Assembly: GCA_016213625.1 (NCBI GenBank)
Contig: JACQZZ010000056.1
Location: 1-64,000 of the forward strand
Length of the DNA stretch: 64,000 nucleotides
Source of the DNA: Actinomycetota bacterium
GTDB lineage: Bacteria > Actinomycetota > Acidimicrobiia > Acidimicrobiales > Ilumatobacteraceae
Direction of reading: 5' to 3'
Part shown: in pieces, positions 1-64,000 of the stretch
Numbering within the stretch: the stretch's first letter is position 1
How the letters are laid out: each line of letters opens with the position of its first letter
Translations under genes and position numbers: made by a program
Notes under the pieces: model-generated
Seen by the model: the letters and a program-made list of their open reading frames with translations, nothing else
The model's database searches: none
What the model was told of the DNA's origin: nothing

Positions 1-113
1 CAGGCGTGCTCGACGACAAGTCGGCCGTGAACCCGACCGTCGAAGTGTGGTGCGTGGATCGGCAGCCGTGGGTGTCGCTCCCCGGCATGGCAGTCTCCAT
101 GGAGCGCGAATAG
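1..113 (+). CDS. C-terminal fragment, probable GFA-family protein (5' truncated by window edge)
   Basis: These are the last 36 codons of a gene that starts before the window; the frame closes with TAG at 111-113. The visible tail contains LDDKSAVNPT followed by a RQPWVSLPG segment. This resembles the end of glutathione-dependent formaldehyde-activating (GFA/CENP-V-like) zinc proteins, which typically finish with a G-LDD-P motif and a -PWV- segment. The zinc-binding cysteines would lie upstream and cannot be seen, so the family call rests only on this tail. It converges on oxyR, with stop codons one base apart. It could also be an unrelated small enzyme. Confidence 0.45.
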   Translation, partial: GVLDDKSAVNPTVEVWCVDRQPWVSLPGMAVSMERE

Positions 114-1034
114 TCAGGTGTCGGCGCCGCCGAGCACCTGGGCCTCGGCGAGCAGCTGTGCGAACTCCCTGAACAGGCCGGCGTGCGGCGACGACTTGCG
201 CCACACGAGGCCGACCGTGCGAACGGGCGCCTTTCCCGCGAACCGCCGCGTGACGACACCGCGACCAGGACCCGCCTCCACGTGCTCGGCGCATCGGGGC
301 AACAGCGTGACACCGAGCCCGGCGGCCACCATCTGGGCCAGCGCCGCCATGCTCGTCGCCTGGATCTCACTCGGCTCGCTGACGACGAGGTGGCACGCGT
401 CGAGCACCTGATCGCGAAGGCAGTGCCCCTCTTGGAGCAGGATGACGCGCTCGTCGCGAAGCACGTCGAGCCTCACCGACCCCTTGCCCGTAGCCAGTGG
501 ATGGTGCTCGGACACCGCCAGGTGAAAGGGATCCTCACCGATGACACCGGTCTCCAATGCCGCGTCGGCGATGGGCAGCGCGAGCAATCCGAGGTCGACC
601 TCGCCCCGACGAATCGCAGTGAGCATTGGCGCCGTCTGCACCTCGCGAATGTGGAGCTGCGCCTCGCGGTGGTGATCGGTGAGTGTGCGGACCACCTGCG
701 GCAACACGTAGGGCGCCAGGGTGGGGATGACGGCCAGCTCGACGGGCCCCTGCAGGCTGCTGCCGTCGACCTGCGCGGCCCGCACCAGGTCGTCGACGTC
801 GCGCAGGATGGACCGAGCACGGTCGACCACCGCCGTTCCCTGCCGAGTGAGCATCGCGCCCCGCGACGAGCGTTCCAGCAGCGTGGCACCGAGCTTTCGC
901 TCGAGCTCCTTGATCTGCGCGCTCAGCGCCGGCTGCGACACGAACTCCACCTCGGCGGCGGCCGCGAACGTGCCCGCGTCGGCGATGGCGACAAGGTAGC
1001 GGAGTTGTTGGAGCGTCGGCGGAGACATAACCAC
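114..1034 (-). CDS. oxyR: OxyR, peroxide-sensing LysR-family regulator
   Basis: LysR-type transcriptional regulator of 306 aa with the N-terminal winged HTH at residues 7-66 ([16 protein letters not shown]...[12 protein letters not shown]). The effector domain carries the OxyR redox signature GHCLRDQ at 203-209, with Cys205 and Cys214 nine residues apart, the same spacing as Cys199/Cys208 of E. coli OxyR. Oxidation of this pair to a disulfide is the known peroxide switch. The gene is divergent from katG, the classic OxyR target. Start is GTG 1034 or ATG 1028; a TAGCAT hexamer (1045-1040) sits 5 nt before the GTG, compatible with a nearly leaderless transcript. The palindrome at 1040-1055 overlaps that hexamer, suggesting autoregulation. 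Confidence 0.93.
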
Positions 1035-1039
1035 ACCTT

Positions 1040-1055
1040 ATGCTATCGATCGCAT
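1040..1055. promoter_or_regulatory. Candidate OxyR operator between oxyR and katG
   Basis: The 16-bp near-perfect palindrome ATGCTATCGATCGCAT has an ATCGAT centre and one mismatched pair. It lies in the 64-bp divergent region and covers the probable oxyR -10 element (TAGCAT on the minus strand). LysR regulators usually bind such dyads beside their own promoter and activate the divergent gene. The E. coli four-part ATAG/CTAT OxyR consensus is not present, so assignment rests on position and symmetry. Confidence 0.5.
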
Positions 1056-1098
1056 CTATCTCATTGTGTTATGTCCAGATCACCACGACACTGGCCAC

Positions 1099-3297
1099 AT
1101 GAGCACCTCCAACGCCTCCAACTGCCCCTTCCACTCGGGAGCCAACGGTTTCACGGCTCGTGCCACCTCCAACGACAAGTGGTGGCCGCAGCGGCTCGAC
1201 CTGCGTGTGCTGCAGGCGAACTCGCCGCTCACCACTCCCCTCGGCGACGACTTCGACTACGCCAAGGAGTTCGCCACCGTCGACCTCGACGAACTGCGGC
1301 GCGACGTGGAGCACGTGATGGTCACGTCGCAGGACTGGTGGCCCGCCGACTACGGCCACTACGGCCCGCTCTTCATCCGCCTCGCATGGCACAGCGCCGG
1401 CACCTACCGAGTCGGTGACGGACGTGGCGGCTCCGAAGCCGGCACGATCCGCTTCGCCCCGCTCAACAGCTGGCCCGACAACGCCAACCTCGACAAGGCG
1501 CGCATGTTGCTGTGGCCGGTGAAGAAGAAGTGGGGCAACAAGGTCTCGTGGGCCGACCTGATCATCTTCGCCGGGAACTGCGCGCTCGAGTCGATGGGCT
1601 TCACCACGTTCGGGTTCGCCGGCGGCCGAGTGGACGTGTGGGAACCAGAGCACGACGTGTACTGGGGCGCCGAGTCCACCTGGCTCGACGACCAGCGCTA
1701 CACCGGCGATCGCGAGCTGGAGAACCCCCTTGCCGCTGTGCAGATGGGACTCATCTACGTGAACCCGGAAGGCCCCAACGGCAACCCCGACCCCATCGCG
1801 TCCGCCCGCGACATCCGCGACACCTTCGGCCGCATGGCCATGAACGACGAGGAGACCGTGGCGCTCATCGCCGGCGGCCACACGTTCGGCAAGTCACACG
1901 GCGCCGCCGATCCGTCGGCCCACATCGGGCCCGAACCGGAGGGGGCGGACATCACACAGCAGGGCAAGGGGTGGACGAACTCGTTCGGCACCGGCAACGT
2001 CGGCGACACGATCACCAGCGGCCTCGAGGGTGCGTGGACCACGAACCCCGTGCAGTGGGACAACAACTACCTCGAGAACCTCTTCGGCCACGAGTGGGAG
2101 ATGACGAAGAGCCCGGCCGGAGCCACGCAGTGGCGTCCCGTCGGCGGCGCAGCGGCCGACGCCGTGCCCGACGCGCACGACCCGTCCACGCGACACGCGC
2201 CGATGATGCACACCACCGACCTCGCGTTGCGGTTCGACCCCGCCTACGAAGCCATCGCCCGCCGATTCCTCGAGCACCCCGAACAGTTCGCCGGCGCGTT
2301 CGCCCGGGCGTGGTTCAAGCTCACCCACCGCGACCTCGGCCCCGTCGCCCGCTACGTCGGCGCACTCGCCCCGAAGGAGACCCTGGTCTGGCAGGACCCG
2401 CTCCCGGCGGTGGACCATCCGCTGGTCGATGCAGCGGCCGTCGCCGACCTGAAGGCGCGCGTGCTGTCGGCGGGCATCGAACCCCGCGACCTCGTCTACA
2501 CCGCCTGGTCATCGGCCGCGACGTTCCGCGGCACCGATCATCGTGGCGGAGCCAACGGCGCCCGCATCCGCCTGGCACCCCAGAAGGACTGGGCAGTGAA
2601 CAACCCGCACCAGTTGCAGCACGTGCTCGCCGGCCTCGAGCGAGTGCGCGACGAGTTCCACGCATCCCGCACCGACGGAGTTCGCGTCTCGATGGCCGAC
2701 CTCATCGTGCTCGCCGGCGGTGCGGCGGTGGAAGCAGCGGCACGACTCGGAGGCCACCCGATCGAGGTGCCGTTCGCCCCCGGTCGCACCGACGCCACGC
2801 CCGAGCAGACCGACGTCGAGTCGCTCGCCGTGCTCGAACCCACCTTCGACGGATTCCGCAACCACCTCGCCGAGGGCCACACCCTCCCCGCCGAGCAGTT
2901 GCTGCTCGAACGCGCACGCCTGCTCGAACTCACCGCTCCCGAGACCACGGTGCTCGTCGGCGGGATGCGCGTGCTGGACACCAACCAGGACGGGTCGTCG
3001 CACGGCGTGTTCACCGCCAACCCCGGCACGCTGACCAACGACTTCTTCATCAACCTCCTCGACCTCGACACGATGTGGATCGCCACGTCGGAGGCGGGCG
3101 ATGTGTTCGAGGGTCGCGACCGTCGCACCGGCGCCGTGCGCTGGACGGCGACACGTGTCGACCTGATCTTCGGCTCGAACTCCGAGCTGCGGGCGCTCGC
3201 CGAGGTCTATGCGTCCGATGACGCGGGCGAGAAGTTCGTGCAGGACTTCGTCGCAGCCTGGAACAAGGTGATGCAGCTGGACCGGTTCGACCTCTGA
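1099..3297 (+). CDS. katG: Catalase-peroxidase KatG
   Basis: Bifunctional haem catalase-peroxidase of 732 aa that removes H2O2; usual family length is about 720-750. The N-terminal haem domain has the distal motif [11 protein letters not shown] (Arg94, Trp97, His98) and the proximal motif [10 protein letters not shown] (His261 as haem ligand). Trp97, Tyr220 (in [10 protein letters not shown]) and Met246 are placed as expected for the KatG-specific Met-Tyr-Trp cross-link needed for catalase activity. The second, haem-free peroxidase-like domain is complete (about 410-732). ATG 1099 is preferred over the longer in-frame start at 1066 because the protein then begins [11 protein letters not shown], typical of KatG. 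Divergent from oxyR, implying peroxide induction. Confidence 0.97.
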
Positions 3298-3300
3298 GCC

Positions 3301-3927
3301 TCAGCCCACGGCGAGGCGGGCCATCTGATCCGCCTCGCCACCGGCCACCCCCAGCGACATCAGCAGCCGACGGATGACCGTACGGCGGTAGTCCGCACCC
3401 GTCTCTCCCTCGATCACTCGCCGGGCTGCCAACAGGAGTGCACCCAGCACCACGTCGAGCGTGGCGTCATCGGGGGCCTCGGGGAACCGGCCCGACCGAT
3501 GCCCGTCCACCAGATCCTGGCGTAGGTGGGCGAGCGGACCCTCCACCAGCAGCGCACGCTGTACGGCCTCGAGCCGCAGCGTGAACCGCACGGCGTGCGG
3601 CGACTCGACGGCGGTGGCCAGCGCCCGCGCCGAAATGCGAGCGAAGCGCATGGCTGGATCCGGCTCGTCGATCTCGCGAGCCGAGACCGAGGCGAACTCC
3701 TCCACGGTGTGGGCGACGAGCGCATCGAGCAGCTCATCCCGGTCGGCGAAGTAGTTGTAGAAGGTGCCGTGGGACACCCCGGCGGCCGTGGCGACATCGG
3801 CGATGCTGAACCCTTCGCCGCGGTCGGCCAGCACGCTCACGGCAGCGTCGAGCAGCAGTCGCCGAGTGCGGGACTTCTTCTTGTGCCCTCTGGTGAGCGG
3901 CGGCTCCGGGGCAACGGCGGATTTCAC
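3301..3927 (-). CDS. TetR-family repressor of the adjacent VOC-SDR-hydroxylase unit
   Basis: TetR/AcrR regulator of 208 aa. The N-terminal HTH (about residues 18-64) shows the typical RRLLLDAAVSVLADRGEGF...IADVATAAGVS pattern followed by HGTFYNYFADRDEL. The C-terminal ligand domain is poorly conserved, as usual. GTG 3927 is chosen as start: the longer frame would begin with a TTG inside the operator. An AACACT hexamer ends 7 nt before this GTG, consistent with leaderless initiation. The gene is divergent from the VOC gene at 3967 with only 39 bp between starts, filled by two operator-like dyads. Its ligand is unknown; aromatic substrates or metabolites are likely from context. Confidence 0.85.
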   Translation of the reverse strand: MKSAVAPEPPLTRGHKKKSRTRRLLLDAAVSVLADRGEGFSIADVATAAGVSHGTFYNYFADRDELLDALVAHTVEEFASVSAREIDEPDPAMRFARISARALATAVESPHAVRFTLRLEAVQRALLVEGPLAHLRQDLVDGHRSGRFPEAPDDATLDVVLGALLLAARRVIEGETGADYRRTVIRRLLMSLGVAGGEADQMARLAVG

Positions 3928-3929
3928 GA

Positions 3930-3963
3930 TTGACAGTGTTGTCAATATTGAGCATAGTGTCAA
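3930..3963. promoter_or_regulatory. Tandem TetR operators overlapping two divergent promoters
   Basis: Two 16-bp dyads lie side by side: TTGACAGTGTTGTCAA (3930-3945) and TTGAGCATAGTGTCAA (3948-3963), sharing TTGA at the left end and TGTCAA at the right. On the plus strand TTGACA (3930-3935) is a perfect -35, 17 bp from CATAGT (3953-3958); ATG 3967 follows 8 nt later. On the minus strand TTGACA (3963-3958) is 17 bp from AACACT (3940-3935); GTG 3927 follows 7 nt later. Each -35 therefore lies in the dyad next to the other gene's start. Binding of the TetR protein would block both promoters. Confidence 0.75.
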
Positions 3964-3966
3964 GCC

Positions 3967-4527
3967 ATGCCCGGCTCACCGCTTCGACTCCGCCTCGCCC
4001 ATGCCACCCTCGCCGTGCGCGACATCGACCGGATGGTCGCGTTCTATACCGAGGTCCTCGGCTTCCACGTCACCAATCGAGGTGAGCCGGTGCCCGGGAT
4101 GGGCGACATGGTGTTCCTCTCCCAGACCCCCGACGAGCACCATCAACTCGTCCTGGTGAGCACACCCGAGCCGGCGCTGCGGGCGTTCATGATGGCCGAC
4201 CACCTGGCGTTCCGGACCGGTTCGCTCGACGACCTGCGTGCCCTGACCGGCCGATTGACGGCCGACGGCAACACCAGCGCGATCCCCATCTCGCACGGCA
4301 ACGCGTGGTCGGTCTACTTCACGGATCCGGAGGGCAACGGCCTGGAGTGCTTCCTCGACACCCCGTTCCACGTCGCCCAGCCCTACGCCGACGGGCTCGA
4401 CCTGTCGGCATCCGACGAGGAGATCGAAGCCACCACGCGAGCGAAGATCGAATCGCTCCCCGAGTTCCAGGCCTTCTCCCAATGGCGCGAGGGCATGTCG
4501 GCCCGCCTCGCCTCACCGGACGCCTGA
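3967..4527 (+). CDS. Single-domain VOC (glyoxalase/extradiol dioxygenase-type) protein
   Basis: Vicinal-oxygen-chelate fold protein of 186 aa. The paired beta-alpha-beta modules contain the usual metal-ligand positions: His in LAHATLAVRDID (about residue 9), His in ADHLAFR, and Glu in PEGNGLECF. This set is typical of Fe(II)-dependent catechol 2,3-dioxygenase-like proteins. At 186 aa it is a single-domain form, shorter than two-domain BphC enzymes (about 290 aa), so dioxygenase, lyase or isomerase chemistry are all possible. It is the first gene of a VOC-SDR-hydroxylase unit (4-bp gap, then 1-bp gap). No Shine-Dalgarno is visible and the start lies 3 nt after the operator, so it is probably leaderless. 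Confidence 0.8.
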   Translation: MPGSPLRLRLAHATLAVRDIDRMVAFYTEVLGFHVTNRGEPVPGMGDMVFLSQTPDEHHQLVLVSTPEPALRAFMMADHLAFRTGSLDDLRALTGRLTADGNTSAIPISHGNAWSVYFTDPEGNGLECFLDTPFHVAQPYADGLDLSASDEEIEATTRAKIESLPEFQAFSQWREGMSARLASPDA

Positions 4528-4531
4528 CGCC

Positions 4532-5311
4532 ATGGATCTCGGCATCGCCAACCGTCACGCCATCATCTGCGCGTCCAGCCGCGGCCTGGGTTTCGCCTGC
4601 GCCGATGCACTCGCACGCGAGGGTGTCCACGTCACCATCAACGGCCGCGACGCCGACACGCTGGCCGCCGCCGCAGCACGGCTGACGGGCCGACACTCGG
4701 TGACGATCACCTCGGTCGTCGGCGACATCACCGAACCTGCGACTCGTGACGCCCTGCTCGACGCGTGTCCGTCCCCCGACATCCTCGTCAACAACAACGG
4801 CGGCCCCACTCCGGGTCGCTTCGCCGACTGGGATCGCGACGCATGGATCGCGGCCCTCGATGCGAACATGCTCGCGCCGCTCGCCATGATCCGCGCCGTG
4901 CTCGACGGCATGGTCGAGCGCCAATTCGGTCGCATCGTGAACATCACGTCGGCGATGGTGAAGACGCCCCTGTCGCCGATGGGTCTGTCCACCGGCGCCC
5001 GCACAGGCCTCACCTCGGTGGCCAAGGCACTGTCGAAGGACGTCGCCCGGGCGAATGTCACCATCAACAACCTCCTGCCAGAACGCATCGACACCGAGCG
5101 CCAACGACAGATGGCCGAACTGCACGCGTCACTGGCGAACATCACCGTGGAGGAGGCCTACGTGCACATGGCCAAGAGCATCGCCGCCGGCCGCTTGGGG
5201 CGCCCCGAGGAGCTCGGCGATGCCTGCGCGTTCCTGTGCAGCGCGCAGGCCGGCTACATCAGCGGGCAGAACCTGCAACTCGACGGCGGTTCGTTCAGCG
5301 GGCTGATGTGA
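4532..5311 (+). CDS. SDR-family oxidoreductase of the BKR-like type with altered active site
   Basis: Short-chain dehydrogenase/reductase fold of 259 aa. The nucleotide-binding loop reads CASSRGLG rather than TGxxxGxG, and the NNAG-like motif is LVNNNGGPTPG. Where classical SDRs carry YxxxK, this protein reads MGLSTGARTGL, so the catalytic Tyr and Lys are absent although the preceding Ser (VNITSA) remains. This matches a known subgroup of ketoacyl-ACP-reductase-like SDRs lacking the usual tetrad (cd05344 type). Whether it reduces, hydrates or only binds a substrate is open. It lies between the VOC gene and the hydroxylase, suggesting a role on a ring-derived intermediate. Confidence 0.82.
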   Translation: MDLGIANRHAIICASSRGLGFACADALAREGVHVTINGRDADTLAAAAARLTGRHSVTITSVVGDITEPATRDALLDACPSPDILVNNNGGPTPGRFADWDRDAWIAALDANMLAPLAMIRAVLDGMVERQFGRIVNITSAMVKTPLSPMGLSTGARTGLTSVAKALSKDVARANVTINNLLPERIDTERQRQMAELHASLANITVEEAYVHMAKSIAAGRLGRPEELGDACAFLCSAQAGYISGQNLQLDGGSFSGLM

Positions 5312-5312
5312 G

Positions 5313-6938
5313 ATGAGCGCCACGCTCGATGTCCCCTACCTCATCGTCGGCGCCGGCCCCGTGGGTCTCACCGCCGCGCGCCTGTTCGCCAACGCCGGCC
5401 GGCGATGCATCGTCATCGAGCGACGCGACGGCCCTCAGCGCAACCCTGCAGCGCACGTGGTGAACGCCCGCACCCTCGAGATCTTCCGGCAGGCCGGGTT
5501 CGACATGGACGCCATCGCCGCCATCGCGAAGGACCCGGCCGACGCCGGCCATGTCAACTTCGTCACTCGGCTCAACGGTCGGCTCATCGGCCGCCTCCCG
5601 TTCGAACGCCAGGGCGACGAGTGCCTCGCCGACACGCCCCTCCCTCTCCGCAACATCTCCCAACACCGCCTCGAGCCGCTCATGTCGGCCGAGGTCGCCG
5701 CATTACCCGAGGTGGATCTGCGGTATCGCACCGAGTGGGTGTCGGGCACGCAGTCGGGCGACAGCGTCACCTCCGTGATCCGCGACCGCGACACCGGCGA
5801 GGAGACCACCGTCCGCAGCGCATACGTGTTCGGTGCCGACGGTGCCGGCAGCACCACTCGCAAGTGGATCGGCGTGGAGATGACCGGACCGGCCGGCATC
5901 CAGTCGTTCGTGGCCATCCACTTCCGGGCCGACCTGCGTCACCTCATCGCCCACCGGCTGGGCGTGCTCCACTTCGTGATGGACCCGGAGGCGGCCGGCA
6001 CGTTCATCGCCCACGACATCGACCACGAGTGGGTGTTCATGGTGGCGTTCGACCCCACCAAGGAACACGTCGACGACTACGGCCACGAGCGGTGCGCGCG
6101 CATCGTGCACGCGGCGATGGGCGACGACACCACACCCATCGACATCGTCGGTGCCGGCACCTGGCACATGACTGCGCAGGTGGCCGACGCGATGCGGCGC
6201 GACCGCGTGTTCCTGATGGGCGACGCGGCACACCGATTCCCTCCGACCGGTGGCATGGGGCTGAACACCGGCGTCGCCGACGCGCACAACCTGGTGTGGA
6301 AGATCCTCGCGGTCGACGACGGCTGGGCGTCGCGGTCGCTGCTCGACTCGTACGAGACCGAGCGACGCCCGATCGCCGAGATCAACTGCCACCAGAGCCT
6401 CACGAACGCGTTCAAGATGGTCACACTCGCCGACGCACTGGGCCTGCACCCGGGCGCCACTGGTGCCGACCTCGCAGCCACACTCGAGGATCCGAGCCGC
6501 AGCGACGCCATCGACGCCGCCGTGCTCGAACAGGCCACCCACTTCGACATGCTCGGTCTGCAGCTCGGCTACACGTACGGGGCACCCGGCCCGGAGGACC
6601 CGAGCGTGTTCGCGCCCACGGGAGCAGTGGGCAGCCGTCTCCCCCACGGCTGGCTCGGCGACGGAAGGTCCACACTCGATCTCGTGGAGCGCACCGGGAT
6701 GACGCTCATCTCGTGCGGCTCGCACGACGAGTGGGCCGGGGCGTTGGCCGGCGGCGAGGTGCCCGTGCGACACGTGCGACTCGGCAGCGATGTCCCGGTC
6801 GACGACGTCTGGACACGCACCTGCCGCCTCTCACCCGACGGCGCGCTGTTGGTCCGCCCCGATCAACACATCGTCTGGCGCGGGGATCTGCCCGCCGACC
6901 CGGCCGCCGCGCTCGCTCAGGCGTTGCGAGTGGCGTAG
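5313..6938 (+). CDS. FAD-dependent aromatic hydroxylase (MhpA/PheA/TfdB type)
   Basis: Class A flavoprotein monooxygenase of 541 aa. The N-terminal FAD dinucleotide motif is VGAGPVGLTAARLFANAG (about 9-26), the middle NAD(P)H/FAD motif is FGADGAGSTTRKWIG, and the second FAD motif is LMGDAAHRFPPTGGMGLNTG. These are the hallmarks of phenol and 3-(3-hydroxyphenyl)propionate hydroxylases, which add an ortho hydroxyl to a phenolic ring using O2 and NAD(P)H. The C-terminal thioredoxin-like region is present (to 541). ATG 5313 lies 1 bp after the SDR stop, indicating co-translation. Its 3' end overlaps the convergent tspO gene by 22 bp. The substrate is not identifiable from sequence alone. Confidence 0.88.
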   Translation: MSATLDVPYLIVGAGPVGLTAARLFANAGRRCIVIERRDGPQRNPAAHVVNARTLEIFRQAGFDMDAIAAIAKDPADAGHVNFVTRLNGRLIGRLPFERQGDECLADTPLPLRNISQHRLEPLMSAEVAALPEVDLRYRTEWVSGTQSGDSVTSVIRDRDTGEETTVRSAYVFGADGAGSTTRKWIGVEMTGPAGIQSFVAIHFRADLRHLIAHRLGVLHFVMDPEAAGTFIAHDIDHEWVFMVAFDPTKEHVDDYGHERCARIVHAAMGDDTTPIDIVGAGTWHMTAQVADAMRRDRVFLMGDAAHRFPPTGGMGLNTGVADAHNLVWKILAVDDGWASRSLLDSYETERRPIAEINCHQSLTNAFKMVTLADALGLHPGATGADLAATLEDPSRSDAIDAAVLEQATHFDMLGLQLGYTYGAPGPEDPSVFAPTGAVGSRLPHGWLGDGRSTLDLVERTGMTLISCGSHDEWAGALAGGEVPVRHVRLGSDVPVDDVWTRTCRLSPDGALLVRPDQHIVWRGDLPADPAAALAQALRVA

Positions 6939-7390
6939 CCGACCGCGAGCGACGACGCGATGCACAGCCATGCGAGATACGGCACCAGCGCTGCGCCGGC
7001 CCAGCTCGCACTGCCCCACGCGGCGATCACCAGTGGCACCGTGCAGGCGGCGGCGATGATGAGCGATGCCGACGCCACCCACATCGCGTGCTGCGAGTAG
7101 AACAACCACGCCCAGCCGAGCGCGAACACCACGCTCACCACGAGCGAGGCGGCGAAGACGCCCATCTGCCACCCGGTGCCGAAGCGCGCGACGTGCACGG
7201 CCACGACGGCCAGCATCACGAAGTTGTACGTCCAGGCGATGCCGAACATCGCGTCGGGAGGCTGCCACGGTGGCTTCTCGAGTGACCGGTACCAGTCGTC
7301 ACCGCTGGACACCCACACACCCGAGCCGACCGCGTAGACCACGACGGCCAACAGCGACGTGACGACCACCCACCATCGACCTGCATCCAC
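6917..7390 (-). CDS. tspO: TspO/MBR-family tryptophan-rich membrane protein
   Basis: Five-helix membrane protein of 157 aa. Family hallmarks are LEKPPWQPPDAMFGIAWT in the first loop and helix 2, WAWLFY in helix 3 and PYLAWLCIASS in helix 5. TspO proteins bind porphyrins and other hydrophobic ligands and are linked to stress and tetrapyrrole handling. GTG 7390 is chosen because TACCGT (7402-7397) lies exactly 6 nt upstream, matching the leaderless pattern elsewhere; a longer frame from 7414 would add eight residues. The stop overlaps the end of the convergent hydroxylase gene. No sign of membership in the aromatic operon. Confidence 0.9.
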   Translation of the reverse strand: MDAGRWWVVVTSLLAVVVYAVGSGVWVSSGDDWYRSLEKPPWQPPDAMFGIAWTYNFVMLAVVAVHVARFGTGWQMGVFAASLVVSVVFALGWAWLFYSQHAMWVASASLIIAAACTVPLVIAAWGSASWAGAALVPYLAWLCIASSLAVGYATRNA

Positions 7391-7396
7391 ACGCCC

Positions 7397-7402
7397 ACGG
7401 TA
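7397..7402 (-). promoter_or_regulatory. -10 element of leaderless tspO
   Basis: The minus-strand hexamer TACCGT is followed by 6 nt and then the GTG start of tspO. There is no Shine-Dalgarno sequence. It decides the choice of the 7390 start. Confidence 0.5.
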
Positions 7403-7424
7403 CCCCGGGCGCACGCGATGCAGG

Positions 7425-8057
7425 TCAGTACGGCAAGGTGTAGGAGTTCTCGAACTCGTCCTGCAGCACGGTGGCGAGCGACTGCGTCGTGTCGACGACC
7501 AGTTCCTCGTCGAGGACCCGAGTGCGATAGCTCCAACCGGCCGGCATGGCCAGGCGCTCGTCGAGTGTCGGCAACCGTTCCTCGCTCATCTCGGGGTCGA
7601 CACCGATGCACAGGGCCTGCATCACGTAGGCCTCGCCCTCGGGGTTGACCAGTTCGTACACGGGCTTGCCGGCATCGAAGAAGAACACCGCACCGCGGTC
7701 GACCTTGTTCTCGGTGTACGGGCCGGCGGGCAGCTTGTCGCCGAGAGCCAGCGTGGCGATGCGGCGCATCATGATGCCGCCGAACTCGCGCAGCACCGGC
7801 TCGACCGCGGCCACCTTCGCCCCGAGTCCGTCGAGCACCCAGTGGCGCGGCCCGTTCAGCTTCACGAACACCGCACCCATCTCCTTGGCGATGGCATCGG
7901 CGTCGAGCCGTGCCCACAGCTCCTGCGGGCAGTCGTTGAGCATCTGCGTGCCGTAGACCTCGGCGTGCAAGCCGTCGTCGCGGAGGTAGATCGGCAGCAC
8001 CTCGCCGTAGCGCACGCCGCGCATGTGGTCGATGAGACGCGGAGTGTCGGTGGACAT
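7425..8057 (-). CDS. Conserved protein of unknown function, 210 aa
   Basis: Soluble 210-aa protein without signal peptide or membrane segment. Visible elements are an early RYGEVLPIYL strand, the motif YGTQMLNDCPQELWARLD, a central KLNGPRHWVLDG segment, and FGGIMMRRIATLAL followed by a charged C-terminal half ending ENSYTLPY. The NDCP-LW-LD and NGPR-W-D motifs recur, to my memory, in uncharacterised bacterial proteins of similar length, but I know no function. It lies between tspO and the second TetR gene, all on the minus strand; the gap to the TetR gene is 32 bp. It could be co-transcribed with that regulator. No function is proposed. Confidence 0.7.
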   Translation of the reverse strand: MSTDTPRLIDHMRGVRYGEVLPIYLRDDGLHAEVYGTQMLNDCPQELWARLDADAIAKEMGAVFVKLNGPRHWVLDGLGAKVAAVEPVLREFGGIMMRRIATLALGDKLPAGPYTENKVDRGAVFFFDAGKPVYELVNPEGEAYVMQALCIGVDPEMSEERLPTLDERLAMPAGWSYRTRVLDEELVVDTTQSLATVLQDEFENSYTLPY

Positions 8058-8089
8058 CGCGTCAACTTACGCGACACGAGGGTGGGTGC

Positions 8090-8680
8090 TCAGATCGTGC
8101 GCGTCCGATCGACGAAGGCCTCCAGCACTGCCGCCAGCGCACTGCTGTCGGCCAAGGTGTTTTCGCCTGCGGCTCGCGCCAAGAACGCGCCGTCCACCAA
8201 CGCCAGGGCCACTGCCGCCAGCGACGCGGCGGCCGGGGCATCGACTCCCGTGGTGCGCTCGAACATCGCCGACATGTTCTGCAGCGACCGACGGCGGATG
8301 TCGAGGAACTTGGCTCGCGCCGACAGTTCGGTGTCGTGCCACTCGAGGATGACCAGATGACCGAACCGCAGGAAGGCCGGGAAGTCGGCCAGGCTGTCGT
8401 GCAGCAGCACCACCAACTCCTGCGGTGTCAGATCGCGGGCCGACACGCGGATGTTGAATTCCTCCAACCACCGCTCGTAGCTGTCCTCGATGACCGCCGC
8501 GAACAGCGCGTCCTTGTCGCTGAAGTGCCAGTAGATGGAGCTCTTCGGCAGCCCCGAGCGACTCGAGACGTCGCTGATGCTGGTGCCCGCGTAGCCGCGC
8601 TCGCCGGCGATCTCGGCAGCCGCGTCGAGGATGCGCCGGCGCGACGCTTCGCCGTTCGCACGAGTGATGCGTTCCACCAT
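8090..8680 (-). CDS. TetR-family repressor of the flavin monooxygenase-FAH-dioxygenase operon
   Basis: TetR/AcrR regulator of 196 aa. The HTH covers about residues 12-58: RRRILDAAAEIAGERGYAG, then ISDVSSRSGLPKSSIYWHF. The rest is the helical ligand-binding and dimerisation domain. ATG 8680 is preferred over a longer in-frame start at 8704 because GGGAGG lies 4 nt upstream of it. The gene is divergent from the monooxygenase gene at 8780, and the gap holds a perfect 22-bp palindrome plus a degenerate second copy. Regulation of itself and of the divergent catabolic operon is therefore likely. The inducer is probably a pathway substrate or ring-cleavage product. Confidence 0.87.
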   Translation of the reverse strand: MVERITRANGEASRRRILDAAAEIAGERGYAGTSISDVSSRSGLPKSSIYWHFSDKDALFAAVIEDSYERWLEEFNIRVSARDLTPQELVVLLHDSLADFPAFLRFGHLVILEWHDTELSARAKFLDIRRRSLQNMSAMFERTTGVDAPAAASLAAVALALVDGAFLARAAGENTLADSSALAAVLEAFVDRTRTI

Positions 8681-8723
8681 CCGACCTCCCTCGACCCTTG
8701 ACACGTCGACCGACCCTCCCTAA

Positions 8724-8761
8724 TGTACCGAACAGTCCATAGTGGACCGATCGGTCCACTA
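8724..8761. promoter_or_regulatory. Double TetR operator, 22-bp perfect palindrome plus degenerate copy
   Basis: Positions 8740-8761 form a perfect 22-bp palindrome with core AGTGGACCGATCGGTCCACT (8741-8760). Upstream, TGTACCGAACAGTCCA (8724-8739) matches the 16-bp core TGGACCGATCGGTCCA (8743-8758) at 13 of 16 positions, 19 bp away. This is typical of two TetR dimers binding nearby faces of the DNA. The site lies between the divergent starts 8680 and 8780. Confidence 0.8.
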
Positions 8762-8779
8762 ACGATACGGGGGTATCTG

Positions 8780-9976
8780 ATGAGCACGGACACACCGACC
8801 TCCCCGGTCATCTCCGGCGACGCCATGCGCGCCAAGGTGGCCGGCACCCTGGAACTGGTCGCAGCCAACGCCGAGCGCGCCGAGCGAGAGCGACGGGTCC
8901 CCGACGAGAACATCGCGGCGCTGCGCGAGACCGGCATCTTCAGGTCGCTGCAGCCCGCTGCATATGGCGGCACACCCATGGGCGCGGAGGAGTACACGCC
9001 CGCACTGGTCGACCTGGCCGGCGCATGCGCGTCCACCGCATGGGTCACCGGATTGCTCACCCAGCACTCGCACATGCTGGCGCTGATGTCGGCCGAACTG
9101 CAGGACGAGGTGTGGGGCGACGACCCCGACGCCCTCGCCTCGTCGTCGGTGGCTGCCATCAACGGCTGCGAAGAGGTGAGCGGCGGCGTCAAGATCTCCG
9201 GGTCGTGGGGCTGGTCGAGCGGATGCGACCACGCCACCTGGGCCATCCTCGGCTTCAAGCGCGCCGACCCCGCACTGGGCGGCATGGTCATCCCGTTCTT
9301 CGCCGTCGTCCCCCGCACCGACTACCGCATCCACGACGACTGGCACGTCGCCGCGCTGCGCGGCACGGGCTCGAAGTCGCTGGTCCTCGACGACGTGTTC
9401 GTGCCCGAGCACCGCATCGAGAGCATCTTCGCCCTGTCCACCGGCACCACCAAGGGTTTCGGCATCCACGGCGGCATCTTCCACGCGGCCTTCACCAACT
9501 GGTTCTCGCTGGGCTTCTCGGCGGTCTCACTGGGCATCGCCAAGCGGATGATCGAGGTCTACGGAACGAAGGTGAAGTCACGTGTGCGCGCCTACACCGG
9601 TTCGAAGGCGGTCGACAGCGTCCCCGCTGCCATGCGCCTCGCCGAGTCGCATCACCAGACCACGGCGGTGGGACACACCTTGCGCGCCGACTGGCAGGCG
9701 ATGACGGCGCGAGCCCTCTCCGGGCAGTTGCCCACCGATGACGAGGCGGTGCACTGGCGGGCGAACCAGTCGTACGCGACCAAGCTGTCGATCGAGGCCA
9801 CCGACCGCCTGTGGACCGCCGCCGGCGGCAGCGCATTCTTCGACGACAACGAGATGCAGCGCCTGTGGCGCGACTCGAAGATGACCGGGTCGCACGCCTA
9901 CTCCGACTACGACATCGCCGCCCAGCGCCAGGGCCGACACCTGCTCGGCCTCGACCCCGACATGACGATCTTCTGA
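8780..9976 (+). CDS. Flavin-dependent monooxygenase, acyl-CoA dehydrogenase fold (HsaA/HpaH-like oxygenase)
   Basis: Acyl-CoA-dehydrogenase-fold protein of 398 aa. Features include ERRVPDENIAALRETGIFR near the N-terminus, the flavin-cradling ISGSWGWSSGCDHATWAILG segment at about 125-145, and a C-terminal helical bundle ending LDPDMTIF. This belongs to the group-D two-component monooxygenases such as HsaA, which hydroxylates a steroid-derived phenol using reduced flavin from a separate reductase. No reductase gene lies in the window. ATG 8780 follows a GGGGG tract (8769-8773) at 6-nt spacing. First gene of the operon with the FAH-family (10-bp gap) and extradiol dioxygenase genes. Confidence 0.85.
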   Translation: MSTDTPTSPVISGDAMRAKVAGTLELVAANAERAERERRVPDENIAALRETGIFRSLQPAAYGGTPMGAEEYTPALVDLAGACASTAWVTGLLTQHSHMLALMSAELQDEVWGDDPDALASSSVAAINGCEEVSGGVKISGSWGWSSGCDHATWAILGFKRADPALGGMVIPFFAVVPRTDYRIHDDWHVAALRGTGSKSLVLDDVFVPEHRIESIFALSTGTTKGFGIHGGIFHAAFTNWFSLGFSAVSLGIAKRMIEVYGTKVKSRVRAYTGSKAVDSVPAAMRLAESHHQTTAVGHTLRADWQAMTARALSGQLPTDDEAVHWRANQSYATKLSIEATDRLWTAAGGSAFFDDNEMQRLWRDSKMTGSHAYSDYDIAAQRQGRHLLGLDPDMTIF

Positions 9977-9986
9977 GGACCCACCC

Positions 9987-10970
9987 ATGCGCCTGTCCAG
10001 TTTCTCCCTGAACGACCGCCCCTCGTGGGGCGTGGTGGCCGACGACGGCACCATCGTCGATGCTCGCGGCGTGGCGGGTGCGCCCACCACGCTCGACGAT
10101 CACATCGAATCGCCCGACCCCGCGGTCATCACCCGACTCCTGGCCGCAGCCAGCGCCGGCGGCGGCATCGCACCCGGCGACATCACCTGGCTGCCGCCGG
10201 TTCGTCGGCCCAGCAAGATCATGGGCGTCGCGATCAACAACGTCATCGGCCAGCGCATCGCGCACCGGCCCTTCGCGAACCCGGCGTTCTTCTTCAAGCC
10301 GCCGTCGGCGAGGGTGGGACACGGCCAGCCGGTGGTGGTGCACGAGTCGTACGGCGTCACCCACCCCGAACCGGAACTCGCGGTGGTCATCGGGAAGCGC
10401 GCCAAGCACGTGGCCGAGGCCGACGCGCTGTCCTACGTGTTCGGGTACACGATCATCAACGACATCACCTCGCCGGGGTTGAAGGCGGAGGACAGCATCG
10501 AACTGATCGCTCCGCCCGGTACCAGCGGCGGCGCCTACAGCCAGTTGCTGAGCTGGCGTTCGAACCGCGACGACGACCACGCCCGCTCGAACTACCTCAC
10601 GTACCACGCCCGCTCCAAGGGCACCGACACGTTCGGGCCCATCGGTCCTTGGATCGTCACCGCCGATGAGATCGCCGACCCGAACGTGCTGTCGGTGAAC
10701 TCGTTCGACGGCGACACCCCGGTGTTCACCGACTCCACTGCCAACCTCCTCTTCCCGGTCCAACGCGTCGTGTCGCACGCGTCGGCGTACCTCACGCTGC
10801 TCCCGGGCGACATCATCCACTGCGGCACGTCGATGAAGGCCGCCGACTCGAGCCCGTACCGCGGCATCACCGACTGGGACATCCGCCGCGTCGACGGCCG
10901 GCCGATGCGCATCGACATCGACGGCATCGGGTCGCTCTCCAGCCCCGTGCAGTGGGAGCGCGACCGGTGA
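9987..10970 (+). CDS. Fumarylacetoacetate hydrolase-family enzyme (hydrolase/isomerase/hydratase)
   Basis: FAH-family protein of 327 aa. The C-terminal catalytic beta domain carries the metal site: Glu residues in HPEPELAVVIGKRA and Asp in GYTIINDITS, with a later GDIIHCGTS segment. Members act on 2-oxo acids produced by extradiol ring cleavage (2-oxopent-4-enoate hydratase, HHDD isomerase or acylpyruvate hydrolase). The position between a ring hydroxylase and a LigB-type dioxygenase fits a step after ring opening. Its TGA (10968-10970) overlaps the GTG start of the dioxygenase, so the two are translationally coupled. Which of the FAH reactions it performs cannot be told from sequence. Confidence 0.85.
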   Translation: MRLSSFSLNDRPSWGVVADDGTIVDARGVAGAPTTLDDHIESPDPAVITRLLAAASAGGGIAPGDITWLPPVRRPSKIMGVAINNVIGQRIAHRPFANPAFFFKPPSARVGHGQPVVVHESYGVTHPEPELAVVIGKRAKHVAEADALSYVFGYTIINDITSPGLKAEDSIELIAPPGTSGGAYSQLLSWRSNRDDDHARSNYLTYHARSKGTDTFGPIGPWIVTADEIADPNVLSVNSFDGDTPVFTDSTANLLFPVQRVVSHASAYLTLLPGDIIHCGTSMKAADSSPYRGITDWDIRRVDGRPMRIDIDGIGSLSSPVQWERDR

Positions 10971-11956
10971 GCCCCTCTCGACAGGCGATGCTCGCCACCG
11001 CGTCGCACTCCCCCATCATCGAGTTCCCCGCCGCCGGCAGCGACGCACTCGACCGCGTACACGCCGGGCTCGCCGACATTCACGCCGAGATCCAGGCCTT
11101 CGATCCCGACCTCGTCGTGGTCTTCGGTGTCGACCACTACGGCGGTCACCACATGCACTCCATGCCGTCGTTCTGCATCGGTGTGGAGGCCACCGCGCTC
11201 GCCGACGTGGGCGGCACGCCGGGGCCATTGCGCGTGCCGAAGGACCTCGCCATCGAGGCAGTGAACCACGCCCGAACCGGCGGCGTCGATGTGGCCGTGA
11301 GCTACGCTATGGACGTCGACCACGGGTTCACACAGGCGCTCACCCGCCTGTGCGGTGGCATCGACCGCTACCCGGTGCTGCCCATCTTCGTGTCGTGCAT
11401 CCAGCCTCCGTTCGTGCCGTTCGCTCGAGCACGCGCGCTCGGCCAGGTGATCGGCGACTACCTCACCACCATCGATGCCGATCGGATCCTGGTGGTGGGC
11501 ACCGGCGGTCTCGGGCACAACCCGCGCATGCTCTTCCCTCCCATCGACGAGGTGAGTGCCGAATGGCGGCCGTATCACCTGCTCGGCAACTCGCAGCGCG
11601 AGGTCTCGCAACAGTCGTGGATCGACTACGAGATCGAGGCCCACCAGGTGGCCGCCGCGTTCCTCGCCGATCCGAGCATCCCCGACGAGATGTTCGGCCT
11701 GCACGAGGAGTGGGATCGGGCATTCCTCGCTCGGTACTGCGGTGGCGATCTGTCGGTCTTCGACACGTGGCAACCCGAGCAGGTCGTCGACGACGCCGGC
11801 ATCGGCGCGATGGAGGTGCTCTCGTGGGTGGCCGCCGGTCAGGCGATGGCGGCGCTCACCGGCGCCGCGCCACGCGAGCGGTTGCAGCAGATCTGTCGAG
11901 TCATCGGCATCGGCTTCGCCATCACCAGTGCCGGCCCGGCGGACGTCACTCGCTGA
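10967..11956 (+). CDS. Class III extradiol ring-cleavage dioxygenase (MhpB/LigB type)
   Basis: LigB-superfamily non-haem Fe(II) dioxygenase of 329 aa resembling MhpB, 2,3-dihydroxyphenylpropionate 1,2-dioxygenase. Conserved histidine motifs are TASHSP near the N-terminus, FGVDHYGGHH at about 46-55 and VDHGFTQ at about 110, the positions of iron-ligand and acid/base residues in the family. GTG 10967 is the start because it overlaps the upstream stop as GTGA; a longer frame from 10952 has no support. The reaction is meta-cleavage of a catechol-type ring to a coloured hydroxydienoic acid. The last 11 bp overlap the convergent small membrane protein gene. Confidence 0.88.
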   Translation: MSPSRQAMLATASHSPIIEFPAAGSDALDRVHAGLADIHAEIQAFDPDLVVVFGVDHYGGHHMHSMPSFCIGVEATALADVGGTPGPLRVPKDLAIEAVNHARTGGVDVAVSYAMDVDHGFTQALTRLCGGIDRYPVLPIFVSCIQPPFVPFARARALGQVIGDYLTTIDADRILVVGTGGLGHNPRMLFPPIDEVSAEWRPYHLLGNSQREVSQQSWIDYEIEAHQVAAAFLADPSIPDEMFGLHEEWDRAFLARYCGGDLSVFDTWQPEQVVDDAGIGAMEVLSWVAAGQAMAALTGAAPRERLQQICRVIGIGFAITSAGPADVTR

Positions 11957-12188
11957 ATCGGTGCGCTTGCCGCGCCATGGCGAGCGCGATCGCTCCACAC
12001 ACTGCAGCGACCACACCCATCTGCGTCACCACGCCGACATCGTCGCGGGTGACCGCCACGTACGCTGCGCCGGCTCCGGAGAAGGCCGACATGAAGCCCA
12101 TCAGCCCGACCACCGGGTTTCGCTGTGCGGTACCGACCTCCGAGGCCTCGAGGAGTTCGTAATCGGTGCTGGTGTCGGTGGCTGTCAT
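11946..12188 (-). CDS. Small two-helix membrane protein, unknown function
   Basis: An 80-aa protein starting MTATDTSTDYELLE at ATG 12188; the frame is open to 12236 but the upstream part lacks coding character. Two hydrophobic segments follow a polar N-terminus: VVGLMGFMSAFSGAGAAYVAV and VVTQMGVVAAVCGAIALAMA, separated by a short RDD-containing loop. This suggests a helical hairpin in the membrane with both ends in the cytoplasm. No family is recognised. The upstream 58-bp gap to the methyltransferase holds CTGCTTGAGCAG (12262-12273) and AAACTTGAGTTT (12283-12294), two short dyads that could act as terminator or operator. Confidence 0.6.
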   Translation of the reverse strand: MTATDTSTDYELLEASEVGTAQRNPVVGLMGFMSAFSGAGAAYVAVTRDDVGVVTQMGVVAAVCGAIALAMARQAHRFSE

Positions 12189-12294
12189 CTTGGGTTCCGA
12201 GTCGAGTGGCCGCGAGCCCGTCGTTCGCGGCGCCATCTCTCACATCGGACGATCTCCCACCCTGCTTGAGCAGCCCACACCGAAACTTGAGTTT

Positions 12295-13113
12295 TCACGA
12301 CGCGCGGCGGAAGACGGCGTGCACCATCGCCACGCGCCCCTCCTCCACGTTGCGCCGACCTGCCGCCTGGATGGCAGCCAATCGTTCCGGCCCCATCACG
12401 AGCAACTGCACCGCGTGCGGAGGGGGCGGGGGAGCGGTACCACTGCTCGTCGACTCGGTGACGAACTGCCAGGCGACCTCTTCGAAGCCGGCGGCGGCCA
12501 CGGTGGTCCGGAGCTCGTCGGATGGGAGCAGGAAGCTGGTCGACGGGTCGTCGGCCCACATCAGCGGGAAGTGAGGCGGTGTCACGTCGCCGGCCAACGG
12601 CTCCTGGAACGCCAACAGACCGCCCGGCCGCAGCACCCGATGGAAGCCTCGGTACAACGTCTCCTTGTCGGCGATGTTCATGCCGCTGTTCTGCGTCCAC
12701 ACCAGATCGAACGACTCGTCGTCGAAGGAGAGGTCCAGGGCATCGCCCACGTGATGCGTGACCCGGTCGTCCAACCCGACGAGCTCGGTCAAGTGCTGTG
12801 CCACCTCCACGTACGACGGGGTGATGTCGACCGCCGCCACCTCGCAACCGAACAGCGAAGCGAGCGTGCGTGCCGGCCCGCCCAGGCCACCACCCACGTC
12901 GAGTACACGGCGCGCCGAGGTGACGGGCTCGTGCAGCCCCGCCAGCTCCGCGAGCCGCAGGGTGGCAGGGCGTCCCCCGCCGTGGAACTGGTCGGTGGCG
13001 GCCAGCTCCTCCACGGTGAGCCGTTCGAGGTCCTTGCCGGCCTGTTCGAGCGCATCGAGCACCGCCGCCAGCAGATCGTCGCGATGCCAGTACTGCGCGG
13101 TCGGGTCGCCCAT
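12295..13113 (-). CDS. SAM-dependent methyltransferase, class I
   Basis: Rossmann-fold methyltransferase of 272 aa. Motif I is VLDVGGGLGGPARTLA (about 70-85), motif II ends AVDITPSY, the acidic motif IV is FDLVWTQNSGMNI, and the post-IV strand is RVLRPGGLLAFQEP. The N-terminal QYWHRDDLLAAVLDAL and F-GGGRPAT segments resemble glycine/sarcosine or sterol-type small-molecule methyltransferases (UbiE/ERG6-like). The substrate is not recognisable. GAGAAT on the minus strand 6 nt before ATG 13113 may be a leaderless -10. A proline run (PPPPPP) near residue 230 is an oddity. Confidence 0.85.
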   Translation of the reverse strand: MGDPTAQYWHRDDLLAAVLDALEQAGKDLERLTVEELAATDQFHGGGRPATLRLAELAGLHEPVTSARRVLDVGGGLGGPARTLASLFGCEVAAVDITPSYVEVAQHLTELVGLDDRVTHHVGDALDLSFDDESFDLVWTQNSGMNIADKETLYRGFHRVLRPGGLLAFQEPLAGDVTPPHFPLMWADDPSTSFLLPSDELRTTVAAAGFEEVAWQFVTESTSSGTAPPPPPHAVQLLVMGPERLAAIQAAGRRNVEEGRVAMVHAVFRRAS

Positions 13114-13135
13114 CGCGAGATTCTCGCATGCACCG

Positions 13136-14071
13136 TCAGGCGGGTGGTTCGGCCACCGTCGCGTAGAGCGCGTCGCGCATGGCCTCGGCGGCGACGATCA
13201 CTTCGGCCACCGTTCCCTCCTGGCGCTGGGTCAGGTCGGGCGGCGCGGGCGACTCGAGCGGCGAGGTCGCCGGGAACTCGACCAGTACCGACTGACTGCC
13301 GGGAACGACCAGTTCCTGACCTTCCCACAGGAACGCCTGCGTGCCGTTGCGCACTCGACCGGCGTTCTTCGGGTACCCCCATCCGGCGGCGTACGACATC
13401 GCCGTCGCCACTTGGGTGGCGAGCACCCCGTTGTGCGCGCCGACCCACTTGTAGGGCGAGTGCAGGTGCACCGTCAGGATCGGTTCCACCAGTTCGGTCG
13501 CGTGCATCGCGGCCCGCGCCTCCGGGGTGACGAGGTCGTAGCCGTCGCGGTTCGGGTCCACGTCGAGGGCGGTGCGCCGGTGGTGGTCCGCCAGGCCATC
13601 GGGGTTCAACGTGGGCACCAGCCAGATCCCGAACTCGGTGGGCGGCCGTTCGCGGATGGCCCGCACCATGAACGCGGGCGCGCACTCGTCGCCGTGCACC
13701 TGTCCGAACACCAGCACCTGTGGGCCGGCGAGGGGACCCCAGTGTTCCGACCAGATCGTCCGACCCTCCGTACTGGTGCCGATCTCGCGATAGCCGTTGG
13801 CCACCTCACCCGTGTCGTTGCGGAAGCCGATGGAGCGGACGGTGAGGTGCGAGCACTGGCCCTCGGGGATGTCGTCGTACGACGGGTCCACCCGAGCCGG
13901 CTCGGTCGTCGTGTTGCTGACCACCGGAGCGGTGGTGGTGCTCGACGTGGTCGACGACGATGCCGGCGCGGTCGGCGCGATGGTCGCGTCGGTCGTCGCA
14001 GTGGAGCCCTCAGCGGAACATGCCGCCACCATCACCGCAGCGAACGCCGCCGCCATCAGCCGAGGTCTCAC
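13136..14071 (-). CDS. M14-family zinc carboxypeptidase-like lipoprotein
   Basis: Secreted metallopeptidase of 311 aa. From GTG 14071 the N-terminus is a lipoprotein signal: MAAAFAAVMVAACSAEG contains the lipobox VAAC. A Ser/Thr-rich linker follows (about 25-60). The M14 domain shows HGDE (zinc ligands His and Glu in QVHGDECAP), NPDG and NRDGYD substrate-site motifs, a third zinc ligand in VHLHSP, and a catalytic Glu in LVEFPA. It probably trims peptidoglycan or peptides outside the membrane. AACAAT lies 7 nt before the GTG. The frame extends upstream to 14146, but the extra part lacks a signal peptide and would overlap the divergent gene. Confidence 0.85.
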   Translation of the reverse strand: MRPRLMAAAFAAVMVAACSAEGSTATTDATIAPTAPASSSTTSSTTTAPVVSNTTTEPARVDPSYDDIPEGQCSHLTVRSIGFRNDTGEVANGYREIGTSTEGRTIWSEHWGPLAGPQVLVFGQVHGDECAPAFMVRAIRERPPTEFGIWLVPTLNPDGLADHHRRTALDVDPNRDGYDLVTPEARAAMHATELVEPILTVHLHSPYKWVGAHNGVLATQVATAMSYAAGWGYPKNAGRVRNGTQAFLWEGQELVVPGSQSVLVEFPATSPLESPAPPDLTQRQEGTVAEVIVAAEAMRDALYATVAEPPA

Positions 14072-14135
14072 GACACGGATTGTTCCACCAACCGTGCCCG
14101 AACCAGCGGCAGGTGCCGCTCCCGAACGCCGCCGA

Positions 14136-14141
14136 TACCGT
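14136..14141 (+). promoter_or_regulatory. -10 element of leaderless YczE-like gene
   Basis: TACCGT followed by 7 nt and GTG 14149. It favours this GTG over the GTG at 14140, which lies inside the hexamer. Confidence 0.45.
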
Positions 14142-14148
14142 GACACGA

Positions 14149-14787
14149 GTGCGAATCACAGCCGTCTCCCTCACGGCGAGAGTGGCGGTCTACGTGGCCG
14201 CCATCTCGCTGGTCGGCGTCGGTGTGGGGCTGATGGTGACGGCCGAACTGGGTGTGGCGCCCAACGACGTGATGAACACCGGGCTCAGCGAGGTGCTGGG
14301 CATCGGCGTCGGCACGGCTGCATGGGTGACCGCCGTCGTCGCGATGGCACTGGCGTGGGCGCTCGGCCGACGCCCCCGGGCGGCCACCGTCATCGGTGGT
14401 GTCGTCGTCGGCTTCGCCATCAACGGCACGTTGGCCGTGTTGCCCGAACTCGACGCCATGGCCGGCCGCATCGTGTTCCTCGCGCTCGGGTTGCTGGCCG
14501 TGTGGATGGGCATCACCGGCGTCGTGGCGGCCGACGTGGGCGCCGGCCCGCTGGAGTTGGTGATGCTCGCCTTGATGGATCGCCACGTGACGATTCGGGT
14601 GGCCCGCTGGGGCATCGAGCTGGCCCTCCTCGCGATCGGTCTGGCGCTCGGCGGCGCCGCAGGTGTGGGCACGGCCATCTTCGCCTTCTGCACCGGACCG
14701 GTGCTGGCGGTCACCATTCCCCGAGGAACCACCGTGCTGGGCACGGATCTGCGCAATCCCGCAGAAGTGGCCGCGGCCGGACCCTGA
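14149..14787 (+). CDS. YczE/YyaS-like integral membrane protein
   Basis: A 212-aa polytopic protein beginning MRITAVSLTARVAVYVAAISLVG. About five to six hydrophobic helices are visible, with the family-like motifs ELGVAPNDVMNTGLSE after helix 1 and DVGAGPLELVMLAL in the middle; the repeated G-P/D pattern is typical of the YczE/YitT-related family. The function of this family is unknown, and transport or export is only a guess. Start GTG 14149 is chosen from the TACCGT hexamer. The gene is divergent from the M14 lipoprotein and 13 bp short of the convergent NifU-domain gene. Confidence 0.75.
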   Translation: MRITAVSLTARVAVYVAAISLVGVGVGLMVTAELGVAPNDVMNTGLSEVLGIGVGTAAWVTAVVAMALAWALGRRPRAATVIGGVVVGFAINGTLAVLPELDAMAGRIVFLALGLLAVWMGITGVVAADVGAGPLELVMLALMDRHVTIRVARWGIELALLAIGLALGGAAGVGTAIFAFCTGPVLAVTIPRGTTVLGTDLRNPAEVAAAGP

Positions 14788-14800
14788 GCCCGAGAGCGGG

Positions 14801-15172
14801 TCAGGTGCGAGGCGTCCAACCGCCGAAGCCGGTGGCACTGGGATCGTCGTCGACCGTGCCCTGCACCTCGGTGACCCAATCGAGCCGCTGCTTCATGATG
14901 CGGGTGATGCCACCCTCGAGGGTCATGGATGCCACCGCGCAGCTTCCACACGCGCCGGCCAGCTCGACCTTCACCACGCCGGCATCGGTGTCGACGCCAC
15001 GCAGGAACAGCGTGCCGCCATCGGCCTCCACCGCGGGACGAATGACATCGATCAGGTCGACCACGTCGCGCACCCGGCGGTCGTGCTCGGGTCCGGCACC
15101 GGTGAGGGCGACGCCGCCGATGCCGGTGGAGGAGGCGAGGGCAGCAGAGGAGGGATCGGCTGTGGTGTCCAT
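14801..15172 (-). CDS. NifU C-terminal-domain Fe-S scaffold protein
   Basis: A 123-aa stand-alone NifU C-terminal (NfuA-like) domain. The core (about 33-105) reads VVDLIDVIRPAVEADGGTLFL, then the cluster motif GACGSCAVASMTLEGGI with CxxC, then IMKQRLDWVTEV. Such domains hold a [4Fe-4S] cluster between two subunits and pass it to target proteins. A 30-residue low-complexity N-terminal tail (TADPSSAALASS) precedes the domain and a short Gly-rich tail ends it. No other Fe-S assembly genes are nearby. Start ATG 15172. Confidence 0.92.
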   Translation of the reverse strand: MDTTADPSSAALASSTGIGGVALTGAGPEHDRRVRDVVDLIDVIRPAVEADGGTLFLRGVDTDAGVVKVELAGACGSCAVASMTLEGGITRIMKQRLDWVTEVQGTVDDDPSATGFGGWTPRT

Positions 15173-15255
15173 GTGTCGGGTGCAACATACCGATCGGCGT
15201 CCGTGTTCCCGCTGCGTGTCGTACCGTGGAGTCGTCCCGGTTCGCCGCCACTGCC

Positions 15256-15822
15256 ATGACCAACACCACGCCGCTCGCCCCCTGGAACACGAACATGGTG
15301 CTCCAACCGTCGGGAGTGTTCCGCGTGCTGCGCGATGGCACCAGCGTGCAGGTGCGGCTGCTCACACCCGCCGACGGCGATCGACTGCGGGCGTTCCACT
15401 CGGGACTGTCGCTCGAGTCCACCCGACTGCGTTACTTCGCGGCGAAGCCCAACCTCAGCGACAAGGACGTCGCCTGGCTCACCGACATCGATGTCGACAA
15501 TCGCTGCGCACTCGTGGTCATCGAGCGCGACAAGATCATCGCCGTCGGGCGCTGGATGCGACCCGAGCCCGGCACCACCGATGCCGAGGTGGCGTTCATC
15601 ACGTCCGACGCCGAACAGGGCCGCGGCATCGGCACGATGTTGCTGGCGATGCTCATCGAGCTGGCGCCCGACTACGGCATCACCGAGTTCACGGCCTCCG
15701 TGCTGATGGAGAACAACTCGATGGCGAAGGTGTTCCGCAAGTCTGGCTTCCGTGTCACCGTCACGATGGACTCCGGCGTGCGAGAGATGATCATCCACCT
15801 CACCTCACCCGTCGACGACTGA
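15256..15822 (+). CDS. GNAT-family N-acetyltransferase
   Basis: GCN5-related acetyltransferase of 188 aa. The core begins VQVRLLTPADGDRLRAFHSGLS and the acetyl-CoA loop is EQGRGIGTMLLAMLIELA (R/Q-x-x-G-x-G/A). NNSMAKVFRKSGF near the end is the classic motif B. The domain resembles the GNAT part of bacterial protein-lysine acetyltransferases (Pat/AcuA-like, LS-ESTRLRYF segment), so an acyl-CoA synthetase or another protein could be the target; this is inference. Start could be ATG 15256, ATG 15295 or GTG 15226; a TACCGT hexamer overlaps 15222-15227, which argues against the last. Confidence 0.82.
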   Translation: MTNTTPLAPWNTNMVLQPSGVFRVLRDGTSVQVRLLTPADGDRLRAFHSGLSLESTRLRYFAAKPNLSDKDVAWLTDIDVDNRCALVVIERDKIIAVGRWMRPEPGTTDAEVAFITSDAEQGRGIGTMLLAMLIELAPDYGITEFTASVLMENNSMAKVFRKSGFRVTVTMDSGVREMIIHLTSPVDD

Positions 15823-15829
15823 CGACGCC

Positions 15830-16474
15830 TCACTCGTTCACGTATCGCAGCACCGCCAGTACACGCCGGTGCTCCAGCTCCGACGGTGGCAGGTCGAGCT
15901 TGGTGAAGATGTTCGAGATGTGCTTCTCCACCGCTCCGGCACTCACCACCAGAGCGGCGCTGATGGCCGCGTTCGACAGGCCCTGTGCCATGAGGCCCAG
16001 CACCTCACGCTCACGCGGTGTCAGCGCGTCGAGCGGCCCTGCGTTGCGGCTGCGCACCAGCAACTGCGACACCACCTCGGGGTCCAGCGCCGTGCCACCG
16101 TTGGCCACACGTTGCGCGGCCTCGACGAACTCGCGCACGTCGGCCACGCGCTCTTTCAGCAAGTAGCCCACGCCCACGGTGCCCAGTTCGAGGAGCTCTG
16201 CGGCGTACCGCTCCTCCACGTACTGCGACAGCACGAGTACGGGAGTGGCGGGTCGCACCGCCCGGAGTTCGACGGCGGCGCGCAGCCCCTCGTCGGTGTG
16301 GGTGGGTGGCATGCGCACGTCGACGATCACCAGGTCTGGCGCGTGCGCCTCGACCGTGGCCAACAGCTCCGACGCATCACCGAGCGCGGCCACCACCTCG
16401 TGGTCGTATTCGGCGAGCAGCCGGGTGATGCCCTCACGGAGCAACACGGAGTCCTCCGCGATCACGATCCGCAT
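15830..16474 (-). CDS. NarL/LuxR-type response regulator paired with the adjacent kinase
   Basis: A 214-aa response regulator. The receiver domain (1-120) has the acidic pair ED7-8, phospho-acceptor Asp52 in VIVDVRMPP, and Lys in YLLKERV. The C-terminal LuxR HTH (150-212) reads LTPREREVLGLMAQGLSNAAI followed by GAVEKHISNIFTKL. It overlaps the histidine kinase by 13 bp, and the kinase overlaps the MMPL gene, so the three form one transcript with the exporter first. The partner kinase is the neighbour; the exporter is the probable target. Confidence 0.92.
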   Translation of the reverse strand: MRIVIAEDSVLLREGITRLLAEYDHEVVAALGDASELLATVEAHAPDLVIVDVRMPPTHTDEGLRAAVELRAVRPATPVLVLSQYVEERYAAELLELGTVGVGYLLKERVADVREFVEAAQRVANGGTALDPEVVSQLLVRSRNAGPLDALTPREREVLGLMAQGLSNAAISAALVVSAGAVEKHISNIFTKLDLPPSELEHRRVLAVLRYVNE

Positions 16475-17745
16475 GGCACCTCGGCGATCAACGTGGTCGG
16501 CCCGCCCTCGGGGCTCGCCAGTCGCAGTCGGCCCTCCACCGCACGCACGCGATCGCGCAGACCGTGCAGCCCACCGGCGGCGGCCTCGGTGGCACCGCCC
16601 ACGCCGTCGTCACTGATGGTCACCACCAGCACACCTTCGCGCACGGTGAGGTCCACGGTGGCCGACGTGGCGCGGCTGTGCTTGGCCACGTTGGTGAGCG
16701 CCTCCGCCACGACGAAGTAGGCGGTGGACTCGCAAGCGGCGGGCACGCGCGACGAGAGGTCGCTCCGCACCTGAACGGGCACGGGACAGCGAGCGGCCAG
16801 TGCGGACACCGCCGCGTCGAGCCCTCGGTCGGTGAGCACCGCGGGATGGATGCCACGCACCAGGTCGCGCAGCTCGACGATGGCCTGCTTCGCCTCGTCG
16901 TGCGCCTGGGTGACCAGTTCACGGGTCCGCGGATCGTCCTCGTCGGACAGCCGCTCCTTCGCCATCCCGAGGTTCATCGCCACACTCACCAATCGCTGCT
17001 GGGCACCGTCGTGCAGGTCGCGCTCGATGCGACGGAGTTCGGTGGCTGCCGACTCGACCGACGCGTCACGACTCTCCTGCAGCTCGCTCACCCGACGCTC
17101 CAGCTGCTCCTGCTCGCTCGGGGCCAGCATCGACCGCACCAGCGCCCGATCCACGTTCGCCAGCCAGTGCACCAGGCGGGGCAGGAGCGCCACCAGCATC
17201 AGGCCGAGCAGCAGTGCGAGCACCACTCCGCCGGCGATCGCCCAGCCACCGAACCGGAACGTGGTGCCGCCGATGGTGAACGGCGGCGGCGGGTCGCTGA
17301 TCCAGGCCCACGCCGGAGCGGTGACCAACGAGAACGCGACCGTCCAGATGGTCACCACCACCGTGAACGCCACCGTGCCCCACCACAGCATGGTCATCGA
17401 ATAGGCGATGCCCAGCCAGCCAGGACCATCGCCGAGGATGGCCTTGGCTCGCTGCCACAGGTTGCCCTGGGGTGCGAGCGGGGTGAACCCCGGCAGCTCC
17501 AGGTCGAGCAATCCACGGGCACGGCCTCGCTCCATGGGGCTCACCAGCCGACCCATGGCCACGGTGAGCACCAGCAGCGGCAGACCCACCAGCGTGATCA
17601 GCAGACCGGCGCTCAGCGACAGCATCGTGATGGCGACGGTGAACAGCGCGATCCCGACGAACATGTCGGCGAGCAGATGTGCCGACTCCTTCCACACCTG
17701 TGTGCCCGCGTACGGGCCGTACCAACGTTGCACGAAGCGCTTCAT
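16462..17745 (-). CDS. Sensor histidine kinase with N-terminal membrane sensor domain
   Basis: A 427-aa kinase starting MKRFVQRWYGP at ATG 17745, which overlaps the MMPL stop codon (ATGA). The N-terminal half has about four to six membrane helices of the putative sensor-domain type common in actinobacteria (helix pairs near 25-65, 112-150 and 168-192). The HisKA_3 dimerisation domain contains RRIERDLHDGAQQRL with His245, and the HATPase domain has DDGVGG and GLHGLRDRV boxes. This places it in the LiaS/DesK class. Open frame upstream to 18177 is antiparallel-frame read-through of the exporter gene and is not part of the protein. Confidence 0.92.
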   Translation of the reverse strand: MKRFVQRWYGPYAGTQVWKESAHLLADMFVGIALFTVAITMLSLSAGLLITLVGLPLLVLTVAMGRLVSPMERGRARGLLDLELPGFTPLAPQGNLWQRAKAILGDGPGWLGIAYSMTMLWWGTVAFTVVVTIWTVAFSLVTAPAWAWISDPPPPFTIGGTTFRFGGWAIAGGVVLALLLGLMLVALLPRLVHWLANVDRALVRSMLAPSEQEQLERRVSELQESRDASVESAATELRRIERDLHDGAQQRLVSVAMNLGMAKERLSDEDDPRTRELVTQAHDEAKQAIVELRDLVRGIHPAVLTDRGLDAAVSALAARCPVPVQVRSDLSSRVPAACESTAYFVVAEALTNVAKHSRATSATVDLTVREGVLVVTISDDGVGGATEAAAGGLHGLRDRVRAVEGRLRLASPEGGPTTLIAEVPCGS

Positions 17746-19826
17746 CGCGATGCCTCCACGGCCACGGTGGGCAGCACCTTGCCCAACCGGCGGGGCAGCC
17801 ACCAGTTGCGCTCGCCCAGCAACTCCATCGTCGCCGGCACCAGCAGCAGCCGAACCACGGTGGCGTCGAGCAGCACCGCCATCGCCAGTCCGAGGCCGAT
17901 CAACTTGATGGCACGGAGGTCTCCGAGGACGAACGTGCCGAACACGCACACCATGATGGCAGCCGCAGCGGTGATGACCCGCGCGGTGGACGCGAGACCC
18001 TCCACGACGGCATCGCTGTTCGACCCACCGCGGTCCACGCGTTCCTTCACCGAAGAGAGCAGGAACACCTCGTAGTCCATCGACAGGCCGAACACGATCG
18101 CGAACAGCATCATCGGCGCCCACGGCTCGATGGGCGCACCTTCCTCCACGCCGATCAGTCCGCCGAGCCATCCCCATTGGAAGACCGCGACCATCACGCC
18201 GTAGGCGGCGCCGATGGACAGCAGGTTCAGCACCACGGCCTTCAGCGGCACCAGCAGCGACCGGAACACCACCATCAGGAGGATGAAGCTCAGGAGCAGT
18301 ACGGCCCCGATGAACACCGGCAACCGGTCGCTCATCAGTTGGGCGAAGTCGACGTCGCCGGCCGTCTGTCCGCCGACATGTGCCACCACGTCGGCACTCG
18401 GGATCACGTCGTCGCGAAGCCGGTGCACCAGGTCGGCCGTCGCCGCGTCCTGTGGCCCCGTGGTGGGGATGACCGTCACCACCGACATTGTGCCGGCCGG
18501 GTTCGTGGCGATGTCGGCCACGGCGGCCACGCCGAGGTCAGCGCCGATGGCTGCGGACAGCCGGTCCAGGGCCGCCTCGTCGCCGCTCTCGGCCACCACC
18601 AGCAACGGTCCGTTCGAACCCGGTCCGAAGCCGTCGGCCAGCAGGTCGTACGCCCGCCGAGTGGTGCTCGCCGCAGGATCGTTGCCCGCGTCGGCCGATG
18701 CCAACCGCATGCTGAACGTGGGCACCACCAGTGCACCCAGCATCACGAGACCGGTCGCCGCACAGGCGGCAGGATGACGTTGCACGAAGCGGCTCCATCG
18801 ATGCCAGCGGGTCTCGCCGCCACGGCCTGTGCGGCGATGGATGGACAGGCGGTCGAGGTGTCGACCCGCGAATCCGAGGCCCGCGGGCAGCAGCGTGACG
18901 GCGGCGATCACGGCCACCAGCACGGCGGTGGACGTTCCGAGCGCCAGCCCGTTCAGGAACGACAGGCGCATCAGCAGCATGCCGAGCAGCGAGATCACCA
19001 CCGTGGTCCCGGCGAACACCACGGCTCGGCCCGCGGTGTCGATGGACTCACCCAGCGCGTCGCGCGGCGCCAGCCCCCGCTGGGTGGCCTCGCGGTATCG
19101 GGTGACGATGAACAGCGCGTAGTCGATGCCCACGCCGATGCCCACCATCGAGGCCACCTGCACGGTGAAGTCGGGGGTGCTGACGAACGCCGACCACAAC
19201 TCCACCCCCGCCAGACCGGCGACGATGCCGAACACCGCGGTCACGATCGGCAGTCCCATTGCCACCACGGAGCCGAACGCCAACAGCAGGATCACCATCG
19301 CGGCGAGCAGCCCGAAGCCCTCGCTGGCCGGCACACCGCCACCCTGGAACCGATAGCCGCTGATCGCGACAGCTGTGCCGTCCACGCCGTCCATCGCATC
19401 GGCCAGTTCCTGCACGTCCGCGACCACCGCGGTGTCGTCGCGAGCGACGGAGAACGGCACGGACGCCGTGGATCCGTCGGGCGACACCGACATGGTGTCC
19501 GTCGTCGGAGCCGTCACCACCCCCGGCAATGCGGCGACCCGTTCGATGAGATCACCGAGACGCGCATCGACGGCGGGCGCGTCGACACCTCGGTCGTCGT
19601 GCACCACGAGTCGGGCGAAGTCGCCACCGATGTTCGGGTCGTCGGGCATCTCGGCCTGCAGCAGGTCGTAGGCGCGTTGCGAGTCGGTGCCGGGCAACCG
19701 CCCGTTCTGGGAGAACTCACCACCGGCAGCACCCGCCGCGATGGAGAGCCCCACGAGGGCGAGGATCCACACGAAGAGGGTCGCCCAGCGGTGTCGGAAG
19801 CAGAGGTCTGACAGTCGTCGAAGCAT
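17742..19826 (-). CDS. MMPL-family RND exporter
   Basis: A 694-aa RND transporter of the MMPL type. It begins with a basic N-terminus and helix (RHRWATLFVWILALVGLSIA), has a periplasmic-type loop, then a five-helix bundle with the family motif GIGVGIDYALFIVTRYRE. The pattern repeats in the second half, where FGLSMDYEVFLLSSVKE is the equivalent motif. Asp/Tyr pairs in the GxDY-type motifs carry the proton path in this family. Substrates are usually lipids or drugs; none can be named here. First gene of the exporter-kinase-regulator transcript; CACGCT lies 6 nt upstream of ATG 19826 as a weak leaderless -10. Confidence 0.92.
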   Translation of the reverse strand: MLRRLSDLCFRHRWATLFVWILALVGLSIAAGAAGGEFSQNGRLPGTDSQRAYDLLQAEMPDDPNIGGDFARLVVHDDRGVDAPAVDARLGDLIERVAALPGVVTAPTTDTMSVSPDGSTASVPFSVARDDTAVVADVQELADAMDGVDGTAVAISGYRFQGGGVPASEGFGLLAAMVILLLAFGSVVAMGLPIVTAVFGIVAGLAGVELWSAFVSTPDFTVQVASMVGIGVGIDYALFIVTRYREATQRGLAPRDALGESIDTAGRAVVFAGTTVVISLLGMLLMRLSFLNGLALGTSTAVLVAVIAAVTLLPAGLGFAGRHLDRLSIHRRTGRGGETRWHRWSRFVQRHPAACAATGLVMLGALVVPTFSMRLASADAGNDPAASTTRRAYDLLADGFGPGSNGPLLVVAESGDEAALDRLSAAIGADLGVAAVADIATNPAGTMSVVTVIPTTGPQDAATADLVHRLRDDVIPSADVVAHVGGQTAGDVDFAQLMSDRLPVFIGAVLLLSFILLMVVFRSLLVPLKAVVLNLLSIGAAYGVMVAVFQWGWLGGLIGVEEGAPIEPWAPMMLFAIVFGLSMDYEVFLLSSVKERVDRGGSNSDAVVEGLASTARVITAAAAIMVCVFGTFVLGDLRAIKLIGLGLAMAVLLDATVVRLLLVPATMELLGERNWWLPRRLGKVLPTVAVEASR

Positions 19827-19883
19827 GCCTTCAGCGTGACGAAGACGGGCCCGTCAGACCATCCGGCCTCCTGGCATCTGCGT

Positions 19884-19901
19884 GGTGGGGCTATCCCCAC
19901 C
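19884..19901. terminator. Hairpin between amidohydrolase and exporter genes
   Basis: GGTGGGG-CTAT-CCCCACC, a perfect 7-bp GC stem with a 4-nt loop. It lies 17 nt after the amidohydrolase stop and 57 nt before the exporter start on the same strand. No U-tract follows, so it may be a rho-independent-like terminator of a high-GC organism or an operator of the exporter promoter. Confidence 0.4.
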
Positions 19902-19918
19902 TTCCGTTCGATCCGCGG

Positions 19919-21601
19919 TCAGCTGCGAGCGAACTCGCGGATGACGCGACCGGGGCGCTCACCGGTGTTGGCACCCTGCTCGGTGACGATCGAACCGTTG
20001 ACGATGGTGGCCGCGTACCCGCGGGCACGGATCTGCAGGCGACCGGCGCCGTTGGGGAAGTCGTTGACGTAGGTCGGGTGGTCCGACGCGAGGGTGTCGA
20101 TGTCGAACACGTTGATGTCGGCGAAGGCACCCGGGACGAGCGTGCCGCGCTCCTTCAGGCCCAGCACACCGGCGGGCAGCGAGGTGAGCCGACGAACGGC
20201 CTCGGGCAACGACGCGATCTGCCGGTCGCGCTGCCAGTAGGCGAGGTAGTGGGTGCTCATGTCGGCGTCGCAGATCTGACCGGCGTGCGCTCCGGTGTCG
20301 GCGAGCCCGGGGTACACGTTCTCCATGGTGAGCAGTTGGGCAAGGCCCTCGACGTTGCGGTTGAAGAACCAGGTGTTGAACAGTTCGAGCCCGTCGCTGG
20401 CGATGAGACGGTCGATGACGAACTCCACCGGGTGCACCCCCAACTCGTCGGCGCGCTGGGCGATGGACCGGCCACCCGTCTCGCTGTAGTCGGGCGAGGC
20501 GCCGGTACCGAGCGGGTAGATGTGGTTCGGGTCGTACCACATGCCCTTGGTCTTCCCCTCCTCCACCAGTCCGGCGCGGATGGCGGGGTCCTTCAGCGCG
20601 GCCACGCGGTCGGCCAGCGTGGGCAGACCCATGACGGCCTTCCACTTCTGGCCCTTCACCGGCGAGATCTGGGCGAGCCCGCACAGCGAGCCGCTGGGAC
20701 GGGTCTGGGTGGCCATGGTCATGCGGCCCACGTTGGCGTTGGTGTCGGCCAGGAACGCGCCGAACATGTCGACGCCTGCGTTGCTGCCGTTGCCGGCACC
20801 ACCGGAGAACAGCACATCGCCGCACGAGCGAGCCATCTCGCGCAGCAGTGTGATCTCGTGCTCGGCCTTCGTGGCGAAGTCGTTGACGGCCTGGAACAAC
20901 CCGCCGCCCGCTGCGTTCATGCCGTCGGCCACCGCGAGGTACTCGTCGATGGGGGCCAGGGTGCCCGGCACGTAGCGGCCGTCGGGCACCACGTGCAGCA
21001 GGATGCGCGAGGTGCTGAAGCCCACCGCACCGCCGGCGATGGACTCCTCGGCGATGTCGCGGATGCGGTTCAGCTCCTCGGGTGTGGGCGCTTCGTCGGA
21101 GAGCGACCGCTCGCCCATCACGTGGTAGCGCACGGCGCAGTGGCCCACGAGGCCGACGATGTTCAGCGAGGGCCGCATGCGCTGCACGGCGTCGAGGTAC
21201 TCGGGGTAGGTGCTCCAGTCCCAGTCGAGGCCGCCGAGGATGGCCTCGCGCGGCACGTCCTCGACGCTCTCCATCATCTCGGCCAGGAAGACCCGATCTT
21301 CGGGCGCGACGGGTGCGAAGGTGACCCCGCAGTTGCCCATCAACACGGTGGTGACGCCGTGCCAGGAACTCGAGGTCATCAGCGGGTCCCAGCCCACCTG
21401 GGCATCGAGGTGCGTGTGCAGGTCGATGAACCCCGGCGACACCACCTTGCCCGCGGCATCGATCTCGCGGGTGGCGGTGGCCGCTGACAGGTCGCCGATG
21501 GCCGTGATGCGGTCGCCGTCGATGGCCAGGTCGGCCCGGTACACCGGCGCACCGGTGCCGTCGACGATGGTGCCATTGCGAATGATCAGGTCGTGCGCCA
21601 C
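19919..21601 (-). CDS. D-aminoacylase/N-acyl-D-amino-acid deacylase-type amidohydrolase
   Basis: Amidohydrolase-superfamily enzyme of 560 aa. The N-terminal beta-sandwich begins HDLIIRNGTIVDGTGAP, and the metal-binding strand is PGFIDLHTHLDAQ with the HxH pair. GNCGVTFAPV follows, as in D-aminoacylases, where the Cys helps bind zinc. Near the C-terminus AHAGQICDADMSTHY and RGTLVPGAFADINVFD restore the sandwich. The family hydrolyses N-acyl-D-amino acids or related cyclic amides. GTG 21601 is preceded by GAGGGG. It stands alone on its strand between the exporter and the divergent subtilase; no partner gene indicates its substrate. Confidence 0.88.
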   Translation of the reverse strand: MAHDLIIRNGTIVDGTGAPVYRADLAIDGDRITAIGDLSAATATREIDAAGKVVSPGFIDLHTHLDAQVGWDPLMTSSSWHGVTTVLMGNCGVTFAPVAPEDRVFLAEMMESVEDVPREAILGGLDWDWSTYPEYLDAVQRMRPSLNIVGLVGHCAVRYHVMGERSLSDEAPTPEELNRIRDIAEESIAGGAVGFSTSRILLHVVPDGRYVPGTLAPIDEYLAVADGMNAAGGGLFQAVNDFATKAEHEITLLREMARSCGDVLFSGGAGNGSNAGVDMFGAFLADTNANVGRMTMATQTRPSGSLCGLAQISPVKGQKWKAVMGLPTLADRVAALKDPAIRAGLVEEGKTKGMWYDPNHIYPLGTGASPDYSETGGRSIAQRADELGVHPVEFVIDRLIASDGLELFNTWFFNRNVEGLAQLLTMENVYPGLADTGAHAGQICDADMSTHYLAYWQRDRQIASLPEAVRRLTSLPAGVLGLKERGTLVPGAFADINVFDIDTLASDHPTYVNDFPNGAGRLQIRARGYAATIVNGSIVTEQGANTGERPGRVIREFARS

Positions 21602-21725
21602 GAATCCCCCTCGGTTCTGCCCTCGAGCGATGGTACGACCCCGGCTTCGCGCCGTCGCTACCGAGGTCGCCGATGCTGCCGGTGGACAGGTTGTCGAATC
21701 GCGCTGTCCGTGAGAGAGTGACCAC

Positions 21726-24578
21726 GTGACATGGCGGATGCGGTGGTTGGCCGCGTTGTTGGTGGTGCCTGTGTGGACGGTGCACGCCCCGACGACCTCG
21801 AGTGCCTCGGCCGCGCCCGGAATACCCGACGTCGCGTTCGGTCAGGCGACCGATTCGGGGAGTCAGTTCATCGTCCAGTTCCGCAGCGAGGCCGCACTCG
21901 ATGCAGCGGCGGCCCTGCTGGACCAGCGCGGACAACCCGCCAACGACACCTTCGACGCGGGGATCAATGCGCTCACGATCGACGCCGACAACCCCGAGCT
22001 GGCCCGACTGGCACGGTCGCCGCAGGTGGTGTCGGTGGAACCGGACCGCACGTACTCCGTCGGCGCGGTCACGTCGTGGGGCCTCGACCGCATCGACCAA
22101 CGCTCGCTACCGCTGAACAACACCTACAACCACTCGACGAGCGGCAGCGGGGTGACGGCGTACATCATCGACACCGGGCTGAACCTCACCCACCAGGAGT
22201 TCACCGGGCGCGTGCCCCGGGCCGCGCACGCGGCGAGCCTGCCCGACTCGGTCGACTGCAACGGACACGGCACGCACGTGGCCGGCACCATCGGTGGCAC
22301 CACCTACGGCGTGGCGCCACTCGTCAGCATCGTGCCCCTCCGCGTGTTCGGCTGCACCGGCAGCGCGTCGGGCAGCGACATCCTCGCGGCCCTCTCGTAC
22401 GTGGTGACCGATCACCTACCCGGAGTCCCGGCCGTGCTGAACATGAGCCTGGGCGGCGCGGCCTCGGCGATCTTGGACGACGCCGTCAACTCCGTCGTCG
22501 CTGACGGTGTGACGGTGGTGGTCGCAGCCGGCAACGACGGTGCCGACGCATGCGGCGACAGTCCGGCTCGCACTCCGAACGCCATCACGGTGGGCGCCTC
22601 CACCTCCGCCGACGCACGAGCCTCCTTCTCCAACTTCGGCACGTGCCTCGACCTCTTCGCTCCCGGCGACCTGATCACCTCTGCCTTCTGGACATCCGAC
22701 ACGGCGGCTGCGGTGATAAGCGGCACCTCGATGGCGTCGCCGCACGTCGCCGGTGCCGCCGCGCTCTACCTGCAGACACGTCCCACCGCGACACCTGCCG
22801 CCGTCGCCTCGGCCGTCCTGTCGGCAGCCACCACGGCGCTCCCCACCAACCGGCTCATTGGCGACCCAGCGCGGCTGCTCTACGTCGGCCCCGTCACGCT
22901 CGACGTGTCTCGCGCGGGTGGCGGGACCGGCGCAGTGACGAGTGACGTCGGCGGCATCAACTGCGGGGCCGCTTGCTCCACCGCGCTGACCCACGGCACC
23001 AGCGTGACACTCACCGCTACACCGGTGGGCACGTCGACGTTCTCGGGGTGGTCCGTCGGCGGGTGCGGGCCGACACCCACCTGCACGATCGTGATGGACG
23101 GCAGCACCACGGTCACCGCGACATTCGGGCTCCCCCCGCGGTTGCTCACGGTCGCCGTGTCGGGGCTGGGCACCGTCACCAGCGACGTCGGCGGCGTCAA
23201 CTGCGGGACCACCTGCAACACGACGGTGAGCCACGGCACCATCGTCACGCTCACCGCGACCCCGCACCCTGGCGCCCAGTTCACCGGATGGTCGGGCGGC
23301 GGCTGCGGCGCTGCACCCACCTGCGCGGTCACCGTGACCGGCGACCAGTCGGTGACGGCGACGTTCGCACCGGTGTTCCAGTCGTTCGCCGAACCGGTCC
23401 GGCTGTTCGACACCCGCCCGAGCAACGTGGGCGTCCTCGAGACATCGGCCGACGAGGCCACCCGATTCGCCCCTGGCGAGGTGCGGCGCTACGTGCCGGG
23501 TCCGGCGGTGGGTGCGCCGAGCGATGCGGTGCTCGCGGTGAACGTGGTCGCCGTCAACCCTGGCGCCAACGGATACCTCCAGGTCTTCCCGTGCGCGAGT
23601 ACCGCCACCACCCCGCCGGCGGCGTCGTTCCTGAACTATGCCGCCGGTGTCACCGTGGCCAACAACGGCACCGTCGCGATCGACGGCAGCGGCGGCATCT
23701 GCGTGTTCTCGTCGCAGAGCGCGAACGTGATCGTGGACACCACGGGGTACCTGCCGGCCGGCTCGTTCACCGCGCTCGCCGAACCGGTCCGCCTCATCGA
23801 CAGCCGTGGCGGTCAGCTCGGTGCGCTCGAGCGCCCGGGCGGCACGGTCGGCGCCGACATCAGCGTTCCCCTCGTCGGTGGCGTGCCGTGGCGGTTCGTC
23901 GTCACGGGAGCGAACGGCATTCCCACTTCGGTCGCCGCGCTGGCGATGAACATCACCGCGGTCAACCCCGCGGGTGGCGGGTTCATGACGGTGTACCCGT
24001 GCGCGAGCGACGCCACCGCACCGCCGAGCGCGAGCACGCTCAACTACCGCGCCGGTGGAGCCATCGCCAACGGCGCCATCGTCGCGACCAACACCGACGG
24101 TGGCATCTGCGTGCTGTCGTCGCAGTCGGCACACGTCATCCTCGACACCACCGGCTACTTCCCCACCACTCGCTTCACCGCGCTCGCCGCACCCGTCCGC
24201 CTCGTCGACAGCCGCGCCGGCCAGACCGGTGCGCTGGAACAGCCAGGTGGCACCGTGGGGGCCGACATCAGCGTGCCGCTGGCGGCCAACACCCCGTGGC
24301 GGTTCATCGTCACCGGCGCCAACGGGATCCCCGCCACCGTGAAGGGGCTCGCGCTCAACCTGGTGGCTGTCGGCCCGGCGGGTGGTGGATTCATCACGGT
24401 CTACCCGTGCGCCAGCGAGGCCGGCGCCGTGCCCGCCAGCAGCACGATCAACTACCGACCCGGCGGCACCATCGCCAACGGCGCCATCGTGGCTCCCTCC
24501 GCCGATGGCGGCATCTGTGTGCTCTCGTCGCAGACCACCCACGTGATCATCGACACCACGGGCTACTTCCCCGCCTGA
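21726..24578 (+). CDS. Secreted subtilisin-family (S8) protease with InlB-like repeats and three C-terminal surface modules
   Basis: A 950-aa multidomain secreted protein. Residues 1-30 are a signal peptide ending near SASA. An I9-type propeptide (about 45-110) contains QFIVQFRSE and VVSVEPD. The catalytic domain has Asp149 (IIDTG), His181 (NGHGTHVAG), oxyanion Asn270 (AAGN) and Ser335 (GTSMASPH), so the enzyme should be active. Two Cys-bearing InlB/BACON-like repeats follow (about 390-475 and 476-550: VTLTATP, GWS-GGCG, VTATF). Three modules of about 127-135 aa end the protein. No LPXTG anchor or C-terminal helix is present. Start GTG 21726. The end overlaps coaE by 16 bp. Confidence 0.9.
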   Translation: MTWRMRWLAALLVVPVWTVHAPTTSSASAAPGIPDVAFGQATDSGSQFIVQFRSEAALDAAAALLDQRGQPANDTFDAGINALTIDADNPELARLARSPQVVSVEPDRTYSVGAVTSWGLDRIDQRSLPLNNTYNHSTSGSGVTAYIIDTGLNLTHQEFTGRVPRAAHAASLPDSVDCNGHGTHVAGTIGGTTYGVAPLVSIVPLRVFGCTGSASGSDILAALSYVVTDHLPGVPAVLNMSLGGAASAILDDAVNSVVADGVTVVVAAGNDGADACGDSPARTPNAITVGASTSADARASFSNFGTCLDLFAPGDLITSAFWTSDTAAAVISGTSMASPHVAGAAALYLQTRPTATPAAVASAVLSAATTALPTNRLIGDPARLLYVGPVTLDVSRAGGGTGAVTSDVGGINCGAACSTALTHGTSVTLTATPVGTSTFSGWSVGGCGPTPTCTIVMDGSTTVTATFGLPPRLLTVAVSGLGTVTSDVGGVNCGTTCNTTVSHGTIVTLTATPHPGAQFTGWSGGGCGAAPTCAVTVTGDQSVTATFAPVFQSFAEPVRLFDTRPSNVGVLETSADEATRFAPGEVRRYVPGPAVGAPSDAVLAVNVVAVNPGANGYLQVFPCASTATTPPAASFLNYAAGVTVANNGTVAIDGSGGICVFSSQSANVIVDTTGYLPAGSFTALAEPVRLIDSRGGQLGALERPGGTVGADISVPLVGGVPWRFVVTGANGIPTSVAALAMNITAVNPAGGGFMTVYPCASDATAPPSASTLNYRAGGAIANGAIVATNTDGGICVLSSQSAHVILDTTGYFPTTRFTALAAPVRLVDSRAGQTGALEQPGGTVGADISVPLAANTPWRFIVTGANGIPATVKGLALNLVAVGPAGGGFITVYPCASEAGAVPASSTINYRPGGTIANGAIVAPSADGGICVLSSQTTHVIIDTTGYFPA
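23380..24575 (+). repeat. Three tandem copies of an unnamed surface module
   Basis: Copies lie at about 23380-23760, 23762-24165 and 24171-24575. Each opens with EPVRLxDSR or similar, continues with a hydrophobic strand pattern ending in A-N--AVNP-G-G, then a YPCAS motif, an LNY-AGG-IANG segment, GGICV-SSQ-AHVI-DTTGYF. Similar triplets occur in the proteins at 32374 and 53138. Copies 2 and 3 are nearly identical in several blocks, for example GGTVGADISVPL. Confidence 0.85.
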
Positions 24579-25180
24579 GCCCACTCACCGATTCGGACCC
24601 ACAGCTCGTCGAGACGGCCTGCGAGCGCCGCCATGTCGGCGTCGTTCACCACCACCGCATCGGCGACGGCGCGGCGCTGTTCGTCGGTCGCCTGTGAGGC
24701 GATACGGGCGCGCACGTCGGGTTCGTGCATACCGCGGGCCACGGCACGCTGCACTCGGAGTTCCGTCGGCGCCTCCACCACCACGACCTTCGAGTACGAG
24801 CGGCCATCGGCCAGACGACCGAGGTTGCTCTCCACGAGGATCGCCATGTCCAGCACCACCACGGCGTCGTCGGGCAGCAGATCGAGCCGCGCGGCGAGCT
24901 CGTCGTTGATCGCCGGATGGCTGATGGCCGTCAGACGGGCCAGCTCGTCCGGACGGCCGAACACGGCCCTGGCCAGCGCCGGCCGATCGATGTGCCCGGA
25001 CTCGCCGGCGATGTCGGGCCCGAACGCCCGCAGCACGGCCTGCTCCGCGCGGCCGCCGGGCGCGATGACCTCGCGTCCGAGCGCATCGCAGTCGATGACC
25101 ACAGCGCCCTTCGCTTCGAGGGCGGCGGCCACGGTGGACTTCCCCGATCCGATTCCGCCCGTGAGTCCGATGATCAGCAC
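24563..25180 (-). CDS. coaE: Dephospho-CoA kinase
   Basis: Catalyses the last step of coenzyme A synthesis, phosphorylating the 3'-hydroxyl of dephospho-CoA. The 205-aa protein has the P-loop GLTGGIGSGKST at 5-16, the CoaE motif VIDCDALGREV at about 33-43, the lid-like segment ISHPAI and the late VVVEAP---RV-RAV-RG pattern with NDAD. Length is usual for the family. The GTG 25180 start lies inside the last codons of the recombinase-like gene (7-bp overlap, GTGCTGA), indicating translational coupling. The 3' end overlaps the convergent subtilase by 16 bp. Confidence 0.95.
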   Translation of the reverse strand: MLIIGLTGGIGSGKSTVAAALEAKGAVVIDCDALGREVIAPGGRAEQAVLRAFGPDIAGESGHIDRPALARAVFGRPDELARLTAISHPAINDELAARLDLLPDDAVVVLDMAILVESNLGRLADGRSYSKVVVVEAPTELRVQRAVARGMHEPDVRARIASQATDEQRRAVADAVVVNDADMAALAGRLDELWVRIGEWAQAGK

Positions 25181-25893
25181 GTGGGACCGCTACTCACCGC
25201 ATGGGCGGCGCGCAGGGCGTTGACCGTGAGCGGCGTCGCCAGCCCCGCGTCGGCCCCCACACGCTTGACGAGGTAGTCGACCCCGAATCGAGTGAGCCGA
25301 TCGAGCTCTGCCGATGCGAGCTCGCGAGTGAGCAACGGCCCCGATCGACGACCGGCCAGATGCGATCGGATGACCACCGCGGTGCGGGCGCTGAGCACCA
25401 CGCCGTCGATGGACGCGACGCCACGCCGCCACCGCACATCGCCGACATCGAGCACCAGCAAGTCCTTGGTCTTGAACCCGTCGAGCAGCACGAGCGCGAC
25501 GATGACCGCCGTGGTGCCTCCACGGGCGACGGCCGCGGCCCACACCTGACGGGCCGCCGCGGACGACATCGCTGCGGCACTGCTGACCGGTACGGGCGAC
25601 CGTTCGGCGGTGGCGGCCGGATTCGACACACCCCACCTGGGTTCGGTGTGTCGATAGAACGACGACACCGCCGCCAACCGGCGGTTCACCGTGGCGGGGC
25701 CCGAACCCGCGGCACGGCAGTGATCACGGAAGGCGCCGATGTCGGCGGCCGTCACCTCCGCCGGGTGGAGGTCAGCGTCGGACGCCCACGCGGCGTACAC
25801 CTCGAGGTCGCGTCGATACGCGGCGCGTGTGTTCGGCGACGCGATGGTGTCGAGCCACCCGTCGAGTGCCCGCTGGAAGCGACGATCCGTCAC
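25174..25893 (-). CDS. Degenerate tyrosine recombinase-like protein, probably catalytically inactive
   Basis: A 239-aa protein with tyrosine-recombinase architecture. The N-terminal SAM-like core-binding domain (about 3-88) contains GWLDTIASPNTRAAYRRDLEVYA and AAGSGPATVNRRLAAV--FYRH. The catalytic half is eroded: the first active-site Arg region reads GFKTKDLL (Lys for Arg), the HxxR box reads NALRAAHA (Asn for His), and the frame ends shortly after, without a recognisable nucleophilic Tyr. Start GTG 25893 begins TDRRFQRAL. It overlaps coaE by 7 bp on the same strand. No att sites, inverted repeats or other mobile genes flank it. It may be a DNA-binding relic or a regulator rather than an integrase. 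Confidence 0.7.
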   Translation of the reverse strand: MTDRRFQRALDGWLDTIASPNTRAAYRRDLEVYAAWASDADLHPAEVTAADIGAFRDHCRAAGSGPATVNRRLAAVSSFYRHTEPRWGVSNPAATAERSPVPVSSAAAMSSAAARQVWAAAVARGGTTAVIVALVLLDGFKTKDLLVLDVGDVRWRRGVASIDGVVLSARTAVVIRSHLAGRRSGPLLTRELASAELDRLTRFGVDYLVKRVGADAGLATPLTVNALRAAHAVSSGPTC

Positions 25894-25918
25894 AGCTGAA
25901 GTCTGGCACATCGACAGG

Positions 25919-25954
25919 TTGACACTCAACATAATCATTGGCATTATGTTGAGT
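25919..25954 (+). promoter_or_regulatory. hsp20 promoter overlapped by a long inverted repeat
   Basis: TTGACA (25919-25924) and CATTAT (25942-25947) are 17 bp apart. The inverted repeat has 13-bp perfect arms at 25923-25935 (CACTCAACATAAT) and 25943-25955 (ATTATGTTGAGTG) around the 7-nt spacer CATTGGC, covering the -35 edge, the spacer and the -10. A repressor bound here would exclude RNA polymerase. It is neither CIRCE (TTAGCACTC-N9-GAGTGCTAA) nor HAIR (CTTGAGT-N7-ACTCAAG). The start codon lies 62 bp downstream with an SD. Confidence 0.7.
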
Positions 25955-26016
25955 GCTCGACGTGTTTCGAGCGAACTCGATCCACTCATCACCAACCCCC
26001 AGACGAGGTGAACGAC

Positions 26017-26463
26017 ATGTTGATGCAGACCGATCCGTTCCGCGACTTCGACACGCTCTTCAACCGAGTGTCCGGTCGCTTCGCCACCCCCTCCGGCATC
26101 ATGCCGATGGATGCATTCCGCCGCGGCTCCGACGTGTGGGTGCACATCGATCTTCCCGGCGTGAAGGCCGAGAGCCTCGACATCACCGTCGAGCGCAACG
26201 TGCTCACCATCGCCGCCGAACGCGACTGGCAGCGCCAAGAGGGCGACCAGCCCTACTTCGGCGAGCGCTATCGCGGCTCGTTCCGTCGCCAGATCCAGTT
26301 GGGCGACGGGCTCGACCTCGCCCATCTCGAGGCCGACCTGCACGACGGCGTGCTCACGGTGCGCATCCCGGTGGCCGAGCAGGCCAAGCCGCGCAAGGTG
26401 CACGTCGGCACCGGCAAGCACACGCCCGAGGCCATCGAGGCCACCAGCACCGAACCCGCCTGA
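26017..26463 (+). CDS. Small heat-shock protein, Hsp20/alpha-crystallin family
   Basis: A 148-aa chaperone that holds unfolding proteins in soluble complexes. It starts MLMQTDPFRDFDTLFNR; the alpha-crystallin domain (about 35-130) runs from MPMDAFRRGSDVWVHIDLPG through YRGSFRRQIQL to ADLHDGVLTVRIP. The C-terminal extension has no clear I-x-I/V tail. ATG 26017 is chosen because GAGGTG lies at 26005-26010 with 6-nt spacing, one of the few clear Shine-Dalgarno sites in the window. The inverted repeat upstream suggests stress-dependent repression. The gene is alone in its transcript or read with the next gene, 39 bp on. Confidence 0.94.
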   Translation: MLMQTDPFRDFDTLFNRVSGRFATPSGIMPMDAFRRGSDVWVHIDLPGVKAESLDITVERNVLTIAAERDWQRQEGDQPYFGERYRGSFRRQIQLGDGLDLAHLEADLHDGVLTVRIPVAEQAKPRKVHVGTGKHTPEAIEATSTEPA

Positions 26464-26490
26464 CCGCCAGCGGGCCCGACGGCCTGGCAA

Positions 26491-26496
26491 TAGGCT
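26491..26496 (+). promoter_or_regulatory. -10 element of leaderless Vps62-like gene
   Basis: TAGGCT, 6 nt, then GTG 26503; no Shine-Dalgarno sequence is present. Confidence 0.5.
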
Positions 26497-26502
26497 CGCC
26501 AC

Positions 26503-28350
26503 GTGACCCGCCGATCGCGGGCGATGTCGTGGGGAGCACTGGCCGTCGGGCTCGCCTCCGTGCTCGCCTCCTCCCACCACGCCACCGCCACCACCACCGA
26601 CGAGGAGGCGCTGGCCCAACGCCACGCACCGGTCATCGCGGTGCAGGAGCACGCCGAGGAATGCGGCGACGGCGAACCGTTCGTTCCCGCCGCCGTCGAG
26701 TCCGTGCTCGACCAGGAGGGGGTGGTGCTGCGTGACGCGAACGGTGTCGTGCTCGTCGATCGGCCCACGGCGGCATATCTGTTCACGGCACCGGCCGACA
26801 GCCACCTCGACCTCCCTGGCAACGCGCTGTCCCCCGGCTGCGACTACGAGCAGTGGTTCCACCGGACGAGCGGCGATGCCACCCCCACGGTGTACGCCCG
26901 GGTCGCCACCGACACCGAGGAGCCCGGTCGGCTGGTGGTCCAGTACTGGGTGTTCTGGGTCTACAACGACTGGAACGACCGTCACGAGGGCGACTGGGAG
27001 ATGCTGCAGGTGGCCTTCGATGCCGCTGATGCCACCGAGGCGCTCGGCGAAGCACCGGTGGAGGTGGCGGTCGCTCAGCACGAAGGCAGCGAGCGCCGGC
27101 CGTGGGATCGGGTGCAACTCGACGGCGATCACCCGGTGGTGCACCCCGCCACGGGCTCGCACGCGACGTACTACACGGCCGATCGGTGGTTCGGAAAGAG
27201 CGCGGCGTCGGGGTTCGGCTGCGACGACACACGCGCACCGAGTACCCGCATCGACCCTGCAGTGGTGATGCTGCCCGAACAGGCGAGCGGCGCCGACGAC
27301 CCGTTCGCGTGGCTGCAGTTCGAGGGTCATTGGGGCGAGCAGCAACCGACCTTCAACAACGGCCCCACTGGCCCGATCACCAAGGACCAATGGGCGCACC
27401 CTGTGGTGTGGATGGAGGAGGAAGGCCGCACGTCGAGCATCAGCCTCCCGCCCACCGGCTCGAAGGTCACCGACTTCTTCTGCACGGCCAGCAGCCGGGG
27501 TTCACTGCTCTTCATCCGCTTCCTCGATCAACCGTGGCTGGTCGCCATCGTCGCCGTCATCGTGATCGGTCTCATCGTGTTCGGCATCCGCCGCACGCTC
27601 TGGTCACCGGACCACCCGCTGCCACTGGTGGAGCAACGGCATGCCGGCCAGATCCTCCGCGGCGCCGCCCGGCTCCTCTGGGAGCACCGGCGACGATTCG
27701 TCCCCATCAGCATGCTGGTGCTGGTCGGTGGCGCGGCCGCCGCGCTCGCGCAGGTGCTCGTGTTGGCCATCCCTTCGGTCGACGCGTTCGGCGACATCGT
27801 CGGCAAGGACAACACGCTCAGCGTCACCATCGCCCTGCTCGCCGGAGCGCTGGTGTCAGTGCCGGTCGCGCTCGTCACCGTGTCGGCGGCCATCACCCTC
27901 GCCGACGACATCGACCGAGGCAGCACCGAGGGGCACGTCGTTCGGCGCGGACTGCGAGGTCCCGCGCTGCGCGCCGCTGCCGCGCTGTTGGGCGCGACGC
28001 TGCTCGCAGCCCTCATCCCCATCGTCGGCCTGGTCCTGGTGGTGCTGTGGGCGGTCGCACCGCGAGCGGCGGACGTGGACCGTCAAGGCGTGCGCGCCGC
28101 GCTCCGTCGTTCGCGCCACCTCACGAAGGGCAAGCGCACGAAGACCACGCTGGTGGTGTTCGTCACCGCGGTGGTGGCGTTGTTGACCGGCCCGTTCGTG
28201 GGCACCATCGTGCTGTTGTTGTCGAGCGCGTCGTTCGGCATCGTCAACCTCGTCGCCGCGCTGTTCAGTTCGGTGCTGCTGCCGTGGCTGGCAGTCGTGC
28301 TCACCCTGTTGCACGGCGACCTGACGGCCGCTCGGCAATCGGCTGCGTGA
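26503..28350 (+). CDS. Vps62-like extracellular domain fused to a multi-helix membrane domain
   Basis: A 615-aa protein with three parts. Residues 1-30 are a signal peptide (LAVGLASVLASSHHATA). Residues 35-335 form an exported domain with QYWVFWVYNDWNDRHEGDWEML, a YYTADRWFGK segment and FEGHWGEQQP---NGPTGP, the pattern of Vps62/DUF946 proteins known from fungi and plants. From about 340 a helix (WLVAIVAVIVIGLIVFGI) leads to a region with five or six helices and a DAFGDIVGKDNT loop, resembling the membrane part of glycerophosphodiester phosphodiesterase-type proteins (YckC/GlpQ-linked). Function unknown. Its TGA is directly followed by the convergent PPOX gene stop, with no spare base. Confidence 0.7.
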   Translation: MTRRSRAMSWGALAVGLASVLASSHHATATTTDEEALAQRHAPVIAVQEHAEECGDGEPFVPAAVESVLDQEGVVLRDANGVVLVDRPTAAYLFTAPADSHLDLPGNALSPGCDYEQWFHRTSGDATPTVYARVATDTEEPGRLVVQYWVFWVYNDWNDRHEGDWEMLQVAFDAADATEALGEAPVEVAVAQHEGSERRPWDRVQLDGDHPVVHPATGSHATYYTADRWFGKSAASGFGCDDTRAPSTRIDPAVVMLPEQASGADDPFAWLQFEGHWGEQQPTFNNGPTGPITKDQWAHPVVWMEEEGRTSSISLPPTGSKVTDFFCTASSRGSLLFIRFLDQPWLVAIVAVIVIGLIVFGIRRTLWSPDHPLPLVEQRHAGQILRGAARLLWEHRRRFVPISMLVLVGGAAAALAQVLVLAIPSVDAFGDIVGKDNTLSVTIALLAGALVSVPVALVTVSAAITLADDIDRGSTEGHVVRRGLRGPALRAAAALLGATLLAALIPIVGLVLVVLWAVAPRAADVDRQGVRAALRRSRHLTKGKRTKTTLVVFVTAVVALLTGPFVGTIVLLLSSASFGIVNLVAALFSSVLLPWLAVVLTLLHGDLTAARQSAA

Positions 28351-28737
28351 TCAGCCGAACGTCATCCGGATGGCGCACTCGGCGGGGTCGGGCTTCTTCA
28401 CCAGACCGCGGAAGAACGCTCCCACGGCCATGAACTTCGTGAACACCGAGTGCTTGCGGCGGATGGCGTCGCGCACGGGCAGCGCGTCGGGGCCGATGAG
28501 CACCTCGGCCGTCGCGTCCACGATCTCGCTGCCCTCGCGGACGCGGCCGCGCATGTCGCACGGCTGCAGCGTGACCTTCGGGTTGTTGCGGATGCGCTTC
28601 ACCTTGCCCGAGTCGGCTTCGGTGGTGAACCCTGCCGAGCCGTCGGGCAGCGCCACGATCCACACCGGCGTGCCCACCCCCTCACCGGACTTCCTGAACG
28701 TGGTGAGCAACACATAGGTCTCATCGGTGATCGCCAT
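28351..28737 (-). CDS. PPOX/F420-type split beta-barrel flavoprotein
   Basis: A 128-aa protein of the pyridoxamine-phosphate-oxidase-like fold used in actinobacteria for F420- or FMN-dependent redox. The sequence opens MAITDETYVLLTTFRKSG with the strand motif GTPVWIVALPDGSAGF, then KVKRIRNNPKVTLQPCDMRGR, typical of the F420-dependent PPOX class (TIGR03666-like). Start ATG 28737 follows TAGCGT by 7 nt on the minus strand, a leaderless signal. An open frame continuing to 31128 is antisense to the P-type ATPase and is not coding. The substrate is unknown. Confidence 0.88.
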   Translation of the reverse strand: MAITDETYVLLTTFRKSGEGVGTPVWIVALPDGSAGFTTEADSGKVKRIRNNPKVTLQPCDMRGRVREGSEIVDATAEVLIGPDALPVRDAIRRKHSVFTKFMAVGAFFRGLVKKPDPAECAIRMTFG

Positions 28738-28744
28738 GGTTCGA

Positions 28745-28763
28745 ACGCTAACGCCAGTAACGT
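28745..28763. promoter_or_regulatory. Divergent leaderless -10 pair for PPOX and P-type ATPase genes
   Basis: TAGCGT on the minus strand (28750-28745) lies 7 nt before ATG 28737, and TAACGT on the plus strand (28758-28763) lies 7 nt before ATG 28771. The two starts are only 33 bp apart, so the promoters are back to back. Confidence 0.55.
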
Positions 28764-28770
28764 CCAGCGG

Positions 28771-31154
<2,384 letters not shown>

Positions 31155-31158
<4 letters not shown>

Positions 31159-31622
31159 GCCACCTGTACGACCTCACCATGCGGTCCATCACGGGCGAGG
31201 AGGTACACCTGTCGGACTATCGCGGTCAGGTCGTCCTCATCGTCAACGTCGCGAGTCTTTGAGGCCTCACGCCTCAGTACGCAGGTCTGCGTACGCTCCA
31301 CGACGAACTCCAACCGCAGGGCTTCAGTGTCCTCGCGTTTCCGTGCAACCAGTTCGGTGCACAGGAACCCGGCACCGATGAGGAGATCCTCGAGTTCGCG
31401 ACATCGAAGTTCGGCGTCACGTTCCCGATGTTCTCCAAGATCGAAGTGAACGGCGACGGTGCCTGCGATCTCTACCAATGGCTGCGCGAGCAGACCGGCG
31501 GCGCCGACATCTCGTGGAACTTCGAGAAGTTCCTCATCGACCGCGACGGCAACGTGGCCGAACGGCTGAACCCGATGGTCACGCCGGAAGAGATCGCGCC
31601 GAAGGCAGCGGAACTGCTCTGA
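31155..31622 (+). CDS. Selenocysteine-containing glutathione peroxidase (in-frame UGA at codon 36)
   Basis: Complete 155-residue glutathione peroxidase if UGA at 31260-31262 is read as selenocysteine. The frame runs without a break from MSHLYDLTMRSITGEEV through VNVASL-U-GLTPQYAGL to AAELL and TGA 31620-31622. Sec36 occupies the peroxidatic position of the family motif NVAS-x-(U/C)-G-T-Q-Y. The other tetrad members are present: Gln70 (NQFGAQEPG), Trp121 and Asn122 (WNFEKFLID). The resolving Cys of thioredoxin-dependent forms is replaced by Thr83 (FATSKF). The ATPase stop overlaps the start (ATGA). A SECIS-like hairpin follows the UGA. Ordinary gene callers will truncate this gene or report only 31428-31622. 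Confidence 0.88.
31260..31294 (+). promoter_or_regulatory. Bacterial SECIS element for selenocysteine insertion
   Basis: Directly after the UGA, GTACGCA-GGTC-TGCGTAC (31277-31294) forms a perfect 7-bp stem, with the loop starting 21 nt after the UGA. AGGTCU flanked by GC matches the apical loop of the E. coli fdhF SECIS. A second small hairpin, TGAGGC-CTCAC-GCCTCA (31260-31276), includes the UGA itself. The codons in this stretch (GCA, GGT, CGT) are not the G/C-ending ones favoured by the gene, as expected if RNA structure constrains them. SelB binds such loops in bacteria. Confidence 0.85.
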
Positions 31623-31689
31623 CCCACCGATACTCTGCGGCCGCACGGCTTCCCCCGGATCTGCACCATCTGCGTCCGGAGGTCTCTCC

Positions 31690-32211
31690 ATGCCGTCGTT
31701 GCCCCGTCTTCGACTTCCCCGTCGTCGTCCACCCGCGCTCCGTCTGCTGAGCGCCGACCGCTCCTGGTACCTGTTCGCGCCCGATCCCGACACCCCGATG
31801 GTGGTGGCCGGCTTCGGCGACGCGGCGCTGCTGGCCACCGAGTTGGTGTCGCTGCCGCTCCAGCACGAAGCACTCGTGCTGCTCGACGAGCAGCGGCAGG
31901 TCACCTCCATCCTGCTCGACCCGCCGGCCGAGGTGGGGCTGTTCGTCGGGCACTGCCCGCCACCGGGCGCGGAGGCACCGTTCTGCCAGACCCTGTCGGT
32001 GGTGCTGCAGGAGCGAGTGCCCACTGGCCCGCCGCTGGCCGCCGACCGCGAGGGCTACCTCGCGTTCCGCCGCATCCACATGGCGCAGGGCCTGTTGCTG
32101 CTCGATGTGTTGCTCACCGACGGCGACACGGTTCGCAGCCTGGCCATCGGCTGCGACCCCGATCCGATCTGGTTCGATGAGTTCCTGCCGGCGATGACGC
32201 CGCCCGACTGA
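31690..32211 (+). CDS. Hypothetical protein, 173 aa
   Basis: Unrecognised soluble protein. It begins with a basic, Arg/Pro-rich stretch (PRLRLPRRRPPALR), followed by SADRSWYLFAPDPDTPMVVAGF, a leucine-rich middle (HEALVLLDEQRQVTSILLDPP) and a PEP-acidic tail ending MTPPD. The segment LLLLDVLLTDGD is hydrophobic but short of a membrane helix. GGAGG at 31678-31682 gives a Shine-Dalgarno with 7-nt spacing to ATG 31690, and TACTCT (31631-31636) is a candidate -10. The 67-bp gap after the peroxidase gene holds only these. A JAB/RadC-like strand order (ALVLLDEQRQV) is conceivable but the metal histidines are missing. Confidence 0.6.
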   Translation: MPSLPRLRLPRRRPPALRLLSADRSWYLFAPDPDTPMVVAGFGDAALLATELVSLPLQHEALVLLDEQRQVTSILLDPPAEVGLFVGHCPPPGAEAPFCQTLSVVLQERVPTGPPLAADREGYLAFRRIHMAQGLLLLDVLLTDGDTVRSLAIGCDPDPIWFDEFLPAMTPPD

Positions 32212-32316
32212 GGAACCCTCGAGCAATTGTGACACGTGTCTCCACCACACTTGACACAGCTCGGGACCAAAGGCCCATCACGAACAGTGTCGGGCGGATC
32301 ACACTGGGTAAAGGAA

Positions 32317-32354
32317 TGTCGAGGACGAGCCCATGGGCTGGCGGGATCTCGACA
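32317..32354 (+). promoter_or_regulatory. Structured leader ahead of the surface-protein gene
   Basis: The outer stem TGTCGAG (32317-32323) pairs with CTCGACA (32348-32354) and encloses the palindrome AGCCCATGGGCT (32328-32339). The ribosome-binding GAGGAG (32362-32367) follows 8 nt later. TTGACA (32251-32256) may be a -35 and GACACGTGTC (32231-32240) is a 10-bp palindrome upstream. No known riboswitch consensus is matched. The rest of this 162-bp gap shows no gene. Confidence 0.4.
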
Positions 32355-32373
32355 CGGTGGCGAGGAGATGGCC

Positions 32374-35300
32374 ATGAGAGGTCGACGAATTGTCGCGGGC
32401 GCGCTCACGAAGCGGGCCATGGTGGCGGCACTCACGATGAGCTCGGTGTTCGTGGTGGTGGCACCGACCGCACCCACGGTGCAGGCGTACAACGGCGGTA
32501 CCTCGTACGCGGCAGCCGCGGCCATGCCGTGCACGCCCGACTGCGAGTTCATCGGCGACAACACCGGCGGCGGCCTGACCTCGTTCCCCTATGGGGGTTA
32601 CCAGAACTACCTCGCGACATGGTGGTCCTTCACCGCGCCGGCCACGAAGGACTACACCTTCAGCGCGGCGAGCATCTCGCCGGCAGAGTGGGACAACACC
32701 CTCACCCTCACCGCGGCCGACGGCACGGTGATCGCGCACAGCGACGACTTCTACGACCTCGACGCGATGCTGTCCGCACCACTCACCTCGGGCACGTCGT
32801 ACCGGCTCGCGCTGGCCGGATTCCACGACACGGCCGCGGGAACGGCCACCATCACCATCAGCTCGAGCCCACCCGACGCACCGACCGACCTCGTCGGCGT
32901 CGAGGGTGATGGCCAGGTGTCGCTCACCTGGACCGCACCGTTCGATCACTACGCCGCGATCACGGACTACAAGGTGTACGTGGTGGACACCGCGATCGTG
33001 GAGACCATCAGCGGCACGCCGCCGGTCACCGAGCTCACCATCGGCGGGCTCACCAACGGCGTCGAGTACTCGTTCGAGGTCACCGCGGTGAACCTCAACG
33101 GTGAGAGCGAGCCGTCCATCGAGAGCGCGACCTACGTGCCCTACGGGAACACCACCACCTCCATCGCGTTCGACCCCGCGAACCCCACCTACGGTTCGTC
33201 GTTCGACGTCGTGGTCACGGTCGCCGGGTCATCGACGGTGAACAGCGGCACGGTCACGCTGTACCGCGGCGCCACCAACCTCGGCACCCACGACGTGGTG
33301 GGCGGCACGGCCACGTGGACCGAGTCCAACCGGCCCGCCGGCAGCCAGAACTACACAGCGCAGTACTCGGGCGCGGCGGCCTGGACATCGAGTTCAGCCA
33401 GCCCCACCGGGGTCACGGTGAGCAAGGCGGAACAGACGATCACGTTCGCCCAGCCGGCCGACGCGACGCACGCCACCGGCAGCGTCACGCTCGCCCCCAG
33501 CAGCACGTCGTTGCTGGCCGTCGCGCTCACCAGCGGCACCACGTCGGTGTGCACGGTGAGCGGGTTCGTCGTCACGCTCGTCACCGGTGGCACCTGCACG
33601 CTCACCGCGTCGCAGGCCGGCAACGGCAACTACCTCGCTGCCACCAGCGTGGAGCGCAGCTTCCAGGTGACCGAGGCCCCGCAGACCATCACGTTCGCCC
33701 AGCCCGCCGACCGGGCCTGGTCGGCCAGCACCTTCGCCGTCGCACCCACGTCCTCGAGCGGACTCACGGTCACGCTCACCAGCGGCACCCAGAGTGTCTG
33801 CACGGTCAGCGGCTTCACCGTCACCATGGTGCGCACCGGCACCTGCACCCTCACCGCGGCACACGCCGGCGACACCAACTTCGTCGCCGCCTCGCTGCCG
33901 CGCAGCTTCCAGATCACCGGCGCGACGCAGTCCGCGCTCACCACCATCGCCGACTCCTACGAACTGTTCGTGGGTGGCACCACCGACGTCGACACGAACG
34001 GCGGCTCCGGCACCGGCGCGGTGACGTACGCGGTGACCAGCGGCGCCGACCACTGCACGCTCGACGACACCGTGCTGACGGCCACCTCCGGCGGCACCTG
34101 CGTGGTCACCGGCACCAAGGCGGCCGACAACCACTACGCCTCGGCGAGCGACGCCACCAACGTCATCACCGTCACCAAGGAACAGCCCACCATCGCCATC
34201 GCCGGCACCGCGTCCGTGCACTCGGGCGACACCGCCACCGTCACCGTCACGGTGACCGACCTGGTGGACGGCTTCGCCCCGGGCGCCGTCAGCCTGCAGT
34301 TGTCGGGCGCCACCACCGGCGCGCTCGTCGATCCCTCCAGCGCGTCGCTGGTGGTGGCCGGCGACGGCATGTCCGGCACGGCCTCGTTCACGGTCACCGC
34401 GGGCGTGCAGGGCACGCTCGAGGTGAATGCCCGCATGGCCTCGACCCCGGCGTACGAGCAGGCCGACACTGCGAGTCCTGCAGTGCTCACCGTCACCGCA
34501 GCACCGGCACCGCCTGGGCCGCCGGCGGCGCTCATCCCGACCGTGCCGACTCGTATCATCGACACGCGACCGGGCTACCCCCACGTGCGCCCGGCACCCG
34601 ACCGTGTGCTCGCCGCCGGTGAAGTGCTCGAGGTGCAGTTCACCGACCTGCCCGGCCTGGTGCCGGCCAGTGGCGTGAGCGCGGTGGCGCTCGACATCGG
34701 TGTGGTCGCCCCCGACGGCGACGGCTACATCACCGCCTACCCCTGTGGCGACCGGCCCACCGTGTCGAGCCTCAACTTCCGCAGCGCAGAGACGACCTCG
34801 AACGCGGCGATCGTTCCCGTCAACGACAGCACCGGCGCCGTCTGCTTCTCCGCCAGCCGGGCCACCCACCTCATCGTCGACATCACCGGGTGGTTCGCCA
34901 CCGGCAACGGCTTCGTCGACGCAGCGCCGAGCCGGCTCGTCGACACCCGCCCCGGCCACGTCGCCCTCCGTCCGCTCACCGGTTCGTTCGGCACCGATCA
35001 GGTGCGTGAGGTCACGGTCACCGACATCCCCGGTCTGGTGCCCGCCCAGGGAGTGGCCGCGGTCTCGCTGAACCTCACCGTGGTGAACCCGACAGGTGCC
35101 GGCTACGTGTCGGCGTACGCCTGTGGCGAACGGCCGAACGCATCGAGCGTGAACTTCGGCACCGGTCGCACCGTGGCCAACCTGGCGATCGTTCCTGTGA
35201 GCGCCAGCGGCACGGTGTGCTTCTATGCCAGCCAGTCGCTGCACCTCGTCATCGACCTGACCGGCTGGTTCGAGGTCGGCCACGGGTTCGACGCCAGCGG

Positions 35301-35670
35301 GCCGGCCCGCGTGCTCGACACACGCCCCGGCTACTCGGGACTGCGCACCGTCACCAGTGAACGCATCGGTGGCGCCACGATGCTGACGGTGAAGGTCACC
35401 GACCTCGCCGGGCTCGTGCCGGCCGACGGCGTGGGTGCCGTGTCGCTGAACGTCACGGCCATCGATCCCGAGGGCGACGGCTTCCTCACCGTGTGGGCGT
35501 GCGGCACTCGCCCCGATGCCAGCAGCCTCAACTTCGCGGCGCACCGCACCACAGCCGGTGCCGTGATCGCACCGGTCGACGCGGCCACCGGCACCGTGTG
35601 CTTCTACAGCAGCCAGAACGTGCACCTCGCGGTCGACCTCAACGGCTGGTTCGTCGGCAACGTCACCTGA
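32374..35670 (+). CDS. Large secreted surface protein: Fn3, Ig-like and three C-terminal surface modules
   Basis: A 1098-aa exported protein. Signal peptide: basic MRGRRIVAGALTKR, then a hydrophobic stretch ending APTVQA (about residue 40). A first domain (about 45-165) resembles pre-peptidase C-type beta-sandwiches (TWWSFTAPATKDYTF, DNTLTLTAADG). A fibronectin type III domain follows (DAPTDLVGVEGDGQVSLTWTAP). Then come Ig-like Big_3/MBG-type repeats, several with ITFAQPAD and CTVSGF-VT---GTCTLTA, each with Cys pairs. Three surface modules finish the protein with RIIDTRPGY, RLVDTRPGH and RVLDTRPGY. There is no LPXTG motif. ATG 32374 is chosen for GAGGAG 6 nt upstream. An adhesin or matrix role is likely. 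Confidence 0.85.
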   Translation: MRGRRIVAGALTKRAMVAALTMSSVFVVVAPTAPTVQAYNGGTSYAAAAAMPCTPDCEFIGDNTGGGLTSFPYGGYQNYLATWWSFTAPATKDYTFSAASISPAEWDNTLTLTAADGTVIAHSDDFYDLDAMLSAPLTSGTSYRLALAGFHDTAAGTATITISSSPPDAPTDLVGVEGDGQVSLTWTAPFDHYAAITDYKVYVVDTAIVETISGTPPVTELTIGGLTNGVEYSFEVTAVNLNGESEPSIESATYVPYGNTTTSIAFDPANPTYGSSFDVVVTVAGSSTVNSGTVTLYRGATNLGTHDVVGGTATWTESNRPAGSQNYTAQYSGAAAWTSSSASPTGVTVSKAEQTITFAQPADATHATGSVTLAPSSTSLLAVALTSGTTSVCTVSGFVVTLVTGGTCTLTASQAGNGNYLAATSVERSFQVTEAPQTITFAQPADRAWSASTFAVAPTSSSGLTVTLTSGTQSVCTVSGFTVTMVRTGTCTLTAAHAGDTNFVAASLPRSFQITGATQSALTTIADSYELFVGGTTDVDTNGGSGTGAVTYAVTSGADHCTLDDTVLTATSGGTCVVTGTKAADNHYASASDATNVITVTKEQPTIAIAGTASVHSGDTATVTVTVTDLVDGFAPGAVSLQLSGATTGALVDPSSASLVVAGDGMSGTASFTVTAGVQGTLEVNARMASTPAYEQADTASPAVLTVTAAPAPPGPPAALIPTVPTRIIDTRPGYPHVRPAPDRVLAAGEVLEVQFTDLPGLVPASGVSAVALDIGVVAPDGDGYITAYPCGDRPTVSSLNFRSAETTSNAAIVPVNDSTGAVCFSASRATHLIVDITGWFATGNGFVDAAPSRLVDTRPGHVALRPLTGSFGTDQVREVTVTDIPGLVPAQGVAAVSLNLTVVNPTGAGYVSAYACGERPNASSVNFGTGRTVANLAIVPVSASGTVCFYASQSLHLVIDLTGWFEVGHGFDASGPARVLDTRPGYSGLRTVTSERIGGATMLTVKVTDLAGLVPADGVGAVSLNVTAIDPEGDGFLTVWACGTRPDASSLNFAAHRTTAGAVIAPVDAATGTVCFYSSQNVHLAVDLNGWFVGNVT
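34540..35670 (+). repeat. Three tandem surface modules, second set
   Basis: Copies lie at about 34540-34905, 34906-35280 and 35281-35670, each about 122-130 aa. All share R-(I/V)-DTRPG, a DLPGLVPA-GV-AV-L-(I/V) block, YPCG/YACG/WACG-RP--SSLNF, and IVDITGWF-type ends. In this protein the module's last motif is GWF; in the two proteases it is mostly GYF/GYL/GYY. Confidence 0.85.
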
Positions 35671-35679
35671 CACGTCACA

Positions 35680-35719
35680 GGTCATGGGCTGCGGCCACCT
35701 ACGATCGCAGCCCATGACC
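35680..35719. promoter_or_regulatory. 14-bp perfect stem overlapping the SDR start codon
   Basis: GGTCATGGGCTGCG (35680-35693) and CGCAGCCCATGACC (35706-35719) are perfect complements around a 12-nt loop. The right arm contains the SDR start codon ATG 35714, and the loop ends with TACGAT, a possible -10 for a leaderless SDR mRNA. It may terminate the surface-protein transcript, hide the SDR start in read-through mRNA, or bind a repressor. Confidence 0.55.
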
Positions 35720-36592
35720 ACCATCTCCGTCGTCACCGGCGCCAACAGCGGCATCGGCCGCGCCACCGCCATCCACCTCGCCGCACAGGGCCACACCGTC
35801 TACGGCACGGTGCGCAGCACCACGAAGGCCGCCAAGCTGCAGGCGATGGCCGAGACGGCCGGCGTCGAGGTGCAGCTGGTGGAGCTCGACGTGTCCGACG
35901 ACGAGTCCGTGCGCCAGGGCTTCGCCGAGATCCTGGCGGCCACCGATGGCGTGGTCGACGTGCTGGTGAACAACGCCGGTGTCGGCGGCAACGCCACCGC
36001 GGAGGAAGCGTCGCCCGCGCTGCACCTCGAGGTGATGAACGTCAACCTGTGCGGTGCGGTGCGCTGTCTGCAGCAGGTGTTGCCCGGCATGCGTGCACGC
36101 GGCCGGGGCGCGGTGGTGAACGTCACCTCCGTCGTCGGCCGCATCGGTGCGCTGGCGCAGAGCCCGTACGTCACGTCGAAGTGGGCGTTCGAGGGATTCA
36201 GCGAGGAACTGGCCCAGGAGGTCGCACCGTTCGGCATCCGCGTGGCCATCGTCGAGCCGGGCGTCACCAAGAGCGCCATCTTCGCCAAGAACATCGACAT
36301 GCCGAACCTCACCGGCGCGTACGACGCCCAGTACCGCCGCATGTTCCAGATGTACGCGGCCGGCATGGCGCATGCCACCGACCCGTTCGAGGTGGCGGCG
36401 GTCATCCACCACGCGGTCACCACCGACACGCCCGTGTTGCGCTACGCGGTGAGCTGGGCGGCGAAGGAGATCATCGACGGCCGCGCCGCCATCACCGACG
36501 AGGAGTGGGTGGCCCTCGGTTTGGGTTCTGACGACGACTACTACGACGGATTCCAGCGCGTGTTCGGGCTGGACCTGCGCGACGCCGGCTGA
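35714..36592 (+). CDS. Classical short-chain dehydrogenase/reductase
   Basis: An SDR of 292 aa with all catalytic marks: NAD(P) loop TGANSGIGRA at 8-17, NNAG in VLVNNAGVGGN, catalytic Ser in VNVTSVVGR, and YVTSK with Tyr and Lys four apart. The C-terminal third is longer than in minimal SDRs and includes a DDDYYDGFQRVFG segment. The overall pattern resembles actinobacterial SDRs of unassigned substrate, such as sterol- or alcohol-oxidising enzymes. ATG 35714 lies in the right arm of a 14-bp hairpin; a longer frame from 35684 adds residues without support. No operon partner is evident. Confidence 0.9.
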   Translation: MTTISVVTGANSGIGRATAIHLAAQGHTVYGTVRSTTKAAKLQAMAETAGVEVQLVELDVSDDESVRQGFAEILAATDGVVDVLVNNAGVGGNATAEEASPALHLEVMNVNLCGAVRCLQQVLPGMRARGRGAVVNVTSVVGRIGALAQSPYVTSKWAFEGFSEELAQEVAPFGIRVAIVEPGVTKSAIFAKNIDMPNLTGAYDAQYRRMFQMYAAGMAHATDPFEVAAVIHHAVTTDTPVLRYAVSWAAKEIIDGRAAITDEEWVALGLGSDDDYYDGFQRVFGLDLRDAG

Positions 36593-36596
36593 CCGG

Positions 36597-36914
36597 TCAG
36601 CTGATCGCGGGGCGGTGCAGCACGGCCCACGTGGGGGCGACGGTGATGCCATCGTCGTGCACGGCTGCCGTGCCATCGACGATGAGGCTGTACTCGCCCG
36701 GTGTCGGCGACGGGAACACCATCGACACCTGGGGCCGGGCGACGGCGTTGGCGCGCGTGCCGGCTCCGGCGCTCATCTGCAGCGCGCCGTCGCGCCATTG
36801 CGTGGGCACCGCCAGCGACTGCGCCCGGAGATCGTCGCGCACGGTGAGCAGGTAGCCCCACGGGTACGCCGCCAGCGCATCCGGCAGTTCGGGCAGGGCG
36901 ACCGGGATGCTCAT
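36597..36914 (-). CDS. PPOX-like split beta-barrel protein
   Basis: A 105-aa protein of the pyridoxamine-phosphate-oxidase-like fold. It starts MSIPVALPELPDALAAYPWGYLLTVRDD, followed by the strand DDLRAQSLAVPTQWRDG, the cofactor-site-like AGAGTRANAVARPQVSMVFP and a last strand SLIVDGTAAV. It is shorter than full PPOX proteins (about 130-150 aa) and may be a minimal form binding F420, FMN or haem. The stop is 5 bp after the convergent SDR. The M23 peptidase gene lies 7 bp upstream on the same strand. Confidence 0.82.
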   Translation of the reverse strand: MSIPVALPELPDALAAYPWGYLLTVRDDLRAQSLAVPTQWRDGALQMSAGAGTRANAVARPQVSMVFPSPTPGEYSLIVDGTAAVHDDGITVAPTWAVLHRPAIS

Positions 36915-36921
36915 GGCACCA

Positions 36922-37524
36922 TCAGAACACGGTGCACGTGGGCGGGATGGTGATGAGCGGCAGCGGGTTCACCGCGGCACCTCCACCGGGATGGATCTCG
37001 AAGTGGAGGTGGTAGTTGCCGGGGCCAGGGTTGCCCGTGTCGCCGACGTAGCCGATGACCTGTCCACGGAACACCGACGAGCCGACCTGGAGGCCTGGGG
37101 CGAACGTGGAGAGGTGAGCGTAGATGTAGTACGTGCCGCTGCCGTCGGCGCTGGTGAGCTCCCACAGGTTGCCCGACAGCGACGTGCCCGACTTCCCGTC
37201 GCCCACCTGCAGTTGGTAGGTGAGCGTGCCATCGGTCATCGCGTACACCTCCTGGCCCAGTGTCGCCAGCATGTCGGACCCTGCGTGCGTCCGTCCTCCG
37301 CTGCGGCCGTCACCGAAGTTGTCGAGGATGTTGCACCGGGGCGTGGGCGCCATCGGGAAGTCCACCGGTGGCACCGTGCGCAGCCGTTCGGCAGGAGCGG
37401 TCGCCTGCACCGCCTCGGTGACGGTCTCGATGGTGACCCCTGCGGCGTGCACCGAAGCGGTGGGGAAAACCGGAAGGGCCAGCGCGAGCGCGAGCAGGGA
37501 CAGGATGAGTGGGGAACGACGCAT
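36922..37524 (-). CDS. Secreted M23-family (LytM-type) peptidase
   Basis: A 200-aa cell-wall endopeptidase-like protein. The signal peptide is MRRSPLILSLLALALALPVFPTASVHA. The LytM domain shows GRTHAGSDM (His and Asp zinc ligands), a central YIYAHLS and HLHFEIHPGG (HxH with the last zinc ligand); all ligands are present, so it is probably active. It likely cuts peptide cross-links of peptidoglycan. Start ATG 37524 is chosen from the signal peptide; a TTG 37554 frame exists. TAGGCT (37584-37579) is a candidate -10 overlapped by the hairpin downstream of the SRPBCC gene. Confidence 0.9.
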   Translation of the reverse strand: MRRSPLILSLLALALALPVFPTASVHAAGVTIETVTEAVQATAPAERLRTVPPVDFPMAPTPRCNILDNFGDGRSGGRTHAGSDMLATLGQEVYAMTDGTLTYQLQVGDGKSGTSLSGNLWELTSADGSGTYYIYAHLSTFAPGLQVGSSVFRGQVIGYVGDTGNPGPGNYHLHFEIHPGGGAAVNPLPLITIPPTCTVF

Positions 37525-37573
37525 GGGTTTTCGACTTCTCCGGACCGGGAACAACGCTGACGGTCCGCCCGGC

Positions 37574-37598
37574 CCGGGAGCCTAACGGCGCCTCCCGG
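37574..37598 (-). terminator. Terminator-like hairpin after the SRPBCC gene
   Basis: CCGGGAG (37574-37580) and CTCCCGG (37592-37598) pair perfectly around an 11-nt loop. On the minus strand the stem starts 11 nt after the SRPBCC stop. No U-tract is present. The hairpin covers the proposed -10 of the M23 gene, so it could instead be an operator. Confidence 0.4.
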
Positions 37599-37608
37599 AA
37601 ACGCCCCG

Positions 37609-38517
37609 TCAGGGTCCCTCTGCCAGGTCGGCCTCCACGATCTCGCGATCCTCCGGGTCGGCGATGGGCGTGTGCTTCGCCGCCTCCCACTCCACCATCG
37701 CCTCGTCCATGCGGCCCACGGCATGCAGGCCGCGGGCCACTGCCTCGTGCGCGTAGGCGAGGTCGAAGTCGTCGAGACCCAACTCGCGGGTGAGCGCCAT
37801 GCACCGCTCGGCGTAGCGCAGCGACAGTTCAGGGTTCCCCACCAGCAGGTGCACCTTTGCCAGCATGTAGAGCCCCCGCTGCTCGTTCACCGGGGTCCGG
37901 CGAGCGGCTCGCTGCCAGTGATACGCCGACGCGTACGCCCGGCGCAGCAGTTCCTCGTCGCGCTCGGGGGACGCAGGCTCACCCACGAGGTCCCAGATGG
38001 AGTTGTTGCACTCCACACCCTGGGCACGATGCCACTCGCCCACCGGGTCGTCCACCGCGTCGGCCTCGGGCGCCGACGGGGGCGGCAACACGTCGCCGGT
38101 CTCGAGCACCGTCTTCAACCCGTCGAGGATCCACACCCACCCCATGCGCGTGTTCGCCCAGGTGAGCGGACTCTTCGCCAGGTCGCCGTGGCGCAGATCC
38201 ACCTGGGTGAGACCGTCGCCGGCCTCCTGCAACGTCCACTCCACGCGCCCGGGGGACTCGGCCGCCATGGCCGCGTCGTAGAGCACGTGCCAGGTCATCA
38301 CCAACCGGTGGGGTGGTTCCAGCACCTCGATGGTGCCATCGATCGCGGGCGCCCCGCCAGCCATCGACGTGCGATACGCCTCGCCCTGCACGGGTGGACG
38401 GTCGAACGAGGTGCCGTGGAAGTACCGGCGGGTGAACGCCGGGTCGATGATGGCGTTCCACACGTCGGCGATGGGCGACTTGATGTAGATGCGGTACTGG
38501 TGGGCGGTGATGGCCAC
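37609..38517 (-). CDS. SRPBCC (AHSA1-type) domain fused to a TPR-like helical domain
   Basis: A 302-aa protein starting at GTG 38517 (ITAHQYRIYIKSP), with GAGGAGA just upstream. Residues 5-130 form an AHSA1/SRPBCC ligand-binding domain: IKSPIADVWNAIIDPAFTRRYF, then GTIEVLEPPHRLVMTWH and a late TWANTRMGWVWILDGLKT helix. From about 175 an alpha-helical region with tetratricopeptide character follows (ASAYHWQRAARRTP, RGLYMLAKVHLLVGN, LAYAHEAVARGLHAVGRMDEAMVEW). ArsR-AHSA1 pairs are common in actinobacteria; the TPR extension is unusual. It is 8 bp downstream of the ArsR gene and surely co-transcribed. The ligand is unknown. Confidence 0.8.
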   Translation of the reverse strand: MAITAHQYRIYIKSPIADVWNAIIDPAFTRRYFHGTSFDRPPVQGEAYRTSMAGGAPAIDGTIEVLEPPHRLVMTWHVLYDAAMAAESPGRVEWTLQEAGDGLTQVDLRHGDLAKSPLTWANTRMGWVWILDGLKTVLETGDVLPPPSAPEADAVDDPVGEWHRAQGVECNNSIWDLVGEPASPERDEELLRRAYASAYHWQRAARRTPVNEQRGLYMLAKVHLLVGNPELSLRYAERCMALTRELGLDDFDLAYAHEAVARGLHAVGRMDEAMVEWEAAKHTPIADPEDREIVEADLAEGP

Positions 38518-38525
38518 GGGTCTCC

Positions 38526-38864
38526 TCAGGCGGTGCGGTGTTCGAGATCGGTCTGCAGGTCGACCAGAGCGCGGGTGAACGGCTGCGCGTACTTCCCGAT
38601 CCACCGGTCGGCCACCTGCTGGATGGGGACCGGGTTCAGGAAGTGGAGCTTGGTGCGCCCCTCGCGGCGGGTGGTGACCAGGTTGGCGCCCTCGAGGATC
38701 TCGAGGTGCTTCATCACGCCGAACCGGGTCATCTCCGGCACGAGGGCACAGAGCGCCTGCACGCTCTGCCCGTCGCGGGCGAACAACGCGTCGAGCAACG
38801 CACGTCGAGTGGGGTCGGCGAGTGCTCGGAAGACGAGGTCCACGACGAGAGGATAAGTGACCAT
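38526..38864 (-). CDS. ArsR-family winged-HTH repressor
   Basis: A 112-aa regulator with FRALADPTRRALLDALFARDG at the N-terminus, recognition region MTRFGVMKHLEILEGANLV, and the wing TTRREGRTKLHFLNP. There is no cysteine pair typical of metal-sensing ArsR proteins, so it belongs to the metal-independent type often paired with AHSA1 proteins. ATG 38864 lies inside the operator-like dyad GTGACCATTTGGTCAC. Start alternatives: TTG 38879. The downstream partner is the SRPBCC-TPR gene. Confidence 0.88.
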   Translation of the reverse strand: MVTYPLVVDLVFRALADPTRRALLDALFARDGQSVQALCALVPEMTRFGVMKHLEILEGANLVTTRREGRTKLHFLNPVPIQQVADRWIGKYAQPFTRALVDLQTDLEHRTA

Positions 38865-38872
38865 TTGGTCAC
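38857..38872. promoter_or_regulatory. ArsR operator overlapping its own start codon
   Basis: GTGACCATTTGGTCAC has 7-bp perfect arms around two central bases and contains the ATG of the ArsR gene. TTGACA on the minus strand (38879-38874) lies just upstream. The placement suggests autorepression of the ArsR-SRPBCC operon. Confidence 0.6.
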
Positions 38873-38893
38873 ATGTCAACCAGCAGTCCTAAC

Positions 38894-38912
38894 CCCGACT
38901 GGAATAGTCGGG
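38894..38912. promoter_or_regulatory. Inverted repeat upstream of peroxiredoxin gene
   Basis: CCCGACT-GGAAT-AGTCGGG, 7-bp perfect arms with a 5-nt spacer, between the divergent ArsR and peroxiredoxin genes. It is 69 bp before the peroxiredoxin ATG and may be the binding site of a redox regulator. No match to a named consensus is claimed. Confidence 0.45.
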
Positions 38913-38980
38913 ATTCGAGATAGGTTGTCGCCCTCATCTCATTCCGGCACCTCATCCGGATCCTCACAAGGAGCACGACC

Positions 38981-39616
38981 ATGACCGTCCGACTCGGCGA
39001 CGTCGCCCCCGATTTCACCGCTCCCACCACCCAGGGAGAGATCAGCTTCCACGAGTGGCTCGGCGACTCGTGGGGCGTGCTGTTCAGCCACCCCAAGGAC
39101 TTCACCCCGGTGTGCACCACCGAGCTCGGCTACGTGGCCAAGATCAAGCCCGAGTTCGACAAGCGCAACGTGAAGGTCATCGGCCTGTCGGTCGACCCGG
39201 TGGACTCCCACGTGAAGTGGGAGGAGGACATCGCCGAGACCCAGGGCACGCCGGTGAACTTCCCCATGATCGGCGACCCCGATCGCAAGGTGGCCGACCT
39301 CTACGACATGATCCACCCGAACGCCAACGACACGCTCACCGTGCGATCGGTGTTCGTCATCGGCGCCGACAAGAAGGTGAAGCTCACGCTCACCTACCCC
39401 GCCAGCACCGGTCGCAACTTCGAGGAGATCCTGCGCGTCATCGACAGCCTGCAGCTCACCGCCAACTACAAGGTCGCCACGCCGGCCAACTGGGAAGACG
39501 GTGACGACGTCATCATCGGAGCCGCCGTCACCGACGACGAGGCCAAGCAGCTGTTCCCGCAGGGCTGGACCACGGTCAAGCCCTACCTGCGCGTGCTCCC
39601 CCAGCCCAACAAGTGA
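38981..39616 (+). CDS. 1-Cys peroxiredoxin (Prx6 subfamily)
   Basis: A 211-aa peroxiredoxin that reduces peroxides through Cys45 in the motif FTPVCTTELG (T-x-x-C, Thr42). No other cysteine occurs in the protein, so it is a strict 1-Cys enzyme. The Prx6-type C-terminal half is complete: DPDRKVADLYDMI, then RSVFVIGADKKVKLTL, GRNFEEILRVIDSLQ and a 50-residue dimerisation tail (TPANWEDGDDVIIG). AAGGAG (38968-38973) is a clear Shine-Dalgarno. The gene converges on DUF3052, with a 42-bp palindrome between the stops. Together with katG and the Sec-GPx it is the third peroxidase of the window. Confidence 0.95.
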   Translation: MTVRLGDVAPDFTAPTTQGEISFHEWLGDSWGVLFSHPKDFTPVCTTELGYVAKIKPEFDKRNVKVIGLSVDPVDSHVKWEEDIAETQGTPVNFPMIGDPDRKVADLYDMIHPNANDTLTVRSVFVIGADKKVKLTLTYPASTGRNFEEILRVIDSLQLTANYKVATPANWEDGDDVIIGAAVTDDEAKQLFPQGWTTVKPYLRVLPQPNK

Positions 39617-39632
39617 GTCCGACCCGCCAGAG

Positions 39633-39674
39633 CACGCGAACTTAAGTTCCGACGTCGGAACTTAAGTTCGCGTG
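39633..39674. repeat. 42-bp perfect nested palindrome between convergent genes
   Basis: The two 21-bp arms are perfectly complementary. The element contains two copies of GAACTTAAGTTC (39638-39649 and 39658-39669), each itself a palindrome, separated by palindromic CGACGTCG (39650-39657), with CACGC/GCGTG at the ends. It begins 16 bp after the peroxiredoxin stop and ends 6 bp before the DUF3052 stop. It could be a bidirectional terminator, a REP-like dispersed element or a double operator. Its TTAA centres are AT-rich for this genome. Confidence 0.8.
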
Positions 39675-39680
39675 TGGGGG

Positions 39681-40100
39681 TCAGCGCTTCCAGTGGGGGC
39701 GCTGATCCTTGCGGACCACGAAACGCAGGGCGCTCCAGGTGTCGTCGATGGCGCACACCTTGTTGTCCACCCAGCCGGTCTTCAACAGTTCGGCGCGCAG
39801 CACGTCCTCGGTGATGTCGGTGGCCACGCCGCTCGACTTCTTCGGCCAGGCGATCCACACCGCGCCCTCGGGTGCGGCCGGATCGCTGATGGACGGCCAC
39901 TTGGCCACCAACCGCGCCCGATCGGTGAAGAAGGCCACCACCACGTCGATGGGCAGCATCAGGTTGCGCACGCGCACCGCCTCGCCCACGTCGCCGAGCA
40001 GCTCCTCGAAACCGGCAGGCGCGCCGATGAGGGTGTACACCACGTCGCCCGAGATGCCGAGCTTCTTCGGCAGCGGCGTACCGCTGTAACCGGCCGTCAC
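39681..40100 (-). CDS. DUF3052-family protein
   Basis: A 139-aa protein of the actinobacterial DUF3052 family. It starts TAGYSGTPLPKKLGI at GTG 40100 and contains the family pattern VVAFFTDRARL, GAVWIAWPKKSSGVATDITE, and GWVDNKVCAIDDTWSALRFVVRK. The family is small, soluble and of unknown function. The start overlaps the stop of the PPOX gene (GTGA), which in turn overlaps the ABC permease, placing DUF3052 at the end of a seven-gene transcript that starts with the kinase. The long open frame to 40496 upstream is not coding. Confidence 0.88.
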   Translation of the reverse strand: MTAGYSGTPLPKKLGISGDVVYTLIGAPAGFEELLGDVGEAVRVRNLMLPIDVVVAFFTDRARLVAKWPSISDPAAPEGAVWIAWPKKSSGVATDITEDVLRAELLKTGWVDNKVCAIDDTWSALRFVVRKDQRPHWKR

Positions 40101-40477
40101 TTCAATCCACCGTTGCACATCACGCGGTCCACCTCGATCTCGATCACCACTCGGTCCACCCGTTCCTTGGGCTGCCGATATCGATGAGCGTACGCAGCCA
40201 CGGCGTCGGCCACGATCGATGGTTCGGAATGCAGCGTGACCGGCCCTTCGAGCGTGACCCAGCGACCACCGTCGAGCTGGGTGACGCTGGCGCGCCCGCC
40301 ACGCGCCGCGTTGGCGGCCTTGACCGATGTGGAGAACGTGATGACGCGCGCGTTGGTGCCGTGCAGCGTGAACCCCACGGGCACCGCGTGCGGCGTGCCG
40401 TCGGCGCGCTGGGTGACGAGCGTGGCGAGGTGCCGTTCCGTGAGGAACTCGACGAGTGCGGGCGAGAACTGGATCAT
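40097..40477 (-). CDS. PPOX-class F420-dependent oxidoreductase-like protein
   Basis: A 126-aa PPOX-fold protein. It begins MIQFSPALVEFLTERHLATLVTQRADG, then TPHAVPVGFTLHG, VITFSTSVKAANAARGG and DGGRWVTLEGPVTLHSEP, with a C-terminal YRQPKERVDRVVIEI; this pattern is that of the TIGR03618 F420-dependent class. It probably uses F420H2 to reduce an unknown substrate. ATG 40477 overlaps the stop of the ABC permease (ATGA), and its TGA overlaps DUF3052 (GTGA), so the three are translationally coupled. Confidence 0.88.
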   Translation of the reverse strand: MIQFSPALVEFLTERHLATLVTQRADGTPHAVPVGFTLHGTNARVITFSTSVKAANAARGGRASVTQLDGGRWVTLEGPVTLHSEPSIVADAVAAYAHRYRQPKERVDRVVIEIEVDRVMCNGGLK

Positions 40478-43014
40478 CCGTCGGCAGCGATCGCACGGAG
40501 GACGTTCAGACGGGTGGCCCGCCACGCCGGCACCACCGCGGCCGCGACGCCGGCGACGAAGGCCAGCGCCATGATCCACACGATGTCGGTGATCGGCACG
40601 GAGTACTCGGTGAGCCCCTGGTCGCGCAGGGCCACGATGACCACGTAGCCGAGCACCAACCCCATCACCACACCGACGAACGCGCCGTAGACGGAGGTGA
40701 TGACGCTCTCCCACCGCACCGTCGTGCGGACTTGCGACCGGGTCATGCCGACGGCTCGCAGGAGCCCGATCTCTCGGCGTCGCTCGTACACCGCCAGCAA
40801 CAGCGTGATGACGATGCCGAAGGCGGCGATCATGATGCTCAGCAGCAACAACCCGTAGATGAACGCCAGGCTGCGGTCCACGAGGTCGGCGCGGCTGTTG
40901 ATGAACTCGTCCTTGTCCTGCAGTTCGCCGATGCCGTAGTCCTCGGCGGCAGGGCCCACCACCGCCCGGAACTGTGCGTCGGTGACGCCTGGTGCGCGAG
41001 TGAGCGACACGAACCCGGCGGGCGTGGTGATGCTCGTGTCGATGAACGTGTCGCGGTGATAGATGCGTGCGGTGCGGATGAGCTCGGTGGTGACGAACAC
41101 GCCCTGCACCTGCAACGGCACTGCCTCGCCGTCGATGCGGAGCACGAGATCGTCGCCCACACCGATCTCTCGCCGCTTGGCTTCGCCCTCGCTGATGAGG
41201 ATGCCCTCCGGCGTGAGCTCGGCCATCGACCCGTCGACGAACTCGACGTTCACAAGGTCCTTCACCGTCACCGGGTCGACGGCGGCCCCGAACGCCGGTT
41301 GGCCCTCGATGTCGGCGACACCGCGAGCGAACCCGAGACCGGTGGCCACGCCCACCTCGGGGATCTCGTTCAGTTGGTCGACGAAGTCCTGACCGAGGCT
41401 GACGGATCCGCCGCGGGTGGAGTTGATGACGTAGTCACCGACGAACGACTCGCCCACCGCCACTCGGATCTGCTCCTTGATGCTCGCCGCGAACACCGAG
41501 GCCCCGGTGACGAGGGCGACACCGATGAGCACCGGCGCTGCGGTGCGAGCCGTGCGGCGAGGGTTGCGCTGCACGTTGCCGCGGGCCATGGTGCCCGTCA
41601 CCCCGCGCATCGCCTGCACCGGCGCGCCGATGAAGCGGGCGATGGGCTTGGCCATCACCGGCCCCAGCAACAGCACCGCGGCGAACAGGCCCACCACACC
41701 GACGGCGAGCAGCATCGCATCGCCTCCGGTCATCACCTTCACGATGGCCGCCACGCCGAGCACCGCGAACCCGATGGCGACGGCCACGCGGCCACGCGCG
41801 TTGCGCACCTTCTCGAGGACCGCATCGCTCATTGCTGCCACGGGCGGCACACGGCCGGCGCCGATGGCCGGGCCGAGTGCGGCGACGAGGCTGGCCACCA
41901 GTCCGGCGACGAGCGTGATGACGATGGTGGGTGTCTCCACGGCGAGGCCACGAGCAGGGATCTCGTAGTCGAGCGCACCCAGCAGGCTCTTGATGCCCGA
42001 CGCGAGGCCCACGCCGCACACCAGGCCGAGCAGCGAACCGATGACGCCCACCACCGCGGCCTCGATGAGCATCGACCACGTGACCTGACGGCGACTGGCA
42101 CCCAGGGCGCGCAGGAGCGCGTTCTCACGCTGGCGTTGCGCGGCCGTGATGGAGAAAACGTTGTAGATGACGAACATGCCCACGCCGAGCGCGATGAACG
42201 AGAAGATGGCGAGGAACACGGTGAGGAAGCTGAGGCTCTTCTGCACCTCGGTCTGCGCCTGCTGGGTGATCTCCGCCGACGTGAGGACCTCCGCCACATC
42301 GGGGTCGATCGCGGCGCTGATGTCGGCCACCAACGTGTCCGCCGGCACCGAGCCGTCGCCCTGCACGAGCACCGCGTCGATGAACCCCGCTTTGGCGATG
42401 AAGTCGCTCGCCGTGGGCGCGTCGAACAAGGCCCAGGTGGCGTTGCCCGGCGAGATGATGTCGTCGTACTCCATGATGCCGACGAGCGTGAACGCGCGCG
42501 CCCCGCTGTCGGCGTTCACCTTGACCTCGTCACCCAACACGAAACCACCGTCTGCCGCGGTGAGCGTGTCGAGGGCGATCTCGGTCGGCCCGGCCGGTCG
42601 ACGGCCCTCCTTCACCCGCCACACCGACAGGTCGCCGTCGTTGACAGTGGCACCGAACGTGGGAGCGGTGGGGCGCTCGATGGGGGTGCCGTCCTTGGCG
42701 ATGACCACGGCGTCGCCGCTCACCGATGCCTGCGCATCGGCGACGCCCGGCACCGCGCTCACGTCGTCGACGATGGTTGCGGGCAGACGGTCGCGCGTCT
42801 CGATGCCGAAGAAGTTCTCCACCGAGTTCGCGCTCTGCACGTACCCGTCGACCCGTTCGTACACGTTGGCGAACAACGCGTCGAAGGTGCGCTCGATGGT
42901 GTCGCGGAAGATGAACGTTCCAGAGAGGAACGCCGTGCTGGCCACGATGGCCAGCGAGGTGAGGACGAGTCGTCCCCACCTCGCAGCAACACTGCGAAGG
43001 GCCAGACGGAACAT
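40474..43014 (-). CDS. ABC transporter permease, FtsX/MacB-type, 846 aa
   Basis: A large permease with an N-terminal helix (RWGRLVLTSLAIVASTAFLSGTFIF), an extracytoplasmic MacB-like domain (about 35-250), a first FtsX bundle (FLTVFLAIFSFIALGVGMFVIYNVFSI), then further helices, a second extracytoplasmic region and a last FtsX bundle (SLAFIYGLLLLSIMIAAFGIVITLLLAVYERRREIGLLRA). ERRREIGLLRAVGMT is the coupling-helix motif contacting the ATPase. The paralogue upstream (43070-45604) shares the layout, so the two probably form a heterodimer with the ATPase at 45608. ATG 43014 begins MFRLALRSV. The substrate, perhaps lipid or lipoprotein, is unknown. Confidence 0.9.
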   Translation of the reverse strand: MFRLALRSVAARWGRLVLTSLAIVASTAFLSGTFIFRDTIERTFDALFANVYERVDGYVQSANSVENFFGIETRDRLPATIVDDVSAVPGVADAQASVSGDAVVIAKDGTPIERPTAPTFGATVNDGDLSVWRVKEGRRPAGPTEIALDTLTAADGGFVLGDEVKVNADSGARAFTLVGIMEYDDIISPGNATWALFDAPTASDFIAKAGFIDAVLVQGDGSVPADTLVADISAAIDPDVAEVLTSAEITQQAQTEVQKSLSFLTVFLAIFSFIALGVGMFVIYNVFSITAAQRQRENALLRALGASRRQVTWSMLIEAAVVGVIGSLLGLVCGVGLASGIKSLLGALDYEIPARGLAVETPTIVITLVAGLVASLVAALGPAIGAGRVPPVAAMSDAVLEKVRNARGRVAVAIGFAVLGVAAIVKVMTGGDAMLLAVGVVGLFAAVLLLGPVMAKPIARFIGAPVQAMRGVTGTMARGNVQRNPRRTARTAAPVLIGVALVTGASVFAASIKEQIRVAVGESFVGDYVINSTRGGSVSLGQDFVDQLNEIPEVGVATGLGFARGVADIEGQPAFGAAVDPVTVKDLVNVEFVDGSMAELTPEGILISEGEAKRREIGVGDDLVLRIDGEAVPLQVQGVFVTTELIRTARIYHRDTFIDTSITTPAGFVSLTRAPGVTDAQFRAVVGPAAEDYGIGELQDKDEFINSRADLVDRSLAFIYGLLLLSIMIAAFGIVITLLLAVYERRREIGLLRAVGMTRSQVRTTVRWESVITSVYGAFVGVVMGLVLGYVVIVALRDQGLTEYSVPITDIVWIMALAFVAGVAAAVVPAWRATRLNVLRAIAADG

Positions 43015-43069
43015 CAGGTGATCTTGCCCCGACGCGCCAGGCCCGTCCATTCAGGCGGGCAGGGAATCG

Positions 43070-45604
43070 TCACGTGGTCGCGATGGCTTCCAGCACGTCG
43101 GCCTTGGCCGCCCGGCGAGCCGGGTACACGGCTGCGCCCGCAGCGAACACGAGCGCCAACACCGCGGCCACGGCGATGGTGGACACCGGCAGCGAGAACA
43201 CACTGAGACCCTCGTCCTCGAGCGCCTTCACGATGATCCATCCGAGCGTCACCCCGAGCACCGTGCCCGTGATGACGCCCACGACCGCCGTGATCATGCT
43301 CTCCCACAGCACGCTGCTGCGCACCTGGCGGCGGGTCATGCCCACCGCTCGCAACAGGCCGAGCTCTCGACGACGTTCGTAGACGGCGAGCATGAGCGTG
43401 ATGACGATGCCGATGATGGCGATGAAGATGCTCATGCCGAGCAGCGCATAGATGAAGTTGAGGAAGCCGTCGATCTGCTCGCTCTGTTCGTCGATGTACT
43501 GGTCGCGACTCTGCAGCTTCGCCGTCGGGTAACCGTCGATCACCTTCTGCAACGCGGCCGTGTTGGCCTCGGTGACGCCACCCTCGGCCTTGATGAACAC
43601 GCCGAGGTCGAACAGGGGCACCGGGCTGTCGTCGAACAACGCTCGATCGACGATGAGGTTGCCGAACACGTCGCTGTCGAAGATGCCCTCGACGGTGAGT
43701 TCGTGCTGCGCGCCATCGAGCATCTGCGTGGAGATGACATCGCCGACCTCCAACCCGTCGCGGCTGGCCTTGTCGGTGGCGACGAGGATGCCGTCGGGGG
43801 TGAGGGCGTCGAACCCGCCGGTGATGAAGGTGATGTCGAGCACCGCCTGCGCGTCGTCGGGGTTGAGCGCGACGACCTGCTTCGAGCGCAGCTCACCGTC
43901 CTCCTCCACGTTGATCGCGGTGGCGGCAAGACCGAGCACGTCGCCCACTTCGGCTGCCTTCAGGTCGTCGGCCACGGTGGCCGGGATGCCGATGCCGTTG
44001 TTGCCCTGCTTGGGTGACACCACGTAGTCGGACGAGAACGACCGACCGATGACATCCTTGGTCGTGGCCTTCGCCGACGCTCCGAGCGTGGCCACGCCGA
44101 TGAGGAGCGACAAGCCCACCGCCAGTGCTCCGGCCGTGAGCGCGGTGCGCTTCGGGTTGCGGGCGGCGTTGCGGCCGGCCATGGTGCCGGATGCACCACG
44201 GAACTTGGTGAGCACCGGCGAGGCGAGGTTCGCCACCGGGGTCGCGACGAACGGGCCGAGGGCGATGAGCGCGAGGAACAGCCCCGCTGCGCCACCACCC
44301 AGTGCCAGCGTGTTGCCCGACAGCCCCATGGCCACGAGCACGACGGCACCCACCAGCGCCAGGCCGCCCACGATCTTCCGGGTGCGCGAGGCGTCGGCGT
44401 GATCGATGGCCACATCGCGCATCGCGGCCAGCGGCGGCACTCGACCGGACCGGATGGCAGGAGCGATCGCACAGACGACGGTGACGAGGATGCCGACCAC
44501 CAGGGTGACGATGAAGCCCGTCGGGTTGAGGACCAGCGATGTGTCGCCCGGGCCGAAACCGACGGCCGAGAGCAACCCGAGGATGCCGGTGGCCAAGCCG
44601 ATGCCGCCGATGCAGCCGAGCAGCGAGCCGCCGATGCCCACCACCATCGCTTCGATGAACATCGAGCGCGTGATCTGGCTGCGGCTGGCGCCGACCGCAC
44701 GCAGCAGCGCGTTCTCACGCTGACGCTGCGCGGCACTGATGCTGAACACGTTGTAGATGATGAAGCTGCCGACGAACAGCGAGATCAGCGCGAACACCGA
44801 GAGGAAGATGGTGATGAAGCTCAAGCTGGTCTCGACCGCGCTCTGGTTCTCCTCGGTGATCTGCTGCCCGGTGAGCACTTCCACCTCGGGCTGATCCAGC
44901 GCCTCGGACACTCGGTCGGCGAGGACCTGCTGCTCCTCGGTGCCGTCGCCGACCACGATGACGTTGTCGACCTTCGACGTGTCGCCGATGACGAACTCCT
45001 GCGCCGTCGGAAGGGTGAACAGCGACCAGCTGGCGCCGCCGGACGAGTCGTTGCCGGCGAAGGTGGCGATGCCGACCACGGTGAAGTCACGCGGCTGGCT
45101 GATCGTCGTGATGGACACCGTGTCGCCCAACTCGATCTTCGCCGTCTTCGACGAAGCCCTGTCGATGACCACCTCGTTGTCAGCCGCAGGGGCGCGGCCC
45201 TCGGCGAGCGACCACGGCGAGTTCTCGCTGTCGATCCATGCGCCCGCGAACTTCGGCGGACCGTCCTGGCCCACCACCTTGTCCTCGAACGAGACCGTCG
45301 CAGTGCCGAACACGTCGCCGTACGCCTCGGTCACACCCGAGACGGCTCGCACCTCGTCGACCAGCGCGACATCGATGCGGTCGCGGGTCTCCTCGCCGAA
45401 CTCACCCTCGATGACGTTGGACGAACGGACGAACGCGTCGGTGTTCGCATACGCGCTGGCGAACATCTCGTTGAAGCTGCCCTTGATGGTGTCGGTGAAC
45501 ACGAACACACCGCTGAGGAACGCGGTACCGGCGATCACCGCGATCGCGGTGAGGAGCAATCGTCCCTTCCGCGACCAGATGTTGCGAAGACTGAGCTTGA
45601 ACAT
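43070..45604 (-). CDS. ABC transporter permease, FtsX/MacB-type, 844 aa (paralogue)
   Basis: Same architecture as the 40474-43014 gene: N-terminal helix after MFKLSLRNIWSRKGRLLLT, a MacB-like outer domain, FtsX bundle with FITIFLSVFALISLFVGSFIIYNVFSI, an RQRENALLRAVGASR coupling motif, a second outer region, and the last bundle with ERRRELGLLRAVGMTRRQ. Sequence similarity is strong in the helices and coupling motifs and weaker in the outer domains, as for an ancient duplication. Only 3 bp separate it from the ATPase. The neighbouring two-component system resembles those controlling stress-induced exporters. Confidence 0.9.
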   Translation of the reverse strand: MFKLSLRNIWSRKGRLLLTAIAVIAGTAFLSGVFVFTDTIKGSFNEMFASAYANTDAFVRSSNVIEGEFGEETRDRIDVALVDEVRAVSGVTEAYGDVFGTATVSFEDKVVGQDGPPKFAGAWIDSENSPWSLAEGRAPAADNEVVIDRASSKTAKIELGDTVSITTISQPRDFTVVGIATFAGNDSSGGASWSLFTLPTAQEFVIGDTSKVDNVIVVGDGTEEQQVLADRVSEALDQPEVEVLTGQQITEENQSAVETSLSFITIFLSVFALISLFVGSFIIYNVFSISAAQRQRENALLRAVGASRSQITRSMFIEAMVVGIGGSLLGCIGGIGLATGILGLLSAVGFGPGDTSLVLNPTGFIVTLVVGILVTVVCAIAPAIRSGRVPPLAAMRDVAIDHADASRTRKIVGGLALVGAVVLVAMGLSGNTLALGGGAAGLFLALIALGPFVATPVANLASPVLTKFRGASGTMAGRNAARNPKRTALTAGALAVGLSLLIGVATLGASAKATTKDVIGRSFSSDYVVSPKQGNNGIGIPATVADDLKAAEVGDVLGLAATAINVEEDGELRSKQVVALNPDDAQAVLDITFITGGFDALTPDGILVATDKASRDGLEVGDVISTQMLDGAQHELTVEGIFDSDVFGNLIVDRALFDDSPVPLFDLGVFIKAEGGVTEANTAALQKVIDGYPTAKLQSRDQYIDEQSEQIDGFLNFIYALLGMSIFIAIIGIVITLMLAVYERRRELGLLRAVGMTRRQVRSSVLWESMITAVVGVITGTVLGVTLGWIIVKALEDEGLSVFSLPVSTIAVAAVLALVFAAGAAVYPARRAAKADVLEAIATT

Positions 45605-45607
45605 GGG

Positions 45608-46351
45608 TCATTCTCCGAAGTGCTTCATGCGGTCGAGCACGCGCTCGGCCGTGGGCTCGGCCATCTCGTCGACGATCTTGCCGTCGGCGAGGAAGATGAC
45701 CCGGTCGGAGTAGCTGGCCGCCACCGGATCGTGGGTGACCATCACGATGGTCTGACCCAGCTCGCGCACAGCGCGACGCATGAAGTCGAGGATCTCGGCG
45801 CCGGTGCGGCTGTCGAGGTTGCCGGTGGGCTCGTCGGCGAAGATGATGGTGGGACGGCTCGCCAGCGCACGAGCGACGGCGACACGCTGCTGCTGACCAC
45901 CCGAGAGCTCGCTCGGCCGGTGCTTCAGTCGGTCGCGCAGGCCCACGGTGTCGATGACCTTGTCGATCCACTCCTGATCGCCCTTCACACCGCCGAGCAG
46001 CAGCGGCAGGGTGATGTTCTCCTGTGCCGTGAGCGTGGGCACCAGGTTGTACGCCTGGAAGATGAAGCCCACGGCGGTGCGGCGCAGCTCGGTGAGCTGC
46101 TTGTCGTTCAGCGTCGCGAGGTAGGTCTCGCCGATGTACACCCCGCCGCTGGTGAGCGAGTCGAGGCCGGCCAGGCAGTGCATCAGCGTGCTCTTGCCCG
46201 ATCCGGAGGGGCCCATGATGGCCGTGAACCTGCCGGCTTCGAAGCTCACCGAGACACCGTCGAGTGCCTTCACTTCGCTGTCGCCGCCGCCGTACGTCTT
46301 CACTGCGTCGATGGCGCCCGCTGCGGCCACCTTGGTGTTCGTGTCTGTCAT
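45608..46351 (-). CDS. ABC transporter ATP-binding protein (MacB/LolD type)
   Basis: A 247-aa ATPase with all motifs: Walker [12 protein letters not shown]-loop [17 protein letters not shown], signature [15 protein letters not shown], Walker B IIFADEP, and switch His in VTHDP. The YNLVPTLT and DEPTGNLD features are typical of the MacB/LolD class that powers FtsX-type permeases. It lies 3 bp upstream of the first permease. The promoter gap to the response regulator (46352-46408) carries a candidate operator. Confidence 0.95.
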
Positions 46352-46364
46352 GGGTCCGTTGTAA

Positions 46365-46398
46365 CCGCGAAACGACGGATTTGTCGTCCCCTTTGCGG
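46365..46398. promoter_or_regulatory. Candidate response-regulator operator before the ABC operon
   Basis: Nested dyads: ACGAC (46372-46376) with GTCGT (46383-46387), inside the imperfect outer pair CCGCGAAA (46365-46372) and TTTGCGG (46392-46398). It lies just upstream of the ABC ATPase start and downstream of the response-regulator stop. Confidence 0.4.
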
Positions 46399-46408
46399 GT
46401 GACGTGTG

Positions 46409-47086
46409 TCAGCCGAGCGGTTGATCCGGGGCGCCCGGCGTCACGAGACCGCTCTCGTACGCGACCACCACGGCCTGTACGCGATCGCGGACGTCCAGCT
46501 TGGTGAGCACGCGCCCGACATGGGTCTTCACCGTCGCCTCGCCAAGGAACAGCAGGCCGGCGATCTCGCCGTTCGACAGACCGCGAGCCATCAGCTTGAG
46601 CACCTCGAGCTCACGTTCGGTGAGATCTGCCAGGCCCGGGGCCACCGACTCGGCGTCGACCGTGGGTCGCCGCGACACCTCGTCGATCAGCAGGCGGGTG
46701 ACCGAAGGTGCCAGCAGCGCATCGCCATCGGCGATCACTCTCACCGCGTTGACCAGTTGTTCGGCCGGAGCGTCCTTCAAGAGGAACCCGCTGGCACCCG
46801 CCCGCAGCGCCGCGTACACGTAGTCGTCGAGATCGAAGGTGGTGAGCATGAGCACGCGTGCGTGGTCACCGCCCGCGACGATCTGCCGGGTGGCCTCGAT
46901 GCCGTCCATGTGCGGCATGCGCACATCCATCAACACGACGTCGGGCCGGCTGCGCGCCACCAGCTCGATGGCCTCGCGACCGTCGCCCGCCTCGCCCACC
47001 ACGGTGATGTCGGGCTCGGTCTCCAGGATCATGCGGAAGCCCGCACGCACCATTGCCTGATCGTCGACGAGCGCGACGCGGATCAT
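46409..47086 (-). CDS. LuxR/NarL-type response regulator paired with the adjacent kinase
   Basis: A 225-aa response regulator. The receiver domain has DD8-9, Asp54 in VVLMDVRMPHMDG, and LLKDAPAEQL. The HTH (about 155-215) reads LTERELEVLKLMARGLSNGEIA, then EATVKTHVGRVLTKL. ATG 47086 overlaps the kinase stop (ATGA); an in-frame start 36 bp earlier is less likely. Its closeness to the ABC exporter (57-bp gap) suggests that the exporter is its target. Confidence 0.93.
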   Translation of the reverse strand: MIRVALVDDQAMVRAGFRMILETEPDITVVGEAGDGREAIELVARSRPDVVLMDVRMPHMDGIEATRQIVAGGDHARVLMLTTFDLDDYVYAALRAGASGFLLKDAPAEQLVNAVRVIADGDALLAPSVTRLLIDEVSRRPTVDAESVAPGLADLTERELEVLKLMARGLSNGEIAGLLFLGEATVKTHVGRVLTKLDVRDRVQAVVVAYESGLVTPGAPDQPLG

Positions 47087-48246
47087 GCCGACACCAACGG
47101 GAACGTCGCCCGCACTCGCCACCCGCCACCACCGCGCGGGCCCGCGCTGAGCTCGCCGTCGAAGGCGGCGACGCGTTCGCGCATGCCCACGATGCCGAAG
47201 CCGACACCGTTCGGGGTGACCGACGCACCGCGCCCGTCGTCGTTGACCTCGACCACCAGCGCGTCGGTCTTGCGCACGAGCGACACGTCGACGGCGTGCA
47301 CCGTGCCCGCGTGCCGGCGCACATTGGTGAGCGCCTCCTGGACGATGCGGTACGCACTCAACTCCACGCCCGAGGGCAGCCCGGTGAGCGCTCCCTCGGC
47401 GTGCACGGTGACCGGCAGGTCGGGCGCGGATGCCGTCAGGTGGTCGAAATCGGCCAGCGACGGCTGTGGCTCCAGCTCCTGCACCTTCGACTCACCGCGC
47501 AGCACGCCGAGGATGCGGCGCATCTCGGTCATCGCCTCACGGCCGGTGAGCTCGACGGTGGCCAGCGCCTCATCAGCCCGCCGCGGGTCGACGGGCAGCT
47601 GTCGGCGTGCGGCCGCGGCCTGGATGACCATCAGGCTCACGCTGTGCGCCACCACGTCGTGCAACTCGCGAGCGATGCGGGTTCGTTCGTCCTGCAGCCG
47701 TTGATGCGCCAGCAGCTCACGCTCGCGCTCGGCCCGTTCGGCGCGCTCGGCCAGCTCGGCGATGTGTTCCCGGCGTCGGCGCATGTTGTCACCCAGCACC
47801 ATGGCGCCACCGAACATGACCGGAGCGGAGATGATGGCCTGCCACGGCGCGTCACCGCGCACCCAACCCCAGGTGACGAACGCGAACAGCAACGGCATGA
47901 GCACGAGCACCACTCGCCAGGCCACTCTGCTGCCGAGCACCGACCCAGCCGTGTACGAGGCGACGAGCACGCCCGACCACCCCGCGCCCACGAATTTGAA
48001 CCCTTCGGCCAGCATCTGGGCAGAGGTCACGACGACCAGCACCTGCAGCGGATGATGACGTCGCCACGCGATGGGCGCCGTGGCAGCGAGTGTGAGCAGC
48101 GCACCCCACACCGAGGGGTCGTGGTAGTCCTCGCCGCGTTCGGTGAGGTGGAACACCAGTGAGATCGTGGCGATCAAGGCTGCGAGCAGGGCGTCGGCCG
48201 CGCGAGGGTGGTCTCGCAGCCAGGACACGGGACGCGGACGGACCAT
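47083..48246 (-). CDS. Sensor histidine kinase (DesK/NarX-like)
   Basis: A 387-aa kinase. The N-terminal part has four to five short hydrophobic helices (ADALLAALIATISLVFHL, VWGALLTLAATAPIAW, HPLQVLVVVTSAQML, WRVVLVLMPLLFAFV) with short loops, so signals are probably sensed in or at the membrane. The HisKA_3 region reads RTRIARELHDVVAHSVSLMVIQ with the phospho-accepting His, and the HATPase has NVRRHAGT, NDDGRGA and GIVGMRERV boxes. TAGCGT lies 8 nt before ATG 48246 or 5 nt before GTG 48249; either could start translation. Divergent from the cyclase-AAA gene. Confidence 0.9.
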   Translation of the reverse strand: MVRPRPVSWLRDHPRAADALLAALIATISLVFHLTERGEDYHDPSVWGALLTLAATAPIAWRRHHPLQVLVVVTSAQMLAEGFKFVGAGWSGVLVASYTAGSVLGSRVAWRVVLVLMPLLFAFVTWGWVRGDAPWQAIISAPVMFGGAMVLGDNMRRRREHIAELAERAERAERERELLAHQRLQDERTRIARELHDVVAHSVSLMVIQAAAARRQLPVDPRRADEALATVELTGREAMTEMRRILGVLRGESKVQELEPQPSLADFDHLTASAPDLPVTVHAEGALTGLPSGVELSAYRIVQEALTNVRRHAGTVHAVDVSLVRKTDALVVEVNDDGRGASVTPNGVGFGIVGMRERVAAFDGELSAGPRGGGGWRVRATFPLVSA

Positions 48247-48254
48247 CACGCGGA

Positions 48255-48311
48255 ACGCTAACGGCCGGAGGAGGAATCGTCGTCCACCCTTGGTCGGATG
48301 TCCTCTACGCT
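48255..48311. promoter_or_regulatory. Divergent leaderless promoters between kinase and cyclase-AAA genes
   Basis: On the minus strand TAGCGT (48260-48255) precedes the kinase start. On the plus strand TACGCT (48306-48311) lies 6 nt before GTG 48318. No Shine-Dalgarno sequence occurs on either side. Confidence 0.5.
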
Positions 48312-48317
48312 CGCAGG

Positions 48318-51300
48318 GTGATGCTGTGTAGCTCGTGCGGTGCGACCATCCCGGTAGGTGCGCGCTTCTGCCCGTCGTGCGGCAACCGCGTCGCGGTCGG
48401 ACAGACCCAGGCCGAGGAGCGGCGCATCGTCACCGTGCTGTTCGCCGACCTCGTCGGGTTCACCACCCTGGCCGAGCACATGGACCCTGAGCAGGTGAAG
48501 CGCCTCGTCGACACCTGTTTCGAACGGTTGGTGGGCGTGGTCGCCGAGTTCGGTGGACGGGTCGACAAGATCCTCGGCGACGGCATGCTCGTGCTGTTCG
48601 GCGCACCCGTGGCGCACGAGGACGACCCCGAGCGCGCGGTGCGCGCGGCGCTGCGCATGCAGGAGACCCTCGGGGCGCATGTCGCCGGCGCGGGGCTGGC
48701 GGGTGGCGACGACGTGCGCATGCGCGTGGGCATCAACACCGGTGAAGTGCTGGTGGGCACGCTGGCAGGCACCGACTACACCGCGATGGGCGACGTCGTG
48801 AACCTCGCGTCGCGCCTGCAGGCCGCAGCGCCTCCCGGCGGAGTCCTCGTCGGCGAGACCACGCACGGCCTCACCTCACACACGTTCCACTACGAACCCG
48901 CCGGCGAGCAGTTGGCACGCGGGCGCGAGCAGACCGTACGCGCGTGGCTTGCCGTCGCCGCCACCGCCCCTCCCGGTGCTCGTCGACGTCGCCGCCGCGA
49001 CCAGTGCTTCATCGGTCGCCACCGCGAGCTCGCCATCGTCGACGGTGCCATCGATCTCGTCGAGCAGTACGGGCGAGCGCTGCTCCTGCACGTCAACGGC
49101 GAGAACGGTGTCGGCAAGAGCCGCCTCGTCGACGAGGTCATCCGCCGCATTCGCGACCGCGGTCCTGCAACGATCCTCGAGGGTGCCTGCGTGCCCTACG
49201 GCGAGTCCAACGTGTGGTGGCCGCTCGCCAACGCCCTCAGCACCTACCTCGATCTGGATCCGGGCCTCCCGCTCGACGACGTCCGCGCCGCCGCCCGCGC
49301 CAGGGCCGAGGTGATGTTCCCCACGCAACACGCCGCCGAACGCGAGCTCCTCGTCGACGTGTTCTCGCACCTGCTGGGCTTCCCCTCGTCCATCGACAAG
49401 CTCGATCCTGCGGGTGCTCGCAGCACCATCCACCACACGGTGGCCCAGGTCCTGGAAGCCAAGACCGAGAAGGGCCCGGTGGTGCTCAGCATCGATGACA
49501 TCCATTGGGCCGATCCCGTCCTCATCGAGCTGCTCGACGCGCTCGTCGGTCTCCTCAGTCGCAGTCGGTTCATCCTCATCACCGCCATGCGGCCCGGTGC
49601 GGAGGTCAGCTGGCCCTCGCGATCCGATCGCAGCACGTTGGTGTCGGTCACGCTGCAGCCGTTGTCGCGCATGGAGAACGACGACCTCGCCCGCGAGCTC
49701 ATCGGCGGCGACGAGGTCGACGAGGCTCGACTCACCGCGCTCTACGACCGCAGCGGCGGCAACCCGCTGTTCCTCATCGAACTCGTCGCGCTCACCGAGG
49801 CCGGCGGCGATCGCGAACTGCCCGACTCGCTGCGCACGCTCATCGCCGCGCGACTCGACCAGCTCACCATCCCGCAGCGCCAGGTGCTCGAGAACGCCGC
49901 CGTGCTGGGCACCGCCGGGCTCATCCTCGGGCTCGAGCAGTTCGCCGACGCGCTGGGGCAGCCGCCGCCCGACGACGTCATCGACGAACTCGACGAGCTC
50001 GGGCTGCTGGAGGTGCGCGGTCGTCGCTGGGAGTTCCGCAGCGAGTCCGTGCGCGACGCGGCATACCAGACGCTCACCAAGGCCGCACGCGCGCAACGGC
50101 ACGCCGGTGTGGCGAAGGCGATGTACGGCACCGGCGGTGCACTCGACGACCTCGCCCACCACGCCGCCACAGCCGCCGAACTCGTCCAGGAGCTCGGCCC
50201 GGTCGACATGGTGCCGGCCGACCTGGCCGAACGTGCGGTGACGGCGCTCACCATCGCCGCCGACCGAGCACTCGACAGCGGCAGCCTGCGCATGGCGGTG
50301 CGACATGCCACTCGAGCGATCGACCTGTTGCACGGCAACGACGACGACCCTGCCGTCGTGCATCTGCGCATCGTGCGCGCTTCTGCCGAGATCGACCAGC
50401 GGCAGTTCGACGGCGCGGCGGCCGACATCGACGCGATACAGGCCAGCGGAGACCGGCTGGAGGACACCACCACGCAGGCGTCGGCACACCGTTTGCGCGG
50501 CATGCTCGCCAACGTGGCCGGACGGGTCGATGAGGCACGTCAGGAGCTGGGCCGCGCCATCGAGCTGCTGCGCGGGGTGGACCAGCCCGACCAATTGGCC
50601 GGCGCACTCCGGGTGCGTGGGTTCATCGAGATGTTCACCGGTTCGCTCGCCGACGCCGAATGGTTCTTCGGTGAGGCCGACGAGTTGTATCGCTCGCTCG
50701 ACGACGCGCGCGGCATGGCCTACATCGAGCAGCACCGCGCATGGATCTCGTTCCTGTCCGGCGACCTGCATGAAGCCCGCGAGCGTCTCACCCACGCTGC
50801 CACCACGCTCACCGCCATCGGCGACCGCAACGGCGTCGGGTGGGCGTTCGGTCTGCTCGCGTTCGTCGAGTTCTTCGAGCGACACTTCGACGAGGCCGAG
50901 CATCTGGCCACTGCCGTGCAGCGAGAGGCAGAGATGCGCGGCGACGACTGGGCCGCCGGCATGATGGACACCTTGCTGGCCGACCTTCGCCTGTGGCAGG
51001 GCAAGCTCGACGATGCCAACCAGTTCGCCGAGCGGGCTCGCTCGCGGTTCAAGCGCCTCAAGGATCGGTTCGGGCTCATTCAGTCGCTCGCACCGCTCGT
51101 CCGCACGCAGGTCGCGCTCGGCCGATCGGCCGCGGCGCAGCGCAGCAGCGAGGAGCTCATGGCCCTGGCCGATGCCGGCCGTCAGGGTCCGTTCCCGCTC
51201 ATGGCAGTCGCCGGCGCGGCCATGCACCGTGGCAACGGCTCAGTGGCCGCGGCCATGGCCGAGCGAGCGCTGGCCGAGATGCAGCTCACGGGCGGGCAGG

Positions 51301-51761
51301 CGTTCGAACCTGTGGTGGTGCTCGCCATGGCGCAGGTGCAACAGGGTCGCTCCGAGGAAGCCCTGGCCACCATCGAGTCCGTGCAGGCGCAGGGCGCCGG
51401 CCACCCGTTCACGCAAGCCGTGTCGGCATTGGTGCACACCGCCGCGCGACAGCCGGCGCAGGCCATCGTGCACGCCAACGCGGTGGCACACACCGAAGGG
51501 GCCACCTACCTCGACCAGGTGTTCGCGTACGTGGCAGCGGCCGGCGCCTACGCGCAGCAGGGCGACCTCACCCAGGCAGAACTCGCGGCCGAGGCCGCGG
51601 TGGCCCGGGCGATGGCGGTGGGCGACGTGGTGGCGACGGCACTGGCCACCTCTGCGTTCCACGCGGTCACCTCGCGCACCCACGTCGCGTACGACGACCG
51701 CACGGTGCTGGGCGAGGGCTGGGAACGAGTCATCCAGCAACTCACCATCCCGGCGAACTGA
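48318..51761 (+). CDS. Zinc-ribbon/class III adenylate cyclase/AAA ATPase/TPR regulatory protein
   Basis: A 1147-aa multidomain signalling protein. It opens with a zinc ribbon (LCSSCG...FCPSCG, two CxxC). The class III cyclase domain (about 33-180) has metal Asp in VLFADLVGFT and GDGMLVLFG, and the transition-state Asn/Arg in NLASRLQ, so catalysis is possible. A STAND-like ATPase domain follows with Walker A GENGVGKS (about 255) and Walker B VVLSIDDIHWAD. The C-terminal half is helical TPR-type repeats (about 600-1147). Such proteins are widespread in actinobacteria, but their signals are mostly unknown. GTG 48318 is favoured by TACGCT 6 nt upstream; ATG 48321 is the alternative. Confidence 0.9.
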   Translation: MMLCSSCGATIPVGARFCPSCGNRVAVGQTQAEERRIVTVLFADLVGFTTLAEHMDPEQVKRLVDTCFERLVGVVAEFGGRVDKILGDGMLVLFGAPVAHEDDPERAVRAALRMQETLGAHVAGAGLAGGDDVRMRVGINTGEVLVGTLAGTDYTAMGDVVNLASRLQAAAPPGGVLVGETTHGLTSHTFHYEPAGEQLARGREQTVRAWLAVAATAPPGARRRRRRDQCFIGRHRELAIVDGAIDLVEQYGRALLLHVNGENGVGKSRLVDEVIRRIRDRGPATILEGACVPYGESNVWWPLANALSTYLDLDPGLPLDDVRAAARARAEVMFPTQHAAERELLVDVFSHLLGFPSSIDKLDPAGARSTIHHTVAQVLEAKTEKGPVVLSIDDIHWADPVLIELLDALVGLLSRSRFILITAMRPGAEVSWPSRSDRSTLVSVTLQPLSRMENDDLARELIGGDEVDEARLTALYDRSGGNPLFLIELVALTEAGGDRELPDSLRTLIAARLDQLTIPQRQVLENAAVLGTAGLILGLEQFADALGQPPPDDVIDELDELGLLEVRGRRWEFRSESVRDAAYQTLTKAARAQRHAGVAKAMYGTGGALDDLAHHAATAAELVQELGPVDMVPADLAERAVTALTIAADRALDSGSLRMAVRHATRAIDLLHGNDDDPAVVHLRIVRASAEIDQRQFDGAAADIDAIQASGDRLEDTTTQASAHRLRGMLANVAGRVDEARQELGRAIELLRGVDQPDQLAGALRVRGFIEMFTGSLADAEWFFGEADELYRSLDDARGMAYIEQHRAWISFLSGDLHEARERLTHAATTLTAIGDRNGVGWAFGLLAFVEFFERHFDEAEHLATAVQREAEMRGDDWAAGMMDTLLADLRLWQGKLDDANQFAERARSRFKRLKDRFGLIQSLAPLVRTQVALGRSAAAQRSSEELMALADAGRQGPFPLMAVAGAAMHRGNGSVAAAMAERALAEMQLTGGQAFEPVVVLAMAQVQQGRSEEALATIESVQAQGAGHPFTQAVSALVHTAARQPAQAIVHANAVAHTEGATYLDQVFAYVAAAGAYAQQGDLTQAELAAEAAVARAMAVGDVVATALATSAFHAVTSRTHVAYDDRTVLGEGWERVIQQLTIPAN

Positions 51762-51786
51762 CCGCCGGCACACGACTCAGGGTCGC

Positions 51787-52680
51787 TCAACCGGCGATGT
51801 CGCGTCGCCAGGGGAGTTCGCTGAGGTACTTGGCCGCCGCAGGGTGCGGGTCCATCTCCAAGCTCGGCGGCGTGATGTCGCGCTGCGGGGCCAACCGGGT
51901 TTGGCAACCCGGGCACCAGTACACCAACCGCGCATGCTCGCCCAAGCGCTTCACGTGCACGGTGTCGGTGCACCGCACACACCGCTGGCCGTTGCGGCTG
52001 TAGACCGCGAGGCCGCCGGGGATGTCGCGATTCGTGATGCGCGGACCGTGCGACAAGTTCGCCCTGAGCATGCGGGTGGCGGCGTTGATGATCTGCACGC
52101 AGTCGGAGGGCTCCAACGAACTGACGGGCGCGAACGGGCTGATCGCGCACGACCAGAGGATCTCGCTCCGGTACACGTTGCCGACACCGCACGCGACGTG
52201 CTGGTCGAGCAGGACATCGGCGATGACGGCATCGCGGTCGGGGTACTCGTAGATGCGACGAGCGCACAACTCGAGGTCGCGCACCGGCGCCGTACACAGA
52301 TCGGGACCGAGCTTGCCGAAGCCTGGATGCCGATGGATGTCGAACTCGCGGTAGGTCTCGACGACCGGAGCGTTGAAGCACACCGCCACCCACTCGGGCA
52401 CTTCGATGACCACACGCATCTGGTTGTCGGACTTCCGCCACCGCTCGCCCACGCGATAGAGGTGCCACGAACCCGACATGCGCATGTGGGTGTGCAACAC
52501 GAGGCCGTCGTCCCACAGGATCTCGAGATGCTTGCCATGGCTCTCGACGTGCTCGATGACGCGCCCCGCTGTGGGCGTCGGCCCGTAGAGGCGAGGTGCG
52601 ATGAAGCGCGTGACCGGACGTCCCACCAGTGCGGTCCGCAGCGCTGCGGCCGTGCGATGAATCGTGTCGCCTTCGGGCAT
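51787..52680 (-). CDS. Nei2-like DNA glycosylase/AP lyase (Fpg/Nei family)
   Basis: A 297-aa base-excision repair enzyme. MPEGDTIHRTA gives the N-terminal Pro nucleophile and Glu3 catalytic residues after Met removal; SHGKHLEI is the usual Lys-containing loop; and GNVYRSEILW is the H2TH helix-turn motif. The C-terminal zinc finger has CVRC and CPGC pairs. The pattern is closest to mycobacterial Nei2, which excises oxidised pyrimidines. ATG 52680 starts the conserved MPEGD, and the longer frame to 53457 is not coding. The gene is monocistronic, divergent from the small acidic protein. Confidence 0.92.
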   Translation of the reverse strand: MPEGDTIHRTAAALRTALVGRPVTRFIAPRLYGPTPTAGRVIEHVESHGKHLEILWDDGLVLHTHMRMSGSWHLYRVGERWRKSDNQMRVVIEVPEWVAVCFNAPVVETYREFDIHRHPGFGKLGPDLCTAPVRDLELCARRIYEYPDRDAVIADVLLDQHVACGVGNVYRSEILWSCAISPFAPVSSLEPSDCVQIINAATRMLRANLSHGPRITNRDIPGGLAVYSRNGQRCVRCTDTVHVKRLGEHARLVYWCPGCQTRLAPQRDITPPSLEMDPHPAAAKYLSELPWRRDIAG

Positions 52681-52741
52681 TGGACACACAGAGTATTCGC
52701 CCTGGAACGCGCCCCGCGCGATACCCACCCCAGGCAGTCGG

Positions 52742-52747
52742 TAGCGT
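52742..52747 (+). promoter_or_regulatory. -10 element of leaderless small-protein gene
   Basis: TAGCGT, 6 nt, then GTG 52754. Confidence 0.5.
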
Positions 52748-52753
52748 GCTGGT

Positions 52754-53074
52754 GTGCCGGACGACGACGCAGCCGAGACCATCGCTCCGGGCGACGAGCT
52801 CGACGAGATCGAGCCCATCTCCGACCCCGTCGGCACCGCGCGCCGCAAGCACGGAACTGCCGGCGCGATGCTCGCAGCGGGCATGTTCGGCGTCGACATC
52901 GCCCTCGGCCGCAAGCCGAAGGAGGAGATCCCCGTGGTGGTCGATGCCGCCGGCGAGCCCACGGATCTCGATGCCGACGGCATCCGCATCCCCATCGACG
53001 ACGACACGCACGTGGTCACACCGGCGTTGCCGCGCACGCCGCCCGTGCAGGCGAAGCCTCGCCGCAAGCGCTGA
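52754..53074 (+). CDS. Small acidic protein of unknown function
   Basis: A 106-aa protein, very acidic at the start (PDDDAAETIAPGDELDEIEPI). A central KHGTAGAMLAAGMFGVDIALGRK segment is weakly hydrophobic and may dip into the membrane. The middle is acidic again (DLDADGIRIPIDDD), and the end is basic (PVQAKPRRKR). It starts at GTG 52754 with TAGCGT 6 nt upstream. It is divergent from the Nei2-like gene and 63 bp before the second subtilase. I recognise no family; actinobacterial orthologues with the same layout would be expected if it is real. Confidence 0.6.
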   Translation: MPDDDAAETIAPGDELDEIEPISDPVGTARRKHGTAGAMLAAGMFGVDIALGRKPKEEIPVVVDAAGEPTDLDADGIRIPIDDDTHVVTPALPRTPPVQAKPRRKR

Positions 53075-53137
53075 TCCGCCGCCGAACACCTCCGCGACCG
53101 GGCCACTAGCCTGGCCGGGTCCCCCCAGGAGGTCATC

Positions 53138-56100
53138 GTGAGGAAGCTGCGAGCCATGCTCGTCGTCGCGTGTGCCAGCGCGTCGCTGGTCACCGTGCAA
53201 CCGTCCACCCCCTCCGCCCGGGCGGAGGGTGGTGCGCCGGCAGACTCGACCGACCCCGGTGCTGAGACCGTGACCGACCCACGGTTGCTCGACGAGATGG
53301 AGCAGTCGCTCGACGACGCTGCATCCGAGCCGCGCGGCGGCGTCGCCACCGTCCCCGTCGAGATCCTCACCACCGACGTGGTCGGCGTGGCCACGCGGGT
53401 GCGCGCAGCCGGGGGCACCATCACCGGCTCGGTGCCGGGTGCGCTCGTGCAGGCCACCGTGCCCGTCGCCGCCGTCGAGTCACTCGCCGAGTCCGCCCGC
53501 GTCAGCCAGGTCCAGTACCCGCGGCGTGCCGGTCATGCTCCGGTGGTCACGCCGGCGCGGACCGAAGCCATCGGCACCGGTCCCACCCTGGGCAGCGAAG
53601 TGGCCAGCACCGGCGCCGATCTGTGGCAGACCGCCGGCCACCTCGGCACCGGCGTGAAGGTGGGCATCGTCGACTTCTTCGACTTCACCGCGTGGGCGCC
53701 CGCCGAACACGGCGCACTGCCTGATGCAGCCCACCAGTTCTGCCGCGACACCACCGGCACCGTGCCCAACCTGTGCAACCCGAACGGCACCATCTCCAGC
53801 GCGGCGGTGCTGGGCACCGAGTCGGGGCACCACGGCGTGGCGGTCGCCGAGATCGTGCGCGACATGGCGCCCGGCGTGGAGCTGTTCGTCGCCTCGGTCG
53901 GCACGACGGCCGACCTGCAGGCCGCGGTCGACTTCTTCGGCGCCAACGGCGTCACCATCCTCACCCGCTCGTTGGGTTCGGCCTACGACGGCCCCGGCGA
54001 CGGCACCGGGCCATTGGCCACCGTGGTCGACTCGGCCATCGGCAAGGGGATGACCTGGTTCAACTCCGCCGGCAACGACGCGTTCGATCTGTACATGCGA
54101 CGAGCGGTTCCCACCAGCCTGGCCCGCGCCGGGTACGTGAACTTCAACGACGGCCTGCACGGCGCGCAATCGCCCATCAACGACACCTGGCTGCGGGTGG
54201 ACTCCGGTCCGGGCGGCGGAGGGTGCTACGTGCTCGACGGCATCCGGTGGAGCAACGACTGGTATCTCGCACCGGCACAACGGTCCGACTACTCCATCGA
54301 GTTCTGGGAGCCGATCTCCAGCCCCGGCCCGGGCAACGACTGGGTGAACCCCACTGCCGTGCTGCCCGTGAACGTCGACGGGGCGGGCGGCAACGTCATC
54401 GACGCCAACCAGTTGGCCGGCGCAGATCCACTGGAAGCTGTCGATCGGGTGATCTGCCCGACCAACCGGTTCAGCGAGTACAACCTCGGCGAGTCCATCA
54501 GTTACATCCGCATCCGCCTGAACCCGAACACTCGGGTCGGCGCGGTGCCCGACACGCTGGAGATCGCGCTCGCCACCGGCATGTTGGAGAAGGCCTACTC
54601 CGACGCGACGGGGAGTGCCGCGAAGCCGGTCGTCGATTCGCGCAACCCCGGCCTCGTGGCCGTCGCCGCCTACGACCCGGCGCCCGGATGGATCCTTCCC
54701 GGTTCCGATGGCATCGGCTACTACTCGTCGCAGGGCCCCACCACCGATGGTCGCATCAAGCCCGACGTCACCGCTCCGTCCGGCTTCGCCAGCACGGTGT
54801 TCGTCACCTTCCACGGCACCTCGGCCGCAGCTCCCACTGCTGCGGGCGCTGCCGCGCTGCTGCAGGGTGCAGGACTCGCCACGCCAGGTGCGGGGCTCGC
54901 CGCGCTGGTGAAGCACTTCGTCACCGATCTCGGGCCCGCCGGTGCCGACAACGCGTACGGCGCCGGGCTCATCCATCTCCCGCCGCCCCCCGACCCCGCC
55001 GTGGCCGCAACACCCGGCAAGTTCGTGCCCATGGCGCTGCCGCAGCGTGTGCTGGACACCCGCCAGGGCGCCTTCCACGTCGGCCCGGCCGGCACCGTCG
55101 GCCCGTACACACCGCAGTCCATCTTCGACTTCAACGTGCGTGCGTGGAGCACCATCCCGGCCGGTGCGCAGGTGTCGGCGGTGGCCATCAACCTCACCGC
55201 CGTCGCCCCACCCTCGCTCGGGTTCGTCCAGTCGTACCCGTATCTGAAGGCCCGCAACGGCGGCACCAGCACGCTCAACGTCTCCACACCGAACGTCACC
55301 CGGCCGAACTTCGCCATCGTGCCGTTGGGGCAGAACGGCAACATCAGCGTGTACGTGCAGGCCGGCGGCAACGTCATCATCGATCTGCTCGGCTACTACC
55401 TGGCCGATCAGGTCACGCCCACCGATGGTCGGTTCGTGCCGCTCACCACCCCGGAGCGGTGGATGGACACTCGCGGCGGTGCGTCGTTGCCGGCATCGTT
55501 CGGGGGCACGCCCCGGCGGGTGAACGCGACCGAGGAGGTCACGGTGCCGTTGTTGGCGGGTACCCAGGTCCCCGACATCACTGCAGCGGGCTCGCAGGTG
55601 TCGGCGCTGGTCGTCAACGTGGCGGCGGTGAATGCAGAGGGTTCGGGCTTCCTGCGCGTGTACCCGGGCGGCGCGGTCAACCCACAGCACGCCAACGTCA
55701 ACTACGTCCCGGGGTCGGCCTCGGCCAACACGGCCATCGTGCCCATCGGCCACGGAGGCGCCATCTCGCTCGCCGCATCGCAGACCATCGACATGATCGT
55801 CGACGTGGTCGGCTACATCACCTCGAGCACGGCCGCCGCGTCGCCGGTGGGCACCTTCGTGCCGCTCACCCCCACTCGCGCCTACGACACGCGTGCGCTC
55901 GGCCAACCGTTCACCGCCGGCGAGACGCGAGGCTTCTACGTCACGGGCGGCACCACGGGCGTGCCCGATGGCATCGGTGGCATCTCCGCCAACCTCACCG
56001 TCGTGGCACCAGGTGCCAATGGATTCCTGAAGGTCTACCCCGGCCTCACCCCGCCCCCGACGGCCAGTGTGAACTACGCGGCCGGCAAGACCGTGGCCAA

Positions 56101-56218
56101 CGGAGCGCTGGTCGGAGTGAACCAGATCGGGGTATCCAACTCTGTCACTGCCGCCATGAGCCAATCTGGTCACCTGATCATCGACATCAACGGCTACTTC
56201 GTGGCGGCATCCTCATGA
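53138..56218 (+). CDS. Secreted subtilisin-family protease with long catalytic insert and three surface modules
   Basis: A 1026-aa exported protease. Signal peptide MRKLRAMLVVACASASLVTV...ARA. A propeptide-like region (about 45-130) contains VAAVESLAES. Catalytic residues are Asp179 (VGIVDF), His232 (GHHGVAVAE), oxyanion Asn313 (NSAGN) and Ser562 (HGTSAAAP). About 250 residues separate Asn313 and Ser562, against fewer than 70 in subtilisin, so an insert domain splits the catalytic core. It includes CYVLDGIRWSNDWYL and a Cys pair. After PPPPDPA come three surface modules. AGGAGG (53127-53132) lies 5 nt before GTG 53138. The stop overlaps the DUF4916 gene (ATGA). Confidence 0.9.
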   Translation: MRKLRAMLVVACASASLVTVQPSTPSARAEGGAPADSTDPGAETVTDPRLLDEMEQSLDDAASEPRGGVATVPVEILTTDVVGVATRVRAAGGTITGSVPGALVQATVPVAAVESLAESARVSQVQYPRRAGHAPVVTPARTEAIGTGPTLGSEVASTGADLWQTAGHLGTGVKVGIVDFFDFTAWAPAEHGALPDAAHQFCRDTTGTVPNLCNPNGTISSAAVLGTESGHHGVAVAEIVRDMAPGVELFVASVGTTADLQAAVDFFGANGVTILTRSLGSAYDGPGDGTGPLATVVDSAIGKGMTWFNSAGNDAFDLYMRRAVPTSLARAGYVNFNDGLHGAQSPINDTWLRVDSGPGGGGCYVLDGIRWSNDWYLAPAQRSDYSIEFWEPISSPGPGNDWVNPTAVLPVNVDGAGGNVIDANQLAGADPLEAVDRVICPTNRFSEYNLGESISYIRIRLNPNTRVGAVPDTLEIALATGMLEKAYSDATGSAAKPVVDSRNPGLVAVAAYDPAPGWILPGSDGIGYYSSQGPTTDGRIKPDVTAPSGFASTVFVTFHGTSAAAPTAAGAAALLQGAGLATPGAGLAALVKHFVTDLGPAGADNAYGAGLIHLPPPPDPAVAATPGKFVPMALPQRVLDTRQGAFHVGPAGTVGPYTPQSIFDFNVRAWSTIPAGAQVSAVAINLTAVAPPSLGFVQSYPYLKARNGGTSTLNVSTPNVTRPNFAIVPLGQNGNISVYVQAGGNVIIDLLGYYLADQVTPTDGRFVPLTTPERWMDTRGGASLPASFGGTPRRVNATEEVTVPLLAGTQVPDITAAGSQVSALVVNVAAVNAEGSGFLRVYPGGAVNPQHANVNYVPGSASANTAIVPIGHGGAISLAASQTIDMIVDVVGYITSSTAAASPVGTFVPLTPTRAYDTRALGQPFTAGETRGFYVTGGTTGVPDGIGGISANLTVVAPGANGFLKVYPGLTPPPTASVNYAAGKTVANGALVGVNQIGVSNSVTAAMSQSGHLIIDINGYFVAASS
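55017..56215 (+). repeat. Three tandem surface modules, third set
   Basis: Copies lie at about 55017-55415, 55430-55825 and 55852-56215. They open RVLDTRQG, RWMDTRGG and RAYDTRAL, share a long strand block ending GFVQSYP, GFLRVYP or GFLKVYP, an LNV/VNY segment, AIVPL or ALVGV, and end IIDLLGYY, IVDVVGYI or IIDINGYF. This set lacks the Cys pair (YPC...GGIC) of the first set. Confidence 0.85.
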
Positions 56219-56751
56219 ACGAATCACTCGACACCCGTACCGGTTGGCTCTCGCGCGACCAACTGGAGAACATCCGCGCCAACGTGCCACTCGTGTACGT
56301 CGACGCCGTTCCCGTGCGCGTCGACGACGTCGGCAGGGTCACCCACGTGGGCATGCTGTTGCGGCAAGCGGCCGACGGCACCATCAGTCGCATGGTGGTG
56401 AGTGGTCGTGTGCTGTACGGCGAGCGCATCCGCGATGCACTGCTGCGTCACCTCGAGAAGGACCTCGGCCCGGTGGCGCTGCCGCGCATTCCGGCGGAGG
56501 TGGCTCCGTTCACGGTGGTCGAGTACTTCCCCGACCCCACCATCAGCGGCTTCTACGACCCGCGCCATCACGCAGTGAGCCTCGCCTTCGTGGTGCCCGT
56601 GTCGGGCGACTGCCAGCCCACGCAGGAGGCGCTCGACCTCGCCTGGTACCCGCCCGAGCAAGCGGTGAGCGACGCCGTGCGTCGCGAGATGACCGGCGGC
56701 CACGACCGCCTCATCCGCCTGGCGTTGGCCCACGTCGGTCAGCTGCCGTAA
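56215..56751 (+). CDS. DUF4916 NUDIX-like protein
   Basis: A 178-aa protein of the actinobacterial DUF4916 family, related to NUDIX hydrolases. It begins MNESLDTRTGWLSRDQLENIRANVP; then YVDAVPVRVDDVGRVTHVGMLL, a VVSGRVLYGERIRDALLRHLEKDLG segment (NUDIX-box-like but without the full GX5EX7REUXEE), and PRHHAVSLAFVVPV. ATG 56215 overlaps the subtilase stop. The 3' end overlaps the WYL regulator by 13 bp. Coupling to a secreted protease is probably positional rather than functional. Substrate unknown. Confidence 0.87.
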   Translation: MNESLDTRTGWLSRDQLENIRANVPLVYVDAVPVRVDDVGRVTHVGMLLRQAADGTISRMVVSGRVLYGERIRDALLRHLEKDLGPVALPRIPAEVAPFTVVEYFPDPTISGFYDPRHHAVSLAFVVPVSGDCQPTQEALDLAWYPPEQAVSDAVRREMTGGHDRLIRLALAHVGQLP

Positions 56752-57686
56752 CGGTTCACCAACGCCTCGCCCAGGCGACGCAGTTCGATGCGGAGTTCGG
56801 CGGGCTCGAGCACGTCCATCGACGCACCGTAGCCACACAACTCGTTCGCCAGCTCGCGCACGTGGTGGCCGCGCACCTCGATGTCGACCCACTCGCCATC
56901 GGCTGCGCCCACACGGAGCCGCTCACCCAGTTGGAACGCCAACATCCGGAGCGCATCTCGGTGCACGCGAGCGGTGGCCACCACCGGCGTGCGCAGATCC
57001 TCCACCCGGTCGGCGATGAGCGACCAGGCCTGCGTCAGATCGAACCCGGGCGGCACCGTGCTGGGCCGGCCCGTGGGCCGCACACCGCCGATGCGGTCGA
57101 CGCGGAACGTACGCAATCCGGCCGCCGTGTCGGCCACGAGGTACCAGGTGCCCGCCTTCGCGGCCAGCCCCAACGGCTCGACGGTGCGAGTGGTGGACTC
57201 GCCGGTGCGAGCGGTGTAGTCGAGTTCGAGCTGCCACCCCTGCACGACCGCCTCGCGCACGTCGTCGAGCAGGGTGGGGTCGCGTCGGGTGACGGAGCGC
57301 TGACCCCAGCGACGCTGGTCGATGACGGTCGTGGTGCCCGCTCGTTCGGCGGCCACCCGGAACGGTTCGGGGAGTGCGCGCACCAGCTTTCGCAGTGCAG
57401 CCTTCACCTCGGGCGTGGTGCTGGACTGCGGGCCGGCCACCATGAACAGCGCCTGCGCCTCGGCCTGCGACAACCCGCTGAGATCGGTGCGTCCGCCACC
57501 GGCGAGTCGCCAGCCCCCGTGGCGTCCGGAGAGCGAGTACACCGGGAGCCCGGCCATGCCCAGCGCCTCGAGGTCGCGCCGGGCCGTGCGGGGAGAGATC
57601 TCCAGCTCGGCAGCGACCTCCGCAGCGGTGACCTGTTGGCGCTGCTGCAGGAGCAACAGCACGCTCACGAGTCGATCGGCCCTCAC
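56739..57686 (-). CDS. WYL-domain transcriptional regulator (YafY/DeoR type)
   Basis: A 315-aa regulator. The N-terminal HTH (about 5-55) reads LVSVLLLLQQRQQVTAAEVAA with RTARRDLEALGMAGLPV, the DeoR-type wHTH. The WYL domain (about 140-220) includes VQGWQLELDYTARTGESTTR and GTWYLVADTAAGLRTFRVDRIGG. The C-terminal WCX-like part ends with VLEPAELRIELRRLGEAL. WYL proteins sense small ligands or nucleic acid. The divergent target is probably the TIGR03086 gene 61 bp away. GTG 57686 is the likely start. Confidence 0.92.
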   Translation of the reverse strand: MRADRLVSVLLLLQQRQQVTAAEVAAELEISPRTARRDLEALGMAGLPVYSLSGRHGGWRLAGGGRTDLSGLSQAEAQALFMVAGPQSSTTPEVKAALRKLVRALPEPFRVAAERAGTTTVIDQRRWGQRSVTRRDPTLLDDVREAVVQGWQLELDYTARTGESTTRTVEPLGLAAKAGTWYLVADTAAGLRTFRVDRIGGVRPTGRPSTVPPGFDLTQAWSLIADRVEDLRTPVVATARVHRDALRMLAFQLGERLRVGAADGEWVDIEVRGHHVRELANELCGYGASMDVLEPAELRIELRRLGEALVNRYGS

Positions 57687-57747
57687 GTCGACAGCTTGTC
57701 AGGAAACATGGCCAGGAGGTGGCCACTTTCGTCGCGACGATGACGAC

Positions 57748-58440
57748 ATGAACGACACCGTGAACATGAACGACAGCACCACCAACGACACGAACGCACT
57801 GTCCCCCACCGATCCCCGCTCTGCCTTCGCCCATGCCGTGGTCACGGCCCGGGCGGTCATCGACGGCGTGCAACCCCACCAGTTCGAACTGCCCACGCCC
57901 TGCACCGAGAAGAACGTGCGGTCATTGCTCGGGCACATGCTGATGGTGTTCGACCGCATCGCCGCACTCGGCAACGGCGACGACCCGATGGCGATGCCCG
58001 ACGAGATCACCGGCGTCGCCGACGACGCGTGGCCGGCGATGTTCCTCGCGGCAGCCCACCGTGTGCAGGCGGCGTGGACGGATGACGCCAAGCTCGAGCA
58101 GATGATGGTCCTGCCCTGGGCCACCGCGCCGGGCTCGGCGATGTTGGCCATGTACACCTCCGAACTCACCGTGCACACCTGGGATCTCGCGGTGGCCACC
58201 GGCCAGCGCGTCGAGTGGCATCAGCCCACACTCGACGTGGCGCTGGCGTCGGCCCTGCAGGCGCTGCCCTCCGGCGACCGCGAGGCCTACTTCGCAGAGA
58301 TGGCGAAGGACGCGCGCTTCCGTCCGGAACTGGCGATCAACCCGCCGTTCCGCAACGCCGTGGACCCCGGCGCCGATGCCTCCACACTCGATCGGCTGAT
58401 CGGGTGGTACGGCCGTCAGCCGTTGCCCAACGTGGCGTAG
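57748..58440 (+). CDS. TIGR03086/DinB-superfamily metal-binding protein (mycothiol-dependent type)
   Basis: A 230-aa protein of the maleylpyruvate isomerase N-terminal/TIGR03086 group found in mycothiol-using actinobacteria. The family pattern is seen in VVTARAVIDGVQPHQFELPTPCTEKNVRSLLGHMLMVFDRIA with the first His metal ligand, and ELTVHTWDLAVATGQ with the second and third ligand region. The N-terminal 25 residues (NDTVNMNDSTTNDTNALS) are Asn/Asp/Thr-rich and look unstructured. Divergent from the WYL regulator; the gap contains TGGCCA-GGAGG-TGGCCA. The reaction is unknown. Confidence 0.85.
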   Translation: MNDTVNMNDSTTNDTNALSPTDPRSAFAHAVVTARAVIDGVQPHQFELPTPCTEKNVRSLLGHMLMVFDRIAALGNGDDPMAMPDEITGVADDAWPAMFLAAAHRVQAAWTDDAKLEQMMVLPWATAPGSAMLAMYTSELTVHTWDLAVATGQRVEWHQPTLDVALASALQALPSGDREAYFAEMAKDARFRPELAINPPFRNAVDPGADASTLDRLIGWYGRQPLPNVA

Positions 58441-58958
58441 CCCTGCTCCACGTCCCACACGTGGTGCACAGGATCGTGCACCATGTAGCGGGTGAAGCTG
58501 TCGATGGTGAACGCTGCGCCGTCGCTGCGGAAGCCGGTGCGGTCCCACTGGTCGGGCTGCACGGCGGCGAAGCGATCGGCCAGCGCCACCGCGGCGGTGA
58601 CCAGTTCGTCGGCCACCACCGTGGGGTTCTGGTCGGCGTACCGGTCGTTGACGGCCGTGGCGTCCTGGTCCCAGTTCTCGAACTGCGGCCCGTCCTCGTT
58701 GAGCATCAGGTTCAGGCGCAGCAGGTACAACCGGAACACGTCGCGCACATGGCACCCGTACTCGAGCGCCGACCAGGTGTGCTCATTCGGGCGCTGCGTG
58801 GCCTGCGGGTGCAGCAGCAACCGGCGCCACTGCAGGGCGTTGGCCTCGATGGAGGCGGGTGCATCGGCGGGCGAATAGGTGCTTCCGTCGAAGCCGCACT
58901 CGGGGCAGGCGCGTTCGAGCACCCAGGTCCAGTTCTTGTCATCGGGGACGATCGGCAT
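58416..58958 (-). CDS. DinB-family protein
   Basis: A 180-aa DinB/YfiT-type four-helix protein. MPIVPDDKNWTWVLERACPECGFDGSTYS carries a short CxxC motif, then RPNEHTWSALEYGCHVRDVFRLYLLRL holds the first His pair, DRFAAVQPDQWDRTGFRS continues the bundle, and YMVHDPVHHVWDVEQG provides the C-terminal His motif. The family binds a divalent metal and includes thiol transferases. ATG 58958 is chosen because TACGGT (58970-58965) is 6 nt upstream. The 3' end overlaps the previous convergent gene by 25 bp. Two DinB-superfamily proteins facing each other is noteworthy. Confidence 0.87.
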   Translation of the reverse strand: MPIVPDDKNWTWVLERACPECGFDGSTYSPADAPASIEANALQWRRLLLHPQATQRPNEHTWSALEYGCHVRDVFRLYLLRLNLMLNEDGPQFENWDQDATAVNDRYADQNPTVVADELVTAAVALADRFAAVQPDQWDRTGFRSDGAAFTIDSFTRYMVHDPVHHVWDVEQGYATLGNG

Positions 58959-58964
58959 CCCCCG

Positions 58965-58970
58965 ACCGTA
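58965..58970 (-). promoter_or_regulatory. -10 element of leaderless dinB-family gene
   Basis: TACGGT on the minus strand, 6 nt (CGGGGG), then ATG 58958. Confidence 0.5.
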
Positions 58971-58998
58971 CGTCAAAACTGGGGTTTTCGTGCGACCG

Positions 58999-59910
58999 TC
59001 AGAGGGTGGCGACGATCTGGGCCATCAGGTCGCCGGCTTCGGTGGGGTTCAGGCCCACCTTCACGCCGGCGGCGCGCAGGGCGTCCATCTTGCCCTGGGC
59101 CGTGCCCTTGCCGCCGCTGGTGATGGCACCGGCGTGGCCCATCTTCTTGCCCTCGGGGGCGGTGACGCCCGCGATGTAGGCGCTCATCGGCTTGGTGACG
59201 TTGGCCTTGATGAACTCGGCGGCCTCTTCCTCGGCCGAGCCACCGATCTCGCCGATCATGATGATGGCGTGAGTCTCTGGGTCGTTCTGGAACTCGCGCA
59301 GGCAGTCGATGAAGTTGGTGCCGGGCACGGGGTCGCCACCGATACCGACGCACGTGGACACGCCGATGCCGCGCTGCTTCAGTTCGTACAGCGCCTGATA
59401 GGTGAGCGTGCCCGAACGGCTGACGATGCCGACGTTCGGACCCGAGGCGGTGGGCACCTGGGCGATCTCGCCGGCGGTGATGCCGATGTTGCACTTGCCG
59501 GGGCTGATGATGCCGGGGCAGTTCGGGCCGAGCAGACGGGTGTTCGGGTACTCGCGCAGGAGCGTGTTGAACACCTTCGCCTCGTCCTGTGCCGGGATGC
59601 CCTCGGTGATGCAGACGATGAACCCGATGCCCGCCGCGGCGGCCTCGAGGATGGCCGCGCTGGCGGCCTTCGGCGGCACGGCGATGAACGACGCAGTGGC
59701 GCCCGTGGCCGCCACGGCCTCGGCGACCGTGTTGAACACGGGAATACTGCCACCCTCGGGAATGGCGACATCGGTCCCGCCCTTGCCGGGTGTGACGCCG
59801 CCGACGACCTGGGTGCCGTACGCCTGGTTGCGCAGGCCGTGGTACTTGCCCTGACCGCCGGTGAGGCCCTGGACGATGACCTTGGTGTGTTCGTTGACGA
59901 AGATGGCCAT
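58999..59910 (-). CDS. sucD: Succinyl-CoA ligase (ADP/GDP-forming) subunit alpha
   Basis: A 303-aa subunit. It begins MAIFVNEHTKVIVQGLTGGQGKYH and includes the CoA-binding GGVTPGKGG motif, LLGPNCPGIISPGKCNIGI and the phosphohistidine motif KKMGHAGAI with His259. It catalyses the TCA-cycle step succinyl-CoA to succinate with substrate-level phosphorylation. ATG 59910 lies 2 bp after the sucC stop. Length and motifs are usual for the family. The long frame to 60804 upstream is not coding. Confidence 0.97.
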   Translation of the reverse strand: MAIFVNEHTKVIVQGLTGGQGKYHGLRNQAYGTQVVGGVTPGKGGTDVAIPEGGSIPVFNTVAEAVAATGATASFIAVPPKAASAAILEAAAAGIGFIVCITEGIPAQDEAKVFNTLLREYPNTRLLGPNCPGIISPGKCNIGITAGEIAQVPTASGPNVGIVSRSGTLTYQALYELKQRGIGVSTCVGIGGDPVPGTNFIDCLREFQNDPETHAIIMIGEIGGSAEEEAAEFIKANVTKPMSAYIAGVTAPEGKKMGHAGAITSGGKGTAQGKMDALRAAGVKVGLNPTEAGDLMAQIVATL

Positions 59911-59912
59911 GA

Positions 59913-61066
<1,154 letters not shown>

Positions 61067-61067
<1 letters not shown>

Positions 61068-61477
61068 CAGGCCTCGTCCTCTCTCTGATCCAACTGAGCT
61101 TCCAGCCAGGCGCTGATGCCCTTCAACGAACTTCCGGGGCCGAAGATCTCGGCCACGCCCTGCTCGCGCAACGCGCGTGCATCGGCATCGGGGATGACAC
61201 CACCACCGAACACGAGCACGTCCCCGAGGTCGCGCTGGCGGAGCTCCTCCATCACACGGGGGAACAGGGTGAGGTGCGCGCCACTGAGCAGCGACAGGCC
61301 CACGGCATCGACGTCCTCCTGCAGCGCGGTCTCCGCGATCTGCTCGGGGGTCTGATGCAGACCGGTGTAGATGACTTCGAAACCGTGGTCGCGCAAGGCC
61401 CGGGTGATGGTCTTCGCGCCGCGATCATGACCATCGAGTCCGGGCTTTGCCACCACAACGCGATAGGGGCGCTTCAC
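61067..61477 (-). CDS. Stand-alone cobalamin-binding (methylmalonyl-CoA mutase small) subunit
   Basis: A 136-aa B12-binding domain. VVVAKPGLDGHDRGAKTITRAL carries the base-off cobalt ligand His17 in the DxHxxG motif; GLSLLSGAHLTLFP and VLVFGGGVIPDADARAL complete the Rossmann-like domain. It lacks the catalytic barrel, so a partner large subunit must be encoded elsewhere, as in two-subunit mutases (MCM, ICM, HCM). GTG 61477 is preceded by a TAGGGT hexamer at 9 nt. It starts the transcript with sucCD. Which acyl-CoA mutase it serves is undecided. Confidence 0.92.
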
Positions 61478-61563
61478 AAGAGGAGAACCCTACGACGACG
61501 GCGCGACGTGGGCCAACTTGGGGCGCGGTGCGTCCGCCGCGCGCATCGGGCACACTGGGGGCG

Positions 61564-62049
61564 ATGCGCCGTCCGCAGTTCCAGTCCACCTTCGCCAGGG
61601 CCGTGGTTCCCGTGGCCGCGGGCATCGCGTTCTTCGCGCTCGCCGGCCTGCTGCTGTGGGGCGTGGCCGCCTTCATCGCCGGCAACAGCGACGAGACCAG
61701 CCAGAACCTCGCTCCCACCGTGCAGGAGCTCGGCAGTGCCACGCTGCTCGCCGACATCATCGCCAGCGATGGTCCCATCGTGCTCCAGGACCTCATCGGC
61801 AACGACTCCCACGTGGTGCTCCACCACTCCGGCGACGATGCGTTGCAGGGGTGGGGCGTGCACCTCGCTCACCCGGTGGATCGCACCTTCGAGTGCACCA
61901 TCGAGGTGGTGAAGGGCACGCAGACGTTCACCGATTGCGAGGGCCGCACGCTGACCGTCGACGATCTCGCCACCGTGCCCGCCGACGTGCTCGGCCCCAT
62001 CGTCAACACCGACGAGGGCACCATCACCCTCGACCTCACCCGCCGCTGA
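61564..62049 (+). CDS. Single-pass membrane protein with small extracytoplasmic domain
   Basis: A 161-aa protein starting MRRPQFQSTFARAVVPVAAGIAFFALAGLLLWGVAAFIAG, one membrane helix at about 15-38. The outer part (about 45-161) has QDLIGNDSHVVLHHSGDDALQGWGVHLAHP and a Cys pair (FECTIE and FTDCEGR) that could form a disulfide. The tail ITLDLTRR ends directly before the convergent GH18 gene. A Rieske-like or thioredoxin-like motif is not seen. Function unknown. The start is 87 bp from the B12 gene start; the gap holds no further feature beyond that gene's -10. Confidence 0.72.
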   Translation: MRRPQFQSTFARAVVPVAAGIAFFALAGLLLWGVAAFIAGNSDETSQNLAPTVQELGSATLLADIIASDGPIVLQDLIGNDSHVVLHHSGDDALQGWGVHLAHPVDRTFECTIEVVKGTQTFTDCEGRTLTVDDLATVPADVLGPIVNTDEGTITLDLTRR

Positions 62050-62050
62050 G

Positions 62051-63649
62051 TCAGGTCTCGGCGGGTTCGCCCGGAAGGGTGAACAGGGGGCGCCACGAGG
62101 AGTCCGGGCCCACCGGGAACAGCGTCGACGGGGCGTCGCTCTGGTTGGGCCAGCGCGCCTCGTACGGCAGACCGTCGAAGAGCACCTTGTCGCCCTTGTC
62201 GTAGAGCGTCTCGGGACTCCAATCGGGATACGTGCCGGCGGCCACGGTGGTGGGGGTGAACGGTTCGTCGTCTGGGCTGACGGGGCCGACCAGCGACCAC
62301 GCCGACTCCCACGTGTTCGCGGTGACCCGAGCCGGATCGTCGCCCTGGGTGTACCACTTGGCCTCGTAGACCATGCCGTTGCGCACCACCTTGTAGGTGC
62401 CCGGGTACTGCGCGTCGGGTCGCCAGATCGGGTACGGGCTCGTCGCCGGATCGTCGATCACCTTCGGCGGATCGGTGACGGTGACCGCGCCGCCCGGCGG
62501 CAGCGACGGCGAGCGGCCGGGGAGACCGGTGAAGACATTGGCGAAGTCCAACGCCAGCTGCTCCTGGCTGCTGCACGTGTTGGAGATCACCGTGACGTCG
62601 GCGAACGACGCGGGGCACGGCGCATCGCGATTCAGCGACCACATCGACACGCGACCCAGTCCCTTGGCGACGGCGAACTCGGCCAGGCCACGCGCGTCGT
62701 CGAGGGTGAACACCTCACCGACGACATCGTTCTGGCCGATCATCGGGGTCGCACCCAGCAGGGTCCATGCCTCGGGTTCGGTGAGGGTCACCTGGCGAGC
62801 CGCGTAGATGCGGATCATCTGCTGCACGGAGGCCTCGAGGGCGCTCTTGGTGGCAGCGAGCATGTCGCCGGTCGGATGGTCGGCATCGCCGAAGTCCATC
62901 GTCATCAGGTTCACTCCGGCGAGCTCGACGCCGCCGTCGAGGGTGGCGCCGACCAGATCGAGCACTTCGGCGGTCATCCCGGAAGGGGCCACCGGCACCG
63001 TGAGCCACACGGTGAGCGGTGCGTCCTTGGCCGCACGCTCCTCCTGCACGGCCGCGATGGCCGCCGCACGCCGTTCGATCGAGGGGCCATCGGCGACCGC
63101 CGCGCCTTCGATGTCGAGGTCGATCGAGTCCACCGCGTACCGCTCGACCACCGAACGATAGGCAGCCGTGAGCAACCCGTCGTCCTCACACACAGTGGCG
63201 AGCTCCTGGTTGGCCTGACCACCGAACGACACGACGACATCACCGCCGGCATCCCTGAGTTGGCGGATGCGCCGGTCGAGTTCGAGGTCCTGTGCGGCGC
63301 TGTCGAGCGAGTAGGCACCGCCCCACGTCGGTGCGCAGGGCTCGTCCGGGTCGGCCACCACGAACGCGAGCGCCACGTCGCGCGCGGGGTTCGACTGCGG
63401 GTCCTGGAACTGGTACGTGGGCGTCAGTGTGACGTCGACGTAGGGGATGCTCCACGCCTCACCGGCTGCTGCCGGAGCAGGTTGCGCGAGGCGGATGGCC
63501 ACGTACACGCCGCCGGCCACGAGCGCCACGATGAGCAGCAGGATGGCGAGACGCGCCTTCGACAGGCGCACGCGGGGCGCGTCGAGGTCGTCGCGCTCGT
63601 CGAGGTCGTCGGGGGCGGTGTCGGGAGAGGGGAGTTCAGTGGTGCTCAT
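62051..63649 (-). CDS. Membrane-anchored GH18 chitinase-like glycosidase with CBM5/12-type modules
   Basis: A 532-aa protein. An acidic cytoplasmic tail (residues 1-30) leads to a signal-anchor helix (LSKARLAILLLIVALVAGGVYVAIRLA). The GH18 barrel (about 65-370) contains the DxxDxDxE-type signature in YAVDSIDLDIEGA with acid/base Glu181, plus LAFVVAD and VVSFGGQAN strands. Two chitin-binding type-3 (CBM5/12) segments follow (PIWRPDAQYPGTYKVVRNGMVYEAKW and PDWSPETLYDKGDKVLFDGLPYEARW). It probably hydrolyses chitin or peptidoglycan-like polymer near the cell surface. ATG 63649; the stop is 1 bp from the convergent gene. Confidence 0.88.
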   Translation of the reverse strand: MSTTELPSPDTAPDDLDERDDLDAPRVRLSKARLAILLLIVALVAGGVYVAIRLAQPAPAAAGEAWSIPYVDVTLTPTYQFQDPQSNPARDVALAFVVADPDEPCAPTWGGAYSLDSAAQDLELDRRIRQLRDAGGDVVVSFGGQANQELATVCEDDGLLTAAYRSVVERYAVDSIDLDIEGAAVADGPSIERRAAAIAAVQEERAAKDAPLTVWLTVPVAPSGMTAEVLDLVGATLDGGVELAGVNLMTMDFGDADHPTGDMLAATKSALEASVQQMIRIYAARQVTLTEPEAWTLLGATPMIGQNDVVGEVFTLDDARGLAEFAVAKGLGRVSMWSLNRDAPCPASFADVTVISNTCSSQEQLALDFANVFTGLPGRSPSLPPGGAVTVTDPPKVIDDPATSPYPIWRPDAQYPGTYKVVRNGMVYEAKWYTQGDDPARVTANTWESAWSLVGPVSPDDEPFTPTTVAAGTYPDWSPETLYDKGDKVLFDGLPYEARWPNQSDAPSTLFPVGPDSSWRPLFTLPGEPAET

Positions 63650-63824
63650 GTGTCCTGGCCCAGTGTCTTGCACGGAAGATCGCTCCGTTCTTCATCGGCC
63701 GCGATTCGTCCGACGTGAGGCGTTCTTGAGAATTCCCTCACGGAAGGCATCCGTTGTGCCGATGGATTCGGGACGATCACCGCGCCGGAACGCGCGGACA
63801 GAGCACGTTCTGACAGGACACCCG

Positions 63825-64000
63825 ATGAAGCGGACGACCGAATCCACACCACGCCGACCCCGGCGCCAATGGGGCAGCGACCGACGCGAGGAGCCGATGC
63901 CCGTCGTGGCACCGCCGGTGTCGGACCGCCGCATCATGGTGGGCCGCATGGCCATCGTGTTGACGGTGTCGGCCTGGTTCACCTACCTGTTCCTCACCAT
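63825..64000 (+). CDS. Start of a membrane-protein gene (3' truncated by window edge)
   Basis: The open frame from ATG 63825 to the window end reads MKRTTESTPRRPRRQWG..., a basic Arg/Pro-rich tail, then RMAIVLTVSAWFTYLFLT, the start of a membrane helix. Divergence from a GH18 gene recalls polysaccharide loci in which GH18, glycosyltransferase and deacetylase genes cluster, so a GT2 family enzyme is a possibility only. The 175-bp divergent gap 63650-63824 shows no clear Shine-Dalgarno, dyad or -10 that I would rely on. Confidence 0.5.
   Translation, partial: MKRTTESTPRRPRRQWGSDRREEPMPVVAPPVSDRRIMVGRMAIVLTVSAWFTYLFLT

Follow-up and report, generated by a model that had tools for sequence, protein, structure and literature searches.

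Does the TGA that interrupts a glutathione peroxidase (GPx) reading frame in an actinobacterial genome encode selenocysteine (Sec) and, if it does, how would the resulting enzyme be recycled? We examined this in a stretch of 64,000 nucleotides (the window) taken from contig JACQZZ010000056.1 of an Ilumatobacteraceae assembly, here called G000, which comprises 4.51 Mb in 117 contigs and is 92% complete.

The interrupted frame and its predicted product

The gene and the codons that bear on its activity are as follows.

31155–31622, forward strand: glutathione-peroxidase-type gene, predicted to contain Sec; 155 amino acids, terminal TGA inside the coordinates; based on the frame, Pfam and an AlphaFold model
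31260–31262, forward strand: in-frame TGA, predicted Sec36, the peroxidatic residue; present at this codon in all 57 distinct Sec homologues
31362–31364, forward strand: codon of Gln70, catalytic tetrad; invariant in the alignment of homologues
31398–31400, forward strand: codon of Ala82, at the resolving-Cys position of Cys-GPx proteins; from the alignment of Sec and Cys rows
31515–31520, forward strand: codons of Trp121 and Asn122, catalytic tetrad; from the alignment of homologues

The frame starts with the ATG at 31155, meets the TGA at codon 36 and is then open up to a second TGA at 31620–31622. Its translation matched the Pfam family GSHPx (PF00255; 144.7 bits, E-value 9.3e-43) over residues 4–111, that is, across the internal TGA, and a sequence search with the 155-residue product found solved GPx structures, the best at 5e-42. 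An AlphaFold2 model, calculated from an alignment of 28 relatives with Sec entered as Cys, reached a pLDDT of 91.9, and Foldseek placed poplar GPX5, a GPx from Staphylococcus, one from Schistosoma and human GPX7/GPX4 among the top matches to this model, with TM scores of about 0.9. The predicted model has, in other words, the GPX fold.

Codon 36 aligned with the peroxidatic Cys of homologues and, as Gln70, Trp121 and Asn122 are all kept, the Sec/Cys-Gln-Trp-Asn tetrad is complete. The resolving Cys of the EFC motif, which marks the 2-Cys, thioredoxin-type enzymes, is missing and Ala82 is found instead. Every Sec row (58/58) had Ala or Val at this position, and 68 of the 69 Cys rows had Cys there (the counts include a row each from a Schistosoma and a yeast structure), the single exception by sequence being the gene L054, described below. 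A preliminary description of the window had already read the frame in this way, with a TGA at the peroxidatic codon and no further stop before the end, an intact Gln70, Trp121 and Asn122 and no resolving Cys; the alignment with Sec- and Cys-GPx proteins that it proposed as a check agreed on each point. Judging from its sequence, 31155–31622 is a genuine gene for a selenoprotein, laid out as a 1-Sec peroxidase.

Conservation of the TGA and of a SECIS hairpin

A TGA within such a frame could also have arisen by sequencing error, or as a nonsense mutation in a decaying Cys-GPx gene, and the fragmented, incomplete state of the assembly, whose other GPx gene does hold a frameshift, speaks for this origin. 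However, the same TGA was present at the same codon in 57 distinct homologues from Acidimicrobiales, Gammaproteobacteria and Myxococcota. Because it recurs without change in dozens of independent assemblies it is no sequencing error, which settles the test suggested in the preliminary description, namely whether TGC or TGT would replace the TGA. Among close relatives, dN/dS downstream of the TGA was about 0.10–0.35 at dS values of 0.2–1.1; by this measure the frame after the TGA is under purifying selection, which is not expected of a decaying gene. Moreover, Cys homologues have the resolving Cys and no hairpin of the kind described below. Given that TGA and hairpin are conserved together across phyla, we rejected an origin by error or decay as exceedingly improbable.

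Within the 149 related genomes, 40 carried a GPx gene with exactly one TGA, among them 10 of the 15 genomes of the genus. Named records of such genes came from Acidimicrobiales, including Ilumatobacteraceae, and also from Gammaproteobacteria, one Alphaproteobacteria bin and one Myxococcales bin, and a phylum-wide sample of 396 genomes yielded six TGA genes, all in Acidimicrobiales. The earlier view that Sec-GPx proteins are uncommon in bacteria, and more so in actinobacteria, has therefore to be qualified for this lineage, and the bacterial proteins are moreover an already published family.

A candidate signal for Sec insertion lies just downstream of the TGA.

31277–31294, forward strand: predicted bacterial SECIS hairpin, GTACGCA-GGTC-TGCGTAC; based on fold, stem conservation and compensatory changes

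The hairpin has a 7-bp stem (GTACGCA/TGCGTAC) and an apical loop, GGTC, which begins 22 nt after the TGA, the spacing of a bacterial SECIS; it follows the TGA immediately and has a G within the first two loop bases. Its codons CAG TAC GCA GGT CTG CGT were near-frozen in the 57 distinct Sec genes, with zero synonymous difference among six close relatives; adjacent codons in the Sec genes, and the same six codons in 68 Cys homologues, varied synonymously. The outer six stem pairs were kept in 56/57 Sec genes and in 0/68 Cys genes, and two stem pairs had changed on both sides, one from C-G to U-A and the other from G-C to A-U. In the genes L065, L069, L073 and L094, the G-C to A-U change is accompanied by Ala-to-Thr and Arg-to-Cys replacements in the protein; the RNA pair would therefore have been kept at the cost of two amino acids and, as read from these substitutions, SECIS RNA constrains the Sec-GPx protein sequence in these four genes. 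Folded as a single sequence, the hairpin had a z-score of -2.4, and the seven pairs arose in 3.3% of 20,000 synonymous recodings of the window's Sec-GPx, so that a hairpin in one sequence is weak evidence by itself and the case is carried by conservation. Viral contigs contained no match to a strict SECIS pattern.

A tree built by a quick method after masking of the Sec/Cys and resolving-Cys columns placed all bacterial Sec genes, L054 included, in one group (SH-aLRT 99). Cys genes fell outside it, among them the Cys-GPx genes from Sec-carrying genomes and the sampled Acidimicrobiales Cys-GPx genes. This suggests a single bacterial Sec lineage, hairpin included, which may have been carried between phyla. 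L054 (2262–2729, Gammaproteobacteria), inside the Sec clade, has TGT for TGA, a broken stem and a retained Ala at the resolving position and, on these features, is a natural Sec-to-Cys reversion with the SECIS lost. The second GPx gene of G000 itself is of the Cys type (L020, C81:128441–128847) and is split by a frameshift near its FPCNQF motif, either a lesion or an assembly error.

Selenocysteine machinery and the meaning of the UGA

All four genes for which the preliminary description had advised a search, selA, selB, selC and selD, were found in the source assembly. SelB scored 277–296 bits, over the curated cut-off, and has the SelB winged-helix domain; SelA scored 392 bits, with selA directly upstream of selB and overlapping it, and SelD scored 313 bits. 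The tRNA-Sec (selC), identified with Infernal at 66 bits on a contig other than the window's, has the anticodon loop CUUCAAA and thus a UCA anticodon. ARAGORN found no tRNA-Sec within the window or beside selAB, and Rfam models at gathering scores had no match within the window. Across the related genomes, a TGA-containing GPx gene was present in 39 of 117 with selB or selC and in 1 of 32 without (Fisher p 2.4e-4, calculated with relatedness ignored). In genome G048, which is 89% complete, the TGA gene is present and selB and selC were not over cut-off; both searched congeners have both.

Suppression of the UGA as Trp or Cys would likewise be expected to yield a full-length protein, and the residue inserted is invisible to sequence. 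Nevertheless, this reading has against it the complete Sec machinery, the SECIS hairpin at the right spacing, the presence in the genome of another known selenoprotein family and the use of UGA as a stop elsewhere in the window, and we consider it highly improbable. UGA is an ordinary stop nearby, since the upstream ATPase gene and the Sec-GPx gene both end in TGA, which argues against a genome-wide reassignment. The second selenoprotein gene (L166, C107:79044–80114) belongs to the ResA-like WAxxUGC family (NF041054, 494 bits) and has one in-frame TGA. A 7-bp hairpin may form 13 nt after this TGA, with a G at loop position 2 and a spacing nearly as in Sec-GPx; the stem is not the minimum-energy fold of a longer stretch.

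In bacteria, Sec insertion and termination compete at UGA. It is therefore conceivable that termination is the purpose of this codon, a 35-residue peptide being made and the remainder seldom translated, but downstream of the TGA the catalytic residues do not vary and the frame is under the purifying selection noted above, which leaves this alternative with next to no probability. Our preferred reading, to which we assign a probability of about 96%, is a GPX-fold peroxidase that would acquire Sec at residue 36 through SelB, tRNA-Sec and the hairpin and would be recycled by an external thiol.

Proposed mechanism and comparison with known peroxidases

The Sec-GPx gene lies between two neighbours.

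28450–31158, forward strand: P-type cation ATPase ORF; gene order shared by relatives, exact start codon not certain
31690–32211, forward strand: conserved 173-aa protein with no Pfam or NCBIfam match; downstream neighbour in relatives

The ATPase stop overlaps the Sec-GPx start (ATGA, 31155–31158), and about a dozen relatives have these three genes in the same order (ATPase, Sec-GPx, 173-aa protein), so the ATPase and Sec-GPx are likely to be translationally coupled. No terminator-like site was found in 28300–32300.

In the mechanism that we propose, SelB and Sec-tRNA(UCA), guided by the downstream hairpin, would decode the UGA as Sec. By analogy with the family, Sec36 together with Gln70, Trp121 and Asn122 would reduce H2O2 or organic hydroperoxides and become a selenenic acid, which would be reduced by an external thiol, given that the resolving Cys is gone. 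Gene content makes mycothiol with mycoredoxin, or thioredoxin, a more likely reductant than self-made glutathione. MshD was over cut-off in G000, a MshC-like gene scored 407 bits, below the curated cut-off of 485 and with a MshC score exceeding its CysS score, and GshB (TIGR01380) had no match in this 92% complete assembly. The organism thus appears to make mycothiol and not glutathione, in line with the preliminary remark that actinobacteria generally use the former. These three results make a Sec-dependent mycothiol or redoxin peroxidase the interesting reading, and we tentatively put forward, at somewhat less than even odds, its more specific form: a GPX-family selenoenzyme in which the resolving Cys has been lost and mycothiol (with mycoredoxin) takes the place of glutathione in recycling. 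With Sec-GPx it can be studied how a Sec peroxidase is recycled where glutathione synthesis appears to be missing.

The kind of gene is already known. In 2006 only one bacterial Sec-GPx was counted, that of Treponema denticola (PMC1794560); a survey of the GOS metagenome then listed 40 bacterial sequences (PMC2398784), and a 2026 inventory includes a bacterial GPX-like selenoprotein family (PMC13188914). Since bacterial Sec-GPx is thus published, from T. denticola and ocean metagenomes, the window's gene is a further member, common in its order. The published family (PF00255; T. denticola WP_010957027.1, compared here by its description) likewise has a peroxidatic Sec, with a UGA followed by a bacterial SECIS, and its UxxT motif is also found in the window's protein (UGLT). 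The published examples come from a spirochaete and from ocean reads without assignment, ours from Acidimicrobiales, where the gene lies in a P-type ATPase operon. The open-access papers searched held nothing relevant on selenoproteins of Acidimicrobiia or Ilumatobacter and did not mention this Sec-GPx lineage, which is no proof that the lineage is unreported. Sec-GPx would escape gene callers that treat UGA only as a stop.

Vertebrate GPX4 (PDB 6elw, 6hn3), about 44% identical to the window's protein, shares with it the Sec-Gln-Trp-Asn tetrad, the short GPX4-type length and the lack of a resolving Cys, but differs in having a eukaryotic SECIS in the 3' UTR and glutathione as reductant. Actinobacterial Cys-GPx enzymes, in turn, act as mycothiol peroxidases, and mycoredoxin or thioredoxin recycles them (PMC9241694). 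Mpx of Corynebacterium glutamicum and CosP of Streptomyces (PMC9241694) belong to the same family, phylum and mycothiol background as the window's Sec-GPx; Mpx, however, has a catalytic Cys and three Cys residues, in contrast to a Sec and no resolving Cys. With the present gene, bacterial Sec-GPx gains a well-supported lineage and a clean natural comparison between Sec without a resolving Cys and Cys with one, often both in one genome, which further includes one Sec-to-Cys reversion without SECIS.
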